From: Rhodoluna lacicola
GTDB taxonomy: Bacteria > Actinomycetota > Actinomycetes > Actinomycetales > Microbacteriaceae
Length of the DNA: 64,000 nucleotides
Direction of reading: 5' to 3'
Assembly: GCF_000699505.1 (NCBI RefSeq)
Contig: NZ_CP007490.1
Coordinates: 1,178,001 to 1,242,000 of the forward strand
Shown: piece after piece, positions 1-64,000 of the stretch
Layout of the letters: every line of letters begins with the position of its first letter
Position numbering within the stretch: the first letter of the stretch is position 1
Program-made: the position numbers and the translations under genes
The notes under the pieces: generated by a model
The model's database searches: none
What the model saw: the letters and a program-made list of their open reading frames with translations, nothing else
Told to the model about the DNA's origin: nothing

Positions 1-647
1 TGAGTCCGGTTGATGCTATCGATGCACTGGGTAGGCAAATTATTGGCGGAACACTTGTCGATACGGTTGCGGTGAGTCTTGGTCGCCTACTTGGTGGTCT
101 ACTCATCGCAACTGTTATCGGTGTTTTGCTTGGACTTGCAATTGGTTCACGCAAACGAATCGATGAAGCTACTTCTGTAATCATTCAGTTTCTAAGAATG
201 GTTTCGCCACTTGCCTGGACACCCATAGCGATTGTGCTTTTTGGAATTGGAAGTCCGCCGGTAGTTTTCTTGATTGCGATTGCTGCCGTGTGGCCGGTAA
301 CCATGAACACTGTTGCTGGGGTGCGTTCGCTTGATCCAAATTGGGCGCTGCTGGCCAAATCGCTTGGTGCGACTCCAATTGAAATTTTGAAGACCATTGT
401 GATTCCGGGGATCCGCCCGCACGTGCTCACCGGTATTCGCCTAGCTCTTGGAGTGGCCTGGATTGTTATTGTGCCGGCCGAGATGCTTGGCGTTGATTCG
501 GGGCTGGGCTACCAAATCTTGAATGCCCGCGATCAGTTGGACTACGCACTTTTGGCAGCCATCATGCTGGTTATTGGCATTATTGGCTACAGCCTGGACT
601 GGCTAACCCAATGGGGTTTCAAGCGCTGGGTGGCGGCAACCGCATAG
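1..647 (+). CDS. ABC transporter permease, SsuC/TauC type (5' end outside window)
   Basis: The reading frame is open from base 3 and ends with TAG at 645-647, so the N-terminus lies before the window. The protein is an integral membrane permease with about five hydrophobic segments. The cytoplasmic coupling loop is recognisable: SLGATP followed by IPGIRPHVLTGIR, the EAA-type motif by which BPD permeases dock on their ATPase. The wording is that of the nitrate/sulfonate/taurine (SsuC/TauC) family. The substrate cannot be read from the permease. It lies 36 bp before kynU on the same strand, so it may import a tryptophan- or kynurenine-related compound, but that is inference; kynU has its own promoter-like box. 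The cognate ATPase and binding protein are presumably upstream. Confidence 0.85.
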   Translation, partial: SPVDAIDALGRQIIGGTLVDTVAVSLGRLLGGLLIATVIGVLLGLAIGSRKRIDEATSVIIQFLRMVSPLAWTPIAIVLFGIGSPPVVFLIAIAAVWPVTMNTVAGVRSLDPNWALLAKSLGATPIEILKTIVIPGIRPHVLTGIRLALGVAWIVIVPAEMLGVDSGLGYQILNARDQLDYALLAAIMLVIGIIGYSLDWLTQWGFKRWVAATA

Positions 648-671
648 GTTTATCGCCCAAAAACCCGGTGT

Positions 672-683
672 TAGATTGGGTTT
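672..683 (+). promoter_or_regulatory. Leaderless-type promoter box of kynU
   Basis: TAGATT at 672-677 followed by exactly 6 nt and the kynU ATG at 684. No Shine-Dalgarno sequence is present. This is the actinobacterial TANNNT -10 layout in which transcription begins at the start codon. No clear -35 box was seen. Confidence 0.5.
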
Positions 684-2009
684 ATGAGCCCAATGAAGCC
701 GCTCGCCCAGTATGGCGAACCTACCAACCGTTCAACCGCACTAGCCCTAGACGCCGCAGATCCGCTGGCGAAATACAAGCAGGCTTTTCAGATTTCCGAC
801 CCAGACCTTTGCTACCTCGATGGCAATTCGCTTGGTCGCATGCCACTTGCCTCAGTCAAGGCCGTGAATGATTTTCTAACCCAAGAGTGGGGCAAGGAAT
901 TAGTTGATGGTTGGGCTCACTGGATTGATGAAGCTCAGGCAGCTGGCAACCTACTGGGCCGCGCAACGCTGGGAGCAGCCGAGGGCCAGACGCTGGTGCA
1001 AGACACCACATCGGTGAATTTTTACCAGCTGTGCAACGCAGCGATTAAGGCACGCCCTGGTCGCAAGACCGTCATCATCGACTCATCAAACTTTCCTACC
1101 GACCGCTACATTCTTGATGGCATCGCCAAGGACCTTGGTTTAAATCTGATCACGTTGAACAACGATGGAATGGGTGGACCGGGGCAGGTTGACGTTGCCG
1201 CTGACTGCGAACTCATCACGCCGGAAATCCTTGAACCATTTCTGAACGACGATGTTGCGCTAGTGACTCTGCAGGTGATTCACTACCGCTCCGGTTCGCG
1301 CCCAGATGTAAAAGCCATCACCGATCTCGTGCGCAAGCACGGCGGTCTAGTGGTTTGGGATGCTTCACACGCCGGTGGGGCAATTGATTTGCAGTTTGAT
1401 GCCTGGGGTGTTGACCTAGCGGTTGGTTGCACTTATAAATATGGCAACTCGGGCCCTGGATCTCCAGCGTGGCTCTACGTGAACAAGTCAATCCAGTCGC
1501 AGGTGCTGCCAACCATTCAAGGTTGGTTTGCCAACGACAAGCAGTTTGAGATGGGACCATTCTTTGAACCGGCCGATCACATTCGTCGTTTTCAAATTGC
1601 CAGCCCATCAATTATTGGTATTCGTGCAATGCAGGCAAGCTACCAGATAATTGAGCAAGCCGGCATGCAGGCAATCAGCGAGAAGGCAGCCCTTGGCACC
1701 GAACTCATTATTGCGCTCTACGATGCTTGGCTGGCACCGCTTGGATTCACGCTGCTTACCCCGCGCGATCAAAACAAGCGCGGTGGTCACATCACCGTTG
1801 GTCATCCGGACGCCAAGAAGATTGCTGCGGCAATGCGCTCAATGACCAACACGATTCCCGACTACCGCACACCAGATTCGATTCGCTTGGCAATCGCCCC
1901 GCTACCGACCAGTTACACAGAGGTATACGACGGGCTGAAGCGCATGCGCGATTTGGTGCAGAGCAAAAAATACCTAGAAATCCAAGACAGCGGAAGCAGA
2001 GTTACCTAA
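684..2009 (+). CDS. kynU: Kynureninase
   Basis: PLP-dependent hydrolase of 441 residues that splits kynurenine into anthranilate and alanine in tryptophan breakdown. Family marks are in order: YLDGNSLG at 44-51, WDASHAGG at 225-232 in the cofactor site, and the Schiff-base lysine K252 in TYKYGNSGPG. The length is normal. The usual YKYLN wording is YKYGN here, a minor change. ATG 684 is preferred because a TANNNT box sits 6 nt upstream; ATG 693 is an alternative. The next gene, tryptophan 2,3-dioxygenase, starts two bases after the stop, so the two are one operon. The kynurenine formamidase that should act between them is not in the window. Confidence 0.95.
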   Translation: MSPMKPLAQYGEPTNRSTALALDAADPLAKYKQAFQISDPDLCYLDGNSLGRMPLASVKAVNDFLTQEWGKELVDGWAHWIDEAQAAGNLLGRATLGAAEGQTLVQDTTSVNFYQLCNAAIKARPGRKTVIIDSSNFPTDRYILDGIAKDLGLNLITLNNDGMGGPGQVDVAADCELITPEILEPFLNDDVALVTLQVIHYRSGSRPDVKAITDLVRKHGGLVVWDASHAGGAIDLQFDAWGVDLAVGCTYKYGNSGPGSPAWLYVNKSIQSQVLPTIQGWFANDKQFEMGPFFEPADHIRRFQIASPSIIGIRAMQASYQIIEQAGMQAISEKAALGTELIIALYDAWLAPLGFTLLTPRDQNKRGGHITVGHPDAKKIAAAMRSMTNTIPDYRTPDSIRLAIAPLPTSYTEVYDGLKRMRDLVQSKKYLEIQDSGSRVT

Positions 2010-2011
2010 GC

Positions 2012-2842
2012 ATGGGTGAAAAAGATCAAAAAGCCATTACCTACATCAGCTACTTAAAAGTTGATGAACTCTTAGAGTTACAGCAGCCAGAGTCTGATGG
2101 TGAACACGATGAAATGCTGTTCATTATCATTCACCAGACTTACGAACTTTGGTTCAAGCAGATGCTGCACGAAATTGCCGAACTACAGCGCACCCTAGAG
2201 GCCGGTCAGTCGCACAGATCACTGGCAATCCTGGGTCGCGTGCGCACCATCATGAAAACGTGCGTTGGTCAGCTAGACATTCTTGAGACCATGACCCCGC
2301 TGCAGTTCAACACCTTCCGCGGCCGACTGCAGTCATCAAGCGGTTTTCAGTCGGCGCAGTTCCGCGAATTTGAAGCAGTGCTGGGCCGTCGCGACCAGGC
2401 CGGAGCCGGCGCAGATAAGCACAGTGGCATGGGCATGGCCGAGCACTTGATTGCTGGCTCACCTGCCCGGGCACGGGTTGAGGCTGCAATGCAGCGCCGT
2501 TCACTGTGGGACAGCACCCTGATTTATCTTGAATCGCGTGGTCACAAAATGCCAGCCGATGTGATGAATCGCGATGTGACCGTGGGCTATACCGATCACG
2601 AAGGCGTGCAAGAAGTATTGCTTGATGTGCACCGCAACGATGCCGAAGCCGCGATGATTTGCGAAGCTCTGGTTGATCTTGATGAGGGCCTACAAGAGTG
2701 GCGCTACCGCCATGTAAAAATGGTTGAACGAACAATTGGCCACAAGATGGGAAGCGGCGGTTCAAGCGGCGTTGGGTATTTGTCGAGCACTTTGTTCCGC
2801 CCGGTCTTCGCAGACCTCTGGGCTATTCGTTCTCGCTTTTAG
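2012..2842 (+). CDS. kynA: Tryptophan 2,3-dioxygenase
   Basis: Haem enzyme of 276 residues that opens the indole ring of L-tryptophan to N-formylkynurenine, the first step of the kynurenine route. Visible marks: IIIHQTYELWFKQ with the active-site histidine H41, FRGRL and SSGFQS around 102-114, WRYRH with the haem-ligand histidine H234, and the C-terminal loop GSGGSSGVGYL. The frame is open far upstream of ATG 2012, but homology begins at 2012, two bases after kynU stops, so translation is probably coupled. The gene ends convergent with folD 36 bp away. It pairs with KynU to yield anthranilate once the formyl group is removed. Confidence 0.95.
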   Translation: MGEKDQKAITYISYLKVDELLELQQPESDGEHDEMLFIIIHQTYELWFKQMLHEIAELQRTLEAGQSHRSLAILGRVRTIMKTCVGQLDILETMTPLQFNTFRGRLQSSSGFQSAQFREFEAVLGRRDQAGAGADKHSGMGMAEHLIAGSPARARVEAAMQRRSLWDSTLIYLESRGHKMPADVMNRDVTVGYTDHEGVQEVLLDVHRNDAEAAMICEALVDLDEGLQEWRYRHVKMVERTIGHKMGSGGSSGVGYLSSTLFRPVFADLWAIRSRF

Positions 2843-2858
2843 ATATCGGCCGACTCTA

Positions 2859-2882
2859 ATAAATCGCCTGTAAGCGATTTAT
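2859..2882. terminator. Short AT-rich hairpin between convergent kynA and folD
   Basis: Nine-base arms ATAAATCGC and GCGATTTAT around a 6-nt loop, lying between the two convergent stops and overlapping the folD stop codon. There is no real T-tract on either side, so a role as a weak bidirectional terminator is only a guess. Confidence 0.35.
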
Positions 2883-3748
2883 AGACTGGCCGCCTTCACA
2901 ACGTTGTAAGCCAACATCGCTCGAGTCATTGGGCCAACTCCACCAGGATTTGGTGATAGGTAACCGGCAACATTCGCTACATCTGGGTGAACGTCACCGG
3001 CAAGGACAGCCTTGCCATCCGCACCATCAACGCGGGTAATACCAACGTCAAGCACTGCGGCCCCTGGCTTGATCCACTCTGGGCGCACAAAGTGAGCAAC
3101 TCCAATTGCGGCAACAACAATATCTGCTCGCTTCACCGCGTGCTCAAGATCACGAGACTCAGAGTGCAGCATGGTGACTGTGCTGTCGATTCCCTTGCGA
3201 GTCATTAGCAAACCAAGCGGGCGACCAACGGTGATTCCGCGACCAATCACGGCTACCTCAGCTCCAACAGTTGGCACATTGTGACGCTTCAGCAACTCAA
3301 CGATTCCGGCCGGTGTACAAGGAACCGGTGAATTCAAATCACCCGATACCCCAAGGACCAGCTTTCCAAGATTTACCGGGTGAAGACCATCGGCATCTTT
3401 GGCTGGGTCAATCAGCTCAAGCATTTCGTTCGTGTTCAAACCAAACGGCAGCGGTAACTGAACGATGTAACCGGTGACATCCTTAGCGTTGTTGAAATCC
3501 CTGATGGCTGCACGCACATCTGCTGCACTGGCATCTGCAGGTAGATCCACACGAATCGAATGCATGCCGATTTCGGCTGAGTCGCGGTGCTTGCTACCAA
3601 CATAAGAGTGTGAACCGGGGTCGTCACCAACCAGCAAAGTGCCAAGACCAGGCGTGATGCCCTTTTGCTTTAGGTGAACTACGCGTTCGGCTAGTTCAGC
3701 CTTGATTGCTTTTGCAGTAGCAAGGCCGTCCAAGCGAATAGCGGTCAT
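2879..3748 (-). CDS. folD: Bifunctional methylenetetrahydrofolate dehydrogenase/cyclohydrolase
   Basis: Cytosolic enzyme of 289 residues interconverting 5,10-methylene-, methenyl- and 10-formyl-tetrahydrofolate with NADP. The catalytic Tyr-Lys pair is in [14 protein letters not shown] (Y49, K53). Further family marks are [20 protein letters not shown], the nucleotide-loop region [12 protein letters not shown] and the C-terminal [11 protein letters not shown]. The usual GRSNIVG loop reads GRGITVG. It lies 40 bp downstream of glyA on the same strand, so serine-derived methylene-THF made by GlyA is oxidised by the next enzyme of the operon. Control of the operon likely comes from the ZTP-riboswitch-like leader before glyA. 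Confidence 0.96.
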
Positions 3749-3788
3749 CGGTGTTCCTTAATTTACTGCGAGCTGAAAGCGTTCGCGG

Positions 3789-5069
3789 TTACCAGTTCTC
3801 AAGGCCACTGTAGAGCGGGAACGCCTCGGTCAACTTGCGAGTGCGCGCGCGCAGTGCGGCGATGTCTGGGTTTGGAACCAATACACCGGCAATGATTTCG
3901 GCGACCTCGGTGAACTGCTCAGCACCAAAACCACGGGTGGCAAGTGCTGGAGTACCAATACGCACACCAGAGGTAACCATTGGCGGACGCGGGTCGTTCG
4001 GAACAGAGTTTCGGTTTACGGTAATGCCAACTTCGTGTAGCAAGTCCTCAGTCTCTTGACCGTTGATTGGAGCGTTGCGAAGGTCAACCAGAACCATGTG
4101 CACCTCGGTGCCACCGGTTAGCACCTGAACGCCGTTTGAAGTTACATCCGACTGCATCAAACGGTTCGCAATGATTGCAGCTCCCTCAAGAGTGCGCTTC
4201 TGACGATCCTTGAATTCATCGGTCATCGCTGCCTTGAATGCAACAGCCTTACCGGCCACGACGTGCATGAGTGGTCCACCCTGCTGACCTGGGAACACAG
4301 CTGAGTCAATCTTCTTTGCGTACTCTTCCTTGCAAAGAATTAGACCAGATCGGGGTCCGGCAAGAGTCTTGTGTACGGTGGTTGAAACTACGTCTGCGTA
4401 AGGAACCGGATTTGGGTAAAGCCCAGTTGCCACCATTCCGGCAAAGTGAGCCATGTCAACCCAAAGCTTTGCGCCAACTTCATCGGCAATCTTGCGGAAC
4501 TCGGCAAAGTCAAGCTTGCGAGTGTAAGCCGACCAACCAGCAATAAGAACGGCAGGCTTTACCTCGTGCGCGCGCTTGCGAACGATGTCCATATCGATCA
4601 AGAAGGTCTCAGGGTGTAACTCGTAAGCGTGAGCTTCGTACATTTTTCCAGAGAAGTTCAAGCGCATACCGTGAGTTAGGTGACCACCGTGGGCCAACTC
4701 AAGACCAAGAATGCGATCACCCGGGTTTGCCAATGCCATGAGCACCGCGGCGTTTGCCGATGCACCCGAGTGTGGCTGAACATTTGCGTGGTCGGCGCCA
4801 AAAAGTGCCTTAGCGCGGTCGCGGGCTAGGTTCTCGGCAACGTCAACGGCCTCGCAACCACCGTAGTAACGCTTGCCCGGGTAGCCCTCGGCGTATTTAT
4901 TGGTAAGAACTGAACCCTGGGTCTGCAGAATGCCACGAGACACGAAGTTCTCAGAGGCAATCATTTCAAGGGTGTGACGCTGGCGATCTAGCTCTGCGGC
5001 TAGAACTGCTGCGATTTCTGGGTCTGTCTCGCTCAGTGGCGAGTTGAAGCTAGATGGAAGCTGTGACAT
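3789..5069 (-). CDS. glyA: Serine hydroxymethyltransferase
   Basis: PLP enzyme of 426 residues converting serine and THF to glycine and 5,10-methylene-THF. Marks: MIASENF near 36-42, [13 protein letters not shown], the PLP-contact DMAHFAG (D205, H208), and the Schiff-base lysine K234 in [13 protein letters not shown]. The frame stays open to 5246, but the start is ATG 5069: AGGAG lies 7 nt upstream, homology begins there, and the extra stretch is the structured leader. It heads the glyA-folD operon. Leader bases 5100-5172 match the ZTP riboswitch, so expression should rise when ZTP/AICAR signals a shortage of 10-formyl-THF. This control is inferred from sequence only. Confidence 0.97.
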
Positions 5070-5099
5070 AGGAAAACTCCTGTTTAAGGTGTAAGTCTT

Positions 5100-5172
5100 G
5101 GCCCAGGCGCACGACCAAAATGTCTTCGCTCCACGATGGAAACCCATCTTTAGCGCCAGTTGCGATGTGTAA
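5100..5172 (-). ncRNA. ZTP (pfl) riboswitch in the glyA leader
   Basis: Read on the minus strand, the leader begins ACATCGCAACTGGCGC, has a small hairpin GATGGG-TTT-CCATC, then GTGGAGCG, and ends GTGCGCCTGGGCC. These blocks correspond in order to the conserved parts of the pfl/ZTP aptamer: the GNGACUGGCG strand, the GGGGAGCG-like junction and the 3' CGCCUGGGC. The gene placed under it (glyA, then folD) is one of the standard ZTP-riboswitch targets. A -10 box lies directly upstream. No U-rich terminator follows the aptamer, and AGGAGTTTTCCT at the ribosome binding site is self-complementary, so control is more likely translational. A covariance-model search (Rfam RF01750) would settle it. Confidence 0.82.
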
Positions 5173-5178
5173 ATTCTA
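5173..5178 (-). promoter_or_regulatory. glyA -10 box
   Basis: TAGAAT on the minus strand. A start 6-7 nt downstream would place the RNA 5' end at the first paired strand of the riboswitch. No convincing -35 hexamer at 16-18 bp spacing. Confidence 0.55.
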
Positions 5179-5205
5179 ACATTCGGAGGTTGAACTGAAT
5201 TCCCC

Positions 5206-5217
5206 GACCGGCCGGTC
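5206..5217. promoter_or_regulatory. Perfect 12-bp palindrome upstream of glyA promoter
   Basis: GACCGGCCGGTC is a perfect palindrome about 28 bp upstream of the glyA -10 box and 94 bp before the small membrane-protein gene on the other strand. It resembles dyad operators bound by TetR-type regulators, but no regulator gene is nearby. Operator function is a guess. Confidence 0.3.
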
Positions 5218-5310
5218 ATAATCCCGTCAAATAAGCCAAATCCCACAGAAATGTTTCGTAAACTGAACGAGGCTCAAATTGGGGTCCTCGAATCTAGGAG
5301 TTTTACGAAC

Positions 5311-5436
5311 ATGTACGGAGTGCCACTGCCGGTGATTATCGGTGCTGCCATGATCGTGCTTGGCGTTGCCCTGGGCATCTACGTGGCGATCAAAGCGGTT
5401 TCACGTAATCGTGACGGCAACGACCCCCTGGTCTAA
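5311..5436 (+). CDS. Small single-pass membrane protein (41 aa), unknown
   Basis: The predicted product has a hydrophobic helix (VPLPVIIGAAMIVLGVALGI, about residues 4-23) followed by YVAIKAV and a charged tail SRNRDGNDPLV, so it is probably membrane-anchored with the positively charged C-terminus inside. The start is chosen from AGGAG ten bases before ATG 5311; the frame is open back to 5251, but the upstream residues look unrelated and no ribosome site precedes them. TAAACT near 5263 could be a -10 box. I recognise no family. It sits between divergent glyA and co-directional purU. The clean ribosome site and helix make a real gene more likely than chance, but the size leaves doubt. Confidence 0.5.
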   Translation: MYGVPLPVIIGAAMIVLGVALGIYVAIKAVSRNRDGNDPLV

Positions 5437-5479
5437 AGCCCCAAACCACGCCCCTGGCCGCCTATTTGCCGCCTTAACC

Positions 5480-5492
5480 TAAACTTGAGCCT
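5480..5492 (+). promoter_or_regulatory. Leaderless-type promoter box of purU
   Basis: TAAACT at 5480-5485, then 7 nt, then ATG 5493, with no Shine-Dalgarno sequence. Confidence 0.5.
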
Positions 5493-6350
5493 ATGACTAC
5501 AGCCAATACCCACTGGGTACTAACCCTCGTTTGCAAAGATCAGCCTGGAATCGTCCACGCTATTTCGGGGGCAATTGTGGCTGCAAATGGCAACATAACC
5601 GAATCCTCCCAGTTCACCTCAGATGACACTGGCCGCTTCTTTATGCGCCTGCAGATTGAGTCGGCTGTGCCTCGTGAACACTTCGTCAACCAGATTTTGC
5701 CAGTGGCCGAGCGCTACGGCATGACCTGGGAGCTCGACGAGGTCGGCCGAAGAATGAAGACTCTAGTTTTGGTCTCAAAGAGCGCCCACTGCTTGAACGA
5801 CATGCTGTTCCGCCAGCGCGCCGGCCAATTGCCGGTTGAACTTCCGGTGGTATTCGGAAACCACCCTGACCTTCAAAGCCTGGCCGAGTTTTATGGCGTT
5901 CCATTCGAGGTGCACCCAATCACCGGCGAAGCCGACAAGCTGGCCTTTGAAAACATGCTGCGTGATTACATCAAGACCGCTGGCATTGAATTGATTGTGC
6001 TTGCTCGCTACATGCAGATTTTGAGCGAGGAGTTCTGCAAGGAATTCGAAGGCAAGATCATCAACATTCACCACTCATTCTTGCCTGGCTTCAAGGGTGC
6101 AAATCCATACGCTCAGGCTCACGCCCGCGGTGTGAAGTTGATTGGTGCCACAGCTCACTTTGTTACCGCAGACCTAGATGAGGGTCCAATCATCGAACAA
6201 AACGTGGTTCGCGTTGAACACTCAGACTCAAAGAAACGCTTGGTCTCTATTGGTCAAGATGTTGAGTCAAAGACCCTCACCCAGGCAGTGCGTTGGTTCG
6301 CCGAACGTCGCGTGCTGCTAGACGGTGAACGCACAATTATTTTCAGCTAG
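5493..6350 (+). CDS. purU: Formyltetrahydrofolate deformylase
   Basis: Hydrolyses 10-formyl-THF to formate and THF, which balances the C1-folate pool and can supply formate for PurT-type purine synthesis. The 285 residues show an N-terminal ACT domain (about 7-85, with CKDQPGIVHAISG) and a formyltransferase-fold catalytic domain with the catalytic triad N191, H193 and D229 (NIHHSFLPGF and DEGPIIEQ). Length and layout are normal. It stands alone on the plus strand after the small membrane protein and ends 14 bp from the convergent surface-protein gene. Its position near glyA-folD fits a C1 grouping, although it has its own leaderless-type promoter and no visible riboswitch. Confidence 0.95.
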   Translation: MTTANTHWVLTLVCKDQPGIVHAISGAIVAANGNITESSQFTSDDTGRFFMRLQIESAVPREHFVNQILPVAERYGMTWELDEVGRRMKTLVLVSKSAHCLNDMLFRQRAGQLPVELPVVFGNHPDLQSLAEFYGVPFEVHPITGEADKLAFENMLRDYIKTAGIELIVLARYMQILSEEFCKEFEGKIINIHHSFLPGFKGANPYAQAHARGVKLIGATAHFVTADLDEGPIIEQNVVRVEHSDSKKRLVSIGQDVESKTLTQAVRWFAERRVLLDGERTIIFS

Positions 6351-6364
6351 TTTTTTCTTGCAGT

Positions 6365-8614
6365 TCAGGCAAACTTTTTCACCAGTCTTCGATTGCGAAA
6401 TTGCCGTGCGCCCTTTGCGATGCCAATCGTGGCTAGCAATCCAGACAAACCACCAACACCGATAATCGCGTACTGCTGCCAGTTAGTACTTGGCCTAACC
6501 GGAGGATCATTGGTTGGATTATCAACTGTGATCTGTGGAGCATCTGGTTCATAAATTGCAATTGGCTCTTCGGTTGGGCTGGTCGGCAATTTGATGGCGC
6601 TCGAAAATGCGTAGGTCTTTCGAATTGGTTGAGCGGCCACAATTTCAAGAGTTGCAGCTGGCTCTAGGTTTGCAGTTGGAGAATTCAATTTGGTTTCCAC
6701 CGGAGTTGAATTGCTTGGTTCTGTTGAGCCACCGGAACCCGTTCCCCCGCCGGAGCCACCGCTGCTTCCCCCACCGCTAGAAATTGGCGCCGGTGCGGGA
6801 GTGGCTGTTGGAGTTGGGCTTGGCGCTGCGGTTGGGGTAGGTGTTGGAGTAGGGGCAGGCTGGGCAAGGACCGTGGTTAGGCCGGATGCCGAAACCGACG
6901 CGGGGCCAGTGTTGCCAAGGGCATCGGTGTAGGTGCCCTGGGCAATCTCTAGACGCACAGATCCAAGCGAACAACCTGTGGTCGAAATTGAGTATCTGGT
7001 CACCGTTGCCGATGAAACAGAGATCAAACAGCCCGTTGCCGTTCCTGTATTGGAAACGTCGCTTGCAGTGAATCCGTTGACAGCTTCGGAGAAGTCCACT
7101 TGAAAACTTGGGCTGATGTAACTAGTTGCAACTGCGCTTGCCCAAGTGGGCTCCGAGGCGCTTCTATCCAAAGTTACGGTGGTAAAACTGGGAGCTGTTA
7201 GTGGTCCAAGATTCAGTGCCGCGTCTGAAACAGAATTTGGTTGCATCACCAACAAGGCGCTGGCTGCGTCGGCGCAAGATTGCACTCGCACGGTGTATTG
7301 ATCCGCCGAACCGGAGACCGAGGAAATAACACAGGAGCTACCGCTGATACTGAAATCACTTATTGTAAGCCCGGTTACTGATTCAGAAAATGTCAATGTG
7401 TATTCAAAGGTCAAGGCATTATTTGGTGAAGTCGGTGAAGTGACTGTCACAGTTGGTGCAGTTCGCTCAATCACAACATCGGTGCTGGTCGAATCTGCGC
7501 TTGGGCCATTGACTGTGCCCGTAATCGTGTTTGCCAGCAGAATTAATTTATACGTTCCCGTGCTGCAACCCGATGCAGTCACGAGATAGCTGGTGCCGCT
7601 GCCTGATACTGAAATGGTTGTGCAGGTTGCAGTTGAACCCGTGGTCGCAAAATCGGTGTTGGTAAGACCAGTCACAGATTCGTTGAAGACCAGGTTGTAA
7701 GAAATAGATGTGGAGTTTGTCAAGGTTGCGCCCGGTGTGAACGATGACACCGATGGTGGAAGCACATAACTTATGGTGACGATTCCAGCGCCGGATCGGT
7801 ATCCGGCTGTGTGGGTTACCGATGAGGTCAGTGTTGCGTTATTCCAGGATGAGCCACCGCCACCACCTCCGCCGTTGGTGCAGCAGCCATCGATGTCAGC
7901 GCCCCCACCACCGCCACCGTAGTAGCCGCCTCCGCCGCCGCCACCGCCCGAGGTTGAACTTGTGCCTCCGGTGCCGCCGATTCCAAAGCCACCGGCAGTT
8001 CCCCAGGTACCTCCATTTGGAGATCCGCCGTTACCTCCGGCGCTTTGCGATGCGCCAGATCCACCCTGACCCTGACCACTGATTCCTGCAGAACCGGATG
8101 TGCCGCCTCCGGCTCCACCTGCTCCGCCAAAGAATCCACCGGTACCACCGCCTCCGGCAGCAACCGCAATTCGGTCATTGAGTGATGTGGTTGAGCGAAT
8201 ATCGGTTGCTCCACCACCCGAACCTTCGTCACCGCGCGAACCACCGGCAGCCCCACCACCATTGAAACCGCCGGCCGCACCGGCGCCGGCGGCACCTGCT
8301 CCGCCCACGTAAATGTAAAGCGCGGAGGGTGTGCTGGTTAGAGTGCCTTGAACTCGCCCACCGAGGCCGCCGGTTTTGCCGCCCTGAGCGCCCATCAGAT
8401 CAAAAGTGATGTTTCTAGCACCGGTCGGTGGCGTCCACAAATAGTAGTCGCCGGTGGCATCAAAAGTTAGGGTGCATGTGGTTCCAACGCAAACGGGGGT
8501 TGGATTGCTGATGACTGCGCGAACCGATTGTGCAAACAATCCCCCGAACAGCACAGCAAGGATTCCTGCGGTCGAAATTAGCTTTGACCAACGCTGTGTG
8601 TTTTTCTTGTGCAT
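6365..8614 (-). CDS. Secreted glycine-rich surface protein with Ig-like repeats and C-terminal anchor
   Basis: Predicted 749-residue exported protein of unknown function. Order of parts: signal peptide (1-33, ending SVRA), a short Cys-containing beta stretch (CVGTTC), a very glycine-rich domain (about 62-276) with an INTITFDL-like opening (NITFDLMGAQGG) as in bacterial glycine-rich surface proteins, three Ig-like repeats of about 98 residues (285-385, 386-483, 484-583) built around FSESVTG or FSEAVNG, a Pro-Thr linker (584-612), a Gly-Ser stretch, and a membrane helix (713-735) before a basic tail RQFRNRRLVKK. No LPXTG motif is seen. Each Ig-like repeat holds one cysteine pair. Start ATG 8614 gives a normal signal peptide; TTG 8626 is the alternative and has GGAG nearby. 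Adhesin or matrix role is inference. Confidence 0.8.
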   Translation of the reverse strand: MHKKNTQRWSKLISTAGILAVLFGGLFAQSVRAVISNPTPVCVGTTCTLTFDATGDYYLWTPPTGARNITFDLMGAQGGKTGGLGGRVQGTLTSTPSALYIYVGGAGAAGAGAAGGFNGGGAAGGSRGDEGSGGGATDIRSTTSLNDRIAVAAGGGGTGGFFGGAGGAGGGTSGSAGISGQGQGGSGASQSAGGNGGSPNGGTWGTAGGFGIGGTGGTSSTSGGGGGGGGYYGGGGGGADIDGCCTNGGGGGGGSSWNNATLTSSVTHTAGYRSGAGIVTISYVLPPSVSSFTPGATLTNSTSISYNLVFNESVTGLTNTDFATTGSTATCTTISVSGSGTSYLVTASGCSTGTYKLILLANTITGTVNGPSADSTSTDVVIERTAPTVTVTSPTSPNNALTFEYTLTFSESVTGLTISDFSISGSSCVISSVSGSADQYTVRVQSCADAASALLVMQPNSVSDAALNLGPLTAPSFTTVTLDRSASEPTWASAVATSYISPSFQVDFSEAVNGFTASDVSNTGTATGCLISVSSATVTRYSISTTGCSLGSVRLEIAQGTYTDALGNTGPASVSASGLTTVLAQPAPTPTPTPTAAPSPTPTATPAPAPISSGGGSSGGSGGGTGSGGSTEPSNSTPVETKLNSPTANLEPAATLEIVAAQPIRKTYAFSSAIKLPTSPTEEPIAIYEPDAPQITVDNPTNDPPVRPSTNWQQYAIIGVGGLSGLLATIGIAKGARQFRNRRLVKKFA

Positions 8615-8626
8615 GACAAAAAGCAA

Positions 8627-8657
8627 ATAACTCCGACAAACATGTTGTCGGAGTTAT
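8627..8657 (-). terminator. 13-bp hairpin with T-rich tail between icd and the surface-protein gene
   Basis: Arms ATAACTCCGACAA and TTGTCGGAGTTAT (13 perfect pairs, 5-nt loop). On the minus strand the stem is followed by TTGCTTTTTG, which gives it the shape of a Rho-independent terminator for icd. It ends only 12 bp before ATG 8614, and GGAG in its 3' arm is the only ribosome-site-like sequence for the surface protein, so it could also act as an attenuator. Confidence 0.6.
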
Positions 8658-8689
8658 GCACAAAGCCCTAGGGCTAAAAGTTATGCACA
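8652..8689. repeat. Direct repeats with DnaA-box core flanking a palindrome
   Basis: AGTTATGCACA occurs twice in the same orientation (8652-8662 and 8679-8689), 27 bp apart. Both contain TTATGCACA, which fits the TTATNCACA DnaA-box consensus. Between them lies the perfect palindrome AGCCCTAGGGCT (8664-8675). Function unknown; chance is possible in so short a region. Confidence 0.4.
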
Positions 8690-8697
8690 GATTGTGC

Positions 8698-9915
8698 TTA
8701 GGCCATGCGCGCCTGAAGGTTCTCTGCTAGTGAGGCTAAGAACTCATCTGTGGTCTGGTACGCCTGGTCCTTGCCAACGAGAGCGGCTAAGTCCTTGGTC
8801 ATCTTTCCTGACTCAACGGTCTTGATGATTACATCTTCAAGAGTCTCGGCAAACTTACGAACCTCAGGAGTGCCATCAATCTCGGCGCGTGCAATAAGAG
8901 CACGAGTCCAAGCAAAGATAGATGCGATTGGGTTGGTAGAGGTCTTCTTGCCAGCCTGCCAGTCGCGGTAGTGACGAGTCACAGTACCGTGCGCTGCCTC
9001 GGCAAGAGTTGTCTTTCCATCTGGAGTAGTTAGCACTGAGGTCATAAGACCTAGAGAACCAAAACCTTGAGCAACGGTGTCTGACTGAACGTCACCGTCA
9101 TAGTTCTTACAAGCCCAAACGTAGCCACCCTCCCACTTAAGCGCGGCGGCAACCATGTCGTCAATCAATCGGTGTTCGTAGGTGATGCCTGCAGCCTTGA
9201 ATTTGTCTGCATACTCAGCATCAAAAACTTCCTGGAAGGCATCCTTGAAAGCACCGTCGTAAGCCTTCAAGATTGTGTTCTTGGTTGAAAGGTAAACCGG
9301 GTAGTTGCGCATTAGACCGTAGTTGAATGATGCACGCGCAAAGTCACGAATTGAATCCATGTAGTTGTACATACCCATGGCTACACCGCCGTGCTCTGGG
9401 TAGTCAGCGACTACCTGAGTGACCGGTGCTGAACCATCGGCAGGGGTCCAAGTAATGGTTACCTGACCCTTGCCCGGAACCTTGAAGTCAGTTGCCTTGT
9501 ACTGGTCACCATGTGCGTGACGACCAATGATGATTGGCTTGGTCCAACCAGGCACCAAACGAGGAACGTTTGAGATGATGATTGGCTCACGGAACACAAC
9601 ACCGTCAAGAATGTTTCGTATAGTTCCGTTCGGAGACTTCCACATCTTCTTTAGCTTGAACTCTTCAACGCGAGCTTCGTCAGGAGTGATAGTTGCGCAC
9701 TTCACACCAACGCCGTGCTTCTTGATTGCGTGAGCTGCATCAATGGTCACCTGGTCATCGGTGGCATCGCGGTTCTCAACTGAAAGGTCGTAGTACTCAA
9801 GGTCTAAATCTAGGAAAGGGTTGATCAAATTGTCTTTGATGTTCTGCCAGATGATTCTGGTCATTTCGTCGCCGTCTAGCTCAACGACCTTGCCAACTAC
9901 CTTGATTTTTGCCAT
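8698..9915 (-). CDS. icd: NADP-dependent isocitrate dehydrogenase
   Basis: TCA-cycle enzyme making 2-oxoglutarate, CO2 and NADPH from isocitrate in the cytosol. The 405-residue sequence is of the homodimeric, eukaryote-like subfamily: GDEMTRIIW at 15-23, substrate-loop SPNGTIRN (94-101), R109 and R132 ([11 protein letters not shown]), and the C-terminal [10 protein letters not shown] motif for NADP binding. It starts at ATG 9915 with AGGAG upstream. It is transcribed towards the surface-protein gene, separated by an 83-bp region with a terminator-like hairpin. It belongs functionally with sucC-sucD further along the same strand but is not in their operon. Confidence 0.96.
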
Positions 9916-10053
9916 GCGGGGCTCCTGTATTTCTGAGAACTTAGGGCAGACTGCCCAAACACCCTCTAGCCTACCGGCTCGACCAATACACCGATGTGGG
10001 CGGAAGCCCAGTCAAAGTCTCGGTTTTTAGTGGGTCCTCGAGCGACTTTTGAT
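9916..10053 (-). promoter_or_regulatory. icd upstream region
   Basis: 138 bp between purH and icd. It holds a small perfect inverted repeat GGGCAG-A-CTGCCC (9944-9956) in the icd leader and a possible -10 box TAGGCT on the minus strand some 60 bp before the start. No strong terminator for purH and no RNA gene was seen. Confidence 0.3.
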
Positions 10054-11706
10054 CTAGTGGAAGAAGTGGCGCTCACCAGTGAAGTACATGGTGATGCCAG
10101 CCGCTTCTGCCGCGGCAATTACCTCTTCATCGCGCACTGATCCACCAGGCTGCACCACTGCACGCACGCCCGCGTCGATCAGAATCTGCAGGCCATCGGC
10201 AAACGGGAAGAATGCGTCAGAGGCAGCAACCGCGCCCTTGGATCTGGACTCAGCACGTTCAACCGCAAGCTTGCACGAATCCACTCGGTTTACCTGGCCC
10301 ATGCCAACACCAACCGATGCCCCCTCGCGAGCCAACAAGATTCCGTTGGACTTCACCGCGCGGCATGCACGCCAGGCAAACTCAAGTTCCTTCATAGTCT
10401 CGAGGTCCGCCTTCTTACCGGTAACTAGCTTCCATCCGCTTGAGTTGAACTGCGAGAACTCATCGGTTTCTTGCACCAGCACACCTCCAGAAATCTGTTT
10501 GTATTCCAGTGCCTCGCGAGAGTAGTTAGCCGGAAGTTCAAGCACGCGAAGGTTCTTCTTTTCCAGCAAAATCGAAAGCGCCTCAATCTCGTAAGACGGG
10601 GCAATGATGACCTCGGTGAAGATGCTGGCAACCTGCTTTGCCATTGTCACGGTTACCGGACGGTTGGTCGCGATCACACCACCAAATGCCGATACCGGAT
10701 CACACATGTGAGCCTTGGCGTGCGCATCGGCAATTACGTCTGGGCTGGTTGGGTCACCAATTGCAATTCCACATGGGTTTGCGTGTTTGATGATTGCAAC
10801 CGCTGGCTCATTGAAGTCATACGCTGCGCGAAGGGCTGCATCGGCGTCCACGTAGTTGTTGTAAGACATCTCTTTGCCACCAAATTGGCGGGCCTGAGCA
10901 ATGCCGGCCACAGAGTTTTCACCGGTAGTGCGGTAGAGCGCTGCAGCTTGGTGTGAGTTCTCGCCGTATCGCAGTACGTTGGCCAGTTGTGAGTCAACTT
11001 TGAAATTTGATGGGAAGCCTGGGTTGGCATTTTCAATGTCACCCTTTTGGCCAGCTGCGCGCTTCCAGTCCCCTTCTAATTCTGCGGCAAACCAGTTAGC
11101 CACTGCAGAGTCATATCTAGCGGTGTGTGAGAACGCCGAATAGGCAAGTTCGCGGCGCTGCGCCAGAGTTGTGCCGCCGTCTTTGACGGCCTTGATGATT
11201 TCTGAATATTTTGCCGGGTCAACCACGATGGCAACGTTGGCGTGGTTCTTGGCCGAGGCGCGCACCATTGCTGGACCACCAATGTCAATCTGCTCAACAA
11301 CTGCATCGCCCTTGGCACCAGACTGCACGGTCTGCACGAATGGGTAAAGATTTACCACCACCAGCTGGAATGCTTCAATTCCAAGTTCGGCAAGCTGCTC
11401 TTCATGCGCAATCAAACGCATGTCGGCAAGCAAGCCGCCGTGCACCTTTGGGTGCAGAGTCTTTACGCGGCCATCCAGCGACTCAGGAAAACCGGTGATT
11501 TGCGAAACCTCGGTGACAGGAATTCCAGCGTCCTTCAAAGCTGCAAAGGTTCCACCGGTAGAAACGATATCGATACCTGCGGCTGCAAGTTCCTTGGCTA
11601 GCTCTAACAAGCCGGTCTTGTCTGAAACTGAAAGAAGTGCGCGCTTGATTTCAACGCGATCGCGGTGACGGTAGTCGGCTGGCTTGTGGTCGTTGTGTGC
11701 GGCCAT
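10054..11706 (-). CDS. purH: Bifunctional AICAR formyltransferase/IMP cyclohydrolase
   Basis: Carries out the last two steps of IMP synthesis, using 10-formyl-THF to formylate AICAR (ZMP) and then closing the ring. The 550 residues contain the N-terminal MGS-like cyclohydrolase domain (about 15-160; [29 protein letters not shown]) and the C-terminal transformylase domain with the catalytic Lys-His in IIKHANPCG and the end motif GSVRDEEVI. The start is ATG 11706, preceded by AAGGGG and 13 bp after purN. Its substrate is the precursor of ZTP, the ligand expected for the glyA-folD riboswitch in the same window. Confidence 0.97.
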
Positions 11707-11719
11707 TATGAAGCCCCTT

Positions 11720-12310
11720 TTACTTTGCTAGTGACGGAAGGTGGATTTTCTTATTGGCGATATCTTTTACGGTTGCAATCAACAACTCGCGCTCAACAAC
11801 CTTGATGCGCTCGTGCAGATCGTATTCGCTATCATCAGCCAGAACCGGCACACTCGCCTGAGCTATGTGCGGCCCGGTGTCAACACCTTCGTCGACAACG
11901 TGTATGGTCACACCCGATACCTGCGCGCCAGCTGCCAGAGCATCACGCACAGCGTGGGCGCCTGGGAAAGCAGGCAAAAGAGATGGGTGAGTGTTAATTA
12001 AATTTGGGCTTAGTGCCGACACAAAATTGCCTGGCAAAATTCTCATAAAACCGGCTAGCACAACAAGATCCGGCTTGAAGTGATTGATGTTCGCGAGCAG
12101 GACATTCGCCCAATTCTCGCGAGTGTCAAAAGAACCAGGGGAAACCACAAAGGTAGGAACCCCAAACTGCTCGGCATGTGCAAGCCCATCGGCGGCGTTA
12201 TCGGAGCCAACCGCAACAATTTTTGCGCCAAAGAGTGGGTTTTCTGTGGCCTCAAGAAGGGCTCTAAGGTTTGAACCCGAACCCGAAATTAGAACGACGA
12301 CCGACAGCAT
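11720..12310 (-). CDS. purN: Phosphoribosylglycinamide formyltransferase
   Basis: Transfers the formyl group of 10-formyl-THF to GAR in purine synthesis. The 196-residue protein has the N-terminal phosphate loop [12 protein letters not shown] and the catalytic set in [13 protein letters not shown] (Asn, His) and DEGVDTGP (Asp). Length is typical. Start ATG 12310 is preceded by TAAACT with a 6-nt gap and no ribosome site, so the purN-purH operon seems to be transcribed as a leaderless mRNA, although the upstream DUF6350 gene, on the same strand 24 bp away, may read through. Confidence 0.96.
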
Positions 12311-12322
12311 TGGACCAGTTTA
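12311..12322 (-). promoter_or_regulatory. Leaderless-type promoter box of purN
   Basis: TAAACT on the minus strand (12317-12322), 6 nt before the purN ATG. Confidence 0.5.
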
Positions 12323-12334
12323 CCGGTAGCCCAA

Positions 12335-13603
12335 TCAGCGGGATTTCCGTGGGCTTTGCACAAGCGGATGATCTGGGGCATCTGGTCTTGCACTGAAGAA
12401 AGCGGCCAAAATTGAGACAACGGCTACCTCAACAAAAACAACGCCTGCAACCAGCAGCGGATTAACACCGATCTCCTGCAAGCGACCAGGTCCGACCCCG
12501 CCGGATGCAAGTAACGCCAACAGACCCATCTCTACCGCCGAAACCACGGCAATCGATAGTCCGAGAATGATTGCCGCACTCCAAGCCGAGGCAAATTCAA
12601 AACGAATTGCGTCTGCATGGCGGCGAATCAAAATTGTGGCTAGGAAAGCCCCCACCAACGGAACCAGCAGAGCAATCGTGCCAAAGCTAAGTTCTCCAAT
12701 CGGCAGTGCTGAAGTTATTGGAAGAGCAGGAAGCGGGCCAACCACGGTGGCGACCGGCGAAATAAGAGAGCCCGTGCCGATCTGAAAACCAACGCCCGTA
12801 AACCAGCTGGCACCAAAAACAACGAGATTCGGCAGGATCGCCAACTGGCCAACGGTGATCATTACTCCACCCAGGAAGGTGACCTGCAAACCCTCGTAGA
12901 GTCGGATAACTTGAATCCAGTTGATTGCCAACATGACGGCAATAAAAATTGCAGATACACCTAGCAAGATTGCAACCACGCCCGTACCGGCCCTGAGAGC
13001 CGGAGCACTTACGGCTCTGATGGCCCAGTGAAGGTTATCGACTCTGCGATTTAGAAACTCAAGTACCCAGATTCTTTCCGCTGGCTCCGGCAAGGAAGCC
13101 GCTTCGCCAAATGCTTGCCTCTTTCCCAACAAAGAACCAAGAATCACAAAAAGCAGAAGAAAAGCCGGCGGCAGAAAAGTTCCCTGCCAGGTGACCGGAT
13201 AAACAAACTCGTTATAGGCAACGGTGCTTAGAAGAAATGAGATGCCACCATAGACAAGTGCGGTAGCCAGCCAAGCTGGCCAAAGTTCAATTGCACTGGT
13301 CAGGCGACGGCCCATTCGAAGCGCCATGAAGCCAATCAATAGGCTCAGCCCAAGCGGAATCATGCTGACAACAAATTGCGGAACCTGAGTTGAACCAAAC
13401 GCACCAGCCGGAACCACCAATCGGGTTCCATGTGCCATCATCCAAACATCTGCAGATGCGCGAAAAGGCACTAGCCAGTCGATGCTCAGATCATTTTCAA
13501 AGAGCCACACCGCGGTGAGTGGTAGCAGCACGATGCCAAGTCCAATGCCAGCGACAACCAGTGCCTCAAACGCTGCAACAAGAAAAGTGAGTCGACGGTT
13601 CAA
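12335..13603 (-). CDS. DUF6350 family multi-pass membrane protein (PerM-like)
   Basis: 422-residue integral membrane protein with about ten hydrophobic segments and few charged loops. The opening GIGLGIVLLPLTAVWLFE and the general layout agree with the actinobacterial DUF6350 family, whose mycobacterial member PerM is linked to cell division under stress; that role is known only from the family. The start is TTG 13603, with GGGGAG nine bases upstream. It lies between sucD (upstream, 41 bp) and purN (downstream, 24 bp) on the same strand, an arrangement with purN and sucCD that is common in actinobacteria. Confidence 0.75.
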   Translation of the reverse strand: MNRRLTFLVAAFEALVVAGIGLGIVLLPLTAVWLFENDLSIDWLVPFRASADVWMMAHGTRLVVPAGAFGSTQVPQFVVSMIPLGLSLLIGFMALRMGRRLTSAIELWPAWLATALVYGGISFLLSTVAYNEFVYPVTWQGTFLPPAFLLLFVILGSLLGKRQAFGEAASLPEPAERIWVLEFLNRRVDNLHWAIRAVSAPALRAGTGVVAILLGVSAIFIAVMLAINWIQVIRLYEGLQVTFLGGVMITVGQLAILPNLVVFGASWFTGVGFQIGTGSLISPVATVVGPLPALPITSALPIGELSFGTIALLVPLVGAFLATILIRRHADAIRFEFASAWSAAIILGLSIAVVSAVEMGLLALLASGGVGPGRLQEIGVNPLLVAGVVFVEVAVVSILAAFFSARPDAPDHPLVQSPRKSR

Positions 13604-13644
13604 GACGAAACACTCCCCCTAGATGCCAAAAATCGCTTTTAGAT

Positions 13645-14532
13645 TTATAGGCTCTTGATAACTTCGCGCATAAGCGCAGCAGTCTCAGAAGGAGTCTTTC
13701 CAACCTTCACGCCAACGGCCTCGAATGCTTCCTTCTTAGCCTGAGCGGTACCGGCAGAACCAGAAACAATCGCACCAGCGTGACCCATGGTCTTACCTTC
13801 GGGAGCGGTGAAACCTGCAACGTAAGCAACAACTGGCTTAGTCACATTTTCCTTGATGTAGGCGGCGGCCTTCTCTTCAGAGTCGCCACCAATTTCACCA
13901 ATCAACACGATCGCCTTAGTCTCAGGGTCAGCCTGGAACGCAGCAAGTGCATCGATGTGGGTGGTTCCGATAACTGGGTCTCCACCAATGCCAATCGCGG
14001 TTGACATGCCAATGTCACGCAGCTCGAACATCATTTGGTAGGTCAGGGTGCCAGACTTTGAAACCAACCCGATAGGGCCAGGGCCGGTGATGTCTGAAGG
14101 AGTAATACCTGCGTTGGATTTTCCCGGAGAGATGATGCCTGGGCAGTTAGGGCCAATCAGGCGAGTCTTCTGACCCTTCTCCACGTTGTAGGCCCAAGCC
14201 CACGCTGAGTCGTGCACTGGAATTCCCTCTGTGATGGCAACAGCCAAAGGAATCTCTGCGTCAATCGCCTCGACCATCGCGGCTTTTGCAAATGCTGGTG
14301 GAACAAAAATAACGGTCACGTTTGCGCCGGTTGCCTTCATTGCCTCGGCAACGGTGCCGAACACAGGGAGCTGCTTGCCTTCAACATCAACGGTCTCACC
14401 GGCTTTGCGTGGGTTCACACCACCAACGATGTTTGATCCACCAAGCAGCATGCGGCGAGTGTGCTTCATGCCCTCAGAGCCGGTCATACCCTGAACAATG
14501 ATTCGCGAGTCTTCGTTTAGAAAAATAGCCAT
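13645..14532 (-). CDS. sucD: Succinyl-CoA synthetase alpha subunit
   Basis: Alpha subunit (295 residues) of the enzyme that makes ATP or GTP from succinyl-CoA in the TCA cycle. The N-terminal CoA-binding domain has [15 protein letters not shown] and GVNPRK; the phospho-histidine lies in [12 protein letters not shown] near residue 247; PNCPGIISP is also characteristic. It follows sucC after 21 bp, the usual beta-alpha order. A short A/T hairpin-like sequence follows the stop (AAATC, GATTT) but is too weak to call a terminator. Confidence 0.97.
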
Positions 14533-14553
14533 TTCAATAATTCCTTCTCGCGC

Positions 14554-15723
14554 TTAGCGGTTTGCCAACTCGGCGGCCTTGTCGGCTGCGTCGTCCATAG
14601 TGTCAACAAGAGTTACAAGTGGGTGGGCAAACTCGTTCAAAATGTAGCGGCCCTCAAGAACGTTGTTTCCGTCTAGGCGAACAACAAGCGGCTTAGTTGC
14701 CTTGTCACCCAGGGTCTTCAACGCACCAACGATTCCATTTGCAACAGCGTCACAGGCGGTGATGCCTCCAAATACGTTTACGAAAACGCTCTTGACCTGT
14801 GGGTCGTTCAAAATAACGTCAAGACCTGCAGCCATAACTTCTGCTGAAGCACCGCCACCAATGTCTAGGAAGTTCGCGGGGCGAACCTTGCCGTGCTTCT
14901 CACCTGCGTAAGCAACAACGTCAAGTGTCGACATCACAAGACCTGCACCGTTTCCGATGATTCCTACTTCGCCATCAAGCTTCACGTAGTTCAAGTCCAT
15001 GGCCTTAGCCTTGGCTTCAAGTGGGTCAAGTGCGTCGCGCTCCATTGATTCGCGCTCGTGACGGAACTCAGCGTTGTCGTCAAGAGAAACCTTGCCATCA
15101 AGAGCAATAACTTCGCCATCGGCACTCAAGATGAGTGGGTTTACCTCAACCAGGGTTGCGTCTTCTTTCACGAACACGTCGTAAAGCTTTACAAAAACCG
15201 GAGCCACCTTTGCAGCAGTTTCGTCGTCGAAACCACCCTGCTTGGCGATGCTCAGTGCGGTTGCAAGATCAATGCCCTTGGTTGCATCTACTGGAACTTT
15301 TGCCAACGCCTCTGGGCGCTCTTCGGCAAGCTGCTCAATTTCCATTCCGCCCTCAACGCTGCAAAGCGAAAGGAAGGTGCGGTTTGATCTGTCTAGCAAT
15401 ACAGAGAAGTAGAACTCTTTTTCAATCGATGCACCCTGAGCGACCATTACGCGCTTGACGATGTGACCCTTGATGTCTAGACCAAAGATGTTCTTTGAAA
15501 GTTCTTTTGCCTCTTCTGGAGACTTGGCAACTTTTACACCACCAGCTTTTCCGCGGCCACCGGCTTTAACCTGAGCCTTTACAACTACAACTCCACCGAT
15601 CTTCGCAGCAGCTGCTTCGACCTCTTCTGGGGTATCTGCGGTGATTCCCTGCAGAACAGGTACGCCGTAGGCCTCGAACATGTCGCGGGCTTGGTATTCA
15701 AATAAATCCACGTCTATTTCCAT
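14554..15723 (-). CDS. sucC: Succinyl-CoA synthetase beta subunit
   Basis: Beta subunit of succinyl-CoA synthetase, ATP-grasp fold (residues about 10-215: [23 protein letters not shown]) followed by a CoA-ligase domain with [12 protein letters not shown] and DIGGGAS. The family normally begins [10 protein letters not shown], which here corresponds to GTG 15711 rather than ATG 15723 (which adds four residues); no clear ribosome site favours either. It heads the sucC-sucD operon. TAAACT on the minus strand near 15750 could be its -10 box. Confidence 0.95.
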
Positions 15724-15812
15724 TCAGATATTTGGACAACCCTCTAAGTTTACGCTTCAGAGCAGGGCGCCCAGAACACCGATGCCGACCCCGGAGGGCC
15801 CAGTTCTAGGTT

Positions 15813-18113
15813 TTAGAGCTTGGAAATTGGGGCAACTTTGACCAGCAGTCGTTTGGTGCCAACACTGCCGAAATGGATTTCGGCGGTCTGCCGAGCTCCC
15901 TCGCCGGCGGTGGCAATAACCTTGCCCTTACCAAAGTCAGAGTGCTCAATCATGTCGCCAACCTCAAGCTGCAAGCCCTCGTTATTACGAACAGATGATA
16001 TGGCGCCTGACCAGACCTTCTTCTCTTTGGTGGATGGGGTTCCGCCGTAGCCACCTGAAGAGCCTTCGCTTGAACCGTAGCCCTGGTCGTCAGCGATCGA
16101 GGCACGGTATCGGGTTGTAGGCATACCTCGGCCCGATCCTGATTCACGCCAATCGATTAGGTCACTTGGGATTTCTTGCAGGTAGCGCGATGGGGTTGCC
16201 GACTCGGATTCACCAAAAGTGGTTCTGGTCATGGCAAGCGAAAGATGCAGTTTCTTACGAGCGCGGGTGATACCCACGTAGAACAAACGACGTTCCTCGG
16301 CCATGCCGCCGGGAGTAATGAAGCTCATTCGATGCGGCAGCAGCCCCTCTTCGATTCCGGTTAGGAACACTGCCTCGTACTCAAGGCCCTTGGCCGTGTG
16401 CAGAGTCATTAGCGATACGGTTCCAGATTCGTCATCTAGTTCGTCGGCCGCAGCAACCAGGGCAACCTCGTTCAAGAAATCAGGAAGACGTCCCTCTGGA
16501 TTATTGCGCTGGAATTCACGAGCAACAGAAACAAGTTCCTCTAGGTTTTCAACTCGCGCTTCATCCTGCGGATCCTTACTGTTGCGCAGGGATTCCAGCA
16601 AGCCGGTCCGGTCTAGCACCGCACGCAGAATTACGTCAACGTTTTCGTTTGGAATCATGGCCTCAAGGTTGTCCATTAATTCGGCAAACTGATTAATTGC
16701 ACCGGTGATCTTTGGGCCAAAACCAAGGTCGCTCACATGCGAGAGCACCTGACGCACTGACAAATTGTTTTTTTCGGCGTAGCTGGCAATCTGTGTTTCA
16801 GAAGCATCGCCGATGCCGCGCTTTGGCACGTTAAGAATTCGTCTGGTGGCTAGGTCATCTCTGGTATTTGCAATTGCAACCAGGTAGGCCATGGCGTCTT
16901 TGATTTCTTGACGCTCATAGAACTTGGTGCCGCCAACTACGCGATAAGGAATGCCCGAGCGAATGAAAATATCTTCCAGCGCACGGGTTTGCGAGTTGGT
17001 TCGATAGAAAACAGCGATGTCACGAAAGGCAATTGCGTCATCGCCCTGGCTTTTGCTATGCAGCTTGTTAATTTCATCGGCAATGAACTGGGCTTCATCA
17101 TGTGACGAGTAGCCGGTGTAGCCAACAATTTTGTCGCCGTCGCCAGCTGCGGTCCAGAGATTTTTTGCTGGTCGATCAAAGTTATTTGAAATAACCGCAT
17201 TGGCAGCAGAAAGAATATTCTGCGTTGAACGGTAGTTCTGTTCCAGCAGGATTGTCTTGGCACCTGGGAAGTCTTTTTCAAATTCGGTGATGTTACGAAT
17301 GTCGGCGCCGCGGAAGGCATAGATAGATTGATCCGAGTCACCCACCACAGTCAGCGATGCAGTTTTTGCCAATTCGCGAATTAGTGCGTACTGCGCGTGG
17401 TTGGTGTCTTGATACTCGTCAACCAGAATGTGTTTAAACTTCTGCTGGTATTGGGCGAGCACCTCTGGGAAAGCACGGAACAGGTGAACCGTCTCACCGA
17501 TTAGGTCGTCAAAGTCAAAGGCATTGTTTTTGCGGAGCTCATATTGGTAGCGGCTGAAAATCTCTGAAATCATTCGGGCAACCGGGTCATTCTGATCAAC
17601 GTTGCGGGCGTACGACTCGGCATCGGCAAGTTCGTTCTTGGCGTTAGAAATCGCGGCACCAACACCGGCTGGGGTTAGCTTGTGAATGTCTGCGCCAAGC
17701 TCTTTGATCAGGCGCTTGAGAATCGCGCGGCTGTCGCCCGAGTCATAAATGGTGAAGTTTGAGTCGTGACCCAGGCGGCCGCTTTCGCGACGAAGAATCA
17801 TCACGCAGGCTGAGTGAAAAGTCTTGAGCCACATGCCGTCGGCGGCCTCGCCAAGTAGGTAACGCACTCGCTCGCGCATTTCTGCGGCGGCCTTATTAGT
17901 AAAGGTGATGGCCAAAATCTGTGACGGCCAAGCATCTTTAGTTGCCAGCAGGTGGGCAATGCGGTGGGTAAGCACGCGGGTCTTGCCAGAGCCGGCACCA
18001 GCCACAATCAGCAACGCAGGCCCACGGTATTCCACGGCCTCACGCTGTTGCGGGTTGAGCCCCTCGACTAGGCCTGCGGTGGCATCCGCTGCAAAAAAGC
18101 TCAACTCATTCAT
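15813..18113 (-). CDS. pcrA: ATP-dependent DNA helicase PcrA/UvrD
   Basis: Superfamily 1A 3'-to-5' helicase (766 residues) for excision repair and clearing of replication blocks. Motifs in order: NPQQREAV (Q motif), GAGSGKTRVL (Walker A), TFTNKAAAEMRER, FDDLI, VDEYQDTN (Walker B), VVGDSDQSIYAFRGA, QNYRST, TLHTAKGLEYEAVFL and VGITRARKKL. The C-terminal 70 residues contain the PcrA-type Tudor-like segment GDMIEHSDFGKGKVI. A TAGGAT box lies 9 nt before ATG 18113, close to leaderless spacing. The gene is downstream of the glycerophosphodiesterase gene on the same strand. Confidence 0.97.
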   Translation of the reverse strand: MNELSFFAADATAGLVEGLNPQQREAVEYRGPALLIVAGAGSGKTRVLTHRIAHLLATKDAWPSQILAITFTNKAAAEMRERVRYLLGEAADGMWLKTFHSACVMILRRESGRLGHDSNFTIYDSGDSRAILKRLIKELGADIHKLTPAGVGAAISNAKNELADAESYARNVDQNDPVARMISEIFSRYQYELRKNNAFDFDDLIGETVHLFRAFPEVLAQYQQKFKHILVDEYQDTNHAQYALIRELAKTASLTVVGDSDQSIYAFRGADIRNITEFEKDFPGAKTILLEQNYRSTQNILSAANAVISNNFDRPAKNLWTAAGDGDKIVGYTGYSSHDEAQFIADEINKLHSKSQGDDAIAFRDIAVFYRTNSQTRALEDIFIRSGIPYRVVGGTKFYERQEIKDAMAYLVAIANTRDDLATRRILNVPKRGIGDASETQIASYAEKNNLSVRQVLSHVSDLGFGPKITGAINQFAELMDNLEAMIPNENVDVILRAVLDRTGLLESLRNSKDPQDEARVENLEELVSVAREFQRNNPEGRLPDFLNEVALVAAADELDDESGTVSLMTLHTAKGLEYEAVFLTGIEEGLLPHRMSFITPGGMAEERRLFYVGITRARKKLHLSLAMTRTTFGESESATPSRYLQEIPSDLIDWRESGSGRGMPTTRYRASIADDQGYGSSEGSSGGYGGTPSTKEKKVWSGAISSVRNNEGLQLEVGDMIEHSDFGKGKVIATAGEGARQTAEIHFGSVGTKRLLVKVAPISKL

Positions 18114-18166
18114 AACTACGCAATCCTAGGCGCAAGCGCCGACTTTGGTTTAGCCGCACGCACTGA

Positions 18167-19039
18167 CTAATGCTCAAGCCCGGCGACAACCTCAACCAGG
18201 AGGTCTGGGTTATCGGTGAAAACGCCATCTGCCCCGCACAGGGCAAACTTGGCGAAGTATTCATCGGTGCTGGCTTCTGCGTCTTCAGCACGCGCAGTCC
18301 AGACAAACACCTTGAGCCCGCGGGCCTTGGCTTCTTCAATCCAATCCGAGTTAAAAACCAAAACAGAATTGAAGCTGATGCCATCGAAAATTTTTGCCGT
18401 CTCGTCGAAACGTGGTTCACCCCAGGTGTCAACCAAAAATACGTACTCACCTACGTCGCCGCAAACCTTCTTCATTTGCTCGAGCACTTTGAAATCAAAA
18501 CTTTCCAGTGTCAAAGTGATGCCGTGCGAACGCCAATCAATTTCACGAAGTTTTCTAGCCAAGATTGCTGAGATTGGAAAACCCTGCGCCGCAAAATAGG
18601 CGCCGTGTTTGACCTCAAGAATCAAATGTTTACCCGCTGTGAAATCGGAGGTCAGCAATTCATCAAGGGTGGCAAGTTCAAACTGACCATCAAATTTTGC
18701 ACTGCCTGGTCGCTCGTCAGTTAGTCGCTCGGTGGCGCGCAACTGCTTTAACTCGGCAAGCGTGAAATCTTCGCAGAACCAATCCGCACGAGTTTCTTGC
18801 CAACCCACAATTCCCTCGCGCTTTAGGTGCTCAAACTCAGGGCGCGAAGCGACATCGGTGGTGGTTGAAAGATAGTTGTCGTGACGAATTATTAACTGGC
18901 CATCTTTAGTTGGTACCAGATCGCACTCAATTGCATCGGCACCCATGTCAAAGGCAAGTTTGAAAGCCTCAAGGGTGTTTTCTGGTCGATACGCAGAGGC
19001 TCCGCGGTGGCCAAAGACTTTAATTTTTTCTGGTCGCAT
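18167..19039 (-). CDS. Glycerophosphodiester phosphodiesterase
   Basis: Hydrolyses glycerophosphodiesters to glycerol-3-phosphate and an alcohol. The family signature is at the N-terminus: FGHRGASAYRPENTLEAF with catalytic HRG and PENT, then ECDLVPTKDGQLIIRHD with metal ligands. The C-terminus has VFVWTARAEDAE and DGVFTDNPDLL, as in cytosolic UgpQ. No signal peptide. ATG 19039 is chosen because homology begins there (290 residues); an in-frame ATG at 19084 would overlap the end of guaA and would read through a perfect hairpin. The gene follows guaA on the same strand. Confidence 0.9.
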   Translation of the reverse strand: MRPEKIKVFGHRGASAYRPENTLEAFKLAFDMGADAIECDLVPTKDGQLIIRHDNYLSTTTDVASRPEFEHLKREGIVGWQETRADWFCEDFTLAELKQLRATERLTDERPGSAKFDGQFELATLDELLTSDFTAGKHLILEVKHGAYFAAQGFPISAILARKLREIDWRSHGITLTLESFDFKVLEQMKKVCGDVGEYVFLVDTWGEPRFDETAKIFDGISFNSVLVFNSDWIEEAKARGLKVFVWTARAEDAEASTDEYFAKFALCGADGVFTDNPDLLVEVVAGLEH

Positions 19040-19055
19040 CGCTACCGCTGGCTCC

Positions 19056-19079
19056 AATAATTGACTGTTGTCAATTATT
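19056..19079 (-). terminator. Perfect 10-bp hairpin across the guaA stop codon
   Basis: On the minus strand AATAATTGAC-AACA-GTCAATTATT, with the guaA TAA inside the 5' arm. No T-tract follows, so it is not a standard terminator; it may stabilise the 3' end or modulate read-through into the phosphodiesterase gene. Confidence 0.45.
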
Positions 19080-20637
19080 CCCACTCAATCGTGCCAGGTG
19101 GCTTTGAGGTGACGTCAAGGACTACGCGGTTTACACCTTCCACCTCGTTGGTGATTCGGTTAGAAATCTTGGCGAGTAGGTCGTAAGGCAAGCGGGTCCA
19201 GTCGGCGGTCATGGCATCTTCAGAAGATACCGGGCGCAGCACGATTGGGTGGCCATAAGTACGACCATCACCCTGCACACCCACCGATCTGACATCGGCA
19301 AGCAAGACAACCGGGCACTGCCAGATTTCGCCATCCAGGCCGGCTGCCGAAAGTTCAGCGCGAACAATTGCATCAGCCTTGCGAAGCAGGTCAAGTCGTT
19401 CCTTGGTGATCTCGCCAACGATGCGAATACCAAGACCCGGGCCAGGGAACGGCTGACGCCCAACGATCTCAGCCGGCAAACCCAGTTCAGCACCGATGGC
19501 GCGAACCTCGTCTTTAAACAAAGCGCGAAGCGGCTCAACTAGCTCGAACTCAATGTCATCAGGCAGGCCACCAACGTTGTGGTGGCTCTTAATGCCGGCG
19601 GTTACGCCGCCACCAGACTCAACCACATCTGGGTAAAGGGTTCCCTGAACCAAGAACTTGATTGGGCGGTTGTCTGCCTTTGACTCTTCGTAAAGTGCTG
19701 CCTGCGCCTCTTCAAAGGTGCGAATGAATTCGCGGCCAATAATCTTGCGCTTGGTCTCTGGATCACTAACACCGGCAAGTGCGGTCAAGAATTTTTCTTC
19801 CACGTTCACGGTCACCAAGCGAATACCGGTTGCAGCCACGTAGTCACGCTCAACCTGCTCTGCCTCATCTTGACGAAGCAAACCATGGTTTACAAAAACG
19901 CAAACCAGTTGATCGCCAACCGCCTTGTGCACCAGCGCCGCAGCCACAGCTGAGTCAACTCCGCCAGAAAGACCACAGATTACTCTGGCATCGCCCACCT
20001 GTGCGCGAATTTTTTCAACTTGCTCGGCAATTACGTTGCCTGAGTTCCAGGTTGCTGGGATGCCCGCGGCATTGTGTAGGAAGTTAGTCAAAACGTTTTG
20101 ACCAAATTCTGAATGCTTTACCTCTGGGTGCCACTGCACTCCGTAAATTTTCTTTTCACTATTTGCGAAGGCTGCCACCGGAGTGATGTCGGTCGAGGCC
20201 AAAACTTCAAAGCCCGCTGGCGCTTCCATTACTTGGTCACCGTGACTCATCCAGCACGTTTGCTCCGCTGGTTGACCGGCAAGAATTTCACCGCCGGCTT
20301 TTACCTTTAGCTCAGTCGCGCCGTACTCGCGCTTGCCGCTTTTATCAACGCGGCCACCAAGAGCATTAGCCAGAGTTTGAAAACCGTAGCAAATGCCAAG
20401 CACGGGGATACCCAGTTCAAGAATTCTTTTGTCGAGCTGAGGTGAGCCCTCTTCATACACCGATGATGGTCCGCCAGACAAAATAATTGCCAGCGGGTTT
20501 TTGGCCTGAACTTCTTCGGCGGTGACGTTGTGGTGAACAATCTCAGAATAAACACTTGCCTCGCGAACGCGACGGGCAATTAGTTGCGCGTACTGCGCGC
20601 CAAAGTCAACAACTAGTACCGGGCGATTAGCGGTCAT
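19075..20637 (-). CDS. guaA: GMP synthase (glutamine-hydrolysing)
   Basis: Aminates XMP to GMP. The 520 residues contain the class I glutamine amidotransferase domain (1-195; nucleophile C83 in GICYGFQ, later His-Glu in WHPEVKHSE), the ATP pyrophosphatase domain ([14 protein letters not shown] near 223) and the dimerisation domain with GLGIRIVGE and the terminal [12 protein letters not shown] 20637 overlaps the stop of the DUF3817 gene by one base. With guaB and guaB3 on the same strand within 4 kb this forms a guanine-nucleotide block. Confidence 0.97.
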
Positions 20638-21071
20638 TAGGCCACCTTCTTGACGATTGCTGCGATATCTTTTTCAGCAACCTTGCTGAAGTGGCGTTCG
20701 GTGAAGAAAGAAAGGAGCGGCACGATACCGCCAAGTGCAATCACGATGAATCGCATGAAGTTCCAGCGGTAGAGCGTCCACATGCGGAAGTCACCGAGTA
20801 GGTAGGCCACGTAAAGCCAGCCGTGCACAATTAGCGAAATAACGGTTAGGTCTAGACCGCTATCTGGCAGGCCAACCTTGGTGTCATTTGCATCCACCGA
20901 GTAATAGGCCAGGTAGAGGAAGCCGTCCGGTCCGGCTAGCCAAAGATCTGCCTGAATAGTTAGGCGGATGCCCCACAAGATCATGATCAAAACCAAGAAA
21001 ATTCCGGTGATGTAAGAGGTCACCTTGAAATACTTCAAGGCCCCGCGAAGGGTGGATTCTTGTGGATTCAT
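20637..21071 (-). CDS. DUF3817 membrane protein
   Basis: 144-residue protein with about three to four hydrophobic helices; the conserved opening [15 protein letters not shown] and the central [10 protein letters not shown] match the DUF3817 family of actinobacterial inner-membrane proteins, which has no known function. TAAACT sits 6 nt before ATG 21071, so it can be transcribed separately as a leaderless mRNA although SURF1 ends only 4 bp upstream. It abuts guaA by one base, an arrangement often seen in this phylum and suggesting translational coupling. Confidence 0.85.
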
Positions 21072-21083
21072 TGGACTAGTTTA
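21072..21083 (-). promoter_or_regulatory. Leaderless-type promoter box of the DUF3817 gene
   Basis: TAAACT on the minus strand (21078-21083), 6 nt before ATG 21071. The box lies inside the end of the SURF1 gene. Confidence 0.45.
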
Positions 21084-21807
21084 CCTTTTCGCCCGAACCG
21101 ACCGAGGCCCGCAGAATTTGCTCATCTCTTACTAGGCGCCACCATAGGAACACTGCAAAGCCGGCAAACAACACCCATTCCAGGAAGTAAAACGCGCTTA
21201 GCCAATTGATTCTTTGGATTGGTTCATAAAACACATTGATTGGCTTTAGTGGCGGCCAAGCAGAAGCCTGGCTGTGTCCATTTAGTGCCAGTATCTGCGG
21301 TTCAACAGAAATTGGTTTTTCCGGTGAGTAGAGATTCACCAGCTGTGCAAGAGACAGCGATTCCAAAACAAATTTTTCTTGGTTTACCTGAGGCAGCGGG
21401 GCCTCTGTAGGAATGAAGACGCCCTCAAGGCTGGTGTCTACTTTTTCTAACCCCGATTGCATGAGCGCTGTACGCTCACCCTTGACCTCGGCTAAATCGG
21501 CCGACCAACCAAGTGCAATGGTTTGGTTTTTGCCCTTGGCATTCAGAGAGTTTGCGATTAGCCAGAAGCCCTGCTCATCGCCGTTCAATCGATTAGCGAT
21601 TATGAATACATTCTTGGTGTCTAACTTGACCTTGACCGATTCAATATTGATTGCGATTTTTTCTGAACTGTCTTTGGTGAAGGTTCGATCCAACTGCCAC
21701 TGACCAAGGGCCGCAAATACAGCCGCAACTGCCAAGGATAAAAATAAAGCGCCAATCCACTTTGGCTGTCTTGCGACAGAAAGGAAGCTTGGAGTTTTGT
21801 TAAGCAT
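21076..21807 (-). CDS. SURF1 family cytochrome oxidase biogenesis protein
   Basis: 243-residue membrane protein with the SURF1 layout: one N-terminal helix (about 17-34, IGALFLSLAVAAVFAALGQWQLDR), a large extracytoplasmic domain, and a C-terminal helix (about 210-229, FYFLEWVLFAGFAVFLWWR). GQWQLDR after helix one is a family hallmark. SURF1 proteins help insert haem into the aa3-type oxidase; that is family knowledge. The start overlaps the end of guaB3 by 8 bp, so translation is likely coupled to a purine gene. Confidence 0.85.
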   Translation of the reverse strand: MLNKTPSFLSVARQPKWIGALFLSLAVAAVFAALGQWQLDRTFTKDSSEKIAINIESVKVKLDTKNVFIIANRLNGDEQGFWLIANSLNAKGKNQTIALGWSADLAEVKGERTALMQSGLEKVDTSLEGVFIPTEAPLPQVNQEKFVLESLSLAQLVNLYSPEKPISVEPQILALNGHSQASAWPPLKPINVFYEPIQRINWLSAFYFLEWVLFAGFAVFLWWRLVRDEQILRASVGSGEKVN

Positions 21808-22918
21808 GGTAAGGAGCTACAACAACATCAACGCGCTGGAACTCCTTGACGTCTGAGTAACCAGTGGTTGCCATTGAACGGCGCAGAGCACCCATCAAGT
21901 TAGTACCACCAGAAGCAGATGAAGATGGGCCAAGCAAAATCTCTTCTAGGGTTCCCGCGGTGCCAACCTGTACTTTGTTGCCACGTGGAAGATCTTTATT
22001 GAATGCCTCTTGACCCCAGTGCCAACCCTGCCCCGGTGCCTCTTCTGCGCGAGCAAGAACTGAACCAAGCATCACGGCGTCGGCGCCAACAGCAATTGCC
22101 TTGACGATGTCGCCCGATGTTCCAAGCCCACCATCGGCAATCACCTGAACATATCGGCCACCGGATTCATCCATGTAGTCACGACGAGCACCGGCAACAT
22201 CGGCAACTGCAGTAGCCATTGGTGCGTGAATGCCAAGTACGCGACGCGTTGTTGAAGCAGCACCGCCACCAAAACCAACCAGTACTCCGGCGGCACCGGT
22301 GCGCATTAGGTGCAGCGCAGAGGTGTAGGTTGCAGCGCCACCAACGATTACTGGAACATCCAACTTGTAGATGAATTCCTTGAGGTTCAGTGGTTCAACG
22401 TTTTTTGAAACGTGCTCTGCAGAAACTGTAGTTCCGCGAATCACAAAAATATCAACGCCAGCCTTGATAACGGCATCAGAAAATTCTGCCGCGCGCTGCG
22501 GTGAAAGCGCACCTGCCACGGTAACTCCAGCGGCACGAATCTGTGCGATTCGATCACGGATTAGCTCTGCCTTGATTGGCTCTGAGTAAATCTCTTGCAT
22601 GCGCTTGGTTGCCTTATCTGCCGGCAACTTTGCGATCTCGTTCAACTGCTGGGCAGGATCTTCGTATCGGGTCCATAGCCCCTCAAGGTCAAGCACACCA
22701 AGGCCACCAAGCTTGCCAATAGTCACTGCGGTCTCAGGTGAAACCACGGAGTCCATCGGTGCGCCAAGCACTGGCAAACCAAATTCGTAGGCGTCAATCT
22801 TCCACGATGTGGAGACATCCTGAGGATCGCGGGTGCGGCGGTTTGGCACGATGGCGATGTCATCGAAAGACCAGGCACGTTGGGCGCGCTTGCCGCGGCC
22901 GATTTCAATTTCGGTCAT
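21800..22918 (-). CDS. guaB3: GuaB3 family IMP dehydrogenase-related protein
   Basis: 372-residue TIM-barrel protein of the IMPDH/GMP reductase superfamily without CBS domains. The N-terminal EIGRGKRAQRAWSFDDIAIVP and DPQDVSTSWKIDA, the GAPMDSVVSPETA segment and QVIADGGLGTSGDIVKAIA match the actinobacterial GuaB3 group. The usual IMPDH active-site GSICTTR is not present at the expected place, so it may not have ordinary IMPDH activity; the biochemical role is unsettled in the literature known to me. AGGAAAT precedes ATG 22918, 16 bp after guaB. Confidence 0.93.
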   Translation of the reverse strand: MTEIEIGRGKRAQRAWSFDDIAIVPNRRTRDPQDVSTSWKIDAYEFGLPVLGAPMDSVVSPETAVTIGKLGGLGVLDLEGLWTRYEDPAQQLNEIAKLPADKATKRMQEIYSEPIKAELIRDRIAQIRAAGVTVAGALSPQRAAEFSDAVIKAGVDIFVIRGTTVSAEHVSKNVEPLNLKEFIYKLDVPVIVGGAATYTSALHLMRTGAAGVLVGFGGGAASTTRRVLGIHAPMATAVADVAGARRDYMDESGGRYVQVIADGGLGTSGDIVKAIAVGADAVMLGSVLARAEEAPGQGWHWGQEAFNKDLPRGNKVQVGTAGTLEEILLGPSSSASGGTNLMGALRRSMATTGYSDVKEFQRVDVVVAPYHA

Positions 22919-22934
22919 TATTTCCTAATCGCTT

Positions 22935-24783
<1,849 letters not shown>

Positions 24784-26088
24784 ATGGAGGTTGGTTTGAA
24801 CCGACTACTAAAGGGCCCGGCGCGCGCAATAAATGCGCTCATTGCGGGCTTCCTGATATTCGCAGGTCTTATGGCCGCTACCCCAGCTCACGCTGAGGAT
24901 GCTGATCCAAGTACCTATGCCTACACGATTGCCGGAACCTTCTTGCAGGACGAAACTGCAATTGAAGGCGTGAAAGTCACCGCAACCCTTGGTGACTTCA
25001 GTGCATCATCGGTCTCCAACGAGTGGGGCGAATGGTCCATCATGGTTCCCGAGCTCGGCAAGTACAAAGTTGAGATTGACGTCACAACAATTCCCGAAGG
25101 TTTTGCACTTTCGGATCCGGAAAATGGTGCGATTGGCGAAGCAGACCTATCTGAGACAGATTTCGCAGCTGTGCTGTTCTCCTTTGGTGCGGACACCTCA
25201 ACAAAAATTACTTTTGCTGATCAACTATTGATTCGCGTTTACGCCGGATTGAACTTTGGTTTGTTGCTTGCAATTGCGGCCATCGGCATCTCACTAATTT
25301 TTGGTACGACCGGTCTTAACAACTTTGCTCACGGTGAAATGGTCACCTTTGGTGCGCTAGTAATGTGGCTAGCGTTCGCGGTGCTAGAACTCAACATCGT
25401 CATTGCCGCCGTTGTTTCTATCCTTGCCGTTACGGCATTTGGTTGGGCGCAAGATGCAGGTCTGTGGAAGCCGCTGCGTAAGCGCCGCATGGGCCTTAAC
25501 CAAATGATGATTGTGTCAATTGGCTTCTCAATCGTTGCCCGCTACCTAATGTTGCTCTTCTTCGATGGTGACACTAAAGATATCGGTGGCAGCGGAAACA
25601 TCATTCAACTTGGCCCGATCTACACAAGTGACATCACCATCATCGGAATGATCATCAACGTAGTAGCTCTTGCCGGTGTTGCGCTGTTCTTAACCCGCAC
25701 CCGTGTAGGCAAGGCAACCCGCGCAGTTAGTGACAACGCGTCTCTAGCTGCCTCAACCGGTATTGACGTTGAGCGAATCATTCGCATCGTTTGGTTGTTC
25801 GCGGCTGCACTCACCGGTCTTGCCGGAGTGCTTTACGGACTGCAGTTCCAGGCGAACTGGCTAACCGGTTTTGACATTCTGCTATTGCTATTCGCGGCCG
25901 TGACCCTTGGTGGTCTTGGTACCGCTCTGGGCGCAACCGTTGGTGCGCTAATCATCGGAATGGTAGTTGAAGTTTCTTCGATGTTTATTCCTAACGAACT
26001 TAAGTACGCAGCTGCTCTTGTGATCTTGATTGTGATCTTGATCGTTCGTCCACAGGGTGTACTCGGCAAGAAGCAAAGGATCGGTTAA
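24784..26088 (+). CDS. livH: Branched-chain amino-acid-type ABC permease LivH fused to a secreted beta-sandwich domain
   Basis: The C-terminal 290 residues are a LivH permease (FGTTGLNNFAHGEMVTFGA, the coupling loop NASLAASTGIDVERIIR, and GGLGTALGATVGALIIG). Unusually they are preceded by a signal-peptide-like segment (about 14-37, ending TPAHA) and an extracytoplasmic domain (about 45-135) whose wording, GTFLQDETAIEGVKVTATLG then WGEWSIMVPELGKYKVEID, fits a carboxypeptidase-regulatory-like beta-sandwich. Normal LivH is about 290-310 residues. GGAGG at 24786-24790 lies 5 nt before TTG 24796, so translation may begin there rather than at ATG 24784. It heads livH-livM-livG-livF. The frame is continuous, so the fusion is not an assembly of two frames. 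Amino-acid substrate is family-based inference. Confidence 0.88.
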   Translation: MEVGLNRLLKGPARAINALIAGFLIFAGLMAATPAHAEDADPSTYAYTIAGTFLQDETAIEGVKVTATLGDFSASSVSNEWGEWSIMVPELGKYKVEIDVTTIPEGFALSDPENGAIGEADLSETDFAAVLFSFGADTSTKITFADQLLIRVYAGLNFGLLLAIAAIGISLIFGTTGLNNFAHGEMVTFGALVMWLAFAVLELNIVIAAVVSILAVTAFGWAQDAGLWKPLRKRRMGLNQMMIVSIGFSIVARYLMLLFFDGDTKDIGGSGNIIQLGPIYTSDITIIGMIINVVALAGVALFLTRTRVGKATRAVSDNASLAASTGIDVERIIRIVWLFAAALTGLAGVLYGLQFQANWLTGFDILLLLFAAVTLGGLGTALGATVGALIIGMVVEVSSMFIPNELKYAAALVILIVILIVRPQGVLGKKQRIG

Positions 26089-26092
26089 GTAA

Positions 26093-27076
26093 ATGGATTT
26101 CCTAAATATTCTCAACCTCACCGGAGGTGAGTTGATTGGTGCATACACAGCTGCCTACGTGCTCTGTGCTCTAGGTTTGGCCATGCACTTTGGCTTTACC
26201 GGTCTGCTCAATTTTGGTCAGGCTGCATTCGCCGCTCTTGGTGCTTATGGCTATGCCATCTCAACCCTTAGCTGGGGTTGGCCCTGGTACAGCGCAGTGC
26301 TCTTTGGCTTGGTTTGCTCCGCGGCCTTTGCCGTGATCTTGGGTATTCCAACCCTTCGTCTTCGCGCTGACTACTTGGCGATTGTTACGATTGCCGCTGC
26401 CCAAGCCTTGCGCTTTGCCTTTGGTACCGGTGAGTATCGCGAGGTTACCGGTGGCGCCAACGGTCTCAGCCAGTTTGGCGAGAGCTTCTACAGCTTGAAC
26501 TTCTTCCCGGATGGCCGCTACGAAATTGGTGTGCTGACCTTCTCAGCTGATGAATTGTTCATCCGTGTAGTTGGTTGGGGTCTCGTAATTCTTGCAGCGG
26601 TATTGCTCTTGCTTCTGACTCGCAGCCCATGGGGTCGTGTGCTTAAGGGAATTCGCGAAGATGAAGACGCGGTACGTGCACTTGGCAAGAACATCTTTGC
26701 CTACAAGTTGCAGTCACTGGCAATTGGTGGCTCGCTAGCCAGCCTTGGTGGCATGGTCTTCGTGATGTCCTCACAGACCAACCAGCCATCAACCTGGGGA
26801 ACCAACTTCACCTTTATGATTTGGACCATTCTGCTTCTTGGTGGAGCGGCAACCATTCTTGGTCCGATTGTTGGTGGAATGATTTTCTTCGCACTGTTGA
26901 TGTTCCTGCAGAACGTTCTAGAAGGATTAGTAAACCTTGGTCTGCTACCTTTCCTAGACATCGCTCAGGTGGGACAGATTCGATTCCTACTTGTTGGTTT
27001 GATTTTGATGCTTCTAGTGATCTTCAGGCCTCAAGGAATTTTCGGAAACAAAAAGGAGATGCAGTTCAATGGCTAA
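26093..27076 (+). CDS. livM: Branched-chain amino-acid-type ABC permease LivM
   Basis: Second permease subunit (327 residues), with about eight to ten membrane helices. LivM marks: FGFTGLLNFGQAAFAALGAYGYA, LRLRADYLAIVTIAAAQALR and the coupling loop GIREDEDAVRALGKNIFAYKLQSLAIGG. Starts 4 bp after livH and overlaps livG by 8 bp (ATGGCTAA), so the four genes form one tightly coupled operon. It pairs with LivH as the membrane channel for the substrate delivered by the binding protein encoded convergently at 28751-30007. Confidence 0.93.
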   Translation: MDFLNILNLTGGELIGAYTAAYVLCALGLAMHFGFTGLLNFGQAAFAALGAYGYAISTLSWGWPWYSAVLFGLVCSAAFAVILGIPTLRLRADYLAIVTIAAAQALRFAFGTGEYREVTGGANGLSQFGESFYSLNFFPDGRYEIGVLTFSADELFIRVVGWGLVILAAVLLLLLTRSPWGRVLKGIREDEDAVRALGKNIFAYKLQSLAIGGSLASLGGMVFVMSSQTNQPSTWGTNFTFMIWTILLLGGAATILGPIVGGMIFFALLMFLQNVLEGLVNLGLLPFLDIAQVGQIRFLLVGLILMLLVIFRPQGIFGNKKEMQFNG

Positions 27077-27926
27077 TTCAATTTCAGTTGGTAACCCATC
27101 TCCTGGATGCAAGAAGGTCGACCCAATCCTGGTGGCAGACAACGTCACTAGACAGTTTGGTGGTCTTACTGCGGTTAACGTGGAGCACCTAGAAATTCCT
27201 CGCGGTTTGATCACCGCCCTTATCGGACCAAACGGTGCCGGTAAGACCACGATGTTCAACCTGTTGACCGGATTTGATAAGCCAAACACCGGTACCTGGA
27301 ACTTCGACGGGCATGACCTAGCCGGCGTTGCCCCCTACAAGGTCGCGCGCATGGGAATGATCCGCACCTTCCAGCTAACCAAGGCGCTGAGCCTGTTGAC
27401 AGTTATCGACAACATGCGTCTGGGCGCGCAGAACCAGCCTGGTGAGGGTTTGCTTCAGTCTTTCCTTCGACCAATCTGGAAGAAGCGCGAAGTAGAAATT
27501 ACCCAGCGCGCCGATGAGCTTCTAGAGCGCTTCAAGCTTGATGCCAAGCGTGAAGACTTTGCGGCTTCTCTTTCTGGTGGTCAGCGCAAGTTGCTAGAGA
27601 TGGCACGCGCGTTGATGAGCAAGCCAAAGCTTGTGATGCTAGACGAACCAATGGCGGGTGTGAACCCCGCTTTGACTCAGAGCCTGCTTGAGCACATCAA
27701 GGGACTAAAGAACGATGGCACCACAGTTCTCTTTGTTGAGCACGACATGCACATGGTGCGCAACATTTCTGACTGGGTAATTGTGATGGCCGAGGGCCGC
27801 ATTGTTGCCGAGGGCCCACCGACTCAGGTGATGAAAGATCAGGCGGTTATCGATGCCTACCTGGGTGCTCACGCAGACACCGATCTAGGTACCGTTGCAA
27901 TCAAGACCATTAAGGCAGGTAAGTAA
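27069..27926 (+). CDS. livG: Branched-chain amino-acid-type ABC transporter ATPase LivG
   Basis: ATPase subunit of 285 residues. Walker A GPNGAGKTT, the LivG-specific FQLTKALSLLTVIDNM region, ABC signature LSGGQRKLLEMARAL, Walker B LVMLDEPMAGVNP, and the switch histidine in LFVEHDMHMV. The first 20 residues before DNVTRQFGG are longer than usual; a later start was not obvious. Overlaps livM by 8 bp and is followed 2 bp later by livF. Confidence 0.94.
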   Translation: MANSISVGNPSPGCKKVDPILVADNVTRQFGGLTAVNVEHLEIPRGLITALIGPNGAGKTTMFNLLTGFDKPNTGTWNFDGHDLAGVAPYKVARMGMIRTFQLTKALSLLTVIDNMRLGAQNQPGEGLLQSFLRPIWKKREVEITQRADELLERFKLDAKREDFAASLSGGQRKLLEMARALMSKPKLVMLDEPMAGVNPALTQSLLEHIKGLKNDGTTVLFVEHDMHMVRNISDWVIVMAEGRIVAEGPPTQVMKDQAVIDAYLGAHADTDLGTVAIKTIKAGK

Positions 27927-27928
27927 AT

Positions 27929-28663
27929 ATGGCTAAGGCAATTCCAGTAGTTGAGGCTAAAGACCTGCACGCAGGTTACCTACCTGGCATCAACATTCTT
28001 AACGGATGTTCACTGACCGCCAATAAAGGCGAGTTGATCGGAATCATCGGACCTAACGGTGCCGGCAAGTCAACCTTGCTCAAGGCAATCTTTGGTCAGG
28101 TGAATGTGCGTAGCGGAAACATCTTGCTGAATGGTGAAGACATCACCGGACTCAAGGCAAATAAGTTGGTGGAAAAGGGCGTAGCTTTTGTGCCGCAGAC
28201 AAACAACGTTTTCCCTAGCTTGACCATCGAAGAAAACCTTGAGATGGGTGTGTTCCAGAATCCAAAGGCTTTCAAGGAACGCTTTGAATTCGTGACCAGC
28301 ATTTTTCCTGACCTAGCTACCCGCCGCGCGCAAAAAGCCGGGTCACTTTCCGGAGGTGAGCGTCAGATGGTTGCCATGGGTCGGGCACTTATGGTTGACC
28401 CTTCTGTGCTTCTTCTGGATGAGCCTTCAGCGGGTCTGTCTCCGGTTCGTCAGGACGAGGCTTTCCTGCGGGTTCGTGAAGTAAACAAGGCGGGCGTAAC
28501 CGTGGTTATGGTAGAGCAGAACGCACGCCGTTGCTTGCAGATCTGTGACCGCGCCTACGTGCTTGACCAGGGTAAGGATGCACACACCGGTACCGGCCGT
28601 GAGCTACTAACCGACCCTAAGATGATCAAGCTCTACCTTGGCGACCTAGCCGAACAAAAGTAG
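27929..28663 (+). CDS. livF: Branched-chain amino-acid-type ABC transporter ATPase LivF
   Basis: Second ATPase (244 residues) of the importer. Walker A GPNGAGKSTLL, GVAFVPQTNNVFPSLTIEENLEMG as in LivF, signature LSGGERQMVAMGRAL, Walker B VLLLDEPSAGLSP and VVMVEQNARRCLQI with Gln in place of the switch His, which is usual for LivF. It closes the operon; a strong hairpin lies 43 bp after its stop. Confidence 0.94.
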   Translation: MAKAIPVVEAKDLHAGYLPGINILNGCSLTANKGELIGIIGPNGAGKSTLLKAIFGQVNVRSGNILLNGEDITGLKANKLVEKGVAFVPQTNNVFPSLTIEENLEMGVFQNPKAFKERFEFVTSIFPDLATRRAQKAGSLSGGERQMVAMGRALMVDPSVLLLDEPSAGLSPVRQDEAFLRVREVNKAGVTVVMVEQNARRCLQICDRAYVLDQGKDAHTGTGRELLTDPKMIKLYLGDLAEQK

Positions 28664-28705
28664 GCCAGAACAAAAATCAAGTTCGCCAGACAAACATCGG
28701 AACGA

Positions 28706-28736
28706 CGAAACCCCCGAGCAATGCTCGGGGGTTTCG
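28706..28736. terminator. Bidirectional terminator between livF and livK
   Basis: Perfect 13-bp stem CGAAACCCCCGAG / CTCGGGGGTTTCG with a 5-nt loop, followed by CTTTG on plus and GTCG on minus. It lies between convergent genes. T-tracts are short, but the stem is very strong. Confidence 0.75.
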
Positions 28737-28750
28737 CTTTGAACTAGTTA

Positions 28751-30007
28751 TTACTTAACAGTGTTACCTGCAACAACCTTGATTAGGTTGTCTGAGTACT
28801 GTCCCTTTGAGTTGAAGCGGTAGATACCGATGTAAGCACCGGTTGGGTCACCGTTCTTGTCGAATTCAACTGGACCTGAAACACCATCGTAGTTAACCTT
28901 CTTGCCAGCCTTCAGTGCTGCTAGAGCAGCCTTGAAGTTTGACACGGTAACCTTGCCAGCACCCTTTAGAGAGATGTTAGTGATCTCCTTCTTGATGCCA
29001 GGGCCTGATGCGTCCTTTGCAGCCTGTGCAGCAATTGCTGCTAGCAATACTGCATCGTAAGTCTCAGCACCGTATGAGTACTCGGTTAGAGTCTTGCCGG
29101 TCTTAGCCTTGTAAACAGCTGCAAGCTTTGACTTGAAGCCAGCTGATAGTGCCTTACCAGGAAGAGTACCCTTCGCACCGTTTAGGTATGAAGCGAATGA
29201 TTCCTTTGAGTAGTCAGCTAGGTTTCCATCAACGAAGTAGATGTTTGAACCGTTGTAACCCTTTGACTTCAATGCAGGAATCGCCTTGTAAGCCTCGTTG
29301 TATGAGATTAGAAGAACTGCATCTGGGTCATCTGCAAGAGCCTTGTCAACGATTGACGCAAAGTTGGTCTCGTTCTCAGGGAATGCGTATGACTTTACAG
29401 TTGCCTTACCCTTGGTCAGAGTTGCTGCAGCAACATCCTTTAGACCGTTACCGTATGAGGTGTCCTGGTAAACGATTGCTACGTTCTTTGCAGCGTCCTG
29501 AAGGATCTGGTTTGCAACGATCTTTCCCTGAAGTAGGTCAGATGGAGCAGTACGGAAGTAGTAACCGCCGTCTTTCCAGGTTGAAAGGTCAGGTGCGGTG
29601 TTAGACATTGAGATCTGAACAACCTTTGCACCGGTGATCTTGTTGATGATGCTTCGGGTTACACCTGAGGCTGCAGCACCAATAACAACGTCAACCTTGT
29701 TAGCCAAGTGCTTGGTTGCTGACTGGTCAGCGATGCTTAGAGTGTCACCGTCACCAGAGTCAAGAATGCTTAGTGAAACCTTCTTGCCAAGTACTCCACC
29801 GGCAGCGTTGATCTCGTCAACGGCCATGTGTAGACCTGCAATTTCAGGTGGTGAAAGGAATGAAAGGGCACCAGTTAGTGGGATAACCGCACCAATCTTT
29901 AGCTGGCTGTCTGCAGCCTGAGCCGGCAGAGCGGTACCGATTGCAAGGGCGATTGCAGAGAAACCTGCAACTGCTCCAAGCGCGCGGCGCTTTGAAACGT
30001 TGTTCAT
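28751..30007 (-). CDS. livK: Branched-chain amino-acid-type substrate-binding protein (no lipobox)
   Basis: 418-residue periplasmic-binding-fold type I protein: IGAVIPLTGALSF, LHMAVDEINAAGGVLGKKV, VVIGAAASGVT and YFRTAPSDLLQG are typical of LivK/urea-amide binding proteins. The Sec signal peptide (KRRALGAVAG...ALPAQA, cut near residue 31) ends in AQA-A, and the whole protein has no cysteine, so it cannot be a lipoprotein. For an organism with a single membrane this is unusual. It is convergent with the livHMGF operon and has its own promoter. AGGAG lies upstream of ATG 30007. Substrate is inferred from family. Confidence 0.92.
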   Translation of the reverse strand: MNNVSKRRALGAVAGFSAIALAIGTALPAQAADSQLKIGAVIPLTGALSFLSPPEIAGLHMAVDEINAAGGVLGKKVSLSILDSGDGDTLSIADQSATKHLANKVDVVIGAAASGVTRSIINKITGAKVVQISMSNTAPDLSTWKDGGYYFRTAPSDLLQGKIVANQILQDAAKNVAIVYQDTSYGNGLKDVAAATLTKGKATVKSYAFPENETNFASIVDKALADDPDAVLLISYNEAYKAIPALKSKGYNGSNIYFVDGNLADYSKESFASYLNGAKGTLPGKALSAGFKSKLAAVYKAKTGKTLTEYSYGAETYDAVLLAAIAAQAAKDASGPGIKKEITNISLKGAGKVTVSNFKAALAALKAGKKVNYDGVSGPVEFDKNGDPTGAYIGIYRFNSKGQYSDNLIKVVAGNTVK

Positions 30008-30065
30008 AAGAACTCCTATTTATTACTCCATGGAACGCACCGCGTCTATGCGGAACGTGAGTTTT

Positions 30066-30095
30066 AGCCTAATCACTTATTGGGGACAATGAAAA
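30066..30095 (-). promoter_or_regulatory. livK promoter
   Basis: Minus-strand TTTTCA (30090-30095), 18-bp spacer, TAGGCT (30066-30071). It predicts a leader of about 50 nt ending in the AGGAG ribosome site. Confidence 0.45.
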
Positions 30096-30136
30096 TTTTT
30101 ATGTAACAAAAGGGGGGACCCAACGTAAAGATTAGG

Positions 30137-31087
30137 TTACGAATTTATAACGACCGCTTCGTCAACCGGCCTGGCTGCGGCCCGGTTTCTGCGCAGTGCA
30201 TCAAAAATAAGCACGGCAAGCCCTATCCAGACCAGCCCAAAACCAACCCATCGTGCTGTGGGCATTGGCTCCCCCAGCACGAATAGGGCAAGGCAGAACT
30301 GCAGCACCGGGGTTGTGTATTGAATAAAGCCCAAAAAGCGCAGCGGCAGCAATTGGGCCGCAGTGCCAAACATGATTAGCGGAACAGCGGTAAGTACACC
30401 AAAGAAAATCAGGCCCACGGTTCCCCAAAAACCTACGTTGCCAAACTGAATGCCGCCACCAGGGGTTCCTGCGGTCGCGGCGATGATCGCAAATTGCACA
30501 CCGGCCAGCGGCAGCAGCATTCCGGCTTCCATGGCGAAAGAATTTACTGCGGTGACTCGGCCACCAAGTTTGTTTTTGGCCAGACCATAAATACCAAATG
30601 ACCCAGCCAAGATCAGTGCAATCCAGGGCGGCTGACCGTAATCAAAAGTCAGCACGATTACCGCCACCGCGCCAAAGGCCGTAGCCACCCACTGAGCCCG
30701 GCTGAGTTTTTCGCCAAGAAAAATTACCGCAAGCAAAATGGTGACCAGCGGATTAATAAAGTAGCCCAGAGCGGTCTGAATGGTCTGCTGCGAAGCCACA
30801 CCAATCACGTAGGCAATCCAATTGGTGGCAATAAACACCGTGGCCAGCGCCATCCACTTCATCAGGTTCTTATCTTTTAGAACACCGATAATCGCCGGCC
30901 AGCTGCGAGTCATTGTGGTGAGCAGAGCGGCCACTAGAAAGCCAAAGACAATTCGCCAGGTGACGATTTCAAGCGGCGTAGCAAAAGCCAGCATGGTGAT
31001 GATTAGTGGAAAGCTGCCCCAGATCAGGTAGGCGCCAAAACCAAAGAAAAGACCCCGGCCGAAGCCGGGGTCTTTTTTGTTGTTCAT
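30137..31087 (-). CDS. EamA/RarD-type drug/metabolite transporter
   Basis: 316-residue membrane protein with ten hydrophobic segments in two EamA repeats. GLFFGFGAYLIWGSFPL, PLEIVTWRIVFGFL and ALGYFINPLVTILLAVIFLGEKLSRAQW are close to RarD wording, where the export substrate is unknown. ATG 31087 begins 10 bp after groES. Oddly, codons 6-14 (DPGFGRGL region) are made of a Rho-independent-terminator hairpin, so most groES transcripts should stop inside this gene. The start cannot be much further downstream, because the region after the hairpin already aligns with the first RarD helix. Confidence 0.85.
   Translation of the reverse strand: MNNKKDPGFGRGLFFGFGAYLIWGSFPLIITMLAFATPLEIVTWRIVFGFLVAALLTTMTRSWPAIIGVLKDKNLMKWMALATVFIATNWIAYVIGVASQQTIQTALGYFINPLVTILLAVIFLGEKLSRAQWVATAFGAVAVIVLTFDYGQPPWIALILAGSFGIYGLAKNKLGGRVTAVNSFAMEAGMLLPLAGVQFAIIAATAGTPGGGIQFGNVGFWGTVGLIFFGVLTAVPLIMFGTAAQLLPLRFLGFIQYTTPVLQFCLALFVLGEPMPTARWVGFGLVWIGLAVLIFDALRRNRAAARPVDEAVVINS
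31043..31078 (-). terminator. UUCG-capped terminator of groES inside the rarD start region
   Basis: Minus strand: GACCCCGGC-TTCG-GCCGGGGTC followed by TTTTCTTT; the complementary strand has TTTTTT after the stem, so it can work both ways. The stem covers 31051-31072 (C-TTCG-G loop), about 15 nt after the rarD ATG. Confidence 0.85.
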
Positions 31088-31097
31088 GAGAACGACT

Positions 31098-31394
31098 TTA
31101 GCGAACTACTACCGCCAAAACGTCGCGTGCTGAAAGTACTAGGTACTCCTCGCCGTTGAACTTAAGCTCGGTGCCACCGTACTTTGAGAAGATGACCTTG
31201 TCGCCAACTGCTACGTCAACAGGAATGCGAACACCCTTGTCGTCTACGCGTCCAGGACCAACAGCAATTACTTCTGCTTCCTGTGGCTTTTCCTTGGCGG
31301 TGTCTGGAATTACCAGACCCGATGCAGTTACCTGCTCAGCCTCTACTGGGCGAACAACGATGCGATCTTCAAGCGGCTTGATTGAAACCGACAT
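31098..31394 (-). CDS. groES: Co-chaperonin GroES
   Basis: 98-residue cap of the GroEL chamber. Full family sequence: [37 protein letters not shown], the roof-loop region and [31 protein letters not shown] good ribosome site (GGAGAGG) precedes ATG 31394. groEL is not adjacent, so the pair is split, as in some other actinobacteria. A perfect CIRCE operator lies 40 bp upstream of the start, which predicts HrcA repression released by heat. Transcription probably ends at the UUCG hairpin just inside the next gene. Confidence 0.97.
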
Positions 31395-31433
31395 AGTAAC
31401 CTCTCCTTTTATTGCGGGGTTTGTGTCTCAATG

Positions 31434-31460
31434 TTAGCACTCGACAGCCAAGAGTGCTAA
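31434..31460. promoter_or_regulatory. CIRCE operator (HrcA site)
   Basis: TTAGCACTC - 9 nt - GAGTGCTAA, a perfect match to the CIRCE consensus, 40 bp upstream of groES and 48 bp upstream of the divergent methyltransferase gene. Confidence 0.95.
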
Positions 31461-31496
31461 ATTCCATTTTGCCCTATTGGGCGCGCTATAAATAGG

Positions 31497-31508
31497 TAGC
31501 CTGTCCTA
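31497..31508 (+). promoter_or_regulatory. Leaderless-type promoter box of the methyltransferase gene
   Basis: TAGCCT at 31497-31502, 6 nt before ATG 31509; no ribosome site. The nearby CIRCE operator could influence this promoter. Confidence 0.45.
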
Positions 31509-32738
31509 ATGGAACGCCAAGACTTTATTCGCCTGCTCTCCCCAGAAGGTCAGGAGCTCTTGGCGAAGGTCGGCCCGCTCGAAGCCAAGGCCGATGTGGT
31601 CAAACTGGTTTCCAGCCTCAGGGCCCAGGGCAACGATGCCGCTTTGGTGGCGGCCGTACTGACCCAGGCTAAATTACGGCGCCGGGCCGCAGCAAAATTT
31701 GGCCCCTTTGCCGAGCGGATGATCTTTACAGAGGCCGGCCTTGAGCAGGCCTCCAGACTCAGCGTGGCTGCCCTGCACGCCAATCGATTCCGACAGGCTG
31801 GCCTAAACACTGTCGCCGACCTGGGTTGCGGTATCGGTGCTGAATCAATGGCGCTGGCCAGCCTTGACATCAACGTAAAGGCCTTCGAAATTGACGAGGT
31901 CACCGCCGCGGTTGCCACCTACAACCTGGCTCCCTTTGAGAACGCCTTCGTCGAGCAGGCTGATGTCACCACAGTTGACCTGTCAAAATTTGACGGGCTG
32001 TTTTTTGATCCGGCTCGGCGTGAGCTTGGCGGTCCAGCTCGCGAGCGCGCAAATCGCAAGTTTGACCCGGCGGCCTTCTCGCCAAGCTTTGACTTTGTCA
32101 TGCAGGCTGCCGATCAGAAACCCACCGGCGTAAAGTTTGGCCCGGGTCACCCGCACGAGGCAATCCCAGACGATGCCGAGGCGCAGTGGGTATCGGTGGA
32201 TGGGGACCTGGTGGAACTTGGCCTGTGGTTTGGATCGGTGGCTAGGCCCGGAGTAAAGCGTTCGGCCCTGCTGATCAGCGGCAACAGCAGGTACGAAATC
32301 ATCAGTCACGCCGCGGAACGTCTGGATGCCCCGATAGCCGAGCTAGGTGATTTTGTTTACGAACCCGATAACGCGGTCGTGCGCTCACATCTGATTGGCC
32401 AACTAGCCGAGCAAATTGAGGCGCACCTGTTCGCTCCGGAGATTGCCTACCTCACCAGCGACAAGGAAATAACATCGCCCTGGCTCAAGGGCTACCGGGT
32501 CATCGACAACCTGGTCTTTGACCGCAAGAAACTAAAAGCTTATTTACGCGAACGTGGCATCGGAGTTTTGGAGATCAAAAAACGCGGCAGCGATATCGTG
32601 CCCGAGCAATTGCGCAGGGAGCTGGCGCTTAAAGGTGAAGGCGCCGCCACCCTGATCGTGACCAGGGTGGGCGACGCCCACAGAGTGTTGGTTGCCGAGG
32701 CGATAGGGAAACCTCAGATTCCAAACTCTAAGTTCTAG
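31509..32738 (+). CDS. Class I SAM-dependent methyltransferase with THUMP-like C-terminal domain
   Basis: 409 residues. The SAM-binding motif I is VADLGCGIGAESMAL (near 103-117), motif II KAFEIDE, and the catalytic-region motif FFDPARRE (near 165). The C-terminal half (RVIDNLVFDRKKLKAYLRERGIGVLEIKKRG) fits the THUMP-like domain that follows this methyltransferase in actinobacteria and firmicutes. Target RNA or other substrate is unknown. It is divergent from groES, sharing the CIRCE-containing spacer, and convergent with the DUF4190 gene. Confidence 0.85.
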   Translation: MERQDFIRLLSPEGQELLAKVGPLEAKADVVKLVSSLRAQGNDAALVAAVLTQAKLRRRAAAKFGPFAERMIFTEAGLEQASRLSVAALHANRFRQAGLNTVADLGCGIGAESMALASLDINVKAFEIDEVTAAVATYNLAPFENAFVEQADVTTVDLSKFDGLFFDPARRELGGPARERANRKFDPAAFSPSFDFVMQAADQKPTGVKFGPGHPHEAIPDDAEAQWVSVDGDLVELGLWFGSVARPGVKRSALLISGNSRYEIISHAAERLDAPIAELGDFVYEPDNAVVRSHLIGQLAEQIEAHLFAPEIAYLTSDKEITSPWLKGYRVIDNLVFDRKKLKAYLRERGIGVLEIKKRGSDIVPEQLRRELALKGEGAATLIVTRVGDAHRVLVAEAIGKPQIPNSKF

Positions 32739-32779
32739 TGACTTTTACCAATTAGAGAAACTAGAAATAGGTATAACCG

Positions 32780-33145
32780 TTAGCTGTTGTCCATCATTCC
32801 CGGCAGCTTTGGGCCCATGTGGTCCATGTCCCAGCCACCGCGCATTCCGCCCATGTCGCCATAGCCGTTCTTTGCTGCCCAGAACATGAATACTGTCCAG
32901 AAGACAGAACCCAGGATCCACAGGGCAATAGACACGTAGCCAAGAATTACGCCTGAGAGAGCAAGCGCGCGACCGTTTTCTCCGGTTCGCTTAATCTGAG
33001 CCAGTGAAATGTGCCCGGTGATAATTGCTGCCACAACACCAAAGCCGGTGAGTGCGGAAGCAAGTGACACTACTGAGAGTGTGTTTAGTTTGGTGAAATC
33101 GTATTTGTCCTTCTGCGGGACTGCATCTGTTTTAGCCATGCCCAT
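32780..33145 (-). CDS. DUF4190 membrane protein with Met/Gly-rich tail
   Basis: 121-residue protein with two hydrophobic segments (about 24-48 and 61-90) around ISLAQIKRTGENGRALALSGVILGY, the DUF4190 signature. The last 28 residues, GYGDMGGMRGGWDMDHMGPKLPGMMDNS, carry six methionines plus histidine and aspartates and look like a soft-metal-binding or low-complexity tail; the function is not known. ATG 33145 or ATG 33139 may be the start; no clear ribosome site. It lies 69 bp after the tsaD end on the same strand and may be the last gene of that operon. Confidence 0.75.
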   Translation of the reverse strand: MGMAKTDAVPQKDKYDFTKLNTLSVVSLASALTGFGVVAAIITGHISLAQIKRTGENGRALALSGVILGYVSIALWILGSVFWTVFMFWAAKNGYGDMGGMRGGWDMDHMGPKLPGMMDNS

Positions 33146-33214
33146 AGTTGAACACCGATGGCTGGGAGTCCCCTGTGAGCAGCCTGTGTGTCACGTGTCA
33201 GAAATTGCTGCGAC

Positions 33215-34756
33215 CTAGAGCGTCTGGACCGTGGTGACCGGCAGGGTTGAGTCTGAGCCAAAGTGCAAGCTAGAGGGTGCTCGGCCGGCCATGATCAGTT
33301 GGGCGCCAAGGGCGGCAATCATTGCTCCGTTATCGGTGCACAGACTTAGGGCAGGAATTCTGAGTTCAATGCCGTGCGCGTCACAGCGCTCCTGAGCCAG
33401 TTCGCGCAAACGCTTATTGGCCACTACCCCGCCGCCTAGAAGCAGGCGCGGCACCTTGTGATCTAGGCAAGCGTTGACGGCCTTGGTAACCAACACATCT
33501 GCAACCGCCTCACGGAATGATGCCGCGATGTCAGCCACGTTGATTGGCTCGTCTTTGGTTTCGGCAACTTCTACCCAGCGGGCTACCGCGGTTTTCAAAC
33601 CGGAGAAAGAAAAGTCGTAACGGTGCTTTTCCATATCTTTTGGCAACGACAGGCCACGCGGGAAACGAATTGCTTTTGGATCGCCACCGATAGCTGCCTT
33701 GTCAATTTCTGGTCCGCCCGGATATTTCAAACGTAGAACGCGGGCGACTTTGTCGAAGGCCTCGCCCGCGGCATCGTCAATTGTTTCACCAAGCAGCTCA
33801 ACATCGTTGATTAAATCGCGTACCAAAAGAAGAGAGGTGTGCCCACCACTCACTAAGAGTGCCACTGTAGGGGTTTGCAATTCACCGCGTTCAAGAACGT
33901 CAACGCCAACGTGACCAACCAAGTGATTGACCGCGTAAATAGGTTTTTCGATTGCCACGCTCAAAGCTTTTGCCGCACCAATTCCAACCATGAGGGCACC
34001 ACCAAGACCAGGGCCGTTGGTCACCGCAATTGCATCGATGTCTTTCAGAGAAAGATTTGCCTTCGCCAGCGCTTGATCAAGAGTTGGCTTTAGTGCCTCA
34101 AGGTGCGCGCGGGCGGCGATCTCTGGAACCACTCCACCAAATCGGGCATGCTCGTCCATCGATGAAGAAATGATGTTGGCCAGCAGGGTGTTGCCACGCA
34201 CAATGCCAACGCCGGTTTCATCGCAAGATGTCTCGATTCCCAAGACAACTGGTTCGCGGCCGATCGATGTCTTGGCAAATTGCAAACGCATTACCCAGGC
34301 ATCAACATCATCTGGTTGGTAATAGCGCTTGCGGGTATCGATGTGTTCAAAACCAAGTGCTAGGTAAAGTTTTTGCGCTGCCGGATTGTCGGCGCGCACC
34401 TCAAGAAAAATTTCTTGAGTGTGTAGTCGACGAGCCTCTTTTAGCAGCTCAAGCATCAGCGCCTTGCCGATTCCTTGACCGCGCGCAGCCTGGCTCACCG
34501 CGATGGTCTGAATATCTGCCTGGTCGTTGCCCGGAATCTTGCTTAGCCCGGCGAACCCAATAAGTTTGCCCTGGTCTGTTGGGCCTTCAAAGGCGGCTAG
34601 ATAGTAGGTGTGGTGGGCAACCACTTCAAAGTGCATGGTATCTGCATCCCAGGCATCATTGCCAAAGCAGGCGTTTTCAAGTTCCATGATTGCGTCAAGG
34701 TCTTGATCGTTAGCCTCGCGAATTTTGTAATTTAGATTGCTAATTGAGCTGGTCAT
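33215..34756 (-). CDS. tsaD: RimI-TsaD fusion: N-acetyltransferase plus t6A tRNA threonylcarbamoyltransferase
   Basis: 513 residues in one continuous frame. Residues 1-160 are a GNAT acetyltransferase like RimI ([24 protein letters not shown], acetyl-CoA loop RGQGIGKA at 92-99, and [16 protein letters not shown]). Residues 168-513 are TsaD ([14 protein letters not shown]; metal ligands H278 and H282 in [31 protein letters not shown]). TsaD with TsaB and TsaE makes t6A37 in ANN-reading tRNAs; RimI acetylates ribosomal protein S18 in other bacteria. In most relatives rimI and tsaD are separate neighbours. Start overlaps tsaB by 4 bp (ATGA). Confidence 0.93.
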
Positions 34757-35418
34757 CCGGAAACCCGCTTTCCAAACTCACGCAAATCCTTAGGGGCCAC
34801 CGCGTCTGCCTCACGAAGGTAAAGTGCGCTCACACTTTGCGAGGCTGTGCCATCTAGCAGTTGGGCCTCAAAAACTTTGCCAAGGTCAACCGCATTAATT
34901 TTGAGGTCGGTTCGTTGAAATTCTTTTACTGCCAGTAGTTCTTCCAGTGCGGCCGGCTTTGCCACCGCTGGTCCCTCAACCAGGATTGGTGCTCCAGATT
35001 TTGACAGACCCGAGTACAGCGCCCAGTAAACTTCGCTGCGGCGAGCATCGGCGGTGACTAACAACGGTTTAGTCGCTGCACCCGGTGCAACGCCAAGTTT
35101 GTTGAACGCGGCAAGGGCAATTGCGTCAAGGCTGGTAACTCCCCAGAGTTTTGCACCCACACCCTCGGCAAACATCAGCGCTGCAGCAATTCCAATGCGC
35201 AAACCGGTGAACGGGGCAGGGCCGCGGCCAACCACAACATTTGAAATTCTGCTGGGATTAATCTCAGCAGCGGCAATAGCCTGAGCGATTGCATCACCGA
35301 TGCGCTCAGCATGCTTCATGTTCTCGTCAAAGTGAATTTCGCTACGAGTTTCATCTCCCTGGAGCACGGCAACTGTGGTGCCGGCAGAAGTGTCAATGCA
35401 AAGTGTGTAGTTAGGCAT
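34753..35418 (-). CDS. tsaB: tRNA threonylcarbamoyladenosine biosynthesis protein TsaB
   Basis: 221-residue partner of TsaD with the same ASKHA fold but no catalytic metal site. [14 protein letters not shown] at the start, [23 protein letters not shown] and the end of domain one are diagnostic. ATG 35418 is chosen since homology begins there and it overlaps the tsaE stop by 8 bp; the open frame continues upstream only by overlap. Part of alr-tsaE-tsaB-tsaD. Confidence 0.93.
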
Positions 35419-35896
35419 TTGCAGCACCGCCAGAATCGGTTGCCGTCTTGTGCTCACTGATAATTACCTCGCGCACTTCGGATTCCCCGGTGTGATCGCG
35501 TTCGATGTCTATCTCGATCCAGCGGTCGGTAATTCCATCGGTGTAGCCCTTGCCCCACTCCACAATTGTGATTGAGTTTTCGAAATCAATATCTAGGTCA
35601 TCCAATTCGGCGGCGCTCGAAAGGCGATAGGCATCTACGTGCACCAGCACGTGTTCTTGGCCTTCAAGTTTGTGGGTGCGGGCGATTACAAAAGTTGGGC
35701 TAGAGACGTTGCCGATTGCGCCCAGCGCCTCGCCGATACCGCGAGTCAGAGTTGTTTTGCCGGCACCAAGCGGGCCGGTTAGCAGAACTAAGTCACCGGG
35801 TTTGAAAGTTGCGCCCAGCTGGACCCCCAAGTTATGCATGGCCTGGGGTGACTCAATGATGTGCTTGGCCGATGCTTTCTTTGAAGGCATGGCCAC
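35411..35896 (-). CDS. tsaE: tRNA threonylcarbamoyladenosine biosynthesis ATPase TsaE
   Basis: 161-residue P-loop ATPase that cycles the TsaBDE complex. Walker A GPLGAGKTTLTRGIGEALG (about 41-59), VSSPTFVIARTH and the Asp/Tyr motif VHVDAYRLSSAAELDDLDID are family marks; VEWGKGYTD is the conserved later block. The ATG at 35896 directly follows the alr stop (35897). The N-terminal 20 residues are longer than the minimal family form. Confidence 0.94.
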   Translation of the reverse strand: MAMPSKKASAKHIIESPQAMHNLGVQLGATFKPGDLVLLTGPLGAGKTTLTRGIGEALGAIGNVSSPTFVIARTHKLEGQEHVLVHVDAYRLSSAAELDDLDIDFENSITIVEWGKGYTDGITDRWIEIDIERDHTGESEVREVIISEHKTATDSGGAANA

Positions 35897-37009
35897 CTAG
35901 TTACTTTCTCCTAGGTAGCTGCGGTGAAAGCGGCCGCCCATTCGAGTCACAATCTCGTAGTTGATTGTGTCGCAGGCCGCGGCCAAATCATCGGCAGATG
36001 GAACTCCGGCCGCCGGATCACCAAAAATCGTGACCAAGTCCCCGGCTACCACGGCGTCGTCTCCGACATCCAGCACGAACTGGTCCATTGCCACCCGGCT
36101 GTTTACCGAGTACTGCTTGCCGTGAATAGAAACCTGCGCCTTGCCGGTTGCATTGCGCGGTAGCCCCTCTGCGTAGCCAACCGGAATCAATGCCAGGGTG
36201 GTCTCGGCCGCGGTGCGATGCAGGTAGCCGTAACTAACCCCCTGATTGGCACCCACGCGCTTGGTTTGGGTGACTCGCGCGGTTGCGGTCATCGCCGGCA
36301 CCAAACCAAAATCGGCCGCACTGTTTTCGACAAAAGGTGAAAGCCCATAAAGTGCCACACCGATGCGCACCATCTCATAGTGAGCCTGTGGGTAGCGCAA
36401 AAGTCCGTCGCTCGCGACTAGGTGGCGCAGTTCAAAATCAATACCGGCGGCCTTGGCCTCGTCACAGGCTGCCTCAAATCTGGCAATCTGGTTTAGGTCA
36501 TCGGCTTCGCTGGTGCACGACAGGTGACTGAAAATTGCAACCACCTGAATAAATCCTTCGGCCACTAGTTCGTGTGCCTTCTGCAACACCTCGGGCCACT
36601 CGGCTGCGCCGGCACCGTTTCGGCCAAGACCGGTGTCAACCTTTAGGTGCACACGTGCGACTCGTCTTAGTTGCTGCGATGCTTTAGCAATTCGTTCCAA
36701 GTGATCGATGTTGGCGATGCCAAGTTCAATGCCCGCGTCAATTGCGGACACAAAGTTTTCGGTTGGTGAGTGCAGCCACGCCAAAATTGGAAGATCAATT
36801 CCTTCGGCACGAAGTTTCATTGCCTCTTCGATGTCGGCAACACCAAGATAGTCGGCGCCCGCGGCCTCAAGTTTTTTTGCCACCGGCAACATGCCGTGAC
36901 CATAAGCGTCTGCTTTGATAACAGCCAAGGCAAGTGCGCCATTTGTCTTTGCGCGCATTGTGTTTAAATTTTTAGCGATGGCGTCGAGGTCAATGATCAG
37001 TTCTCTCAT
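35897..37009 (-). CDS. alr: Alanine racemase
   Basis: PLP enzyme of 370 residues making D-alanine for peptidoglycan. The Schiff-base lysine is K32 in AVIKADAYGHG; HLKVDTGLGRNG, FSHLSCTSEAD and the second catalytic tyrosine in GVSYGYLHRT are conserved, as are MDQFVLDVGD and the C-terminal NYEIVTRMGGRF. Start overlaps the acpS stop by 4 bp. The order glmS-acpS-alr-tsaE-tsaB-tsaD links wall precursors and tRNA modification in one run. Confidence 0.96.
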   Translation of the reverse strand: MRELIIDLDAIAKNLNTMRAKTNGALALAVIKADAYGHGMLPVAKKLEAAGADYLGVADIEEAMKLRAEGIDLPILAWLHSPTENFVSAIDAGIELGIANIDHLERIAKASQQLRRVARVHLKVDTGLGRNGAGAAEWPEVLQKAHELVAEGFIQVVAIFSHLSCTSEADDLNQIARFEAACDEAKAAGIDFELRHLVASDGLLRYPQAHYEMVRIGVALYGLSPFVENSAADFGLVPAMTATARVTQTKRVGANQGVSYGYLHRTAAETTLALIPVGYAEGLPRNATGKAQVSIHGKQYSVNSRVAMDQFVLDVGDDAVVAGDLVTIFGDPAAGVPSADDLAAACDTINYEIVTRMGGRFHRSYLGESN

Positions 37010-37380
37010 TGTGGATCCCCTTCTGCCACTACGAATGCAACGGCAACATCACCGTCGTGCGAAATTGATACATGTAATTTTCTCACTCCGGCACGCAGCG
37101 CCAACTTGGCAGTTTCACCGTGCAGCCAAATCACCGGCTTACCGCTTGATTCCTTGCCCACCTCAATGCCGTGCCATTCAATACCCGGCTCTCCACCCAG
37201 GGCCTTGATTACGGCTTCTTTAGCGGCGAACCTGCCAGCGAGGGTCTGAATGCTGGCTTCGGCCCCATTGTTCAGGGTCTCGATGTCCAGAAAAAGGCGA
37301 TCCTTGAGACGCGGGGTCTCGGCCAGTTTGGATTCAAAGCGGCTTAGTGAAACGGTGTCGACACCTGTTCCTAAAATCAT
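37006..37380 (-). CDS. acpS: Holo-[acyl-carrier-protein] synthase
   Basis: 124-residue transferase that puts 4'-phosphopantetheine on ACP. Mg2+ ligands are D8 in GTGVDTVSL and E55 in RFAAKEAVIKAL; KLHVSISHDGDVAVAFVV closes the fold. Starts ATG 37380, 13 bp after glmS, and overlaps alr by 4 bp. The enzyme uses CoA, which depends on the pantothenate kinase encoded just upstream on the other strand. Confidence 0.94.
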   Translation of the reverse strand: MILGTGVDTVSLSRFESKLAETPRLKDRLFLDIETLNNGAEASIQTLAGRFAAKEAVIKALGGEPGIEWHGIEVGKESSGKPVIWLHGETAKLALRAGVRKLHVSISHDGDVAVAFVVAEGDPQ

Positions 37381-37393
37381 TTATTCAACGGCC

Positions 37394-39247
37394 TTATTCA
37401 ACTGTGACCGACTTGGCGAGGTTGCGTGGCTGGTCAACGTCAAGGCCCTTGGCGCTGGAAAGCTCAAGAGCAAAAACCTGCAGTGGAATCACGGTCAGGA
37501 TTGAAGAGAAAATGTTTTCGCAGCTTGGCACATAAATTACGTGCTCCGCAAAGTTAGCGACATCGGTGTCACCGTCTTCGGCAACAGCAATTACCTTTGC
37601 ACCACGAGCACGAATTTCTTGAATGTTAGAGATCACCTTTGGGTGCAGGCTGTCGCTGTCGCGCGGGCTTGGCACAATCACAATTACCGGCTGGCCCTCT
37701 TCAATCAAAGCAATCGGCCCGTGCTTCAATTCTCCGGCGGCAAAACCCTCTGCGTGAATGTAGGCAAGCTCCTTGAGTTTAAGCGCCCCCTCCATGGCAA
37801 CCGGGAATCCCACATTGCGACCCAAGAACAACACCGATTTTGCATTCGCCATTTCTTTACCAAGCGCGCGCACATCATCAAGACGCTCAAGCACCTGAGT
37901 CACACGTGCCGGCATCTTCAAAAGTTCTTGGCCTAGGCTGCGCAAAACTTTTTGCTCGGTGGCGTTGCGACCTGCCGCAAGGAATAACGCCAGCAAATAG
38001 CCCGCAGTGATTTGGGCAACCAGTGCCTTGGTTGAAGCCACGGCAACCTCTGGGCCAGCGTGGGTGTAAATGGTGGCGTCAGATTCACGAGCAAGGGTGG
38101 CACCCTGGGTGTTGCAAATGGCCAGCACCTTGGCGCCCTGCTCCTTGGCGAAGCGAGTCGCCATGAGGGTGTCCATGGTTTCACCCGATTGTGAAACGGC
38201 AACAATCAAAGTGTTGGCGGTGATGATTGGATCGCGGTAGCGGAACTCATGTGAGAGCTCAACCTGCACTGGTATGCGCGCGAACTTTTCGATGGCGTAC
38301 TTAGCCACATCACACGCGTAACTTGCTGTGCCACAAGCAACCATGATGATGCGATCAATATTTTTGATGTCCTCGGCAGTCAAGCCATCAATCTCGGAAA
38401 GTCGCACCGAGCCATCGGAAGCCAAGCGACCCATCAGTGTGTCGGCAACCGCCTGTGGCTGGTCGGCAATTTCTTTAGCCATGAACGATGACCAACCACC
38501 CTTTGAAGCGGCCGAGGCATCCCAGCTAACCTCAAACTCAACCGGGGTAACCGGGGCACCGTCGAAAGTGCGAATCTCAATTTCACTGGCACGCAAAATC
38601 ACAATCTCGTCTTGACCAACTGAAATCGCGCGCTTGGTGTGCTCAACGAAAGCCGCGACGTCTGATCCCAAAAAGTTTTCGCCATCGCCCAGACCAATTA
38701 CCAGTGGAGAATTACGACGGGCTGCCAAAACAACATCGGGTTGGTCTTCGTGAATTGCCAGCAGGGTGAAGGCACCGTGCAGGCGCTTGACCACGTTGGT
38801 GAATGCGGTCGGCAGGTCACCGGTTTTCTCAAACTCGGCGGCGACCAGGTGGGCGGCAACCTCGGAATCGGTCTCCGAGGCAAATTTTGTGCCTGCGGCC
38901 ACCAGCTCAGCCTTGAGCTCATAGAAGTTTTCGATGATTCCGTTGTGAATCAAAGACAGCTTGGCGGCCGAGCCACCGATGTGCGGGTGAGCATTTCCAT
39001 CTGTAGGTGCCCCGTGGGTTGCCCAGCGGGTGTGACCAATGCCAATGTGGGCATCTGGCAGCGGGTGGTTGGTGATCTCGTTGATGAGGTTGTCGAGCTT
39101 GCCGGCTTTTTTGCGGGTCTCCAGACCGGTGCCAGAAATAACCGATACGCCGGCGGAGTCATAGCCGCGGTATTCAAGGCGACGAAGCCCACCCAGCAGA
39201 ACCTCGAGTGTTGACTTTGGGCCTACGTAGCCAACGATTCCGCACAT
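37394..39247 (-). CDS. glmS: Glutamine-fructose-6-phosphate aminotransferase
   Basis: 617 residues. N-terminal glutaminase with nucleophile C2 (MCGIVGYVG, LRRLEYRGYDSAGV, GHTRWATHG) and two SIS isomerase domains (SQSGETMDTL; FLGRNVGFPVAMEGALKLKELAYIHAEGFAAGELKHGP), ending DQPRNLAKSVTVE. It makes glucosamine-6-phosphate for peptidoglycan. Leaderless-type promoter: TAAATT 7 nt before ATG 39247. No glmS ribozyme can fit, since only 30 bp separate it from divergent coaA. Confidence 0.97.
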   Translation of the reverse strand: MCGIVGYVGPKSTLEVLLGGLRRLEYRGYDSAGVSVISGTGLETRKKAGKLDNLINEITNHPLPDAHIGIGHTRWATHGAPTDGNAHPHIGGSAAKLSLIHNGIIENFYELKAELVAAGTKFASETDSEVAAHLVAAEFEKTGDLPTAFTNVVKRLHGAFTLLAIHEDQPDVVLAARRNSPLVIGLGDGENFLGSDVAAFVEHTKRAISVGQDEIVILRASEIEIRTFDGAPVTPVEFEVSWDASAASKGGWSSFMAKEIADQPQAVADTLMGRLASDGSVRLSEIDGLTAEDIKNIDRIIMVACGTASYACDVAKYAIEKFARIPVQVELSHEFRYRDPIITANTLIVAVSQSGETMDTLMATRFAKEQGAKVLAICNTQGATLARESDATIYTHAGPEVAVASTKALVAQITAGYLLALFLAAGRNATEQKVLRSLGQELLKMPARVTQVLERLDDVRALGKEMANAKSVLFLGRNVGFPVAMEGALKLKELAYIHAEGFAAGELKHGPIALIEEGQPVIVIVPSPRDSDSLHPKVISNIQEIRARGAKVIAVAEDGDTDVANFAEHVIYVPSCENIFSSILTVIPLQVFALELSSAKGLDVDQPRNLAKSVTVE

Positions 39248-39260
39248 AGGTACTAATTTA
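39248..39260. promoter_or_regulatory. Shared, overlapping -10 boxes of divergent glmS and coaA
   Basis: TAATTTA at 39254-39260 reads TAATTT on plus (39254-39259) and TAAATT on minus (39255-39260). The minus box is 7 nt before the glmS ATG; the plus box would start RNA about 11 nt before the coaA GTG. Confidence 0.45.
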
Positions 39261-39277
39261 CGGCAGAATAGACCGTT

Positions 39278-40207
39278 GTGAGCGATGCGCTAAGCCCTTT
39301 CAACGAGATAAGTCGTGAAGACTGGGCTGTCCTCGGCAATTCAACCGAGCTTCCACTGACTGAGTCAGAAATTCAGCAAATCCGCGGGCTCGGCGACTTT
39401 CTAGATATCAAAGAGGTGCAGGACGTCTACCTGCCGCTGAGTCGCCTGCTAAATCTTTATGTGACCGAGCACCAAAAACTTCACCGCAGCACCAGCGACT
39501 TCCTCGGCGAGCGCGCTGGCCGGGTGCCATTTATTATCGGTGTTGCCGGTTCTGTGGCGGTGGGCAAGTCAACCGTTTCGCGTCTGCTCAAAGAGCTGCT
39601 CAGTCGCTGGGATGGCACGCCAAGCGTGGAGATGATCACCACCGATGGATTCCTGCACCCAAACGAGGAACTTGAGCGACGCGGGCTGATGTCTCGCAAG
39701 GGCTTCCCCGAGTCGTACGACCGCATGGCCTTGCTTGAGTTCATCGCCGATGTGAAGAGCGGTGCCAAAGAGGTTTCGGCGCCGGTCTACTCACACCTGA
39801 TCTATGACATCGTTGCGGGCCAGCGACAGACAATCAAAAACCCCGATGTCTTGATCGTTGAGGGACTGAACGTTTTGCAATCACCCGGTCCCGGTCAGTA
39901 TGTTGCGCTGAGCGACTTTTTTGACTTCAAGATTTACGTTGACGCCGACACAAAGAATTTGACCCAGTGGTTCTTGGATCGCTTCGAAAAGCTGCGGGAC
40001 ACCGCCTTTACCAACCCAGCCTCTTATTTTCACCGATACGCCGAGATGCCCCACGAGAAGGCTCTGGCCCGGGCCAACGAAATCTGGTCAACCATCAACT
40101 TGCCCAACTTGATTGAGAACATCCTGCCCACACGCTCTAGGGCCACCTTGGTGCTGCAGAAGGGCGCAATGCACGCGGTTGAGCGGGTTTTGCTTCGTAA
40201 GCTCTAG
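39278..40207 (+). CDS. coaA: Pantothenate kinase, type I
   Basis: First enzyme of CoA synthesis, 309 residues of the bacterial type I (CoaA) P-loop kinase family: GVAGSVAVGKST (K97), TTDGFLHPNEELERRGLMSRKGFPESYD, VYSHLIYDI, VEGLNVLQ and FFDFKIYVDA. Start is GTG 39278; no clear ribosome site. It lies back to back with glmS and upstream of the actinorhodopsin gene, from which it is separated by 205 bp without a terminator, so partial read-through is possible. Confidence 0.96.
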   Translation: MSDALSPFNEISREDWAVLGNSTELPLTESEIQQIRGLGDFLDIKEVQDVYLPLSRLLNLYVTEHQKLHRSTSDFLGERAGRVPFIIGVAGSVAVGKSTVSRLLKELLSRWDGTPSVEMITTDGFLHPNEELERRGLMSRKGFPESYDRMALLEFIADVKSGAKEVSAPVYSHLIYDIVAGQRQTIKNPDVLIVEGLNVLQSPGPGQYVALSDFFDFKIYVDADTKNLTQWFLDRFEKLRDTAFTNPASYFHRYAEMPHEKALARANEIWSTINLPNLIENILPTRSRATLVLQKGAMHAVERVLLRKL

Positions 40208-40412
40208 GTTTTGCGGCTTAGGCGACCCTGGTTGGTTTACCTTATTAACAGATAACGTGACCCAATCGTAACCGATTAACGGATGAGCGGGCTTGCTGTA
40301 GCGGTTGACTCAGAGTGAGCCACCGTATGGGTGTCGCCGAGGGTCTCAGATCTTGGCCCAGACGATGCAAACGATGACTTCTTATATAAGTACATCTATT
40401 GAGAGGCTTCAA
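40208..40412 (+). promoter_or_regulatory. Region upstream of actinorhodopsin
   Basis: 205 bp. TTGACT (near 40305) with TATGGG about 15 bp on, and a TATATAAG stretch at 40383-40390, are candidate promoter parts, but none has a consensus spacing. GAGAGG seven bases before ATG 40413 is a good ribosome site. An in-frame open stretch from 40305 is not considered coding. Confidence 0.35.
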
Positions 40413-41207
40413 ATGAACACATTGTCTAATGCATTAGACAACGGCCAATTTAACTTGGTCTACAACATTTTGTCGCTGGGAATAGCATCGATGCTATTTA
40501 CAGCGATTTTCCTATTTGTGGCTCGCGAGCGCGTATTGCCTCGTTACCGCATTGCAGTGATGGTTTCAGCGACAGTAACCGCTATCGCCGCGTACCACTA
40601 CTTCCGTATGTTCGACAACTTCAGCCACGCATTTGCTGGAGCAGAAAACAATCCAGACGCATACAACGTTGGATACCGCTACGTTGACTGGCTACTAACA
40701 GTGCCATTGCTATTGGTTGAATTGGTTGCAGTACTTGCACTTGCTAAGGCAGCCCAGAGCTCAATCTTGAACCGCTTGGTTCCTGCAGCAGCAGCAATGA
40801 TTGTTCTTGGTTACCCTGGTGACGCAAAGCTAGACATCTGGGGCATCGCGCCATCAGTATGGGGCTTGCTATCAACCATTCCTTTCCTATACATCCTGTA
40901 CGTACTATTCATTGAGCTTGGCAAGAGCTTGTCTCGCCAGTCAGAGGCAGTACAGAAGAAGGTAAAGATTCTGCGCCTATTGCTAATTGCAACCTGGGGC
41001 GTTTACCCAATCACCTTCATCTTGGCAATGGGTACCCCTCCGGGTGCACCGTTCAACGCCAGTGAGTTTGTAGCTCGTGAAGTTGGATACAGCATTGCTG
41101 ACATCCTGGCCAAGTGTCTATTTGGTCTGATCATCTACAGCATCGCTCGTATCAAGTCAGCTGAAGATGACAAGGAATTCGCAAAGGCAGAGTTCAAAGA
41201 CGCCTAA
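40413..41207 (+). CDS. actR: Actinorhodopsin, light-driven proton pump
   Basis: 264-residue seven-helix microbial rhodopsin of the xanthorhodopsin-like actinorhodopsin group. Key residues: H62 (helix B), counter-ion and proton acceptor D92 and T96 and donor E103 in RYVDWLLTVPLLLVELV (the D-T-E set of an outward proton pump), L100 at the spectral-tuning site (green absorbing), retinal Schiff-base K234 in DILAKCLFG. G151 lies at the position that is bulky (F152) in proteorhodopsin but glycine in xanthorhodopsin, which opens space for a carotenoid antenna. Start ATG 40413 has GAGAGG upstream. Retinal-forming genes (crt, blh) are not in the window. A good terminator follows. Confidence 0.97.
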   Translation: MNTLSNALDNGQFNLVYNILSLGIASMLFTAIFLFVARERVLPRYRIAVMVSATVTAIAAYHYFRMFDNFSHAFAGAENNPDAYNVGYRYVDWLLTVPLLLVELVAVLALAKAAQSSILNRLVPAAAAMIVLGYPGDAKLDIWGIAPSVWGLLSTIPFLYILYVLFIELGKSLSRQSEAVQKKVKILRLLLIATWGVYPITFILAMGTPPGAPFNASEFVAREVGYSIADILAKCLFGLIIYSIARIKSAEDDKEFAKAEFKDA

Positions 41208-41222
41208 GCAAAACCAATAGAA

Positions 41223-41252
41223 ATGGGCTCCCGGAAACGGGGGCCCATTTTT
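41223..41252 (+). terminator. Rho-independent terminator of actR
   Basis: 11-bp stem ATGGGCTCCCG / CGGGGGCCCAT (one G-T pair) with a GAAA loop, followed by TTTTTATTTG. It lies between actR and convergent glmM. Confidence 0.9.
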
Positions 41253-41266
41253 ATTTGCGAATATTT

Positions 41267-42613
41267 TTAGAGCGCGAGTTGTTTCTCAACCACGCGGGCA
41301 ATTCGATCAGCCCAAGATTGCGCGGTGCCTTCATCGGCTGCCTCAACCATTACGCGCACCAGTGGCTCGGTTCCCGAAGCACGCAAGAGAACTCGGCCGG
41401 TGCCGTGTAACTCTGACTCTGCCGCGGCAACCGCCTGTTGAACTTCTGCATCGGTGTTGACACGACTCTTATCTACGCCAGGAACGTTGATTAGCACCTG
41501 AGGATAAATCTTCATCACCGATGCCAACTCGGCCAAAGACTTTTTAGTGCGAGCGATCTCGGCACCGATTTTTAGGCCGGTAAGAATTCCATCACCGGTG
41601 GTTGCATACTGCGCAAAAATCACGTGACCAGACTGCTCGCCACCAAGTGTGTAACCACCGGCGCGCATCTCTTCAAGAACGTAGCGGTCTCCCACTCCGG
41701 TTTCAATCAGGTTGATGTCGTGTTCCTTCATGGCGATACGAAGTCCAAGGTTTGACATCACGGTGGCCACCAAAGTGTTGCGGGCTAGCTGGCCGCGTTC
41801 TTTTAGCGATAGCGCCAAAATTGCCATGATCTGATCGCCGTCAATAATTGCACCCGATGCATCTACCGCAAGGCAACGATCGGCATCACCGTCGTGGGCT
41901 ACACCAAAATCTGCACCGTGCTCGAGCACCGCAGCCTGGAGTGCCGACATGTGGGTTGATCCGTAACCCTCGTTGATGTTGTTGCCGTCTGGGTCTGCGC
42001 CAATCACGATTACCTTGGCACCAGCATCGGTGAATACCTGGGGTGAAACTCCGGCAGCCGCTCCGTGGGCACAGTCAACTACCACGGTCAGGCCATCTAG
42101 TCGATTAGGCAGCGAACGCAGCAGGTGCACAATGTATCGATCTTCTGCATCGGCAAAGCGCTGCACTCGACCAACCGCTGCGCCTACAGGAGCCAGTGGC
42201 TCGGCAGACATTGCGGCCTCAATTTTGTCTTCGATTTCATCAGCAAGTTTGTGACCGCCGCGAGCAAAGAATTTAATTCCGTTGTCAGGAGCTGGGTTGT
42301 GTGAAGCAGAAATCATCACACCAAAGTCAGCGTCAAGGTCATCGGTAAGAAATGCGGTTGCCGGTGTGGGTAGTACGCCAGCGTCAAATACATCAACACC
42401 AGAGCTGGCCAGACCGGAGGAAATTGCTGCCGCTAAAAATTCGCCAGAGATGCGTGGGTCGCGACCAATAACGGCCTTTGGTTTAATTCCGCGAGCGCGG
42501 GCATCTTCACCAAGAATGATGGCGGCGGCTTGCGCGAGTTTGGTGGCAAGTTCTGCCGTTAAATCACGATTGGCGAGACCTCGAACACCATCGGTGCCAA
42601 AGAGTCTCGCCAT
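41267..42613 (-). CDS. glmM: Phosphoglucosamine mutase
   Basis: Converts glucosamine-6-P to glucosamine-1-P. 448 residues: [12 protein letters not shown], phosphorylated serine S104 in [17 protein letters not shown], Mg-loop DGDADRC, GGEQSGH and the C-terminal [14 protein letters not shown]. It is the step after GlmS, encoded 2 kb away in the same direction. TAGGCT sits 6 nt before ATG 42613, which indicates a leaderless mRNA separate from the rplM-rpsI message upstream. Confidence 0.97.
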
Positions 42614-42625
42614 TTCGTAAGCCTA
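42614..42625 (-). promoter_or_regulatory. Leaderless-type promoter box of glmM
   Basis: TAGGCT on minus (42620-42625), 6 nt before ATG 42613. Confidence 0.5.
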
Positions 42626-42651
42626 TGCTTTTGAAAGCTAGAAAGTGAAGA

Positions 42652-43134
42652 TTAACGCTTCGAGAACTGTGAAGCCTTACGTGCCTTCTTTAGACCAGCC
42701 TTCTTGCGCTCGATAACACGAGGGTCGCGCTTTAGGAAGCCTGCCTTCTTTAGTGAAGGGCGGTTGTTGTCGCGGTCGATCTCGTTTAGTGCACGAGCGA
42801 TACCTAGACGAAGCGCACCTGCCTGACCAGCGATGCCACCACCGTGGATACGAGCAACAACGTCGTACGCGTTCTTTAGATCAAGAACGGTGAATGGATC
42901 GGTGATTAGCTGCTGGTGCAACTTGTTTGGGAAGTAATCTGCAAGCTCGCGACCGTTCACCTTGATAACTCCGGTGCCTGGCATGATGCGAACACGTGCA
43001 ACAGCTTCCTTACGACGACCTAGGCCTGCGCCTGGTGTGGTAAGTGGGCCACGTGACTTAACCGGAGCAGCCTTAGCTGCTGGGGTCTCGGTGGTGTAGC
43101 TCTCTGGTGTGGTTTCTACGGTTTCTTTTGACAC
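42652..43134 (-). CDS. rpsI: 30S ribosomal protein S9
   Basis: 160-residue protein of the small-subunit head; its C-terminal [12 protein letters not shown] reaches the P-site t[27 protein letters not shown] and [20 protein letters not shown] are conserved. Compared with the family's about 130 residues it has a 38-residue N-terminal tail rich in T, E, P and A ([11 protein letters not shown]). Follows rplM by 10 bp, the universal L13-S9 pair. Confidence 0.97.
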
Positions 43135-43144
43135 GTCAAATTCC

Positions 43145-43588
43145 TTACTGAGCTACCTGGTCGATGATGAAAGGCTTTGGCTGCTGTGCAGCGTGTGGGT
43201 GCTCTGCACCTGCGTAAACCTTAAGTTTGTTTAGCTGGGTTGCACCTAGCTTGTTGTGAGGAAGCATTCCCTTGATGGCTTTTTCAACAGCCTTCTCAGG
43301 TGACTTCTCTAGAAGTTCTGCATAAGTAGTAGCAGTCAAACCACCTGGGTAACCAGAGTGACGGTAAGCCTTCTTCTGCTTTAGCTTTGAACCGGTTAGA
43401 GCAACCTTCTCAGCGTTGATGATCACAACGAAATCACCGTTGTCCATGTGAGGAGCAAAGGTTGGCTTGTGCTTGCCGCGCAACAATGCTGCTGCGTGGG
43501 TTGCTAGACGGCCGAGAACTACATCGGTGGCGTCGATGACTAGCCACTCGTTGCTCAGCTCGTGAGCCTTTGGAGAATAAGTACGCAC
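43145..43588 (-). CDS. rplM: 50S ribosomal protein L13
   Basis: 147-residue early-assembly large-subunit protein. [52 protein letters not shown] is the family core (cited in parts: [22 protein letters not shown]), and GMLPHNKLG near the end is typical. Start ATG 43588. It heads an rplM-rpsI transcript with its own promoter and a leader of about 100 nt that contains a hairpin. Confidence 0.97.
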
Positions 43589-43670
43589 GTTAAATTGCCT
43601 TCTACTTCTGTATCGGATTGAGATGAACCCGCGACTGAAGAAGAAACTTCAAGGGATTCAAGCTTTTTAC

Positions 43671-43689
43671 ATCGGCACTTACTGCCGAT
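43671..43689 (-). promoter_or_regulatory. Leader hairpin of rplM-rpsI
   Basis: Seven-base arms ATCGGCA / TGCCGAT with a 5-nt loop, in the 5' leader. On the minus strand it is followed by GTAAAAAG, not T, so it is not a terminator. Possible autogenous-control site for L13, untested. Confidence 0.4.
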
Positions 43690-43700
43690 ACCAAAGGTCA

Positions 43701-43730
43701 ATACTAACCCGCAGACTGGGGCTAGGTCAA
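43701..43730 (-). promoter_or_regulatory. rplM promoter
   Basis: Minus-strand TTGACC (43725-43730), 18-bp spacer, TAGTAT (43701-43706), close to consensus for a housekeeping sigma factor. Confidence 0.7.
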
Positions 43731-43749
43731 ACCCTAGTTTTGAACTGAA

Positions 43750-44622
43750 TCAGTCCTCGGCCTCGTCTAAAGTCCGCAGATTCTTGGCCATCTCGGCCTG
43801 TGCCGCGAGCTTGTCGTCGGCCGGATAACCCACCTCAATCAGGGTCAAACCGTGTGGCGGTTGGACCTTGAATGAGCCAATTCTTGAGCGCTTTTCAAGA
43901 CGCTTGATCACGCCATCAGGAGTAGTTTTACCCTCCCCCGCGGCAATTAGAGCCCCCACGATAGCACGCACCATGTTGTGGCAGAAGGCATCGGCCAAAA
44001 TCTCGACCTCGATAACGTTCCCGGCATCGGGGTTGCGCTTTACGGTAAGTTCGCGAACCTCACGGATGGTGGTTGCCCCAAGTTTGGGGCGGCAAAATGA
44101 GGCGTAGTCGTGCAATCCAATTAGGCCCAGGGCCGAGGCCTGCATCTGGACCAGGTCAAGCTCGTGCTTGATCCACAGGGTTGAACGGGCCAAAAGCGGG
44201 TTTTTTGGGGCCAATTTGTCGGCAATTACGTAGCGATACCGGCGGTAGGAGGCCGAGTATCGGGCGTCAAAGCCGGCTGGAGCCTCGGAAACGGAGTAAA
44301 TGCGGATGTCTTGAGGAAGCAGGTCATTCAGGCTGCCCATCATGCCAACCGTGCGACCCAGGCGCTTTAGCTGCTTTTGGGTGAGGTCAATGTGAATTAC
44401 CTGGCCGGTGGCGTGGACACCAGCATCGGTGCGGCCGGCAACTCGCATATCGAACGCAGTCTTGGATTTACCAAAAACGGTAGTCAGTGCCTTGAGCAAT
44501 TCTCCCTGCACTGTGCGGTGCTTCTTCTGCGCTGCGAAGCCCCAGTAATTGGTGCCGTCGTAGGCCAGGTCAATCCGGTAACGAATAAACCCGTCAACCG
44601 ATGGGTCGACGGGCTTATTCAT
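43750..44622 (-). CDS. truA: tRNA pseudouridine synthase A
   Basis: Makes pseudouridine at positions 38-40 of tRNA. 290 residues; catalytic D66 in VAGRTDAGVHATGQV, IDLAYDGTNYWGFA at the start, FDARYSASYRRYRYVI and FCHNMVRAIVGALIAAGEG are conserved. The C-terminal AAQAEMAKNLRTLDEAED is a short extra tail. It follows rplQ by 22 bp, as in many bacteria. Confidence 0.95.
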   Translation of the reverse strand: MNKPVDPSVDGFIRYRIDLAYDGTNYWGFAAQKKHRTVQGELLKALTTVFGKSKTAFDMRVAGRTDAGVHATGQVIHIDLTQKQLKRLGRTVGMMGSLNDLLPQDIRIYSVSEAPAGFDARYSASYRRYRYVIADKLAPKNPLLARSTLWIKHELDLVQMQASALGLIGLHDYASFCRPKLGATTIREVRELTVKRNPDAGNVIEVEILADAFCHNMVRAIVGALIAAGEGKTTPDGVIKRLEKRSRIGSFKVQPPHGLTLIEVGYPADDKLAAQAEMAKNLRTLDEAED

Positions 44623-44644
44623 AATTCAGGAGAGTTGTAGAGGA

Positions 44645-45238
44645 TTAAGCCTCTGGGGTCTCTTCAGCTGGAGTCTCTTCGGTTCCAGCTGCTTCCGCTG
44701 CTGCCTCTTCAACTACTGGAGCTTCAACTGCAGCGGCCGGAGCCTCAGCAACTGTCTCAGCAGCTGTCTCGCTAGCGTCCGATAGTTCCTCGACTGGTTC
44801 TGAAACCGCTGCCGCGGTTCCAGCAGTTGCCTTCACAGCGTTCTCAAGCTTTGGCTTCTTGTTAATTGCCTTTGGGTTCACTGGCTCAAGAACAAGCTCG
44901 ATCAGTGCCAAAGGAGCGTTGTCGCCCTTACGGAAACCTAGCTTGGTGATGCGAGTGTAGCCACCCTGACGGTCTGCAACCTGAGGTGCAATGTTGGTGA
45001 ACAGTTCGTGCACAACAGACTTATCGGTGATCATGGTCATCACACGGCGACGAGCGTGTAGGTCTCCGCGCTTTGCGAAAGTTACTAGACGCTCAGCAAG
45101 TGGACGAAGACGCTTGGCCTTGGTCTCAGTTGTGGTGATCTTGCCGTGCTTGATCAACGAAGTTGCCATGTTGCGAAGAAGCAGACGCTCGTGAGCTGGT
45201 CCGCCTCCTAGACGTGGGCCTTTAGTTGGGGCTGCCAT
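44645..45238 (-). CDS. rplQ: 50S ribosomal protein L17 with long acidic tail
   Basis: 197 residues; the first 120 are ordinary L17 ([43 protein letters not shown] in parts, [18 protein letters not shown]). The last 70 residues are a low-complexity Ala/Glu/Pro/Thr tail ([17 protein letters not shown]..., ending [11 protein letters not shown]) absent from the typical 120-residue protein but found in several actinobacteria. 38 bp after rpoA. Confidence 0.96.
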
Positions 45239-45276
45239 TTTTTTCTCCTCTTAGAAATTCTCGAGAGACCTGCGGC

Positions 45277-46269
45277 TTACGCCTGGTCGTCCTCGTCGTA
45301 TGCCGAGCTGAAGTACGCTGCGTCAAAACCTGGTACAGCATCCTTGAACTTAAGTCCCATAGAAATTAGCTTGTCGCGAACTTCATCAACAGACTTGCTG
45401 CCGAAGTTGCGGATGTTCATCAACTGGTCCTCTGAAAGAGCAATTAGCTCTGACACGGTGTTGATGCCTTCACGCTTTAGGCAGTTGTATGAACGGACGG
45501 TTAGGTCCAGGTCTTCGATAGGCATTGCAAGCTCAGGTGATAGGCCAGCCTCTACAGGTGCTGGGCCGATCTCGATACCTTCTGCTGCAGTGTTTAGCTC
45601 GCGAGCAAGACCGAATAGTTCAACCAAAGTAGAACCTGCAGATGCAACTGCATCGCGAGGAGTGATTGATGGCTTGGTCTCAACATCAACAATTAGCTTG
45701 TCGAAGTTTGTGAACTCACCGGCACGAGTTGCCTCGACGCGGTAAGAAACCTTTAGAACTGGTGAGTAGATCGAGTCGATCGGAATCACACCAGCATCTG
45801 CATCTGGGTTGCGGTTCTGAGATGCCTGAACGTAGCCACGGCCACGCTCGATGGTTAGCTCAACCTCAAACTTTGCCTTTGCATTGATAGTTGCAATAAC
45901 TAGCTCTGGGTTGTGAACCTCAACACCTGCAGGGACCTGAATGTCAGCTGCTGTTACAACGCCAGCGGTCTGCTTGCGAAGGTGGGCAACTACAGGTGCA
46001 TCGTGCTCAGATGAAACAACTAGATCCTTGATGTTCAAGATGATCTCAGTTACGTCTTCTTTTACACCTTCGATGGTGCTGAACTCGTGACGAACACCCT
46101 CGATGCGAATGTTGGTAACTGCTGCACCTGGAATAGATGACAACAGGGTACGACGAAGTGAGTTTCCAAGTGTGTAACCAAAACCTGGCTCAAGTGGCTC
46201 AAGTGAGAAACGTGAACGGTTTGATGAAAGTACTTCTTCGTGAAGTGATGGACGCTGTGCAATTAGCAC
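45277..46269 (-). CDS. rpoA: RNA polymerase alpha subunit
   Basis: 330 residues. N-terminal dimerisation domain ([27 protein letters not shown], conserved for assembly) and C-terminal domain (about 245-315; [21 protein letters not shown], and [14 protein letters not shown]) that binds UP elements and activators. The acidic end is AYDEDDQA. Preceded by a 175-bp gap with three strong hairpins and no rpsD, so rpoA is probably controlled apart from rpsM-rpsK. Confidence 0.98.
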
Positions 46270-46285
46270 TATGGTTCCTTTCAGC

Positions 46286-46396
46286 TAGATATCCACTATT
46301 TGATATCTATTTGTTGGGGCCTAAGCAGTGGCCACTGCTCAGGTTTGAAACGTGAATCTTTTGCCACGAGGTTTTACGTGATGTCGGAGACATCAC
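46286..46396 (-). promoter_or_regulatory. Structured leader in front of rpoA (three hairpins)
   Basis: Three inverted repeats in 111 bp: TAGATATC/GATATCTA (46286-46309), the perfect palindrome AGCAGTGGCCACTGCT (46324-46339, extended by CCT/AGG), and GTGATGTC/GACATCAC (46378-46396). None has a T-tract on the minus strand. The remainder of the 175-bp gap is AT-rich and has TATTGT as a possible -10. Confidence 0.5.
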
Positions 46397-46444
46397 AATA
46401 AATACTGCGAGCGATTTTAAGTTTTTGAATTTAGTTTTTTAGGA

Positions 46445-46849
46445 CTAAACGCGGCGACGCTTTGGAGGGCGGCAACCGTTGTGAGGCTGTGGAGTCACGT
46501 CAGAGATTGAACCAACCTCAAGACCTGCGGCCTGTAGTGAACGGATTGCAGTTTCGCGACCAGAGCCTGGGCCCTTTACGAAAACGTCAACCTTCTTTAG
46601 GCCGTGCTCCTGCGCCTTGCGAGCCGCTGCTTCTGCTGCTAGCTGCGCTGCGAAAGGAGTTGACTTACGTGAACCCTTGAAGCCAACATCACCTGATGAT
46701 GACCATGAGATAACTGCACCGGTGGTGTCAGTGATCGAAATGATTGTGTTGTTGAAGGTCGACTTGATGTGAGCCTGACCAACAGCAATATTCTTTTTGT
46801 CCTTCTTGCGAGGCTTGCGTGCTCCCGCTGCTGCCTTAGGTGCTGCCAT
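46445..46849 (-). CDS. rpsK: 30S ribosomal protein S11
   Basis: 134-residue platform protein of the 30S subunit. [49 protein letters not shown] and the end [18 protein letters not shown] are diagnostic. Short Ala/Lys-rich N-terminus ([18 protein letters not shown]). Follows rpsM by 43 bp; rpsD, which often comes next, is missing. Confidence 0.98.
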
Positions 46850-46892
46850 GAGATTTCTCCTAGATTCTTAAAGTTTGTGGGGGCTCTCGTGA

Positions 46893-47270
46893 TTAACGAG
46901 CAGCCTTCTTCTTGCCGGCTACGGTACGCTTTGGACCCTTGCGAGTACGTGCGTTTGTTTTGGTGCGCTGGCCACGAACTGGAAGACCCTTGCGGTGGCG
47001 AATACCTTCGTATGAACCGATCTCAACCTTGCGGCGAATGTCTGCGTTAACATCACGGCGGAGGTCACCCTCAACCTTGAAGTTTCCTTCGATGTGGTCA
47101 CGAATAGCAACCAACTGATCGTCGGTAAGGTCCTTTACGCGGATGTTTTTGTCAATTTTGGTCTCAGTCAAAATCTTTGCTGAGCGAGTACGGCCAATTC
47201 CGTAAATGTAGGTAAGTGCGATTTCGACGCGCTTTGCGTCTGGAATATCGGCTCCGGCAACACGTGCCAT
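46893..47270 (-). CDS. rpsM: 30S ribosomal protein S13
   Basis: 125-residue head protein contacting P-site tRNA and L5. [29 protein letters not shown] and [23 protein letters not shown] (parts) are conserved. Start ATG 47270 has GGAGAAAT upstream; the longer open frame begins with unrelated residues. It is separated from rpmJ by a 184-bp gap. Confidence 0.98.
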
Positions 47271-47454
47271 GGGATTTCTCCTTGTTGTTAGAAGGTCTGC
47301 AGCATCACATCCGAATCTCACGATTGGGCTCCGGCCTTCTCCGGAGGTGAAGTTCCTAAGAACTTTGTGGTGCCTTATGTTTTGTAGCTATTTAGTTTTA
47401 GTTTTGGATCTTTGCTTCACGGTTTATGCGCCGTGTCGTAGATGCGGCAGTGAA
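47271..47454 (-). promoter_or_regulatory. Gap between rpmJ and rpsM
   Basis: 184 bp without a gene; on minus it is A-rich in the middle (AACTAAAACTAAATAGC) and carries a short repeat CTCCGGAG/CCGGAG near the rpsM start. A promoter for rpsM-rpsK is likely, but no standard box pair was found. Confidence 0.3.
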
Positions 47455-47568
47455 TTAACCCTGGCGCTGCTTGTGACGTGGGTTGTCGCAGATAACCATG
47501 ACGCGACCGTGACGACGAATGACTTTGCACTTGTCGCAGATCTTCTTAACGCTTGGGTTAACCTTCAT
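47455..47568 (-). CDS. rpmJ: 50S ribosomal protein L36
   Basis: 37 residues: [20 protein letters not shown] then [17 protein letters not shown]. Zinc-ribbon type with C11, C14, C27 and H32 intact (the zinc-binding, C+ form). ATG 47568 lies 13 bp after infA, the usual order infA-rpmJ. The gene is easily missed owing to its size. Confidence 0.97.
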
Positions 47569-47581
47569 GATTTTTTCCTTT

Positions 47582-47803
47582 TTATTTGTAGCGATAAATG
47601 ATGCGACCACGGCTCAGGTCGTATGTGCTTAGCTCCACAATCACGCGGTCCTCTGGGAGGATACGAATGTAGTGCTGGCGCATCTTGCCTGAGATGTGGG
47701 CTAGTACCTTGTGACCGTTGTCTAGTTCCACGCGAAAAAACGCGTTTGGTAGAGCTTCGACGACCGAACCTTCGATCTCGATGACACCGTCTTTACTGGC
47801 CAT
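47582..47803 (-). CDS. infA: Translation initiation factor IF-1
   Basis: 73-residue OB-fold protein that blocks the A site during initiation: [41 protein letters not shown] (in parts) and [11 protein letters not shown]. There is no Shine-Dalgarno sequence near ATG 47803; TAGATA 8 nt upstream hints at a leaderless start. A 119-bp gap with an inverted repeat separates it from map. Confidence 0.98.
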
Positions 47804-47836
47804 AACTCACTTATCTACTTCAAGTTTTTTGGGGAA

Positions 47837-47878
47837 TCCGCACGCAAAAATACCTACCTAAAAGGTGGGATTTGCGGA
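47837..47878 (-). terminator. Inverted repeat between map and infA
   Basis: Outer arms TCCGCA/TGCGGA enclose a small ACCT/AGGT hairpin followed on minus by TATTTTTG. Could terminate the spc-map message before infA, or be part of its leader. Confidence 0.35.
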
Positions 47879-47922
47879 TAGAAACACCGAGTTCCAATCC
47901 TACGGAATATGGCCGGAAAATG

Positions 47923-48771
47923 CTAGTTAAGCGGAACCGGAACTACACCGAATGGGGCAAGTCCTGAGGCTCCCCCATCCTCGGCGGTCAAAACCCATAT
48001 GCCTCGGTCATGGACCGCCACCGAATGTTCCCAGTGGCTTGCATCGGAGGCATCCTTGGTAGACACAGTCCAGCCATCGCCCAAAACCTTAGTTACCGCA
48101 GATCCTGCCGTGACCATGGGTTCAATGGCAACGACTAGGCCAGGTATTACTTTTGGCCCATTTCCGCGAACCCGATAGTTGTAAACCGCCGGATCCTCAT
48201 GCATTGACCGACCAATGCCGTGGCCCACGTATTCTTCGAGAATTCCGTAGTTGATTCCGTCTTTTTGACCCTGGGCCTCGATGTAGTCCTGAATCGCCTC
48301 GCCCACCTGGTTTAGGTGCTTGGCCTTAGCTAAGGCGGCAATTCCGGCCCAAAGTGAGCTCTCGGTTACGTCCGACAGCTTTTGGCGACGAGCAAGGGTA
48401 TCGGGGTTGGTTTCACCAGGCACGATTACGGTGATGGCGCTGTCGCCGTTCCACTCACCGATTTCGGCGCCGCAGTCGATGGAGACGATGTCGCCGGCCT
48501 GCAAAATGCGATTTACGGCAGGGATTCCGTGGACCACCTCGTCGTTGATTGAGGCACAGATGGTGTGGCTGTAGCCAGGCACCAGTTGAAAGTTTGAGTG
48601 GCCACCCAGTGCGTTGATGGTGTCGTCGGCGATTTTGTCTAGTTCAAGGGTGGAAATGCCGGGCTTGATGGCTTGACGAACAGCCTTTAGGGCAGCGGCC
48701 GTGGCCAAGCCTGCCTCACGCATGAGGATTATTTGTTCGTTGGTTTTTAATTCAAACCCGTGACGTGCCAT
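47923..48771 (-). CDS. map: Methionine aminopeptidase, type I
   Basis: 282 residues; removes initiator Met from new proteins. Metal ligands are in VSIDCGAEIGEWNGDSAIT (two Asp), YVGHGIGRSMHEDP (His), and VVAIEPMV and the late WEHSVAVHD (Glu residues). Starts ATG 48771, 4 bp after adk. Runs secY-adk-map, the normal end of the spc operon in this phylum. Confidence 0.96.
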   Translation of the reverse strand: MARHGFELKTNEQIILMREAGLATAAALKAVRQAIKPGISTLELDKIADDTINALGGHSNFQLVPGYSHTICASINDEVVHGIPAVNRILQAGDIVSIDCGAEIGEWNGDSAITVIVPGETNPDTLARRQKLSDVTESSLWAGIAALAKAKHLNQVGEAIQDYIEAQGQKDGINYGILEEYVGHGIGRSMHEDPAVYNYRVRGNGPKVIPGLVVAIEPMVTAGSAVTKVLGDGWTVSTKDASDASHWEHSVAVHDRGIWVLTAEDGGASGLAPFGVVPVPLN

Positions 48772-48775
48772 TTAG

Positions 48776-49357
48776 TTAGTTGGAAGAAGTGCGGGCGTTT
48801 AGCGCCTCAAGAATGCGGCCGGTAACTTCTTCAACTTCGCCAAGTCCGTCAACGGTTACCAAAAGTCCACGACCTGCGTATACAGAAGTAAGTGGAGCGG
48901 TCTGCTCTTCGTAAACCTCAAGGCGGCGACGAATCACGTCCTCGGTGTCGTCGGCGCGACCCTGTTCGATTGCGCGGTTCAAAAGACGACGCACAACTTC
49001 ATCGGTGTCTGCAGTTAGTTGCACAACCACGTCAAGCTTGTTGCCCTGTGCCTCAAGAATTGAATCAAGTTCGGCAACCTGCTCAGCGGTGCGCGGATAG
49101 CCGTCAAGCAAAAAACCTGACTTTGCGTCGTCTTGAGAAAGGCGATCGCGAACAAGGTCATTGGTTAGTGAATCTGGAACGTACTCGCCGCGATCCATGA
49201 ACGCCTTGGCCTGCTTTCCAAGCTCAGTTTCATTCTTTACGTTGTGACGAAAGATGTCTCCGGTTGAAATTGCAGGGATGCTGTAGGCAGCTGAAAGCTT
49301 CTCTGCCTGGGTACCCTTGCCGGCACCTGGGGCGCCAATCAAGAGTAGGCGGATCAC
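48776..49357 (-). CDS. adk: Adenylate kinase
   Basis: 193 residues of the short-lid form (no zinc lid): P-loop [35 protein letters not shown] and [13 protein letters not shown]. Balances AMP, ADP and ATP. The start overlaps the secY stop by 4 bp (ATGA). Confidence 0.97.
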
Positions 49358-50667
49358 TTTAGAAGACCTTCGTAGTTTCGCTGTTGCATCTGAGCGTTGA
49401 TCTGCTTGACAGTGTCAAGACCAACACCAACGATGATGAGGATTGAAGTTCCACCGAATGGGAAGTTCTGGTTTGCACCAATAGCGGTGAAGGCCACCAA
49501 AGGAATCAAAGCAATGAGACCTAGGTAGATAGCACCGGCGAAGGTGATGCGTGAAAGCACAAACTCCAGGAATTCCATGGTTGGGCGACCGGCACGAATA
49601 CCAGGCACGAAACCACCGTACTGCTTCATGTTGTCGGCAACTTCTTCAGGGTTGAAGGTAATTGCTACATAGAAGTAGGTGAATCCAAGAATCAGGAAGA
49701 AGTAGATTGCCATGTAAAGCGGGCTGTCACCCTGAGTTAGGTAGGTAGAAACCCAGGTAACCCAACCGGCAACCTGACCGTTGGCGTCTGGCTGGTTGAA
49801 CTGAGCGATCAGAGCCGGTAGGTAAAGAAGTGACGAAGCAAAGATAACTGGAACAACACCAGCCATGTTTACCTTGATTGGAATGTAGGTGCTCTGCCCA
49901 CCGTAGGTGCGGCGTCCAACCATGCGCTTTGCGTACTGAACAGGAATGCGGCGCTGTGACTGCTCAACCAAGATAACCAGGCCAACCACAACAACACCGA
50001 TAGCGATAACGATCAGTAGGGTCTCGATGCTCTTGGTCTCTGCGATGCTCAAAAGAGATGAAGGGAACTGTGCGGCAATCGAGGTGAAGATAAGAAGTGA
50101 CATACCGTTACCAACACCGCGCTCGGTGACTAGCTCACCCATCCACATGATCAGACCGGTACCCGCAGTCATGGTGATGACCATGAGGGTAACCGCAATC
50201 GGTGATGAGTCGGTAAGAATAGGAAGCACACAGTCAGCACCAAACAATGCACCCTGGCGAGCAACAGCAATCAAAGTTGTTGACTGAAGAACACCAAGAG
50301 CGATGGTTAGGTAGCGAGTGTACTGAGTAAGAGTTGCCTGGCCTGCGGCACCCTCTTTATAAAGGGTTTCGAAGCGAGGAATAACTACGCGAAGTAGCTG
50401 AGTGATGATCGATGCGGTGATGTAAGGCATGATGCCCAACGCAAAGATAGAAAGCTGAAGAAGAGCGCCACCAGAGAATAGGTTTACGAGTTCGTAAAGA
50501 CCTGAGGTGTTCTGGGTCTGAGCTAGACACTTTTGAACGTTGCCATAGTCAACGAATGGGGCAGGGATAAACGAGCCCAAACGGAAAATGGCAACGATCG
50601 CAAGCGTAAACGCAAGCTTGTTACGTAGATCCGGAGTGCGGAATGCACGAACAATAGCGCTAATCAA
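49354..50667 (-). CDS. secY: Protein translocase subunit SecY
   Basis: 437-residue channel core with ten membrane helices. [23 protein letters not shown] (parts), the plug region with [40 protein letters not shown] and the cytoplasmic loop [14 protein letters not shown] are conserved. Needed to export the Liv binding protein and the surface protein seen here. 11 bp after rplO. Confidence 0.98.
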
Positions 50668-50678
50668 AATTCAGTCCT

Positions 50679-51281
50679 TTAGTTAACAGTTCCGCCAGCT
50701 GCGACGATCTTGGTCTTTGCAGACTCAGATACCTTGTCGACAGTGATGTTTAGTTTAACCGCGATGTCGCCGTTTCCTAGGACCTTTACAGGCTCGTTCT
50801 TGCGAACAAGACCCTTGGCTACTAGATCAGCGACGGTCACGTTTCCGCCTGCTGGGAACATCTCGGCAAGAGTTTCTACGTTAACTACCTGGTACTCAAC
50901 GCGGAATGGGTTCTTGAAACCGCGAAGCTTTGGAGTACGCATTACTAGACGCACACCACCACCTTCGAAGCCTGGACGAACCTGGTAACGAGCCTTTGTA
51001 CCCTTGGTACCACGACCTGAAGTCTTACCCTTTGAACCCTCACCACGACCAACACGAGTGCGGTCCTTCTTTGAGCCCGGAGCCGGACGCAAGTGGTGAA
51101 GCTTTAGAACGTTTGACTTCTCAGCGGCAGGCTTTGCAGCCTTCTTGGCAGCGGCAGCCTTTGGAGCTGCTGCTTTTGCTTCGGTCTCTTCAGCCTTTGC
51201 AGCCTTTGGAGCTGCTGCCTTTGCAGGAGCTGCTTTTGCAGCAGCTGGCTTCTTTGCAGCGGTTGACTTTTCTTCAGCCAT
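50679..51281 (-). CDS. rplO: 50S ribosomal protein L15 with Ala/Lys-rich N-terminal extension
   Basis: 200 residues against a usual 145. Residues 1-54 are low-complexity Ala/Lys/Pro ([20 protein letters not shown]), similar in style to the H1-like protein at 61438-61878. Ordinary L15 begins at [23 protein letters not shown] (parts). The start at 51281 overlaps the rpmD stop by one base; an internal start is not evident, so the tail seems to be translated. Confidence 0.95.
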
Positions 51282-51466
51282 TAGTTGATCTCCTCAACCT
51301 TTACTAGGTGTGCAACAGTGCTAACCATGCCGCGCACAGACTTTGAATCTTCCTTGACGATGATGTCGCCAATTCGCTTTAGTCCTAGAGTGCGAAGGGT
51401 CTCGCGCTGGTTTGGCTTGTTGCCAATCGAGCTCTTGATCTGGGTTACCTTTAGGCGAGTTGCCAT
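51281..51466 (-). CDS. rpmD: 50S ribosomal protein L30
   Basis: 61-residue protein: [25 protein letters not shown] (parts) and [17 protein letters not shown]. One-base overlaps with rpsE and rplO show tight coupling. Confidence 0.97.
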
Positions 51467-52128
51467 TATGCACCAGCCTTCTGCTGACGAAGAAGACCTG
51501 CCGGAGCAACTTCTTCTAGCGATAGGCCACGACGTGCTGCAACTGCTGCTGGCTCTTCGAGCTGACGCAGTGCCTCAATGGTGGCGTGAACGATGTTGAT
51601 GGTGTTTGAAGATCCCAATGACTTTGAAAGCACATCGTGAACTCCGGCACACTCAAGTACCGCACGAACAGGACCACCGGCGATAACACCGGTACCCGCT
51701 GCTGCAGGACGAAGAAGTACAACACCAGCAGCTGCCTCGCCCTGAACCGGGTGAGGAATTGTGCTTGCGATGCGAGGAACGCGGAAGAAGTTCTTCTTGG
51801 CTTCTTCTACACCCTTAGCAATAGCTGATGGAACTTCTTTTGACTTTCCGTAGCCAACGCCAACTAGACCGTTGCCGTCACCGACAACTACTAGAGCGGT
51901 GAAGCTGAAACGACGTCCACCCTTTACAACCTTTGAAACGCGGTTGATTGTAACAACGCGCTCTAGGAATGGGCTCTTCTCGGTTTCGCGCTCACGACGA
52001 TCGTTGCGTGGTGCACGCTCGCGTGAACCGCGACGTGCGTCGCGCTCGTTGGTTTCTGTAGCCTCAACAACAGTTGATGCTGCTCCAGTTGTCTCAGTTG
52101 ACACTGTTTGCTCCTTGTTTTCAGACAT
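51466..52128 (-). CDS. rpsE: 30S ribosomal protein S5
   Basis: 220 residues; the core from [23 protein letters not shown], through [13 protein letters not shown] and the GxG-rich [23 protein letters not shown], guards decoding accuracy and helicase activity. The N-terminal 50 residues are a charged extension ([20 protein letters not shown]) longer than in E. coli. Its neighbours touch by one base. Confidence 0.97.
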
Positions 52129-52505
52129 TAGAGAACCAACCCGCCTTCACGTGCGCCGTCAGCGATAGCTGCTACACGACCGGCGTACTTGTTACCGCCA
52201 CGGTCGAATACAACTTCTGAGATGCCAGCCTTCTTAGCGCGCTCGGCGATAAGTAGACCAACAGCCTTTGATTTAGCTGACTTGTCGTCAGATGACTTAC
52301 GCATTTCTGCTTCCATGGTTGACGCAGACACCAGGGTGATGCCCTTGGTGTCGTCAACTACCTGGACGAATACGTGGCGTGCTGAACGAGTTACAACTAG
52401 ACGAGGACGAAGTGCGTCACCGGCAATCTTCTTGCGAAGACGTAGGTGGCGACGACCACGAGCGGCTGACTTGCTCTTGCCGCGAGTCTTAGGAATGAGA
52501 CCCAT
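52128..52505 (-). CDS. rplR: 50S ribosomal protein L18
   Basis: 125-residue 5S-rRNA-binding protein: [40 protein letters not shown] (parts) and the ending [17 protein letters not shown]. Starts 2 bp after rplF. Confidence 0.97.
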
Positions 52506-52507
52506 GA

Positions 52508-53044
52508 TTACTTACCTGACTTTCCGGCCTTGCGACGAATAACTTCGCCAGCGTAACGAACACCCTTGCCCTTGTAAGGCTCTGGCTTACGAAGCTTGCG
52601 CAAGTTTGCAGCCATTTCACCAACAGCCTGCTTGTTGATACCAGCAACGGTCACCTTGGTGTTACCCTCGACGACAAAGCTGATGCCAGCAGGTGGCTGA
52701 ATAAGAATTGGGTGTGAGTAACCAAGAGCGAACTCTAGGTCTGAACCCTTTGCGGTTACACGGTAACCGGTACCCACAATTTCAATACCCTTGGTGAAAC
52801 CGTTGGTTACACCCTCGATGTTGTTTGCGATCAGTGTGCGAGTTAGACCGTGCAGTGAACGTGATACACGCTCATCGTCTGGACGGGTAACAACGATTGA
52901 GTTGTCCTCAAGTGCAATTGTGATCGGAGCTGGAACTTCGTGAGACAAGGTTCCCTTAGGACCCTTTACCTCAATTGAAGAACCGTTAATCTTTACCTCG
53001 ACGCCGGCTGGAACCGGAATCGGCAATCTACCAATACGTGACAT
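52508..53044 (-). CDS. rplF: 50S ribosomal protein L6
   Basis: 178 residues: [48 protein letters not shown] and the C-terminal [28 protein letters not shown] (parts). Located near the factor-binding site. Starts 6 bp after rpsH. Confidence 0.98.
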
Positions 53045-53050
53045 GAGTGA

Positions 53051-53449
53051 TTACCAAACGTAGGCGAGAACTTCCCCACCTACTCCTTTCTTGGCAGCCT
53101 GACGGTCAGTAAGTAGACCTGATGAAGTTGAAAGAATTGCGATACCCAATCCACCAAGAACACGAGGAAGCTCGGTTGACTTTGCGTAAACGCGAAGACC
53201 TGGCTTTGATACGCGCTTGATACCAGCAAGTGAACGCTCGCGGTTTGGGCCGTACTTTAGATCGATAGTAAGTGTCTTACCTACTTCTGCATCTTCAACC
53301 TTGATGCCAGCAACGTAACCCTCTGACTTGAGGATCTCTGCAATGTTTGCCTTTAGCTTGCTGTAAGGCAGGCTAACGGTTTCGTGGTACGCAGAGTTTG
53401 CGTTGCGCAGCCGGGTCAGAAAATCTGCAACCGGATCTGTCATTGTCAT
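53051..53449 (-). CDS. rpsH: 30S ribosomal protein S8
   Basis: 132 residues: [29 protein letters not shown] (parts), [11 protein letters not shown] and [25 protein letters not shown]. In enterobacteria S8 represses its own operon by binding the rplE-rpsN region. Here rpsN is absent and a hairpin lies in the gap with rplE. Confidence 0.98.
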
Positions 53450-53470
53450 TGTTTTACTGCTTTCTTCGGA

Positions 53471-53501
53471 GGTATCCGGCTCGTTTACAAGCGGCCGGAC
53501 C
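53471..53501 (-). promoter_or_regulatory. Hairpin between rplE and rpsH
   Basis: Minus strand GGTCCGGC ... GCCGGATACC (53471-53501), stem with a 2-nt bulge and a small inner pairing, just where rpsN sits in other genomes. Candidate S8 control site; no experimental support. Confidence 0.35.
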
Positions 53502-53516
53502 TTCCCGATTTAGGGG

Positions 53517-54101
53517 TTAGTTTGTAGCGTCGTTGTTCTTGAATGGGAAGCCAAGTGCTCTAAGTAGTGCACGGCCTTCATCGTTGGTGCGAGCTGTAGT
53601 CACAACAGTGATGTCCATTCCGCGGGCACGATCAGCTTTGTCCTGGTCGATTTCGTGGAACAGTGTCTGCTCCTGAAGACCAAAGGTGTAGTTTCCGTTG
53701 CCATCGAACTGCTTGTCGCTCAAGCCGCGGAAGTCGCGAACACGAGGAAGAGCTAGGTTCAATAGACGGTCAAGGAATTCCCACATGCGGTCACCGCGAA
53801 GGGTGACGTGTGCGCCAATTGCCTGACCTTCACGAAGCTTGAACTGCGCAATTGACTTGCGAGCCAAGTTAACCTGAGGCTTCTGACCAGTGATTGCAGT
53901 TAGGTCGCGGATTGCGCCGTCGATTAGCTTGCCATCCTTGGCAGCGTCACCAACACCCATGTTTACAACAATCTTGGTTAGGTTTGGGATCTGGTGAGGG
54001 TTGGTAAAACCAAATTCCTTAGCCAGTGCAGCTGAGATGTCTGCGCGGTACTTTGCCTTTAGGCGAGGAAGTGCCTTTGCTGGAGTCTTAGTAGTAGCCA
54101 T
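53517..54101 (-). CDS. rplE: 50S ribosomal protein L5
   Basis: 194 residues; binds 5S rRNA and contacts S13. [54 protein letters not shown] and [18 protein letters not shown] are conserved. One-base overlap with rplX. Confidence 0.98.
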
Positions 54102-54460
54102 TAGATGTCCTTACCTGACTTCTTCGCAACGCGAACACGAACAGTCTTCTTAACGCCATCGACAGTCTTGGTCTCAAGACGAGCACCGATGCGAGTTGCC
54201 TTCTTGGTTGACGGGTCAACCAGAGCAACGTTAGAAATGTGAATTGGAGCTTCAGCAACTTCAATGCCACCAGTCTTGCCACCGCGGTCGGTCTGACCTA
54301 CGCGAGTGTGCTTGGTAACCATGTTGATGCCTTCAACCAGGATGCGGTTCTTTTCGCGGTCAACGTTTAGAACAAGACCAGTCTTGCCCTTGTCGCCACC
54401 CTTGTCTTGCTTACGACCGGTAATAACGATTACGGTGTCGCCCTTTTTAATGCTTGCCAT
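54101..54460 (-). CDS. rplX: 50S ribosomal protein L24
   Basis: 119-residue KOW-domain assembly initiator: [25 protein letters not shown] (parts), then [12 protein letters not shown] and [21 protein letters not shown]. Follows rplN by 2 bp. Confidence 0.97.
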
Positions 54461-54462
54461 GA

Positions 54463-54831
54463 TTAAATTACCTCCGGTGCTAGCGAGATGATCTTCATGA
54501 ACTTCTTGTCGCGAAGTTCGCGGCCAACTGGGCCGAAGATGCGGGTGCCCTGAGGCTCGCCATCTTTCTTAATGATCACTGCTGCGTTTTCGTCGAACTT
54601 GATGTAAGAACCATCTACGCGACGGGTCTCCTTCTTAGTGCGAACTACAACCGCCTTAACGACATCACCCTTCTTGACGTTGCCGCCAGGGATCGCATCT
54701 TTGACGGTGCAAACGATTAGGTCTCCTAGACCCGCATAACGACGCTTTGAACCGCCGAGCACACGGATAACCAAAAGCTCTTTGGCGCCGGTGTTATCGG
54801 CAACCTTGAGTCTTGACTCCTGTTGAAGCAT
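54463..54831 (-). CDS. rplN: 50S ribosomal protein L14
   Basis: 122 residues: [36 protein letters not shown] and [26 protein letters not shown] (parts). Subunit-bridge protein. 55 bp after rpsQ, with a normal AGGAG site. Confidence 0.98.
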
Positions 54832-54886
54832 TTTTACTCCTTGTTAGACGAATACCCATTACCGACGGGCATCCGAGGGGTTTTTG

Positions 54887-55174
54887 TTACTTGGCCTTTT
54901 CGACGATCTCGACTAGGCGCCAGTTCTTGGTAGCAGATAGTGGACGGGTCTCGTTGATGATGACTAGGTCACCGATACCTGCTGAGTTAGTTTCGTCGTG
55001 TGCCTTGACCTTGGTTGAGCGACGAATAACCTTCTTGTAAAGCGGGTGCATTACGCGGTCTTCTACCTCTACAACGATGGTCTTGTCCATCTTGTCGCTA
55101 ACTACGTAGCCACGACGAGTCTTGCGGTAACCGCGAGCTTCTGCAGCTGAAGTTTCTACCTTCTTGTCAGCCAT
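54887..55174 (-). CDS. rpsQ: 30S ribosomal protein S17
   Basis: 95-residue OB-fold assembly protein: [24 protein letters not shown] (parts), [19 protein letters not shown] and [21 protein letters not shown]. 2 bp after rpmC. Confidence 0.97.
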
Positions 55175-55176
55175 GA

Positions 55177-55479
55177 TTATGCCTCCTGAGTTTCTGCAAC
55201 TGGGGCAGCGTCAGCTGCCTTCTTTGCTGGAGCCTTCTTGGCAGCAGTTGCAGTTGGAACTGCACGAATACCAAGTTCACGCTCACGGATGATTGTGTAG
55301 ATACGAGCGATGTCGCGCTTTACTGCACGTAGTCGTCCGTGGCTTTCAAGCTGGCCAGTCGCAGACTGGAAACGCAAGTTGAAAAGTTCTTCACGAGCCT
55401 TCTTTAGTTCTTCAACCAAAACTGAATCTTCGATCTTGTCGAGATCAGCCGGCTGCAAGTTCTTTGAACCGATCGCCAT
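55177..55479 (-). CDS. rpmC: 50S ribosomal protein L29
   Basis: 100 residues against a usual 65-75: the core [43 protein letters not shown] (in parts) is normal, followed by an Ala/Lys-rich tail ([20 protein letters not shown]). Sits at the nascent-chain exit. One-base overlap with rplP. Confidence 0.96.
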
Positions 55480-55898
55480 TATGCGTCACCTTCTACTCGC
55501 TTGATGATGCGTGCCTTTAGAGGCAGCTTGTGGATTGCGCGGGTCATTGCTTCACGAGCAAGCTCTTCAGATACACCGGCAACTTCGAAAAGTACGCGAC
55601 CTGGCTTGACGTTGGCAACCCACCACTCCGGTGAACCCTTACCTGAACCCATGCGAGTTTCCGCAGGCTTCTTGGTTAGTGGACGGTCTGGATAGATGTT
55701 GATCCATACCTTTCCACCACGCTTGATGTGACGAGTCATTGCAATACGCGCTGACTCAATCTGGCGGTTGGTTACGTATGCAGGTGTTAGTGCCTGAATT
55801 CCGTACTCACCGAATGCAACGGTGGTTCCACCTGATGCTGCACCCGCACGCTTTGGGTGGTGCTGCTTGCGGTGCTTTACCTTACGAGGAATCAACAT
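55479..55898 (-). CDS. rplP: 50S ribosomal protein L16
   Basis: 139 residues: [56 protein letters not shown] and [14 protein letters not shown]. Located near the A-site. Follows rpsC by 2 bp. Confidence 0.98.
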
Positions 55899-55900
55899 AA

Positions 55901-56680
55901 TTAAGCCTCAACCTTTTCTGCTGCTGGAGCTGCTGCAACTGATGCTGCTGCTACTGGAGCTTCAGTACCTGGTGAGCGACGAGGACGGTCTGAGCGCTCT
56001 GGGCGCTTAGGTGCGTTCGCCTGCTGCACAGCAAGTTCCTTGTTGGTCATGTCACCCTTGTAGATCCATACCTTCACACCGATACGACCGAAAACGGTCT
56101 TAGCTTCGTAGAAGCCGTAGTCGATGTTGGCACGGAGGGTGTGTAGTGGCACTCGGCCTTCACGGTAGAACTCGGTGCGAGACATTTCGGCTCCACCAAG
56201 ACGACCTGAACACTGAACACGGATACCCTTTGCGCCCTGGCGAAGTGCACCCTGCATACCCTTACGCATTGCGCGGCGGAAAGCCACACGTGCGTTTAGC
56301 TGCTCGGCAATACCCTGAGCAACTAGCTGTGCATCCATGTCTGGGCTCTTAACCTCAAGGATGTTCAACTGGATCTGCTTGTTGGTTAGCTTCTCTAGGT
56401 CAGCGCGGATAGCCTCAGCTTCTGCACCACGACGACCGATAACTAGACCTGGGCGAGCAGTGTGAATGTCAACGCGTACTCGGTCACGAGTACGTTCGAT
56501 TTCAACACGTGACACACCAGCGCGGTCTAGGCGCTCGGTTAGTAGTGCGCGAACCTTGATGTCCTCGGTTACGTAGTCCTGGTAACGCTGTCCCTTTTTG
56601 GTTGAGTCAGCAAACCAACGCGATACGTGATCGGTGGTGATTCCTAGACGGAAACCGTATGGGTTTACTTTTTGACCCAT
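55901..56680 (-). CDS. rpsC: 30S ribosomal protein S3
   Basis: 259 residues: [23 protein letters not shown]-domain [20 protein letters not shown], and [26 protein letters not shown] (parts). The last 45 residues are a Pro/Arg then Ala-rich tail ([19 protein letters not shown], ending AEKVEA), longer than in E. coli. One-base overlap with rplV. Confidence 0.98.
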
Positions 56681-57078
56681 TAGTTGCCACCTTTCTTCGC
56701 GGTCTTCTTGGCTGCCTTGGCAACAAGTTCATCTGGGGTTGCAACCACAATGGTGATGTGGCTGGTGCGCTTCAAAATCTGGAACGCGCGTCCCTGAGCA
56801 CGAGGCTGGAAACGCTTAAGGGTTGTACCTTCGTCTACGAAAGCTTCAGATACAAATAGGTCATCTTCGTTGAAGAAAGTGTTGCTTGCATCGGCCTTAA
56901 CCTTTGCGTTTGCAACTGCTGCCTGAACCAACTTGAAGATTGGCTCTGACGCTGCCTGTGGGGCGAACTTCAGAATTGCCATTGCCTCAGCGGCTTGCTT
57001 TCCACGAATTAGGTTTACAACTCGACGAGCCTTCATTGGGGTGATGCGAATGTGGCGAACTTTAGCTAGAGCTTGCAT
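56680..57078 (-). CDS. rplV: 50S ribosomal protein L22
   Basis: 132 residues; its beta-hairpin lines the exit tunnel ([23 protein letters not shown]). [23 protein letters not shown] at the start. A short basic tail [12 protein letters not shown]. One-base overlap with rpsS. Confidence 0.98.
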
Positions 57079-57359
57079 TATTTACGCTTTCCCTTTCTAT
57101 CGTCCTTCACGTGACCACGGAAGGTGCGGGTTGGAGAGAATTCGCCAAGCTTGTGACCAACCATGGTCTCAGTGACGAATACAGGTACGTGCTTGCGACC
57201 GTCGTGTACCGCAATGGTGTGGCCCAGCATGGCTGGAACAATCATTGAACGGCGAGACCAGGTCTTGATCACGTTCTTGGTGCCAGCCTCATTCTGCTTA
57301 GCGACCTTCTGGAATAGGTGGTCATCTACGAATGGACCTTTTTTCAAACTACGTGGCAT
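57078..57359 (-). CDS. rpsS: 30S ribosomal protein S19
   Basis: 93 residues: [48 protein letters not shown] and [16 protein letters not shown] (parts). Small-subunit head. 18 bp after rplB. Confidence 0.98.
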
Positions 57360-57377
57360 TTGTATTCAGACTCCCTA

Positions 57378-58214
57378 TTAACGCTTCTTGTTAGCGGTAC
57401 GACGGCGGACGATTAGCTTGTCGCTTGGAAGGTTTGGCTTGCGTGTGCGACCCTCAGCCTGACCCCATGGGGTAACTGGGTGACGACCACCAGAAGTCTT
57501 ACCTTCACCACCACCGTGTGGGTGGTCAACCGGGTTCATAGCAACACCACGAACGGTTGGGCGCTTGCCCTTCCAACGCATACGGCCTGCTTTACCCCAG
57601 TTGATGTTTGACTGCTCGGCGTTACCAACTTCACCAATGGTGGCGCGGCAACGTGCGTCTACGTTTCGGATTTCACCTGAAGGTAGACGAAGCTGTGCGT
57701 AAGGTCCATCCTTAGCAACTAGACGAACTGATGCACCCGCTGAGCGAGCCATCTTTGCTCCGCCGCCTGGCTTCAATTCAATTGCGTGGATAACGGTACC
57801 TACTGGAATGTTCTTCAATGGAAGAGCGTTTCCTGGCTTGATGTCAGCGGTTGCACCCTGCTCAATGCGGTCGCCCTGCTTTAGCTTGTTCGGCGCAATG
57901 ATGTAACGCTTTTCACCATCTGCGTAGTGAAGCAACGCGATGTTAGCGGTACGGTTTGGGTCGTACTCGATGTGAGCTACAACTGCTGGAACACCATCTT
58001 TGTCGTGACGACGGAAGTCGATAACGCGGTACTGACGCTTGTGTCCACCACCGATGTGACGAGTGGTGATGCGACCAGATGCGTTACGTCCACCAGTCTT
58101 TGACAATGGGCGAAGTAGTGACTTCTCTGGAGTGGTGCGTGTGATTTCAGCAAAATCTGAAACTGACGAACCACGACGACCAGGAGTCGTTGGTTTGTAT
58201 TTGCGAATAGCCAT
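57378..58214 (-). CDS. rplB: 50S ribosomal protein L2
   Basis: 278 residues; peptidyl-transferase-centre protein. [38 protein letters not shown], the histidine-containing [18 protein letters not shown] and the terminal [13 protein letters not shown]. 21 bp after rplW. Confidence 0.98.
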
Positions 58215-58235
58215 TTAATTTATCCTCTACTTCGC

Positions 58236-58535
58236 TTAACCGGCAGTGGTGAAAATGTCGATTGAGCCGGACTTAAGGGAAACGATTGCACGCTTGGTGT
58301 CCTTGCGCTTGCCCAAGCCAAACTTGGTGCGGCGAGTCTTACCAACGCGGTTAAGAGTGTTGACCTTGTCAACCTTTACGTTGAAGATCGCTTCGATAGC
58401 CTGCTTGATTTCAGTCTTGTTCGAGCGAGGGTCAACCTCAAAGGTGTACTTGCCGTTGTCGATCAAGTTGTAGCTCTTCTCAGAAACAACAGGCTTGATG
58501 ATTACTTCGCGTGGGTCCTTCTGAATTTCAGTCAT
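58236..58535 (-). CDS. rplW: 50S ribosomal protein L23
   Basis: 99 residues: [42 protein letters not shown] and KKxxVK-like [13 protein letters not shown]. Docking site for trigger factor and SRP at the tunnel exit. 2 bp after rplD. Confidence 0.97.
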
Positions 58536-58537
58536 GA

Positions 58538-59221
58538 CTACGCCTCCACTTCAGATGAAGAAGCAACAGCCTTAGCTGATGCACCCTTAGCTGGGCCAGC
58601 GATGAATGCGTCAAGTGCTGCCTTGGTGAATACCAAGTCATCGCTCAACAGAATGTCGTAAGCGTTTAGCTGGTCAACAGGCAGAACGTGAACGCCCTGG
58701 ATGTTGCGCAAGCTCTTGTAGCTCAGGTCATCGGTGCGGTCTAGAACGATCAACACGTTGCGACGCTGAGTTAGCTGAGCAAGGATCGCAGCAGCTGCCT
58801 TTGTTGAAGGAGTCTTGCCAATTGCGAATTCGTTGATTACGTGTAGACGACCGTTACGTGCGCGGTCTGATACAGCACCGCGAACCGCAGCAGCCTTCAT
58901 CTTCTTAGGTGTGCGCTGGTCGTAGTCACGAGGCTTTGGACCGTGAGTGACGTAACCACCGCGCATCTGTGGAGCACGAAGCGAACCCTGACGCGCGCGA
59001 CCGGTTCCCTTCTGCTTGAAAGGCTTCTTACCGGTTCCAGAAACTTCACCGTGACGCTTGGTTGATGAAGTACCCTGGCGAGCTGCTGCCTGCTGGGCAA
59101 CAACAACCTGGTGGATTAGTGGAACGTTGGTCTGTGCGTCGAACAGTTCAGCAGGAAGGTCAACTGACCCTGCCTTCTTACCTGCAACGTCTAGAACGTC
59201 AAGCTTTGTGGTTTCTGCCAT
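58538..59221 (-). CDS. rplD: 50S ribosomal protein L4
   Basis: 227 residues: [22 protein letters not shown], the tunnel loop [29 protein letters not shown] (parts) and the C-terminal [27 protein letters not shown]. In E. coli L4 represses the S10 operon through its leader; here a structured leader precedes rpsJ. Starts 5 bp after rplC. Confidence 0.97.
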
Positions 59222-59226
59222 TTGAC

Positions 59227-59877
59227 TTACGCTCCCTTCACTGCGTTGCGAACGAATACCAACTGGCCCTTAGGACCAGGGATTGCGCCCTTGATGATTA
59301 GAAGACCCTTCTCAGCATCAACTGCGTGAAGAGTTAGGTTCATGGTGGTCACGCGGTCTGAACCCATGCGGCCAGCCATCTTCTTGCCGCGGAAAACGCG
59401 ACCCGGTGTAGATGACATACCAATTGATCCAGGCTTACGGTGGTTGCGGTGAGCACCGTGAGATGCAGATACACCAGCAAAGCCGTGACGCTTCATGTGA
59501 CCGGCGAAGCCCTTACCTTTTGAGGTACCGACTACGTCAATCTTTGAGCCAACTTCTAGAGTCTCAACACCAAGTTCCTGACCAACTGTGTATTCAGCTG
59601 CATCAGCAGTGCGGATCTCTGCGATGTGACGACGAGGAGTAACGCCAGCCTTTGCAAAGTGACCAGCTAGAGGCTGGGTGGTCTTGCGTGGGTCGATGGC
59701 GCCGTATGCAACCTGGATAGCTTCGTAGCCATCGGTTTCAGCGTTCTTGATCTGGGTGACAACATTCGAGCCAGCCTCAACTACGGTCACAGGAACAAGC
59801 TTGTTGTTCTCGTCCCATACCTGAGTCATGCCGAGCTTCTTACCCAGAAGTCCCTTTACGGTTCTATTTACAGACAT
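59227..59877 (-). CDS. rplC: 50S ribosomal protein L3
   Basis: 216 residues: [29 protein letters not shown] (parts), [31 protein letters not shown] and [17 protein letters not shown] 59877 is used, 7 bp after rpsJ; the open frame extends upstream into rpsJ without homology. Confidence 0.98.
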
Positions 59878-59884
59878 GATTTCC

Positions 59885-60193
59885 TTAGAGCTTGATCTCG
59901 ATGTTGACATCGGCAGGAAGGTCGAGACGCATCAATGAGTCAACTGCCTTAGGAGTTGGGTCAATGATGTCGATGACGCGCTTGTGGGTGCGCATCTCGA
60001 AGTGCTCGCGGCTGTCCTTGTACTTGTGAGGAGAGCGGATCACACAGACCACGTTCTTCTCGGTAGGCAAAGGCACTGGGCCCACCACAGTCGCACCGGC
60101 ACGTGTAACTGTGTCGACGATCTTGCGTGCCGAAGTGTCAATAACCTCGTGGTCATATGACTTAAGTCGAATGCGGATTTTCTGTCCGGCCAT
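59885..60193 (-). CDS. rpsJ: 30S ribosomal protein S10
   Basis: 102 residues: [27 protein letters not shown] (parts), [37 protein letters not shown] and [16 protein letters not shown]. Also the NusG/NusE transcription partner in other bacteria. ATG 60193 with GGAGAG upstream is the start; the longer open frame is leader. First gene of the S10 operon. Confidence 0.98.
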
Positions 60194-60306
60194 CTTGACT
60201 CGCTCTCCTATATTTTTGTCAAAGCTCCGACCCACGCTGTCGGGCGTGTCGTTTCTCAAAGAGAAACGAAACCCTAAAACGTAAATCAGATACATTTTTG
60301 TTCTTG

Positions 60307-60360
60307 CTCCAGGGGGCTTACTTCCCTTTATTTACAAGGGTTCTGGGCACATGCCTGGAG
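60307..60360 (-). promoter_or_regulatory. S10-operon leader hairpin
   Basis: On minus, CTCCAGG pairs with CCTGGAG (7 bp) around an inner CCCTT/AAGGG hairpin, 114-167 nt before the rpsJ ATG. No T-tract follows, so it is a leader structure rather than a terminator. May serve L4-type autogenous control. Confidence 0.45.
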
Positions 60361-60371
60361 TGGTTCACGCC

Positions 60372-60403
60372 AAGATAGGCGCGACTACTCACGAACTTGT
60401 CAA
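60372..60403 (-). promoter_or_regulatory. Candidate S10-operon promoter
   Basis: Minus-strand TTGACA (60398-60403) and TATCTT (60372-60377). Both hexamers are good, but the spacer is 20 bp, longer than ideal. It would start RNA just before the leader hairpin. Confidence 0.4.
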
Positions 60404-60468
60404 TCCTGCCACAGTTAGGCGTGTCAAAGCAAATTAAATTGGCAATTTAGGCGTACTATTTTCCATTT

Positions 60469-61350
60469 TTATCGGGCTTGAAGTGAGACGCTGGGCAGAT
60501 CTGGGGCTGGGATGTAGCCGCCGATGCTGTCTTCAAAGGCTGCGAAGCGCTGGCCGGTTTGGGCGTTCCACTCTTCGCGAGCTTTGGCGATATCTTGGTG
60601 GCTGCGGCCGATGAAATTCCACCACATCAGGATCTTCTCGCCGAAAGGCTCCCCGCCCAGCATCAGCACGATGGCGTCCGGGCTGGCCTCGAGCAGCACG
60701 CTCTCGGCGCCCGCGGCAACAAAATACAACCCCGATACGGGCACTGGCAGCCCATTTACCTTCAAGTCCCCACTGGCCAGCATGAAACCGTACTCAAACT
60801 GGCTATTTAATGGGATTCGGGTGCTAATTTGGCGGTCAAATCGCAGTTCTGCCCCTATCATCGGCGAAAAGGTCTTAGTCATTGCCGTTTTACCCATGAA
60901 TTCGCCGGCAAGCACGGTGGCCTGAAAGTCTTCGTGAATGATTACCGGCAAGTTGTTCTGATGCTCGAACTCTGGGGCGGTGTCAATTGCACCCTTTGGT
61001 AGCGCAATCCAAAGTTGAACGGCGTGCAGATTCTCTGGACCTCTAAGCGATAGTTCAGAGTGGGCGATGCCCTGGCCGGCGGTCATCAGATTTAGCTGGC
61101 CGGGATTGATAATTTGCACCGAGCCAATTGAATCGCGGTGCTCGATAGCCCCCTCGATCAGCCAGGTCACGGTTTGCAATCCGGTGTGCGGGTGGGCGGC
61201 CACGACCATGCCGTCAGTTTGCTCGGTTGGGCCAAAGTGATCCACGAAGCACCAGGCGCCAATCATTTTCAGATCGCGATGCGGCAGCGTGCGACGAACC
61301 TCTACCCCGGTTCGGGTTGTTAGTTTTACGGAGCGCGGCTGGATCAGCAT
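60469..61350 (-). CDS. Pirin family protein
   Basis: 293-residue bicupin. N-terminal metal-binding motif HPHTGLQTVTWLIEGAIEHRDSIG with the iron ligands His and Glu, preceded by WCFVDHFGP, and followed by GQGIAHSELS. The C-terminal cupin (MLGGEPFGEKILMWWNFIGRSHQDI) is typical. Some pirins have quercetinase activity or regulate enzymes, but the role here is unknown. It starts 34 bp after a strong terminator, so it has its own promoter (possibly TACCAT, 23 nt upstream). Confidence 0.9.
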   Translation of the reverse strand: MLIQPRSVKLTTRTGVEVRRTLPHRDLKMIGAWCFVDHFGPTEQTDGMVVAAHPHTGLQTVTWLIEGAIEHRDSIGSVQIINPGQLNLMTAGQGIAHSELSLRGPENLHAVQLWIALPKGAIDTAPEFEHQNNLPVIIHEDFQATVLAGEFMGKTAMTKTFSPMIGAELRFDRQISTRIPLNSQFEYGFMLASGDLKVNGLPVPVSGLYFVAAGAESVLLEASPDAIVLMLGGEPFGEKILMWWNFIGRSHQDIAKAREEWNAQTGQRFAAFEDSIGGYIPAPDLPSVSLQAR

Positions 61351-61374
61351 TTCTCTAAGTCAAACAGAAAAATG

Positions 61375-61418
61375 GTAAAGAAAATCCCCCGGACCCAAAT
61401 GATGGGTTGCCGGGGGAT
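61375..61418 (-). terminator. Terminator of the H1-like gene
   Basis: Minus strand ATCCCCCGG ... CCGGGGGAT (9-bp outer stem) with an inner AACCCA/TGGGT pairing, then TTTTCTTT. Strong Rho-independent terminator 20 bp after the gene. Confidence 0.88.
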
Positions 61419-61437
61419 GAATCCGATGGAGTTGGAT

Positions 61438-61878
61438 TTACTTCTTCTTGCCTTTAGCAGACTTCTTAGCAGCAGCCTTCTTAGGAGCGGCCTTCTTCAC
61501 AACCTTCTTAGCAACCTTGGTTGCTACCTTTGCGGTTGCCTTCGCTGAGGCCTTCTTAGGAGCAACCTTTTTGGCAACCTTCTTGGCTACCTTTGACGCA
61601 ACCTTGGTTGCGACCTTCTTGGTTGCCTTGGTTGTTGCCTTAGCAACAGCCTTCTTGGTTGCCTTTGCTACAGCCTTCTTAGGAGCGGCCTTCTTAGTAA
61701 CTTTCTTGGCAACCTTTGCGGCTGCCTTCTTTGCTACTTTCTCAGTTGCCTTCTTTGCAGCCTTCGCTGCAACCTTTGCCGGATCAACCGGCTTCTTCAC
61801 GGTGGTCTTCTTTGCTGCAGGCTTTGCCGCAGCTTTCTTTGCAGCTGGCTTAGCAGCTGCTGTCTTCAAAATAGTCAT
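61438..61878 (-). CDS. Histone H1-like Lys/Ala-rich DNA-binding protein
   Basis: 146 residues consisting almost only of Lys, Ala, Val, Thr and Pro, in near-repeats such as KKVAKK, KATKKAVAK and KKAAPKK, ending AAKKSAKGKKK. This resembles the C-terminal arm of histone H1 and of the actinobacterial HupB/Lsr2-like basic tails, without any globular part, so it likely binds DNA through charge; the exact family is not clear. It has a strong terminator. The open frame on the other strand is a shadow caused by the codon repeats. ATG 61878 is the only sensible start. Confidence 0.8.
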   Translation of the reverse strand: MTILKTAAAKPAAKKAAAKPAAKKTTVKKPVDPAKVAAKAAKKATEKVAKKAAAKVAKKVTKKAAPKKAVAKATKKAVAKATTKATKKVATKVASKVAKKVAKKVAPKKASAKATAKVATKVAKKVVKKAAPKKAAAKKSAKGKKK

Positions 61879-61969
61879 AGGCGCAACCTTGGCAGATGAA
61901 CGTTAACGAATATTCGCAAAAGGGCTGTTAGAAAGTTAAATCTCTATTTACGAAGTTAACTTTTTTCAC
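61879..61969 (-). promoter_or_regulatory. Spacer before the H1-like gene
   Basis: 91 AT-rich bp with TAACTT and TAACGT as possible -10 boxes on minus and a small CGAATATTCG palindrome near 61905. No clear -35 or terminator. Confidence 0.3.
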
Positions 61970-62926
61970 TTAGATCGAGGCCGCGAAATAACCAACCGGG
62001 TTGTCGCCGCCAAGGACCTCTGGGGCAATCTGGGTAGCAAGCTGGTCGTGAACTTCTTGGGTCATTAGTCCGTGATCCAAAAACAGTTTGATGGCCACCA
62101 ATGGTGCCGGTCGAAGAGCGCCGTCGGCAACCTTTACGGCAGCGGCGAAGCCATCGGTGTTGGCAACAATGAAAACGCCCTCGGCCCCCAACTTTGAAAC
62201 GATGCCGGTCTTTGAACTAGAACCATGCTGCATGATCAGGGCGTCTGGGCTTTTGGCATCGGCGACGGCCCAGGGGTTTTGCATCATGGCCTGAGCAGTC
62301 TCAGAATCTTCAGACGCAAACTTGCCGAGAGCTTTGGCCAGGCCCAGCAGCGAGACAGCGTGCAGCGGTGCGCCGCAACCGTCAACAGTTGAGTGTGAAA
62401 CCGGCTCGCCCGAATACTCTTCAAAGACTTCAACAATTAATTTTTGCAGCGGGTGAGTTGGGTCCAAGTAGGAATCGGTGCTCCATCCGGCGGCTACACA
62501 GGCGGCAAGAAAACCGGCGTGCTTGCCAGAGCAATTGAAGCAGGCTTTGGTTTCTTCAGTTGCCTGTGCACGAGCGGCCGAATTGGTCGGCCAGGCAACC
62601 GGGCACTGCAATGCTTCTTCGCCAAGGCCAACGGAATTGAGAATTGAGAGCACCAGATCGGTGTGTGCTTTGGTGCCGTGGTGACTGCCCGCAGATATTG
62701 CTAATTCTGCGCCGGCTAATCTGAGTCCCGCGCGTCGGGCGGCAACTGCCTGAAGCGGTTTGACGGCACTGCGCGGGTAGATCAATTTTTTGGAATTACC
62801 GTGCTCGGCAAGCAGCTTGCCCGATGGATCAACTAAGCAGGCGATGCCAAAGTGCTGCGACTCAACCAAATCATTGCGTACCAAATTTGCAATTGGAACT
62901 AAGTCGCCGGCTTCAAAATCAATCAC
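61970..62926 (-). CDS. Asparaginase II-type (Rhizobium-like) amidohydrolase
   Basis: 318 residues of the asparaginase family first described in Rhizobium (PF06089-type), distinct from the E. coli enzyme. Motifs: SAVKPLQAVAARRAG, AISAGSHHGTKAHTD, the cysteine-rich FNCSGKHAGFLAACV and TVDGCGAPLHAV. It probably hydrolyses asparagine to aspartate and ammonia in the cytosol. Start is GTG 62926; TAGGCT lies 6 nt upstream and there is no ribosome site. It is 80 bp after tuf with a terminator between them. Confidence 0.9.
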   Translation of the reverse strand: MIDFEAGDLVPIANLVRNDLVESQHFGIACLVDPSGKLLAEHGNSKKLIYPRSAVKPLQAVAARRAGLRLAGAELAISAGSHHGTKAHTDLVLSILNSVGLGEEALQCPVAWPTNSAARAQATEETKACFNCSGKHAGFLAACVAAGWSTDSYLDPTHPLQKLIVEVFEEYSGEPVSHSTVDGCGAPLHAVSLLGLAKALGKFASEDSETAQAMMQNPWAVADAKSPDALIMQHGSSSKTGIVSKLGAEGVFIVANTDGFAAAVKVADGALRPAPLVAIKLFLDHGLMTQEVHDQLATQIAPEVLGGDNPVGYFAASI

Positions 62927-62938
62927 GTGATGAGCCTA
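62927..62938 (-). promoter_or_regulatory. Leaderless-type promoter box of the asparaginase gene
   Basis: TAGGCT on minus (62933-62938), 6 nt before GTG 62926. Confidence 0.45.
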
Positions 62939-62953
62939 ACTAAAAAAGAAACG

Positions 62954-62985
62954 AAAAATCCCCCAGCCGAAGCCGGGGGATTTTT
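62954..62985 (-). terminator. Terminator of tuf
   Basis: AAAAATCCCCC / GGGGGATTTTT stem with a 10-nt top (GGCTTCGGCT on minus, itself able to pair around TTCG), 22 bp after the tuf stop. A-rich on one side and T-rich on the other, so it may act in both directions. Confidence 0.9.
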
Positions 62986-63006
62986 CTAAAAACTAAGTAA
63001 TAAAAA

Positions 63007-64000
63007 TTACTTGGTGATCTTGGTTACGGTACCCGCACCAACGGTACGTCCACCTTCACGGATAGCGAAGCGAAGACCCTCTTCCATAGCAATTGGCTGA
63101 ATTAGCTCAACTGACATTTCGGTGGTGTCGCCAGGCATAACCATTTCAGTACCAGCAGGAAGGGTGATAACACCAGTCACGTCAGTGGTACGGAAGTAGA
63201 ACTGTGGGCGGTAGTTTGCGTAGAACGGGTTGTGACGGCCACCCTCATCCTTTGAAAGGATGTAGACGTTTGCGTCGAAACCAGTGTGAGGAGTGATTGA
63301 GCCTGGCTTACATACAACCTGGCCGCGCTCAACTTCTTCACGCTTGATACCACGGATCAAGATACCTACGTTCTCGCCTGCTTCTGCATAGTCAAGTAGC
63401 TTACGGAACATTTCGATACCGGTAACGGTGGTCTTCTGCTTCTCGCGGATACCAACGATTTCAACTTCGTCGTTCACGTTAACCTGACCACGCTCTACCT
63501 TGCCAGTAAGAACGGTTCCACGACCAGTGATGGTGAAAACGTCTTCAACAGGCATAAGGAATGGCTTGTCGGTGTCGCGCTGTGGCTCTGGAATGTGAGT
63601 GTCACATGCATCCATAAGCTCAAGAACGCGCTTGCCCCACTCTGCGTCACCCTCAAGTGCCTTTAGAGCTGAAACCTTGATAACAGGTGCGTCATCGCCA
63701 GGGAACTCGTAGGTGTTTAGAAGTTCACGAACTTCCATCTCTACTAGGTCTAGGATTTCTGCGTCATCAACCATGTCTGACTTGTTTAGCGCTACAACGA
63801 TGTAAGGAACACCAACCTGGCGAGCAAGAAGCACGTGCTCCTTGGTCTGAGGCATAGGACCGTCAGTTGCTGCTACTACAAGAATCGCACCATCCATCTG
63901 AGCTGCACCGGTAATCATGTTCTTGATGTAGTCGGCGTGGCCCGGAGCGTCTACGTGAGCGTAGTGGCGCTTCTCGGTCTGGTACTCAACGTGTGAGATG
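63007..64000 (-). CDS. tuf: Elongation factor Tu (5' end outside window)
   Basis: The frame runs on through 64000 without a stop, so about 70 N-terminal residues are missing, including the P-loop. What is present: [20 protein letters not shown] (G3 region), [12 protein letters not shown] (G4), then domain 2 ([22 protein letters not shown]) and domain 3 ([13 protein letters not shown], ending [10 protein letters not shown]). Delivers aminoacyl-tRNA to the ribosome. fusA, rpsG and rpsL are expected upstream, outside the window. Confidence 0.98.

Follow-up and report, generated by a model that had tools for sequence, protein, structure and literature searches.

The stretch of DNA analysed here (henceforth the window) covers 64,000 nucleotides of the Rhodoluna lacicola genome, whose 1.43 Mb lie on one contig. 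An intact frame of 434 codons on its + strand (24784–26088) encodes, in order, a putative signal peptide, a ~90-residue domain and an entire LivH permease, and the fusion of these three parts in one frame, first proposed from the letters alone (the sequence-only reading), proved real by the frame and its Pfam matches. The next three genes on the + strand are livM (26093–27076), encoding a partner permease without such a domain (PF02653; NCBIfam LivM is the best match, under its cut-off), and two ATPase genes, livG (27069–27926; PF00005 and BCA_ABC_TP_C) and livF (27929–28663; PF00005; NCBIfam LivF is the best match, under its cut-off). Convergent with this operon lies livK (28751–30007, − strand), the sole Peripla_BP_6 match above cut-off in the genome, which encodes a binding protein with a signal peptide (site between AQA and AD) that has no lipobox. 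Judged from its sequence, the locus is a five-gene LivHMGF-K importer, the substrates of which, deduced from the family, would be amino-acid-like nutrients; the long frames around it read as ordinary housekeeping genes.

LivH had initially been read from the ATG at 24784, and whilst that frame holds, its start moves to a TTG at residue 5 (24796–24798, + strand). The ATG (24784–24786) overlaps a Shine-Dalgarno (SD) sequence, GGAGG (24786–24790, + strand), and the TTG, located 5 nt past it, is the likeliest start codon in a scan of relatives for an SD sequence plus start. Codons 2–5 of the longer frame (EVGL) are common to many close relatives, while codon 1 varies among M, T and L, which is expected if codons 2–5 represent the ribosome site and the TTG start. 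Translation of LivH is therefore likely to begin at TTG 24796 and not at ATG 24784, which would probably make the protein 430 amino acids long. The putative signal peptide (residues 5–37; 24796–24894, + strand) has a hydrophobic core and an AxA site between AHA and ED that are kept in relatives, A37 being conserved at ≥90% in the LivH alignment, and would be cleaved at this site. In a non-redundant scan of 117 distinct relatives (128 distinct loci less 11 that were skipped: nine among L113–L141 plus the fragment L097, which lack the FAHG marker, and L021, which lacks a signal core), an SD sequence plus start lay immediately ahead of the signal core in 110 and an SD-like start lay near the first transmembrane helix (TM1) in eight; all 117 have an AxA-type cleavage site, by a pattern that is permissive. 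Near residue 146 of the window's livH, where the sequence-only reading had considered a downstream start that would undo the fusion, the scan found no SD sequence plus start.

The membrane part of LivH (25213–26085, + strand) matches BPD_transp_2 (PF02653) at residues 154–419 (E 2e-36; 126 bits vs a cut-off of 26.8). The window permease is LivH-like and lies outside the NCBIfam LivH equivalog NF008011 (102.1 bits; cut-off 379). UrtB was considered as an identity for it and rejected (TIGR03409, 105.6 bits vs a cut-off of 250.3). In the model, LivH has the permease fold of a type II importer (BtuC/HmuU-like), and its membrane part aligns with BtuC (1l7v_A) over 252 residues with a Z of 15.6 and an rmsd of 5.0, from BtuC residue 41 onward only. 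BtuC's first helix thus appears to be missing in LivH, which would place the LivH N-terminus outside the membrane, in keeping with an exported domain behind a signal peptide; PMC3098086 describes UrtB as likewise lacking this helix. Loop charges also support the earlier proposal that the domain lies outside: the predicted loops of LivH carry 12 lysines and arginines on the inside vs one on the outside, a count that rests on a nine-helix assignment made by hand from the AlphaFold2 model. The domain is thus probably exported to the outer face.

Residues ~45–131 (24916–25176, + strand) are predicted by AlphaFold2 to form a seven-strand beta-sandwich, a delineation that also draws on Foldseek/VIA and on Pfam matches of family members, and a linker to TM1 with scant regular secondary structure and lower pLDDT follows (residues 132–143; 25177–25212, + strand). 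The full-length model has a mean pLDDT of 85.8 and a pTM of 0.70, with blocks of 83–94 over residues 51–130; for the domain folded alone the values are 88.7 and 0.77, with blocks of 89–98 in the sandwich and 51–54 in the linker. Residues 38–145, singled out in the sequence-only reading for structure prediction, hence contain a confidently predicted sandwich, and disorder over residues 45–135, which would have counted against it, is absent from the models. The carboxypeptidase-regulatory/Cna-B fold that had been read from the letters was borne out by the structure matches: the domain matches the B domains of SdrD, the CnaB domains of pilins, carboxypeptidase D and transthyretin-like proteins, with Z values of 7.7–10.4 among the matches listed (50 rows), where a Z below 8 may reflect a common arrangement only and the top rows are somewhat higher. 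SdrD (10ps) aligns over 99 residues (Z 10.4, rmsd 3.9) and CnaB2 (8bdw_A) over 88 (Z 8.4, rmsd 2.9), and by its model the domain has the CnaB/transthyretin-like seven-strand fold, aligned over most of its length.

Family searches gave weaker matches to the same domains. CarboxypepD_reg (PF13620) matches 52 of the 54 members of an alignment (A1) at E ≤ 0.01, at best 5e-8 (54 of 67 sequences were aligned; the 13 left out are mostly near-duplicates, and three fragment loci are also absent), and the window's own copy scores 18 bits, under the Pfam cut-off of 32.3. A profile of the domain matches SdrD (E 3e-8), NOMO2 (E 5e-8) and, more weakly, others among the PDB sequences, in which a phmmer search with the whole LivH protein gave no match at E ≤ 1. 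The LivH domain thus shares fold and weak family matches with CarboxypepD_reg, CnaB and SdrD_B domains and, unlike them, is fused to an importer permease. Many CnaB domains form an isopeptide bond and have a conserved triad of Lys, Asn (or Asp) and Glu. In the consensus of the LivH domain (alignment A2) lysine is in the majority at no position, which may speak against such a bond. The most conserved positions are G, P, W, Y, L and F, which look structural. The domain is mostly acidic: segment 38–146 of the window LivH has 21 acidic and four basic residues, and the median net charge over 102 members is −10 (negative in 93, not negative in nine).

The sequence-only reading had held that ordinary LivH has no such part. 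This is so for the sampled ordinary LivH proteins, in which both the signal peptide and the exported domain are missing, and for most of the sampled actinobacterial UrtB, but the fusion itself is common in Actinomycetota. Among 394 genomes drawn from the class, 230 contain some LivH match at E ≤ 1e-40, and in at least 128 the match begins at profile position 55 or earlier and covers the domain or most of it; a further 16 matches of family f35 type are split by an insertion, and the four of these that were examined carry the domain. Among 396 genomes drawn from the phylum, 66 match at E ≤ 1e-60 and at least 52 from position 60 or earlier, 43 of these 52 lying outside the class. The same architecture, for which a search of homologues and their taxonomic spread had been suggested, is thus present in at least 128 of 394 and at least 52 of 396 genomes, in draws that overlap and with counts confined to class and phylum; an all-species scan reaches close relatives only. 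Within the genus, LivH matches at E ≤ 1e-20 occur in 39 of 59 relatives, with an ordinary LivH in G046 and fragments in G030 and G035. On plasmids, two of 171 matching records cover ≥80% of the query, both from Actinomycetota. Some genomes contain two domain-bearing LivH copies (L199 and L200 in G686; also G593 and G776), and the f35 proteins L180–L183 have, besides the domain, an additional insertion within the membrane part.

The four sampled LivH proteins of family f37 (L169–L172) have no domain and keep the signal peptide shortly ahead of TM1. In a tree of the membrane part (120 rows, without three fragments and identical rows) the presence of the domain needs two changes, and the tree favours a history of one gain and one loss, the loss being in f37. 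Alternatively, f37 may have branched off early and never possessed the domain, as the base of the domain-bearing clade is a polytomy; the starred branches of the tree force one change only, although a single change was seen in no tree of the 200 bootstrap replicates.

The domain appears, from substitution ratios, to be under purifying selection: dN is below dS in all 36 pairs compared among relatives, with a median ratio of 0.17 in the domain vs 0.07 in the membrane part, in pairs that were filtered by dS and similarity and are partly non-independent (five LivH tails recur, and L224 is the L035 record). We compared pairwise distances of the domain with those of its partners as partial correlations beyond the LivH membrane part, in the 64 systems left when 86 complete ones had been thinned. 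LivM is the strongest partial correlate (0.238; 0 of 500 permutations as high), followed by LivK (0.125; 24 of 500); no correlation was found with LivG (−0.028; 323 of 500) or LivF (−0.124; 497 of 500). One subset of 32 systems gave 0.332 for LivK and 0.586 for LivM (each 0 of 300 permutations as high), another, of 29 systems, −0.129 and −0.004, and when the window's clade was left out the LivK value was 0.034 (93 of 300). The co-divergence of the domain with LivK is weak in these distances, depends largely on the window's clade and is not robust as a test of contact. Domain and LivK diverge faster in the window's clade (ratios of 1.28 and 1.20 vs 1.12–1.16 in the remaining parts, compared over 7, 8 and 9 systems).

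In the window's clade all eight readable LivK N-termini (the window and seven loci) lack a lipobox, whereas the sister clade has one. The LivK proteins concerned (L034–L038, L041, L042 and the window's, 28751–30007, − strand) have an ordinary signal peptide. By a hand count of domain-bearing loci with a permissive pattern, LivK has a lipobox in 78, has none in seven and the window, and is unclassified in 20; a script recount over distinct LivH gave 71 with a lipobox, four without (L035, L036, L041 and L208) and 24 unclassified, amongst them L034, L037, L038 and L042, which by eye have none. Save for L208, which two scripts scored as lacking it and the frame of which is doubtful, all LivK of domain-bearing systems without a lipobox fall within the window's ten-row clade (two rows unclassified), and the LivK sequences of L181–L183 show the lipobox. 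The window genome contains Lgt, and six of the eight other binding proteins found in it with three Pfam families show a lipobox by eye; the two without, L241 and L243, are SBP_bac_1 matches, one of which reads PstS-like. From this distribution, LivK has probably lost its lipid anchor in the window's clade, apparently once. In f37, LivK lacks the lipobox in three of four systems, and LivH also lacks the domain. The idea that the domain is a general substitute for the lipid anchor was rejected, since in the majority of systems with the domain LivK carries a lipobox.

We considered what an exported sandwich could do on a permease of this class. The sequence-only reading had suggested that it might hold the binding protein or touch the wall; the first is plausible, and the second is neither favoured nor countered by the analysis. 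Ordinary LivH (BPD_transp_2) shares with the window LivH the membrane part, the partners LivM, LivG, LivF and LivK and the type II importer fold. One Klebsiella UrtB (524 amino acids; L236:520–2094) resembles it further in having a signal peptide and a module ahead of TM1, but that module consists of HEAT repeats and is unrelated to the beta-sandwich. Deinococcus UrtB has 300 amino acids, and most sampled actinobacterial UrtB are open frames of 295–321 amino acids, others having 666, 788 and 427 (the last below cut-off). The HEAT module of UrtB and the sandwich of LivH together suggest that permeases of this class have acquired additional modules at their outside N-terminus on at least two occasions. 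MalF-P2 sits between helices, within its chain (residues 91–271), whereas the LivH domain is N-terminal and belongs to a type II permease. MalF is part of a type I importer (PMC8134467), and MalF-P2 contacts the binding protein MalE (PMC3150292); as an outside region of a permease that touches the binding protein, the role we propose for the LivH domain, MalF-P2 is its closest working parallel.

By this analogy the most likely role of the domain, which we hold tentatively and at somewhat short of an even chance, is to dock or retain LivK in the manner of MalF-P2 in the Actinomycetota form of LivH. The signal peptide would carry the sandwich across the membrane and then be removed; the sandwich would fold outside, tied to TM1 by a short flexible linker, TM1 would enter the membrane from the outside and the permease would work like BtuC, in the way of type II importers. 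The domain would provide an extra outside contact that binds LivK, or the complex of LivK with LivH and LivM, and would keep LivK near the channel mouth and orient it for docking. Docking is suggested by the MalF-P2 parallel, by the HEAT module of UrtB and by domain distances that track those of LivK and LivM; contact with LivK and any effect on transport are putative. Counting against it, the four related f37 proteins do without the domain, which is hence dispensable; the LivK signal is lost without the window's clade and negative in the 29-system subset; and a lipobox is present on LivK in the majority of systems with the domain, while two of eight other binding proteins found in the genome have none.

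A different role, which we consider somewhat unlikely, would lie in biogenesis: signal peptide and sandwich would aid translocation of the LivH N-terminus or the stability of LivH with LivM and have no direct part in transport. The rank of LivM as strongest correlate of domain distance (0.238; 0/500) and the retention of the signal peptide in f37, where the domain is lost, would fit; however, in ordinary LivH, whose alignment starts at the same first helix, this part is missing, and the LivM correlation is absent from the 29-system subset (−0.004). Unlikely, too, is that the domain contacts the envelope and binds peptidoglycan, a glycan or a surface protein so as to fix the transporter in the wall layer. 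Several of its closest folds do come from Gram-positive cell-surface or pilin proteins (SdrD, SpaD and BcpA), but it is one small, mostly acidic domain on a flexible linker, without a repeat array, and its best-conserved positions look structural.

A special case of docking, in which the domain of the window's clade is now the main anchor of a LivK that lost its lipid, is improbable. It would account for the eight LivK without lipobox beside a sister clade with it, in a genome with Lgt, and for the faster divergence of domain and LivK there (1.28 and 1.20 vs 1.12–1.16); yet the lipobox was probably lost in a single evolutionary event, L241 and L243 lack it as well, and in f37 both domain and lipobox are missing from three of four systems. 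An artefact, in which translation begins near TM1 and what lies upstream goes unexpressed, can practically be dismissed: the TTG start codon and the SD-like start near TM1 in 8 of 117 relatives would allow it, but an SD sequence plus start that precedes this core in 110 of 117, dN below dS in 36 of 36 pairs and an ordered predicted fold argue against it.

Overall, we favour docking or retention of LivK. An extended form of this reading, in which the domain is an ancient actinobacterial docking platform, parallel to the HEAT module of UrtB, that now also retains the lipid-less LivK of the Rhodoluna-like clade, we regard as doubtful. Term searches of the open-licence literature returned no description of a LivH-sandwich fusion, which automatic annotation of domains may already display. 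The fusion, a modified form of a known permease class, is common within Actinomycetota, many of which have a permease that brings its own outside domain. It bears on the general question of how cells without an outer membrane hold and orient binding proteins at their importers, for which two natural experiments are at hand: one family (f37) without the domain in which the signal peptide is kept, and one clade without the LivK lipobox in which the domain is kept.
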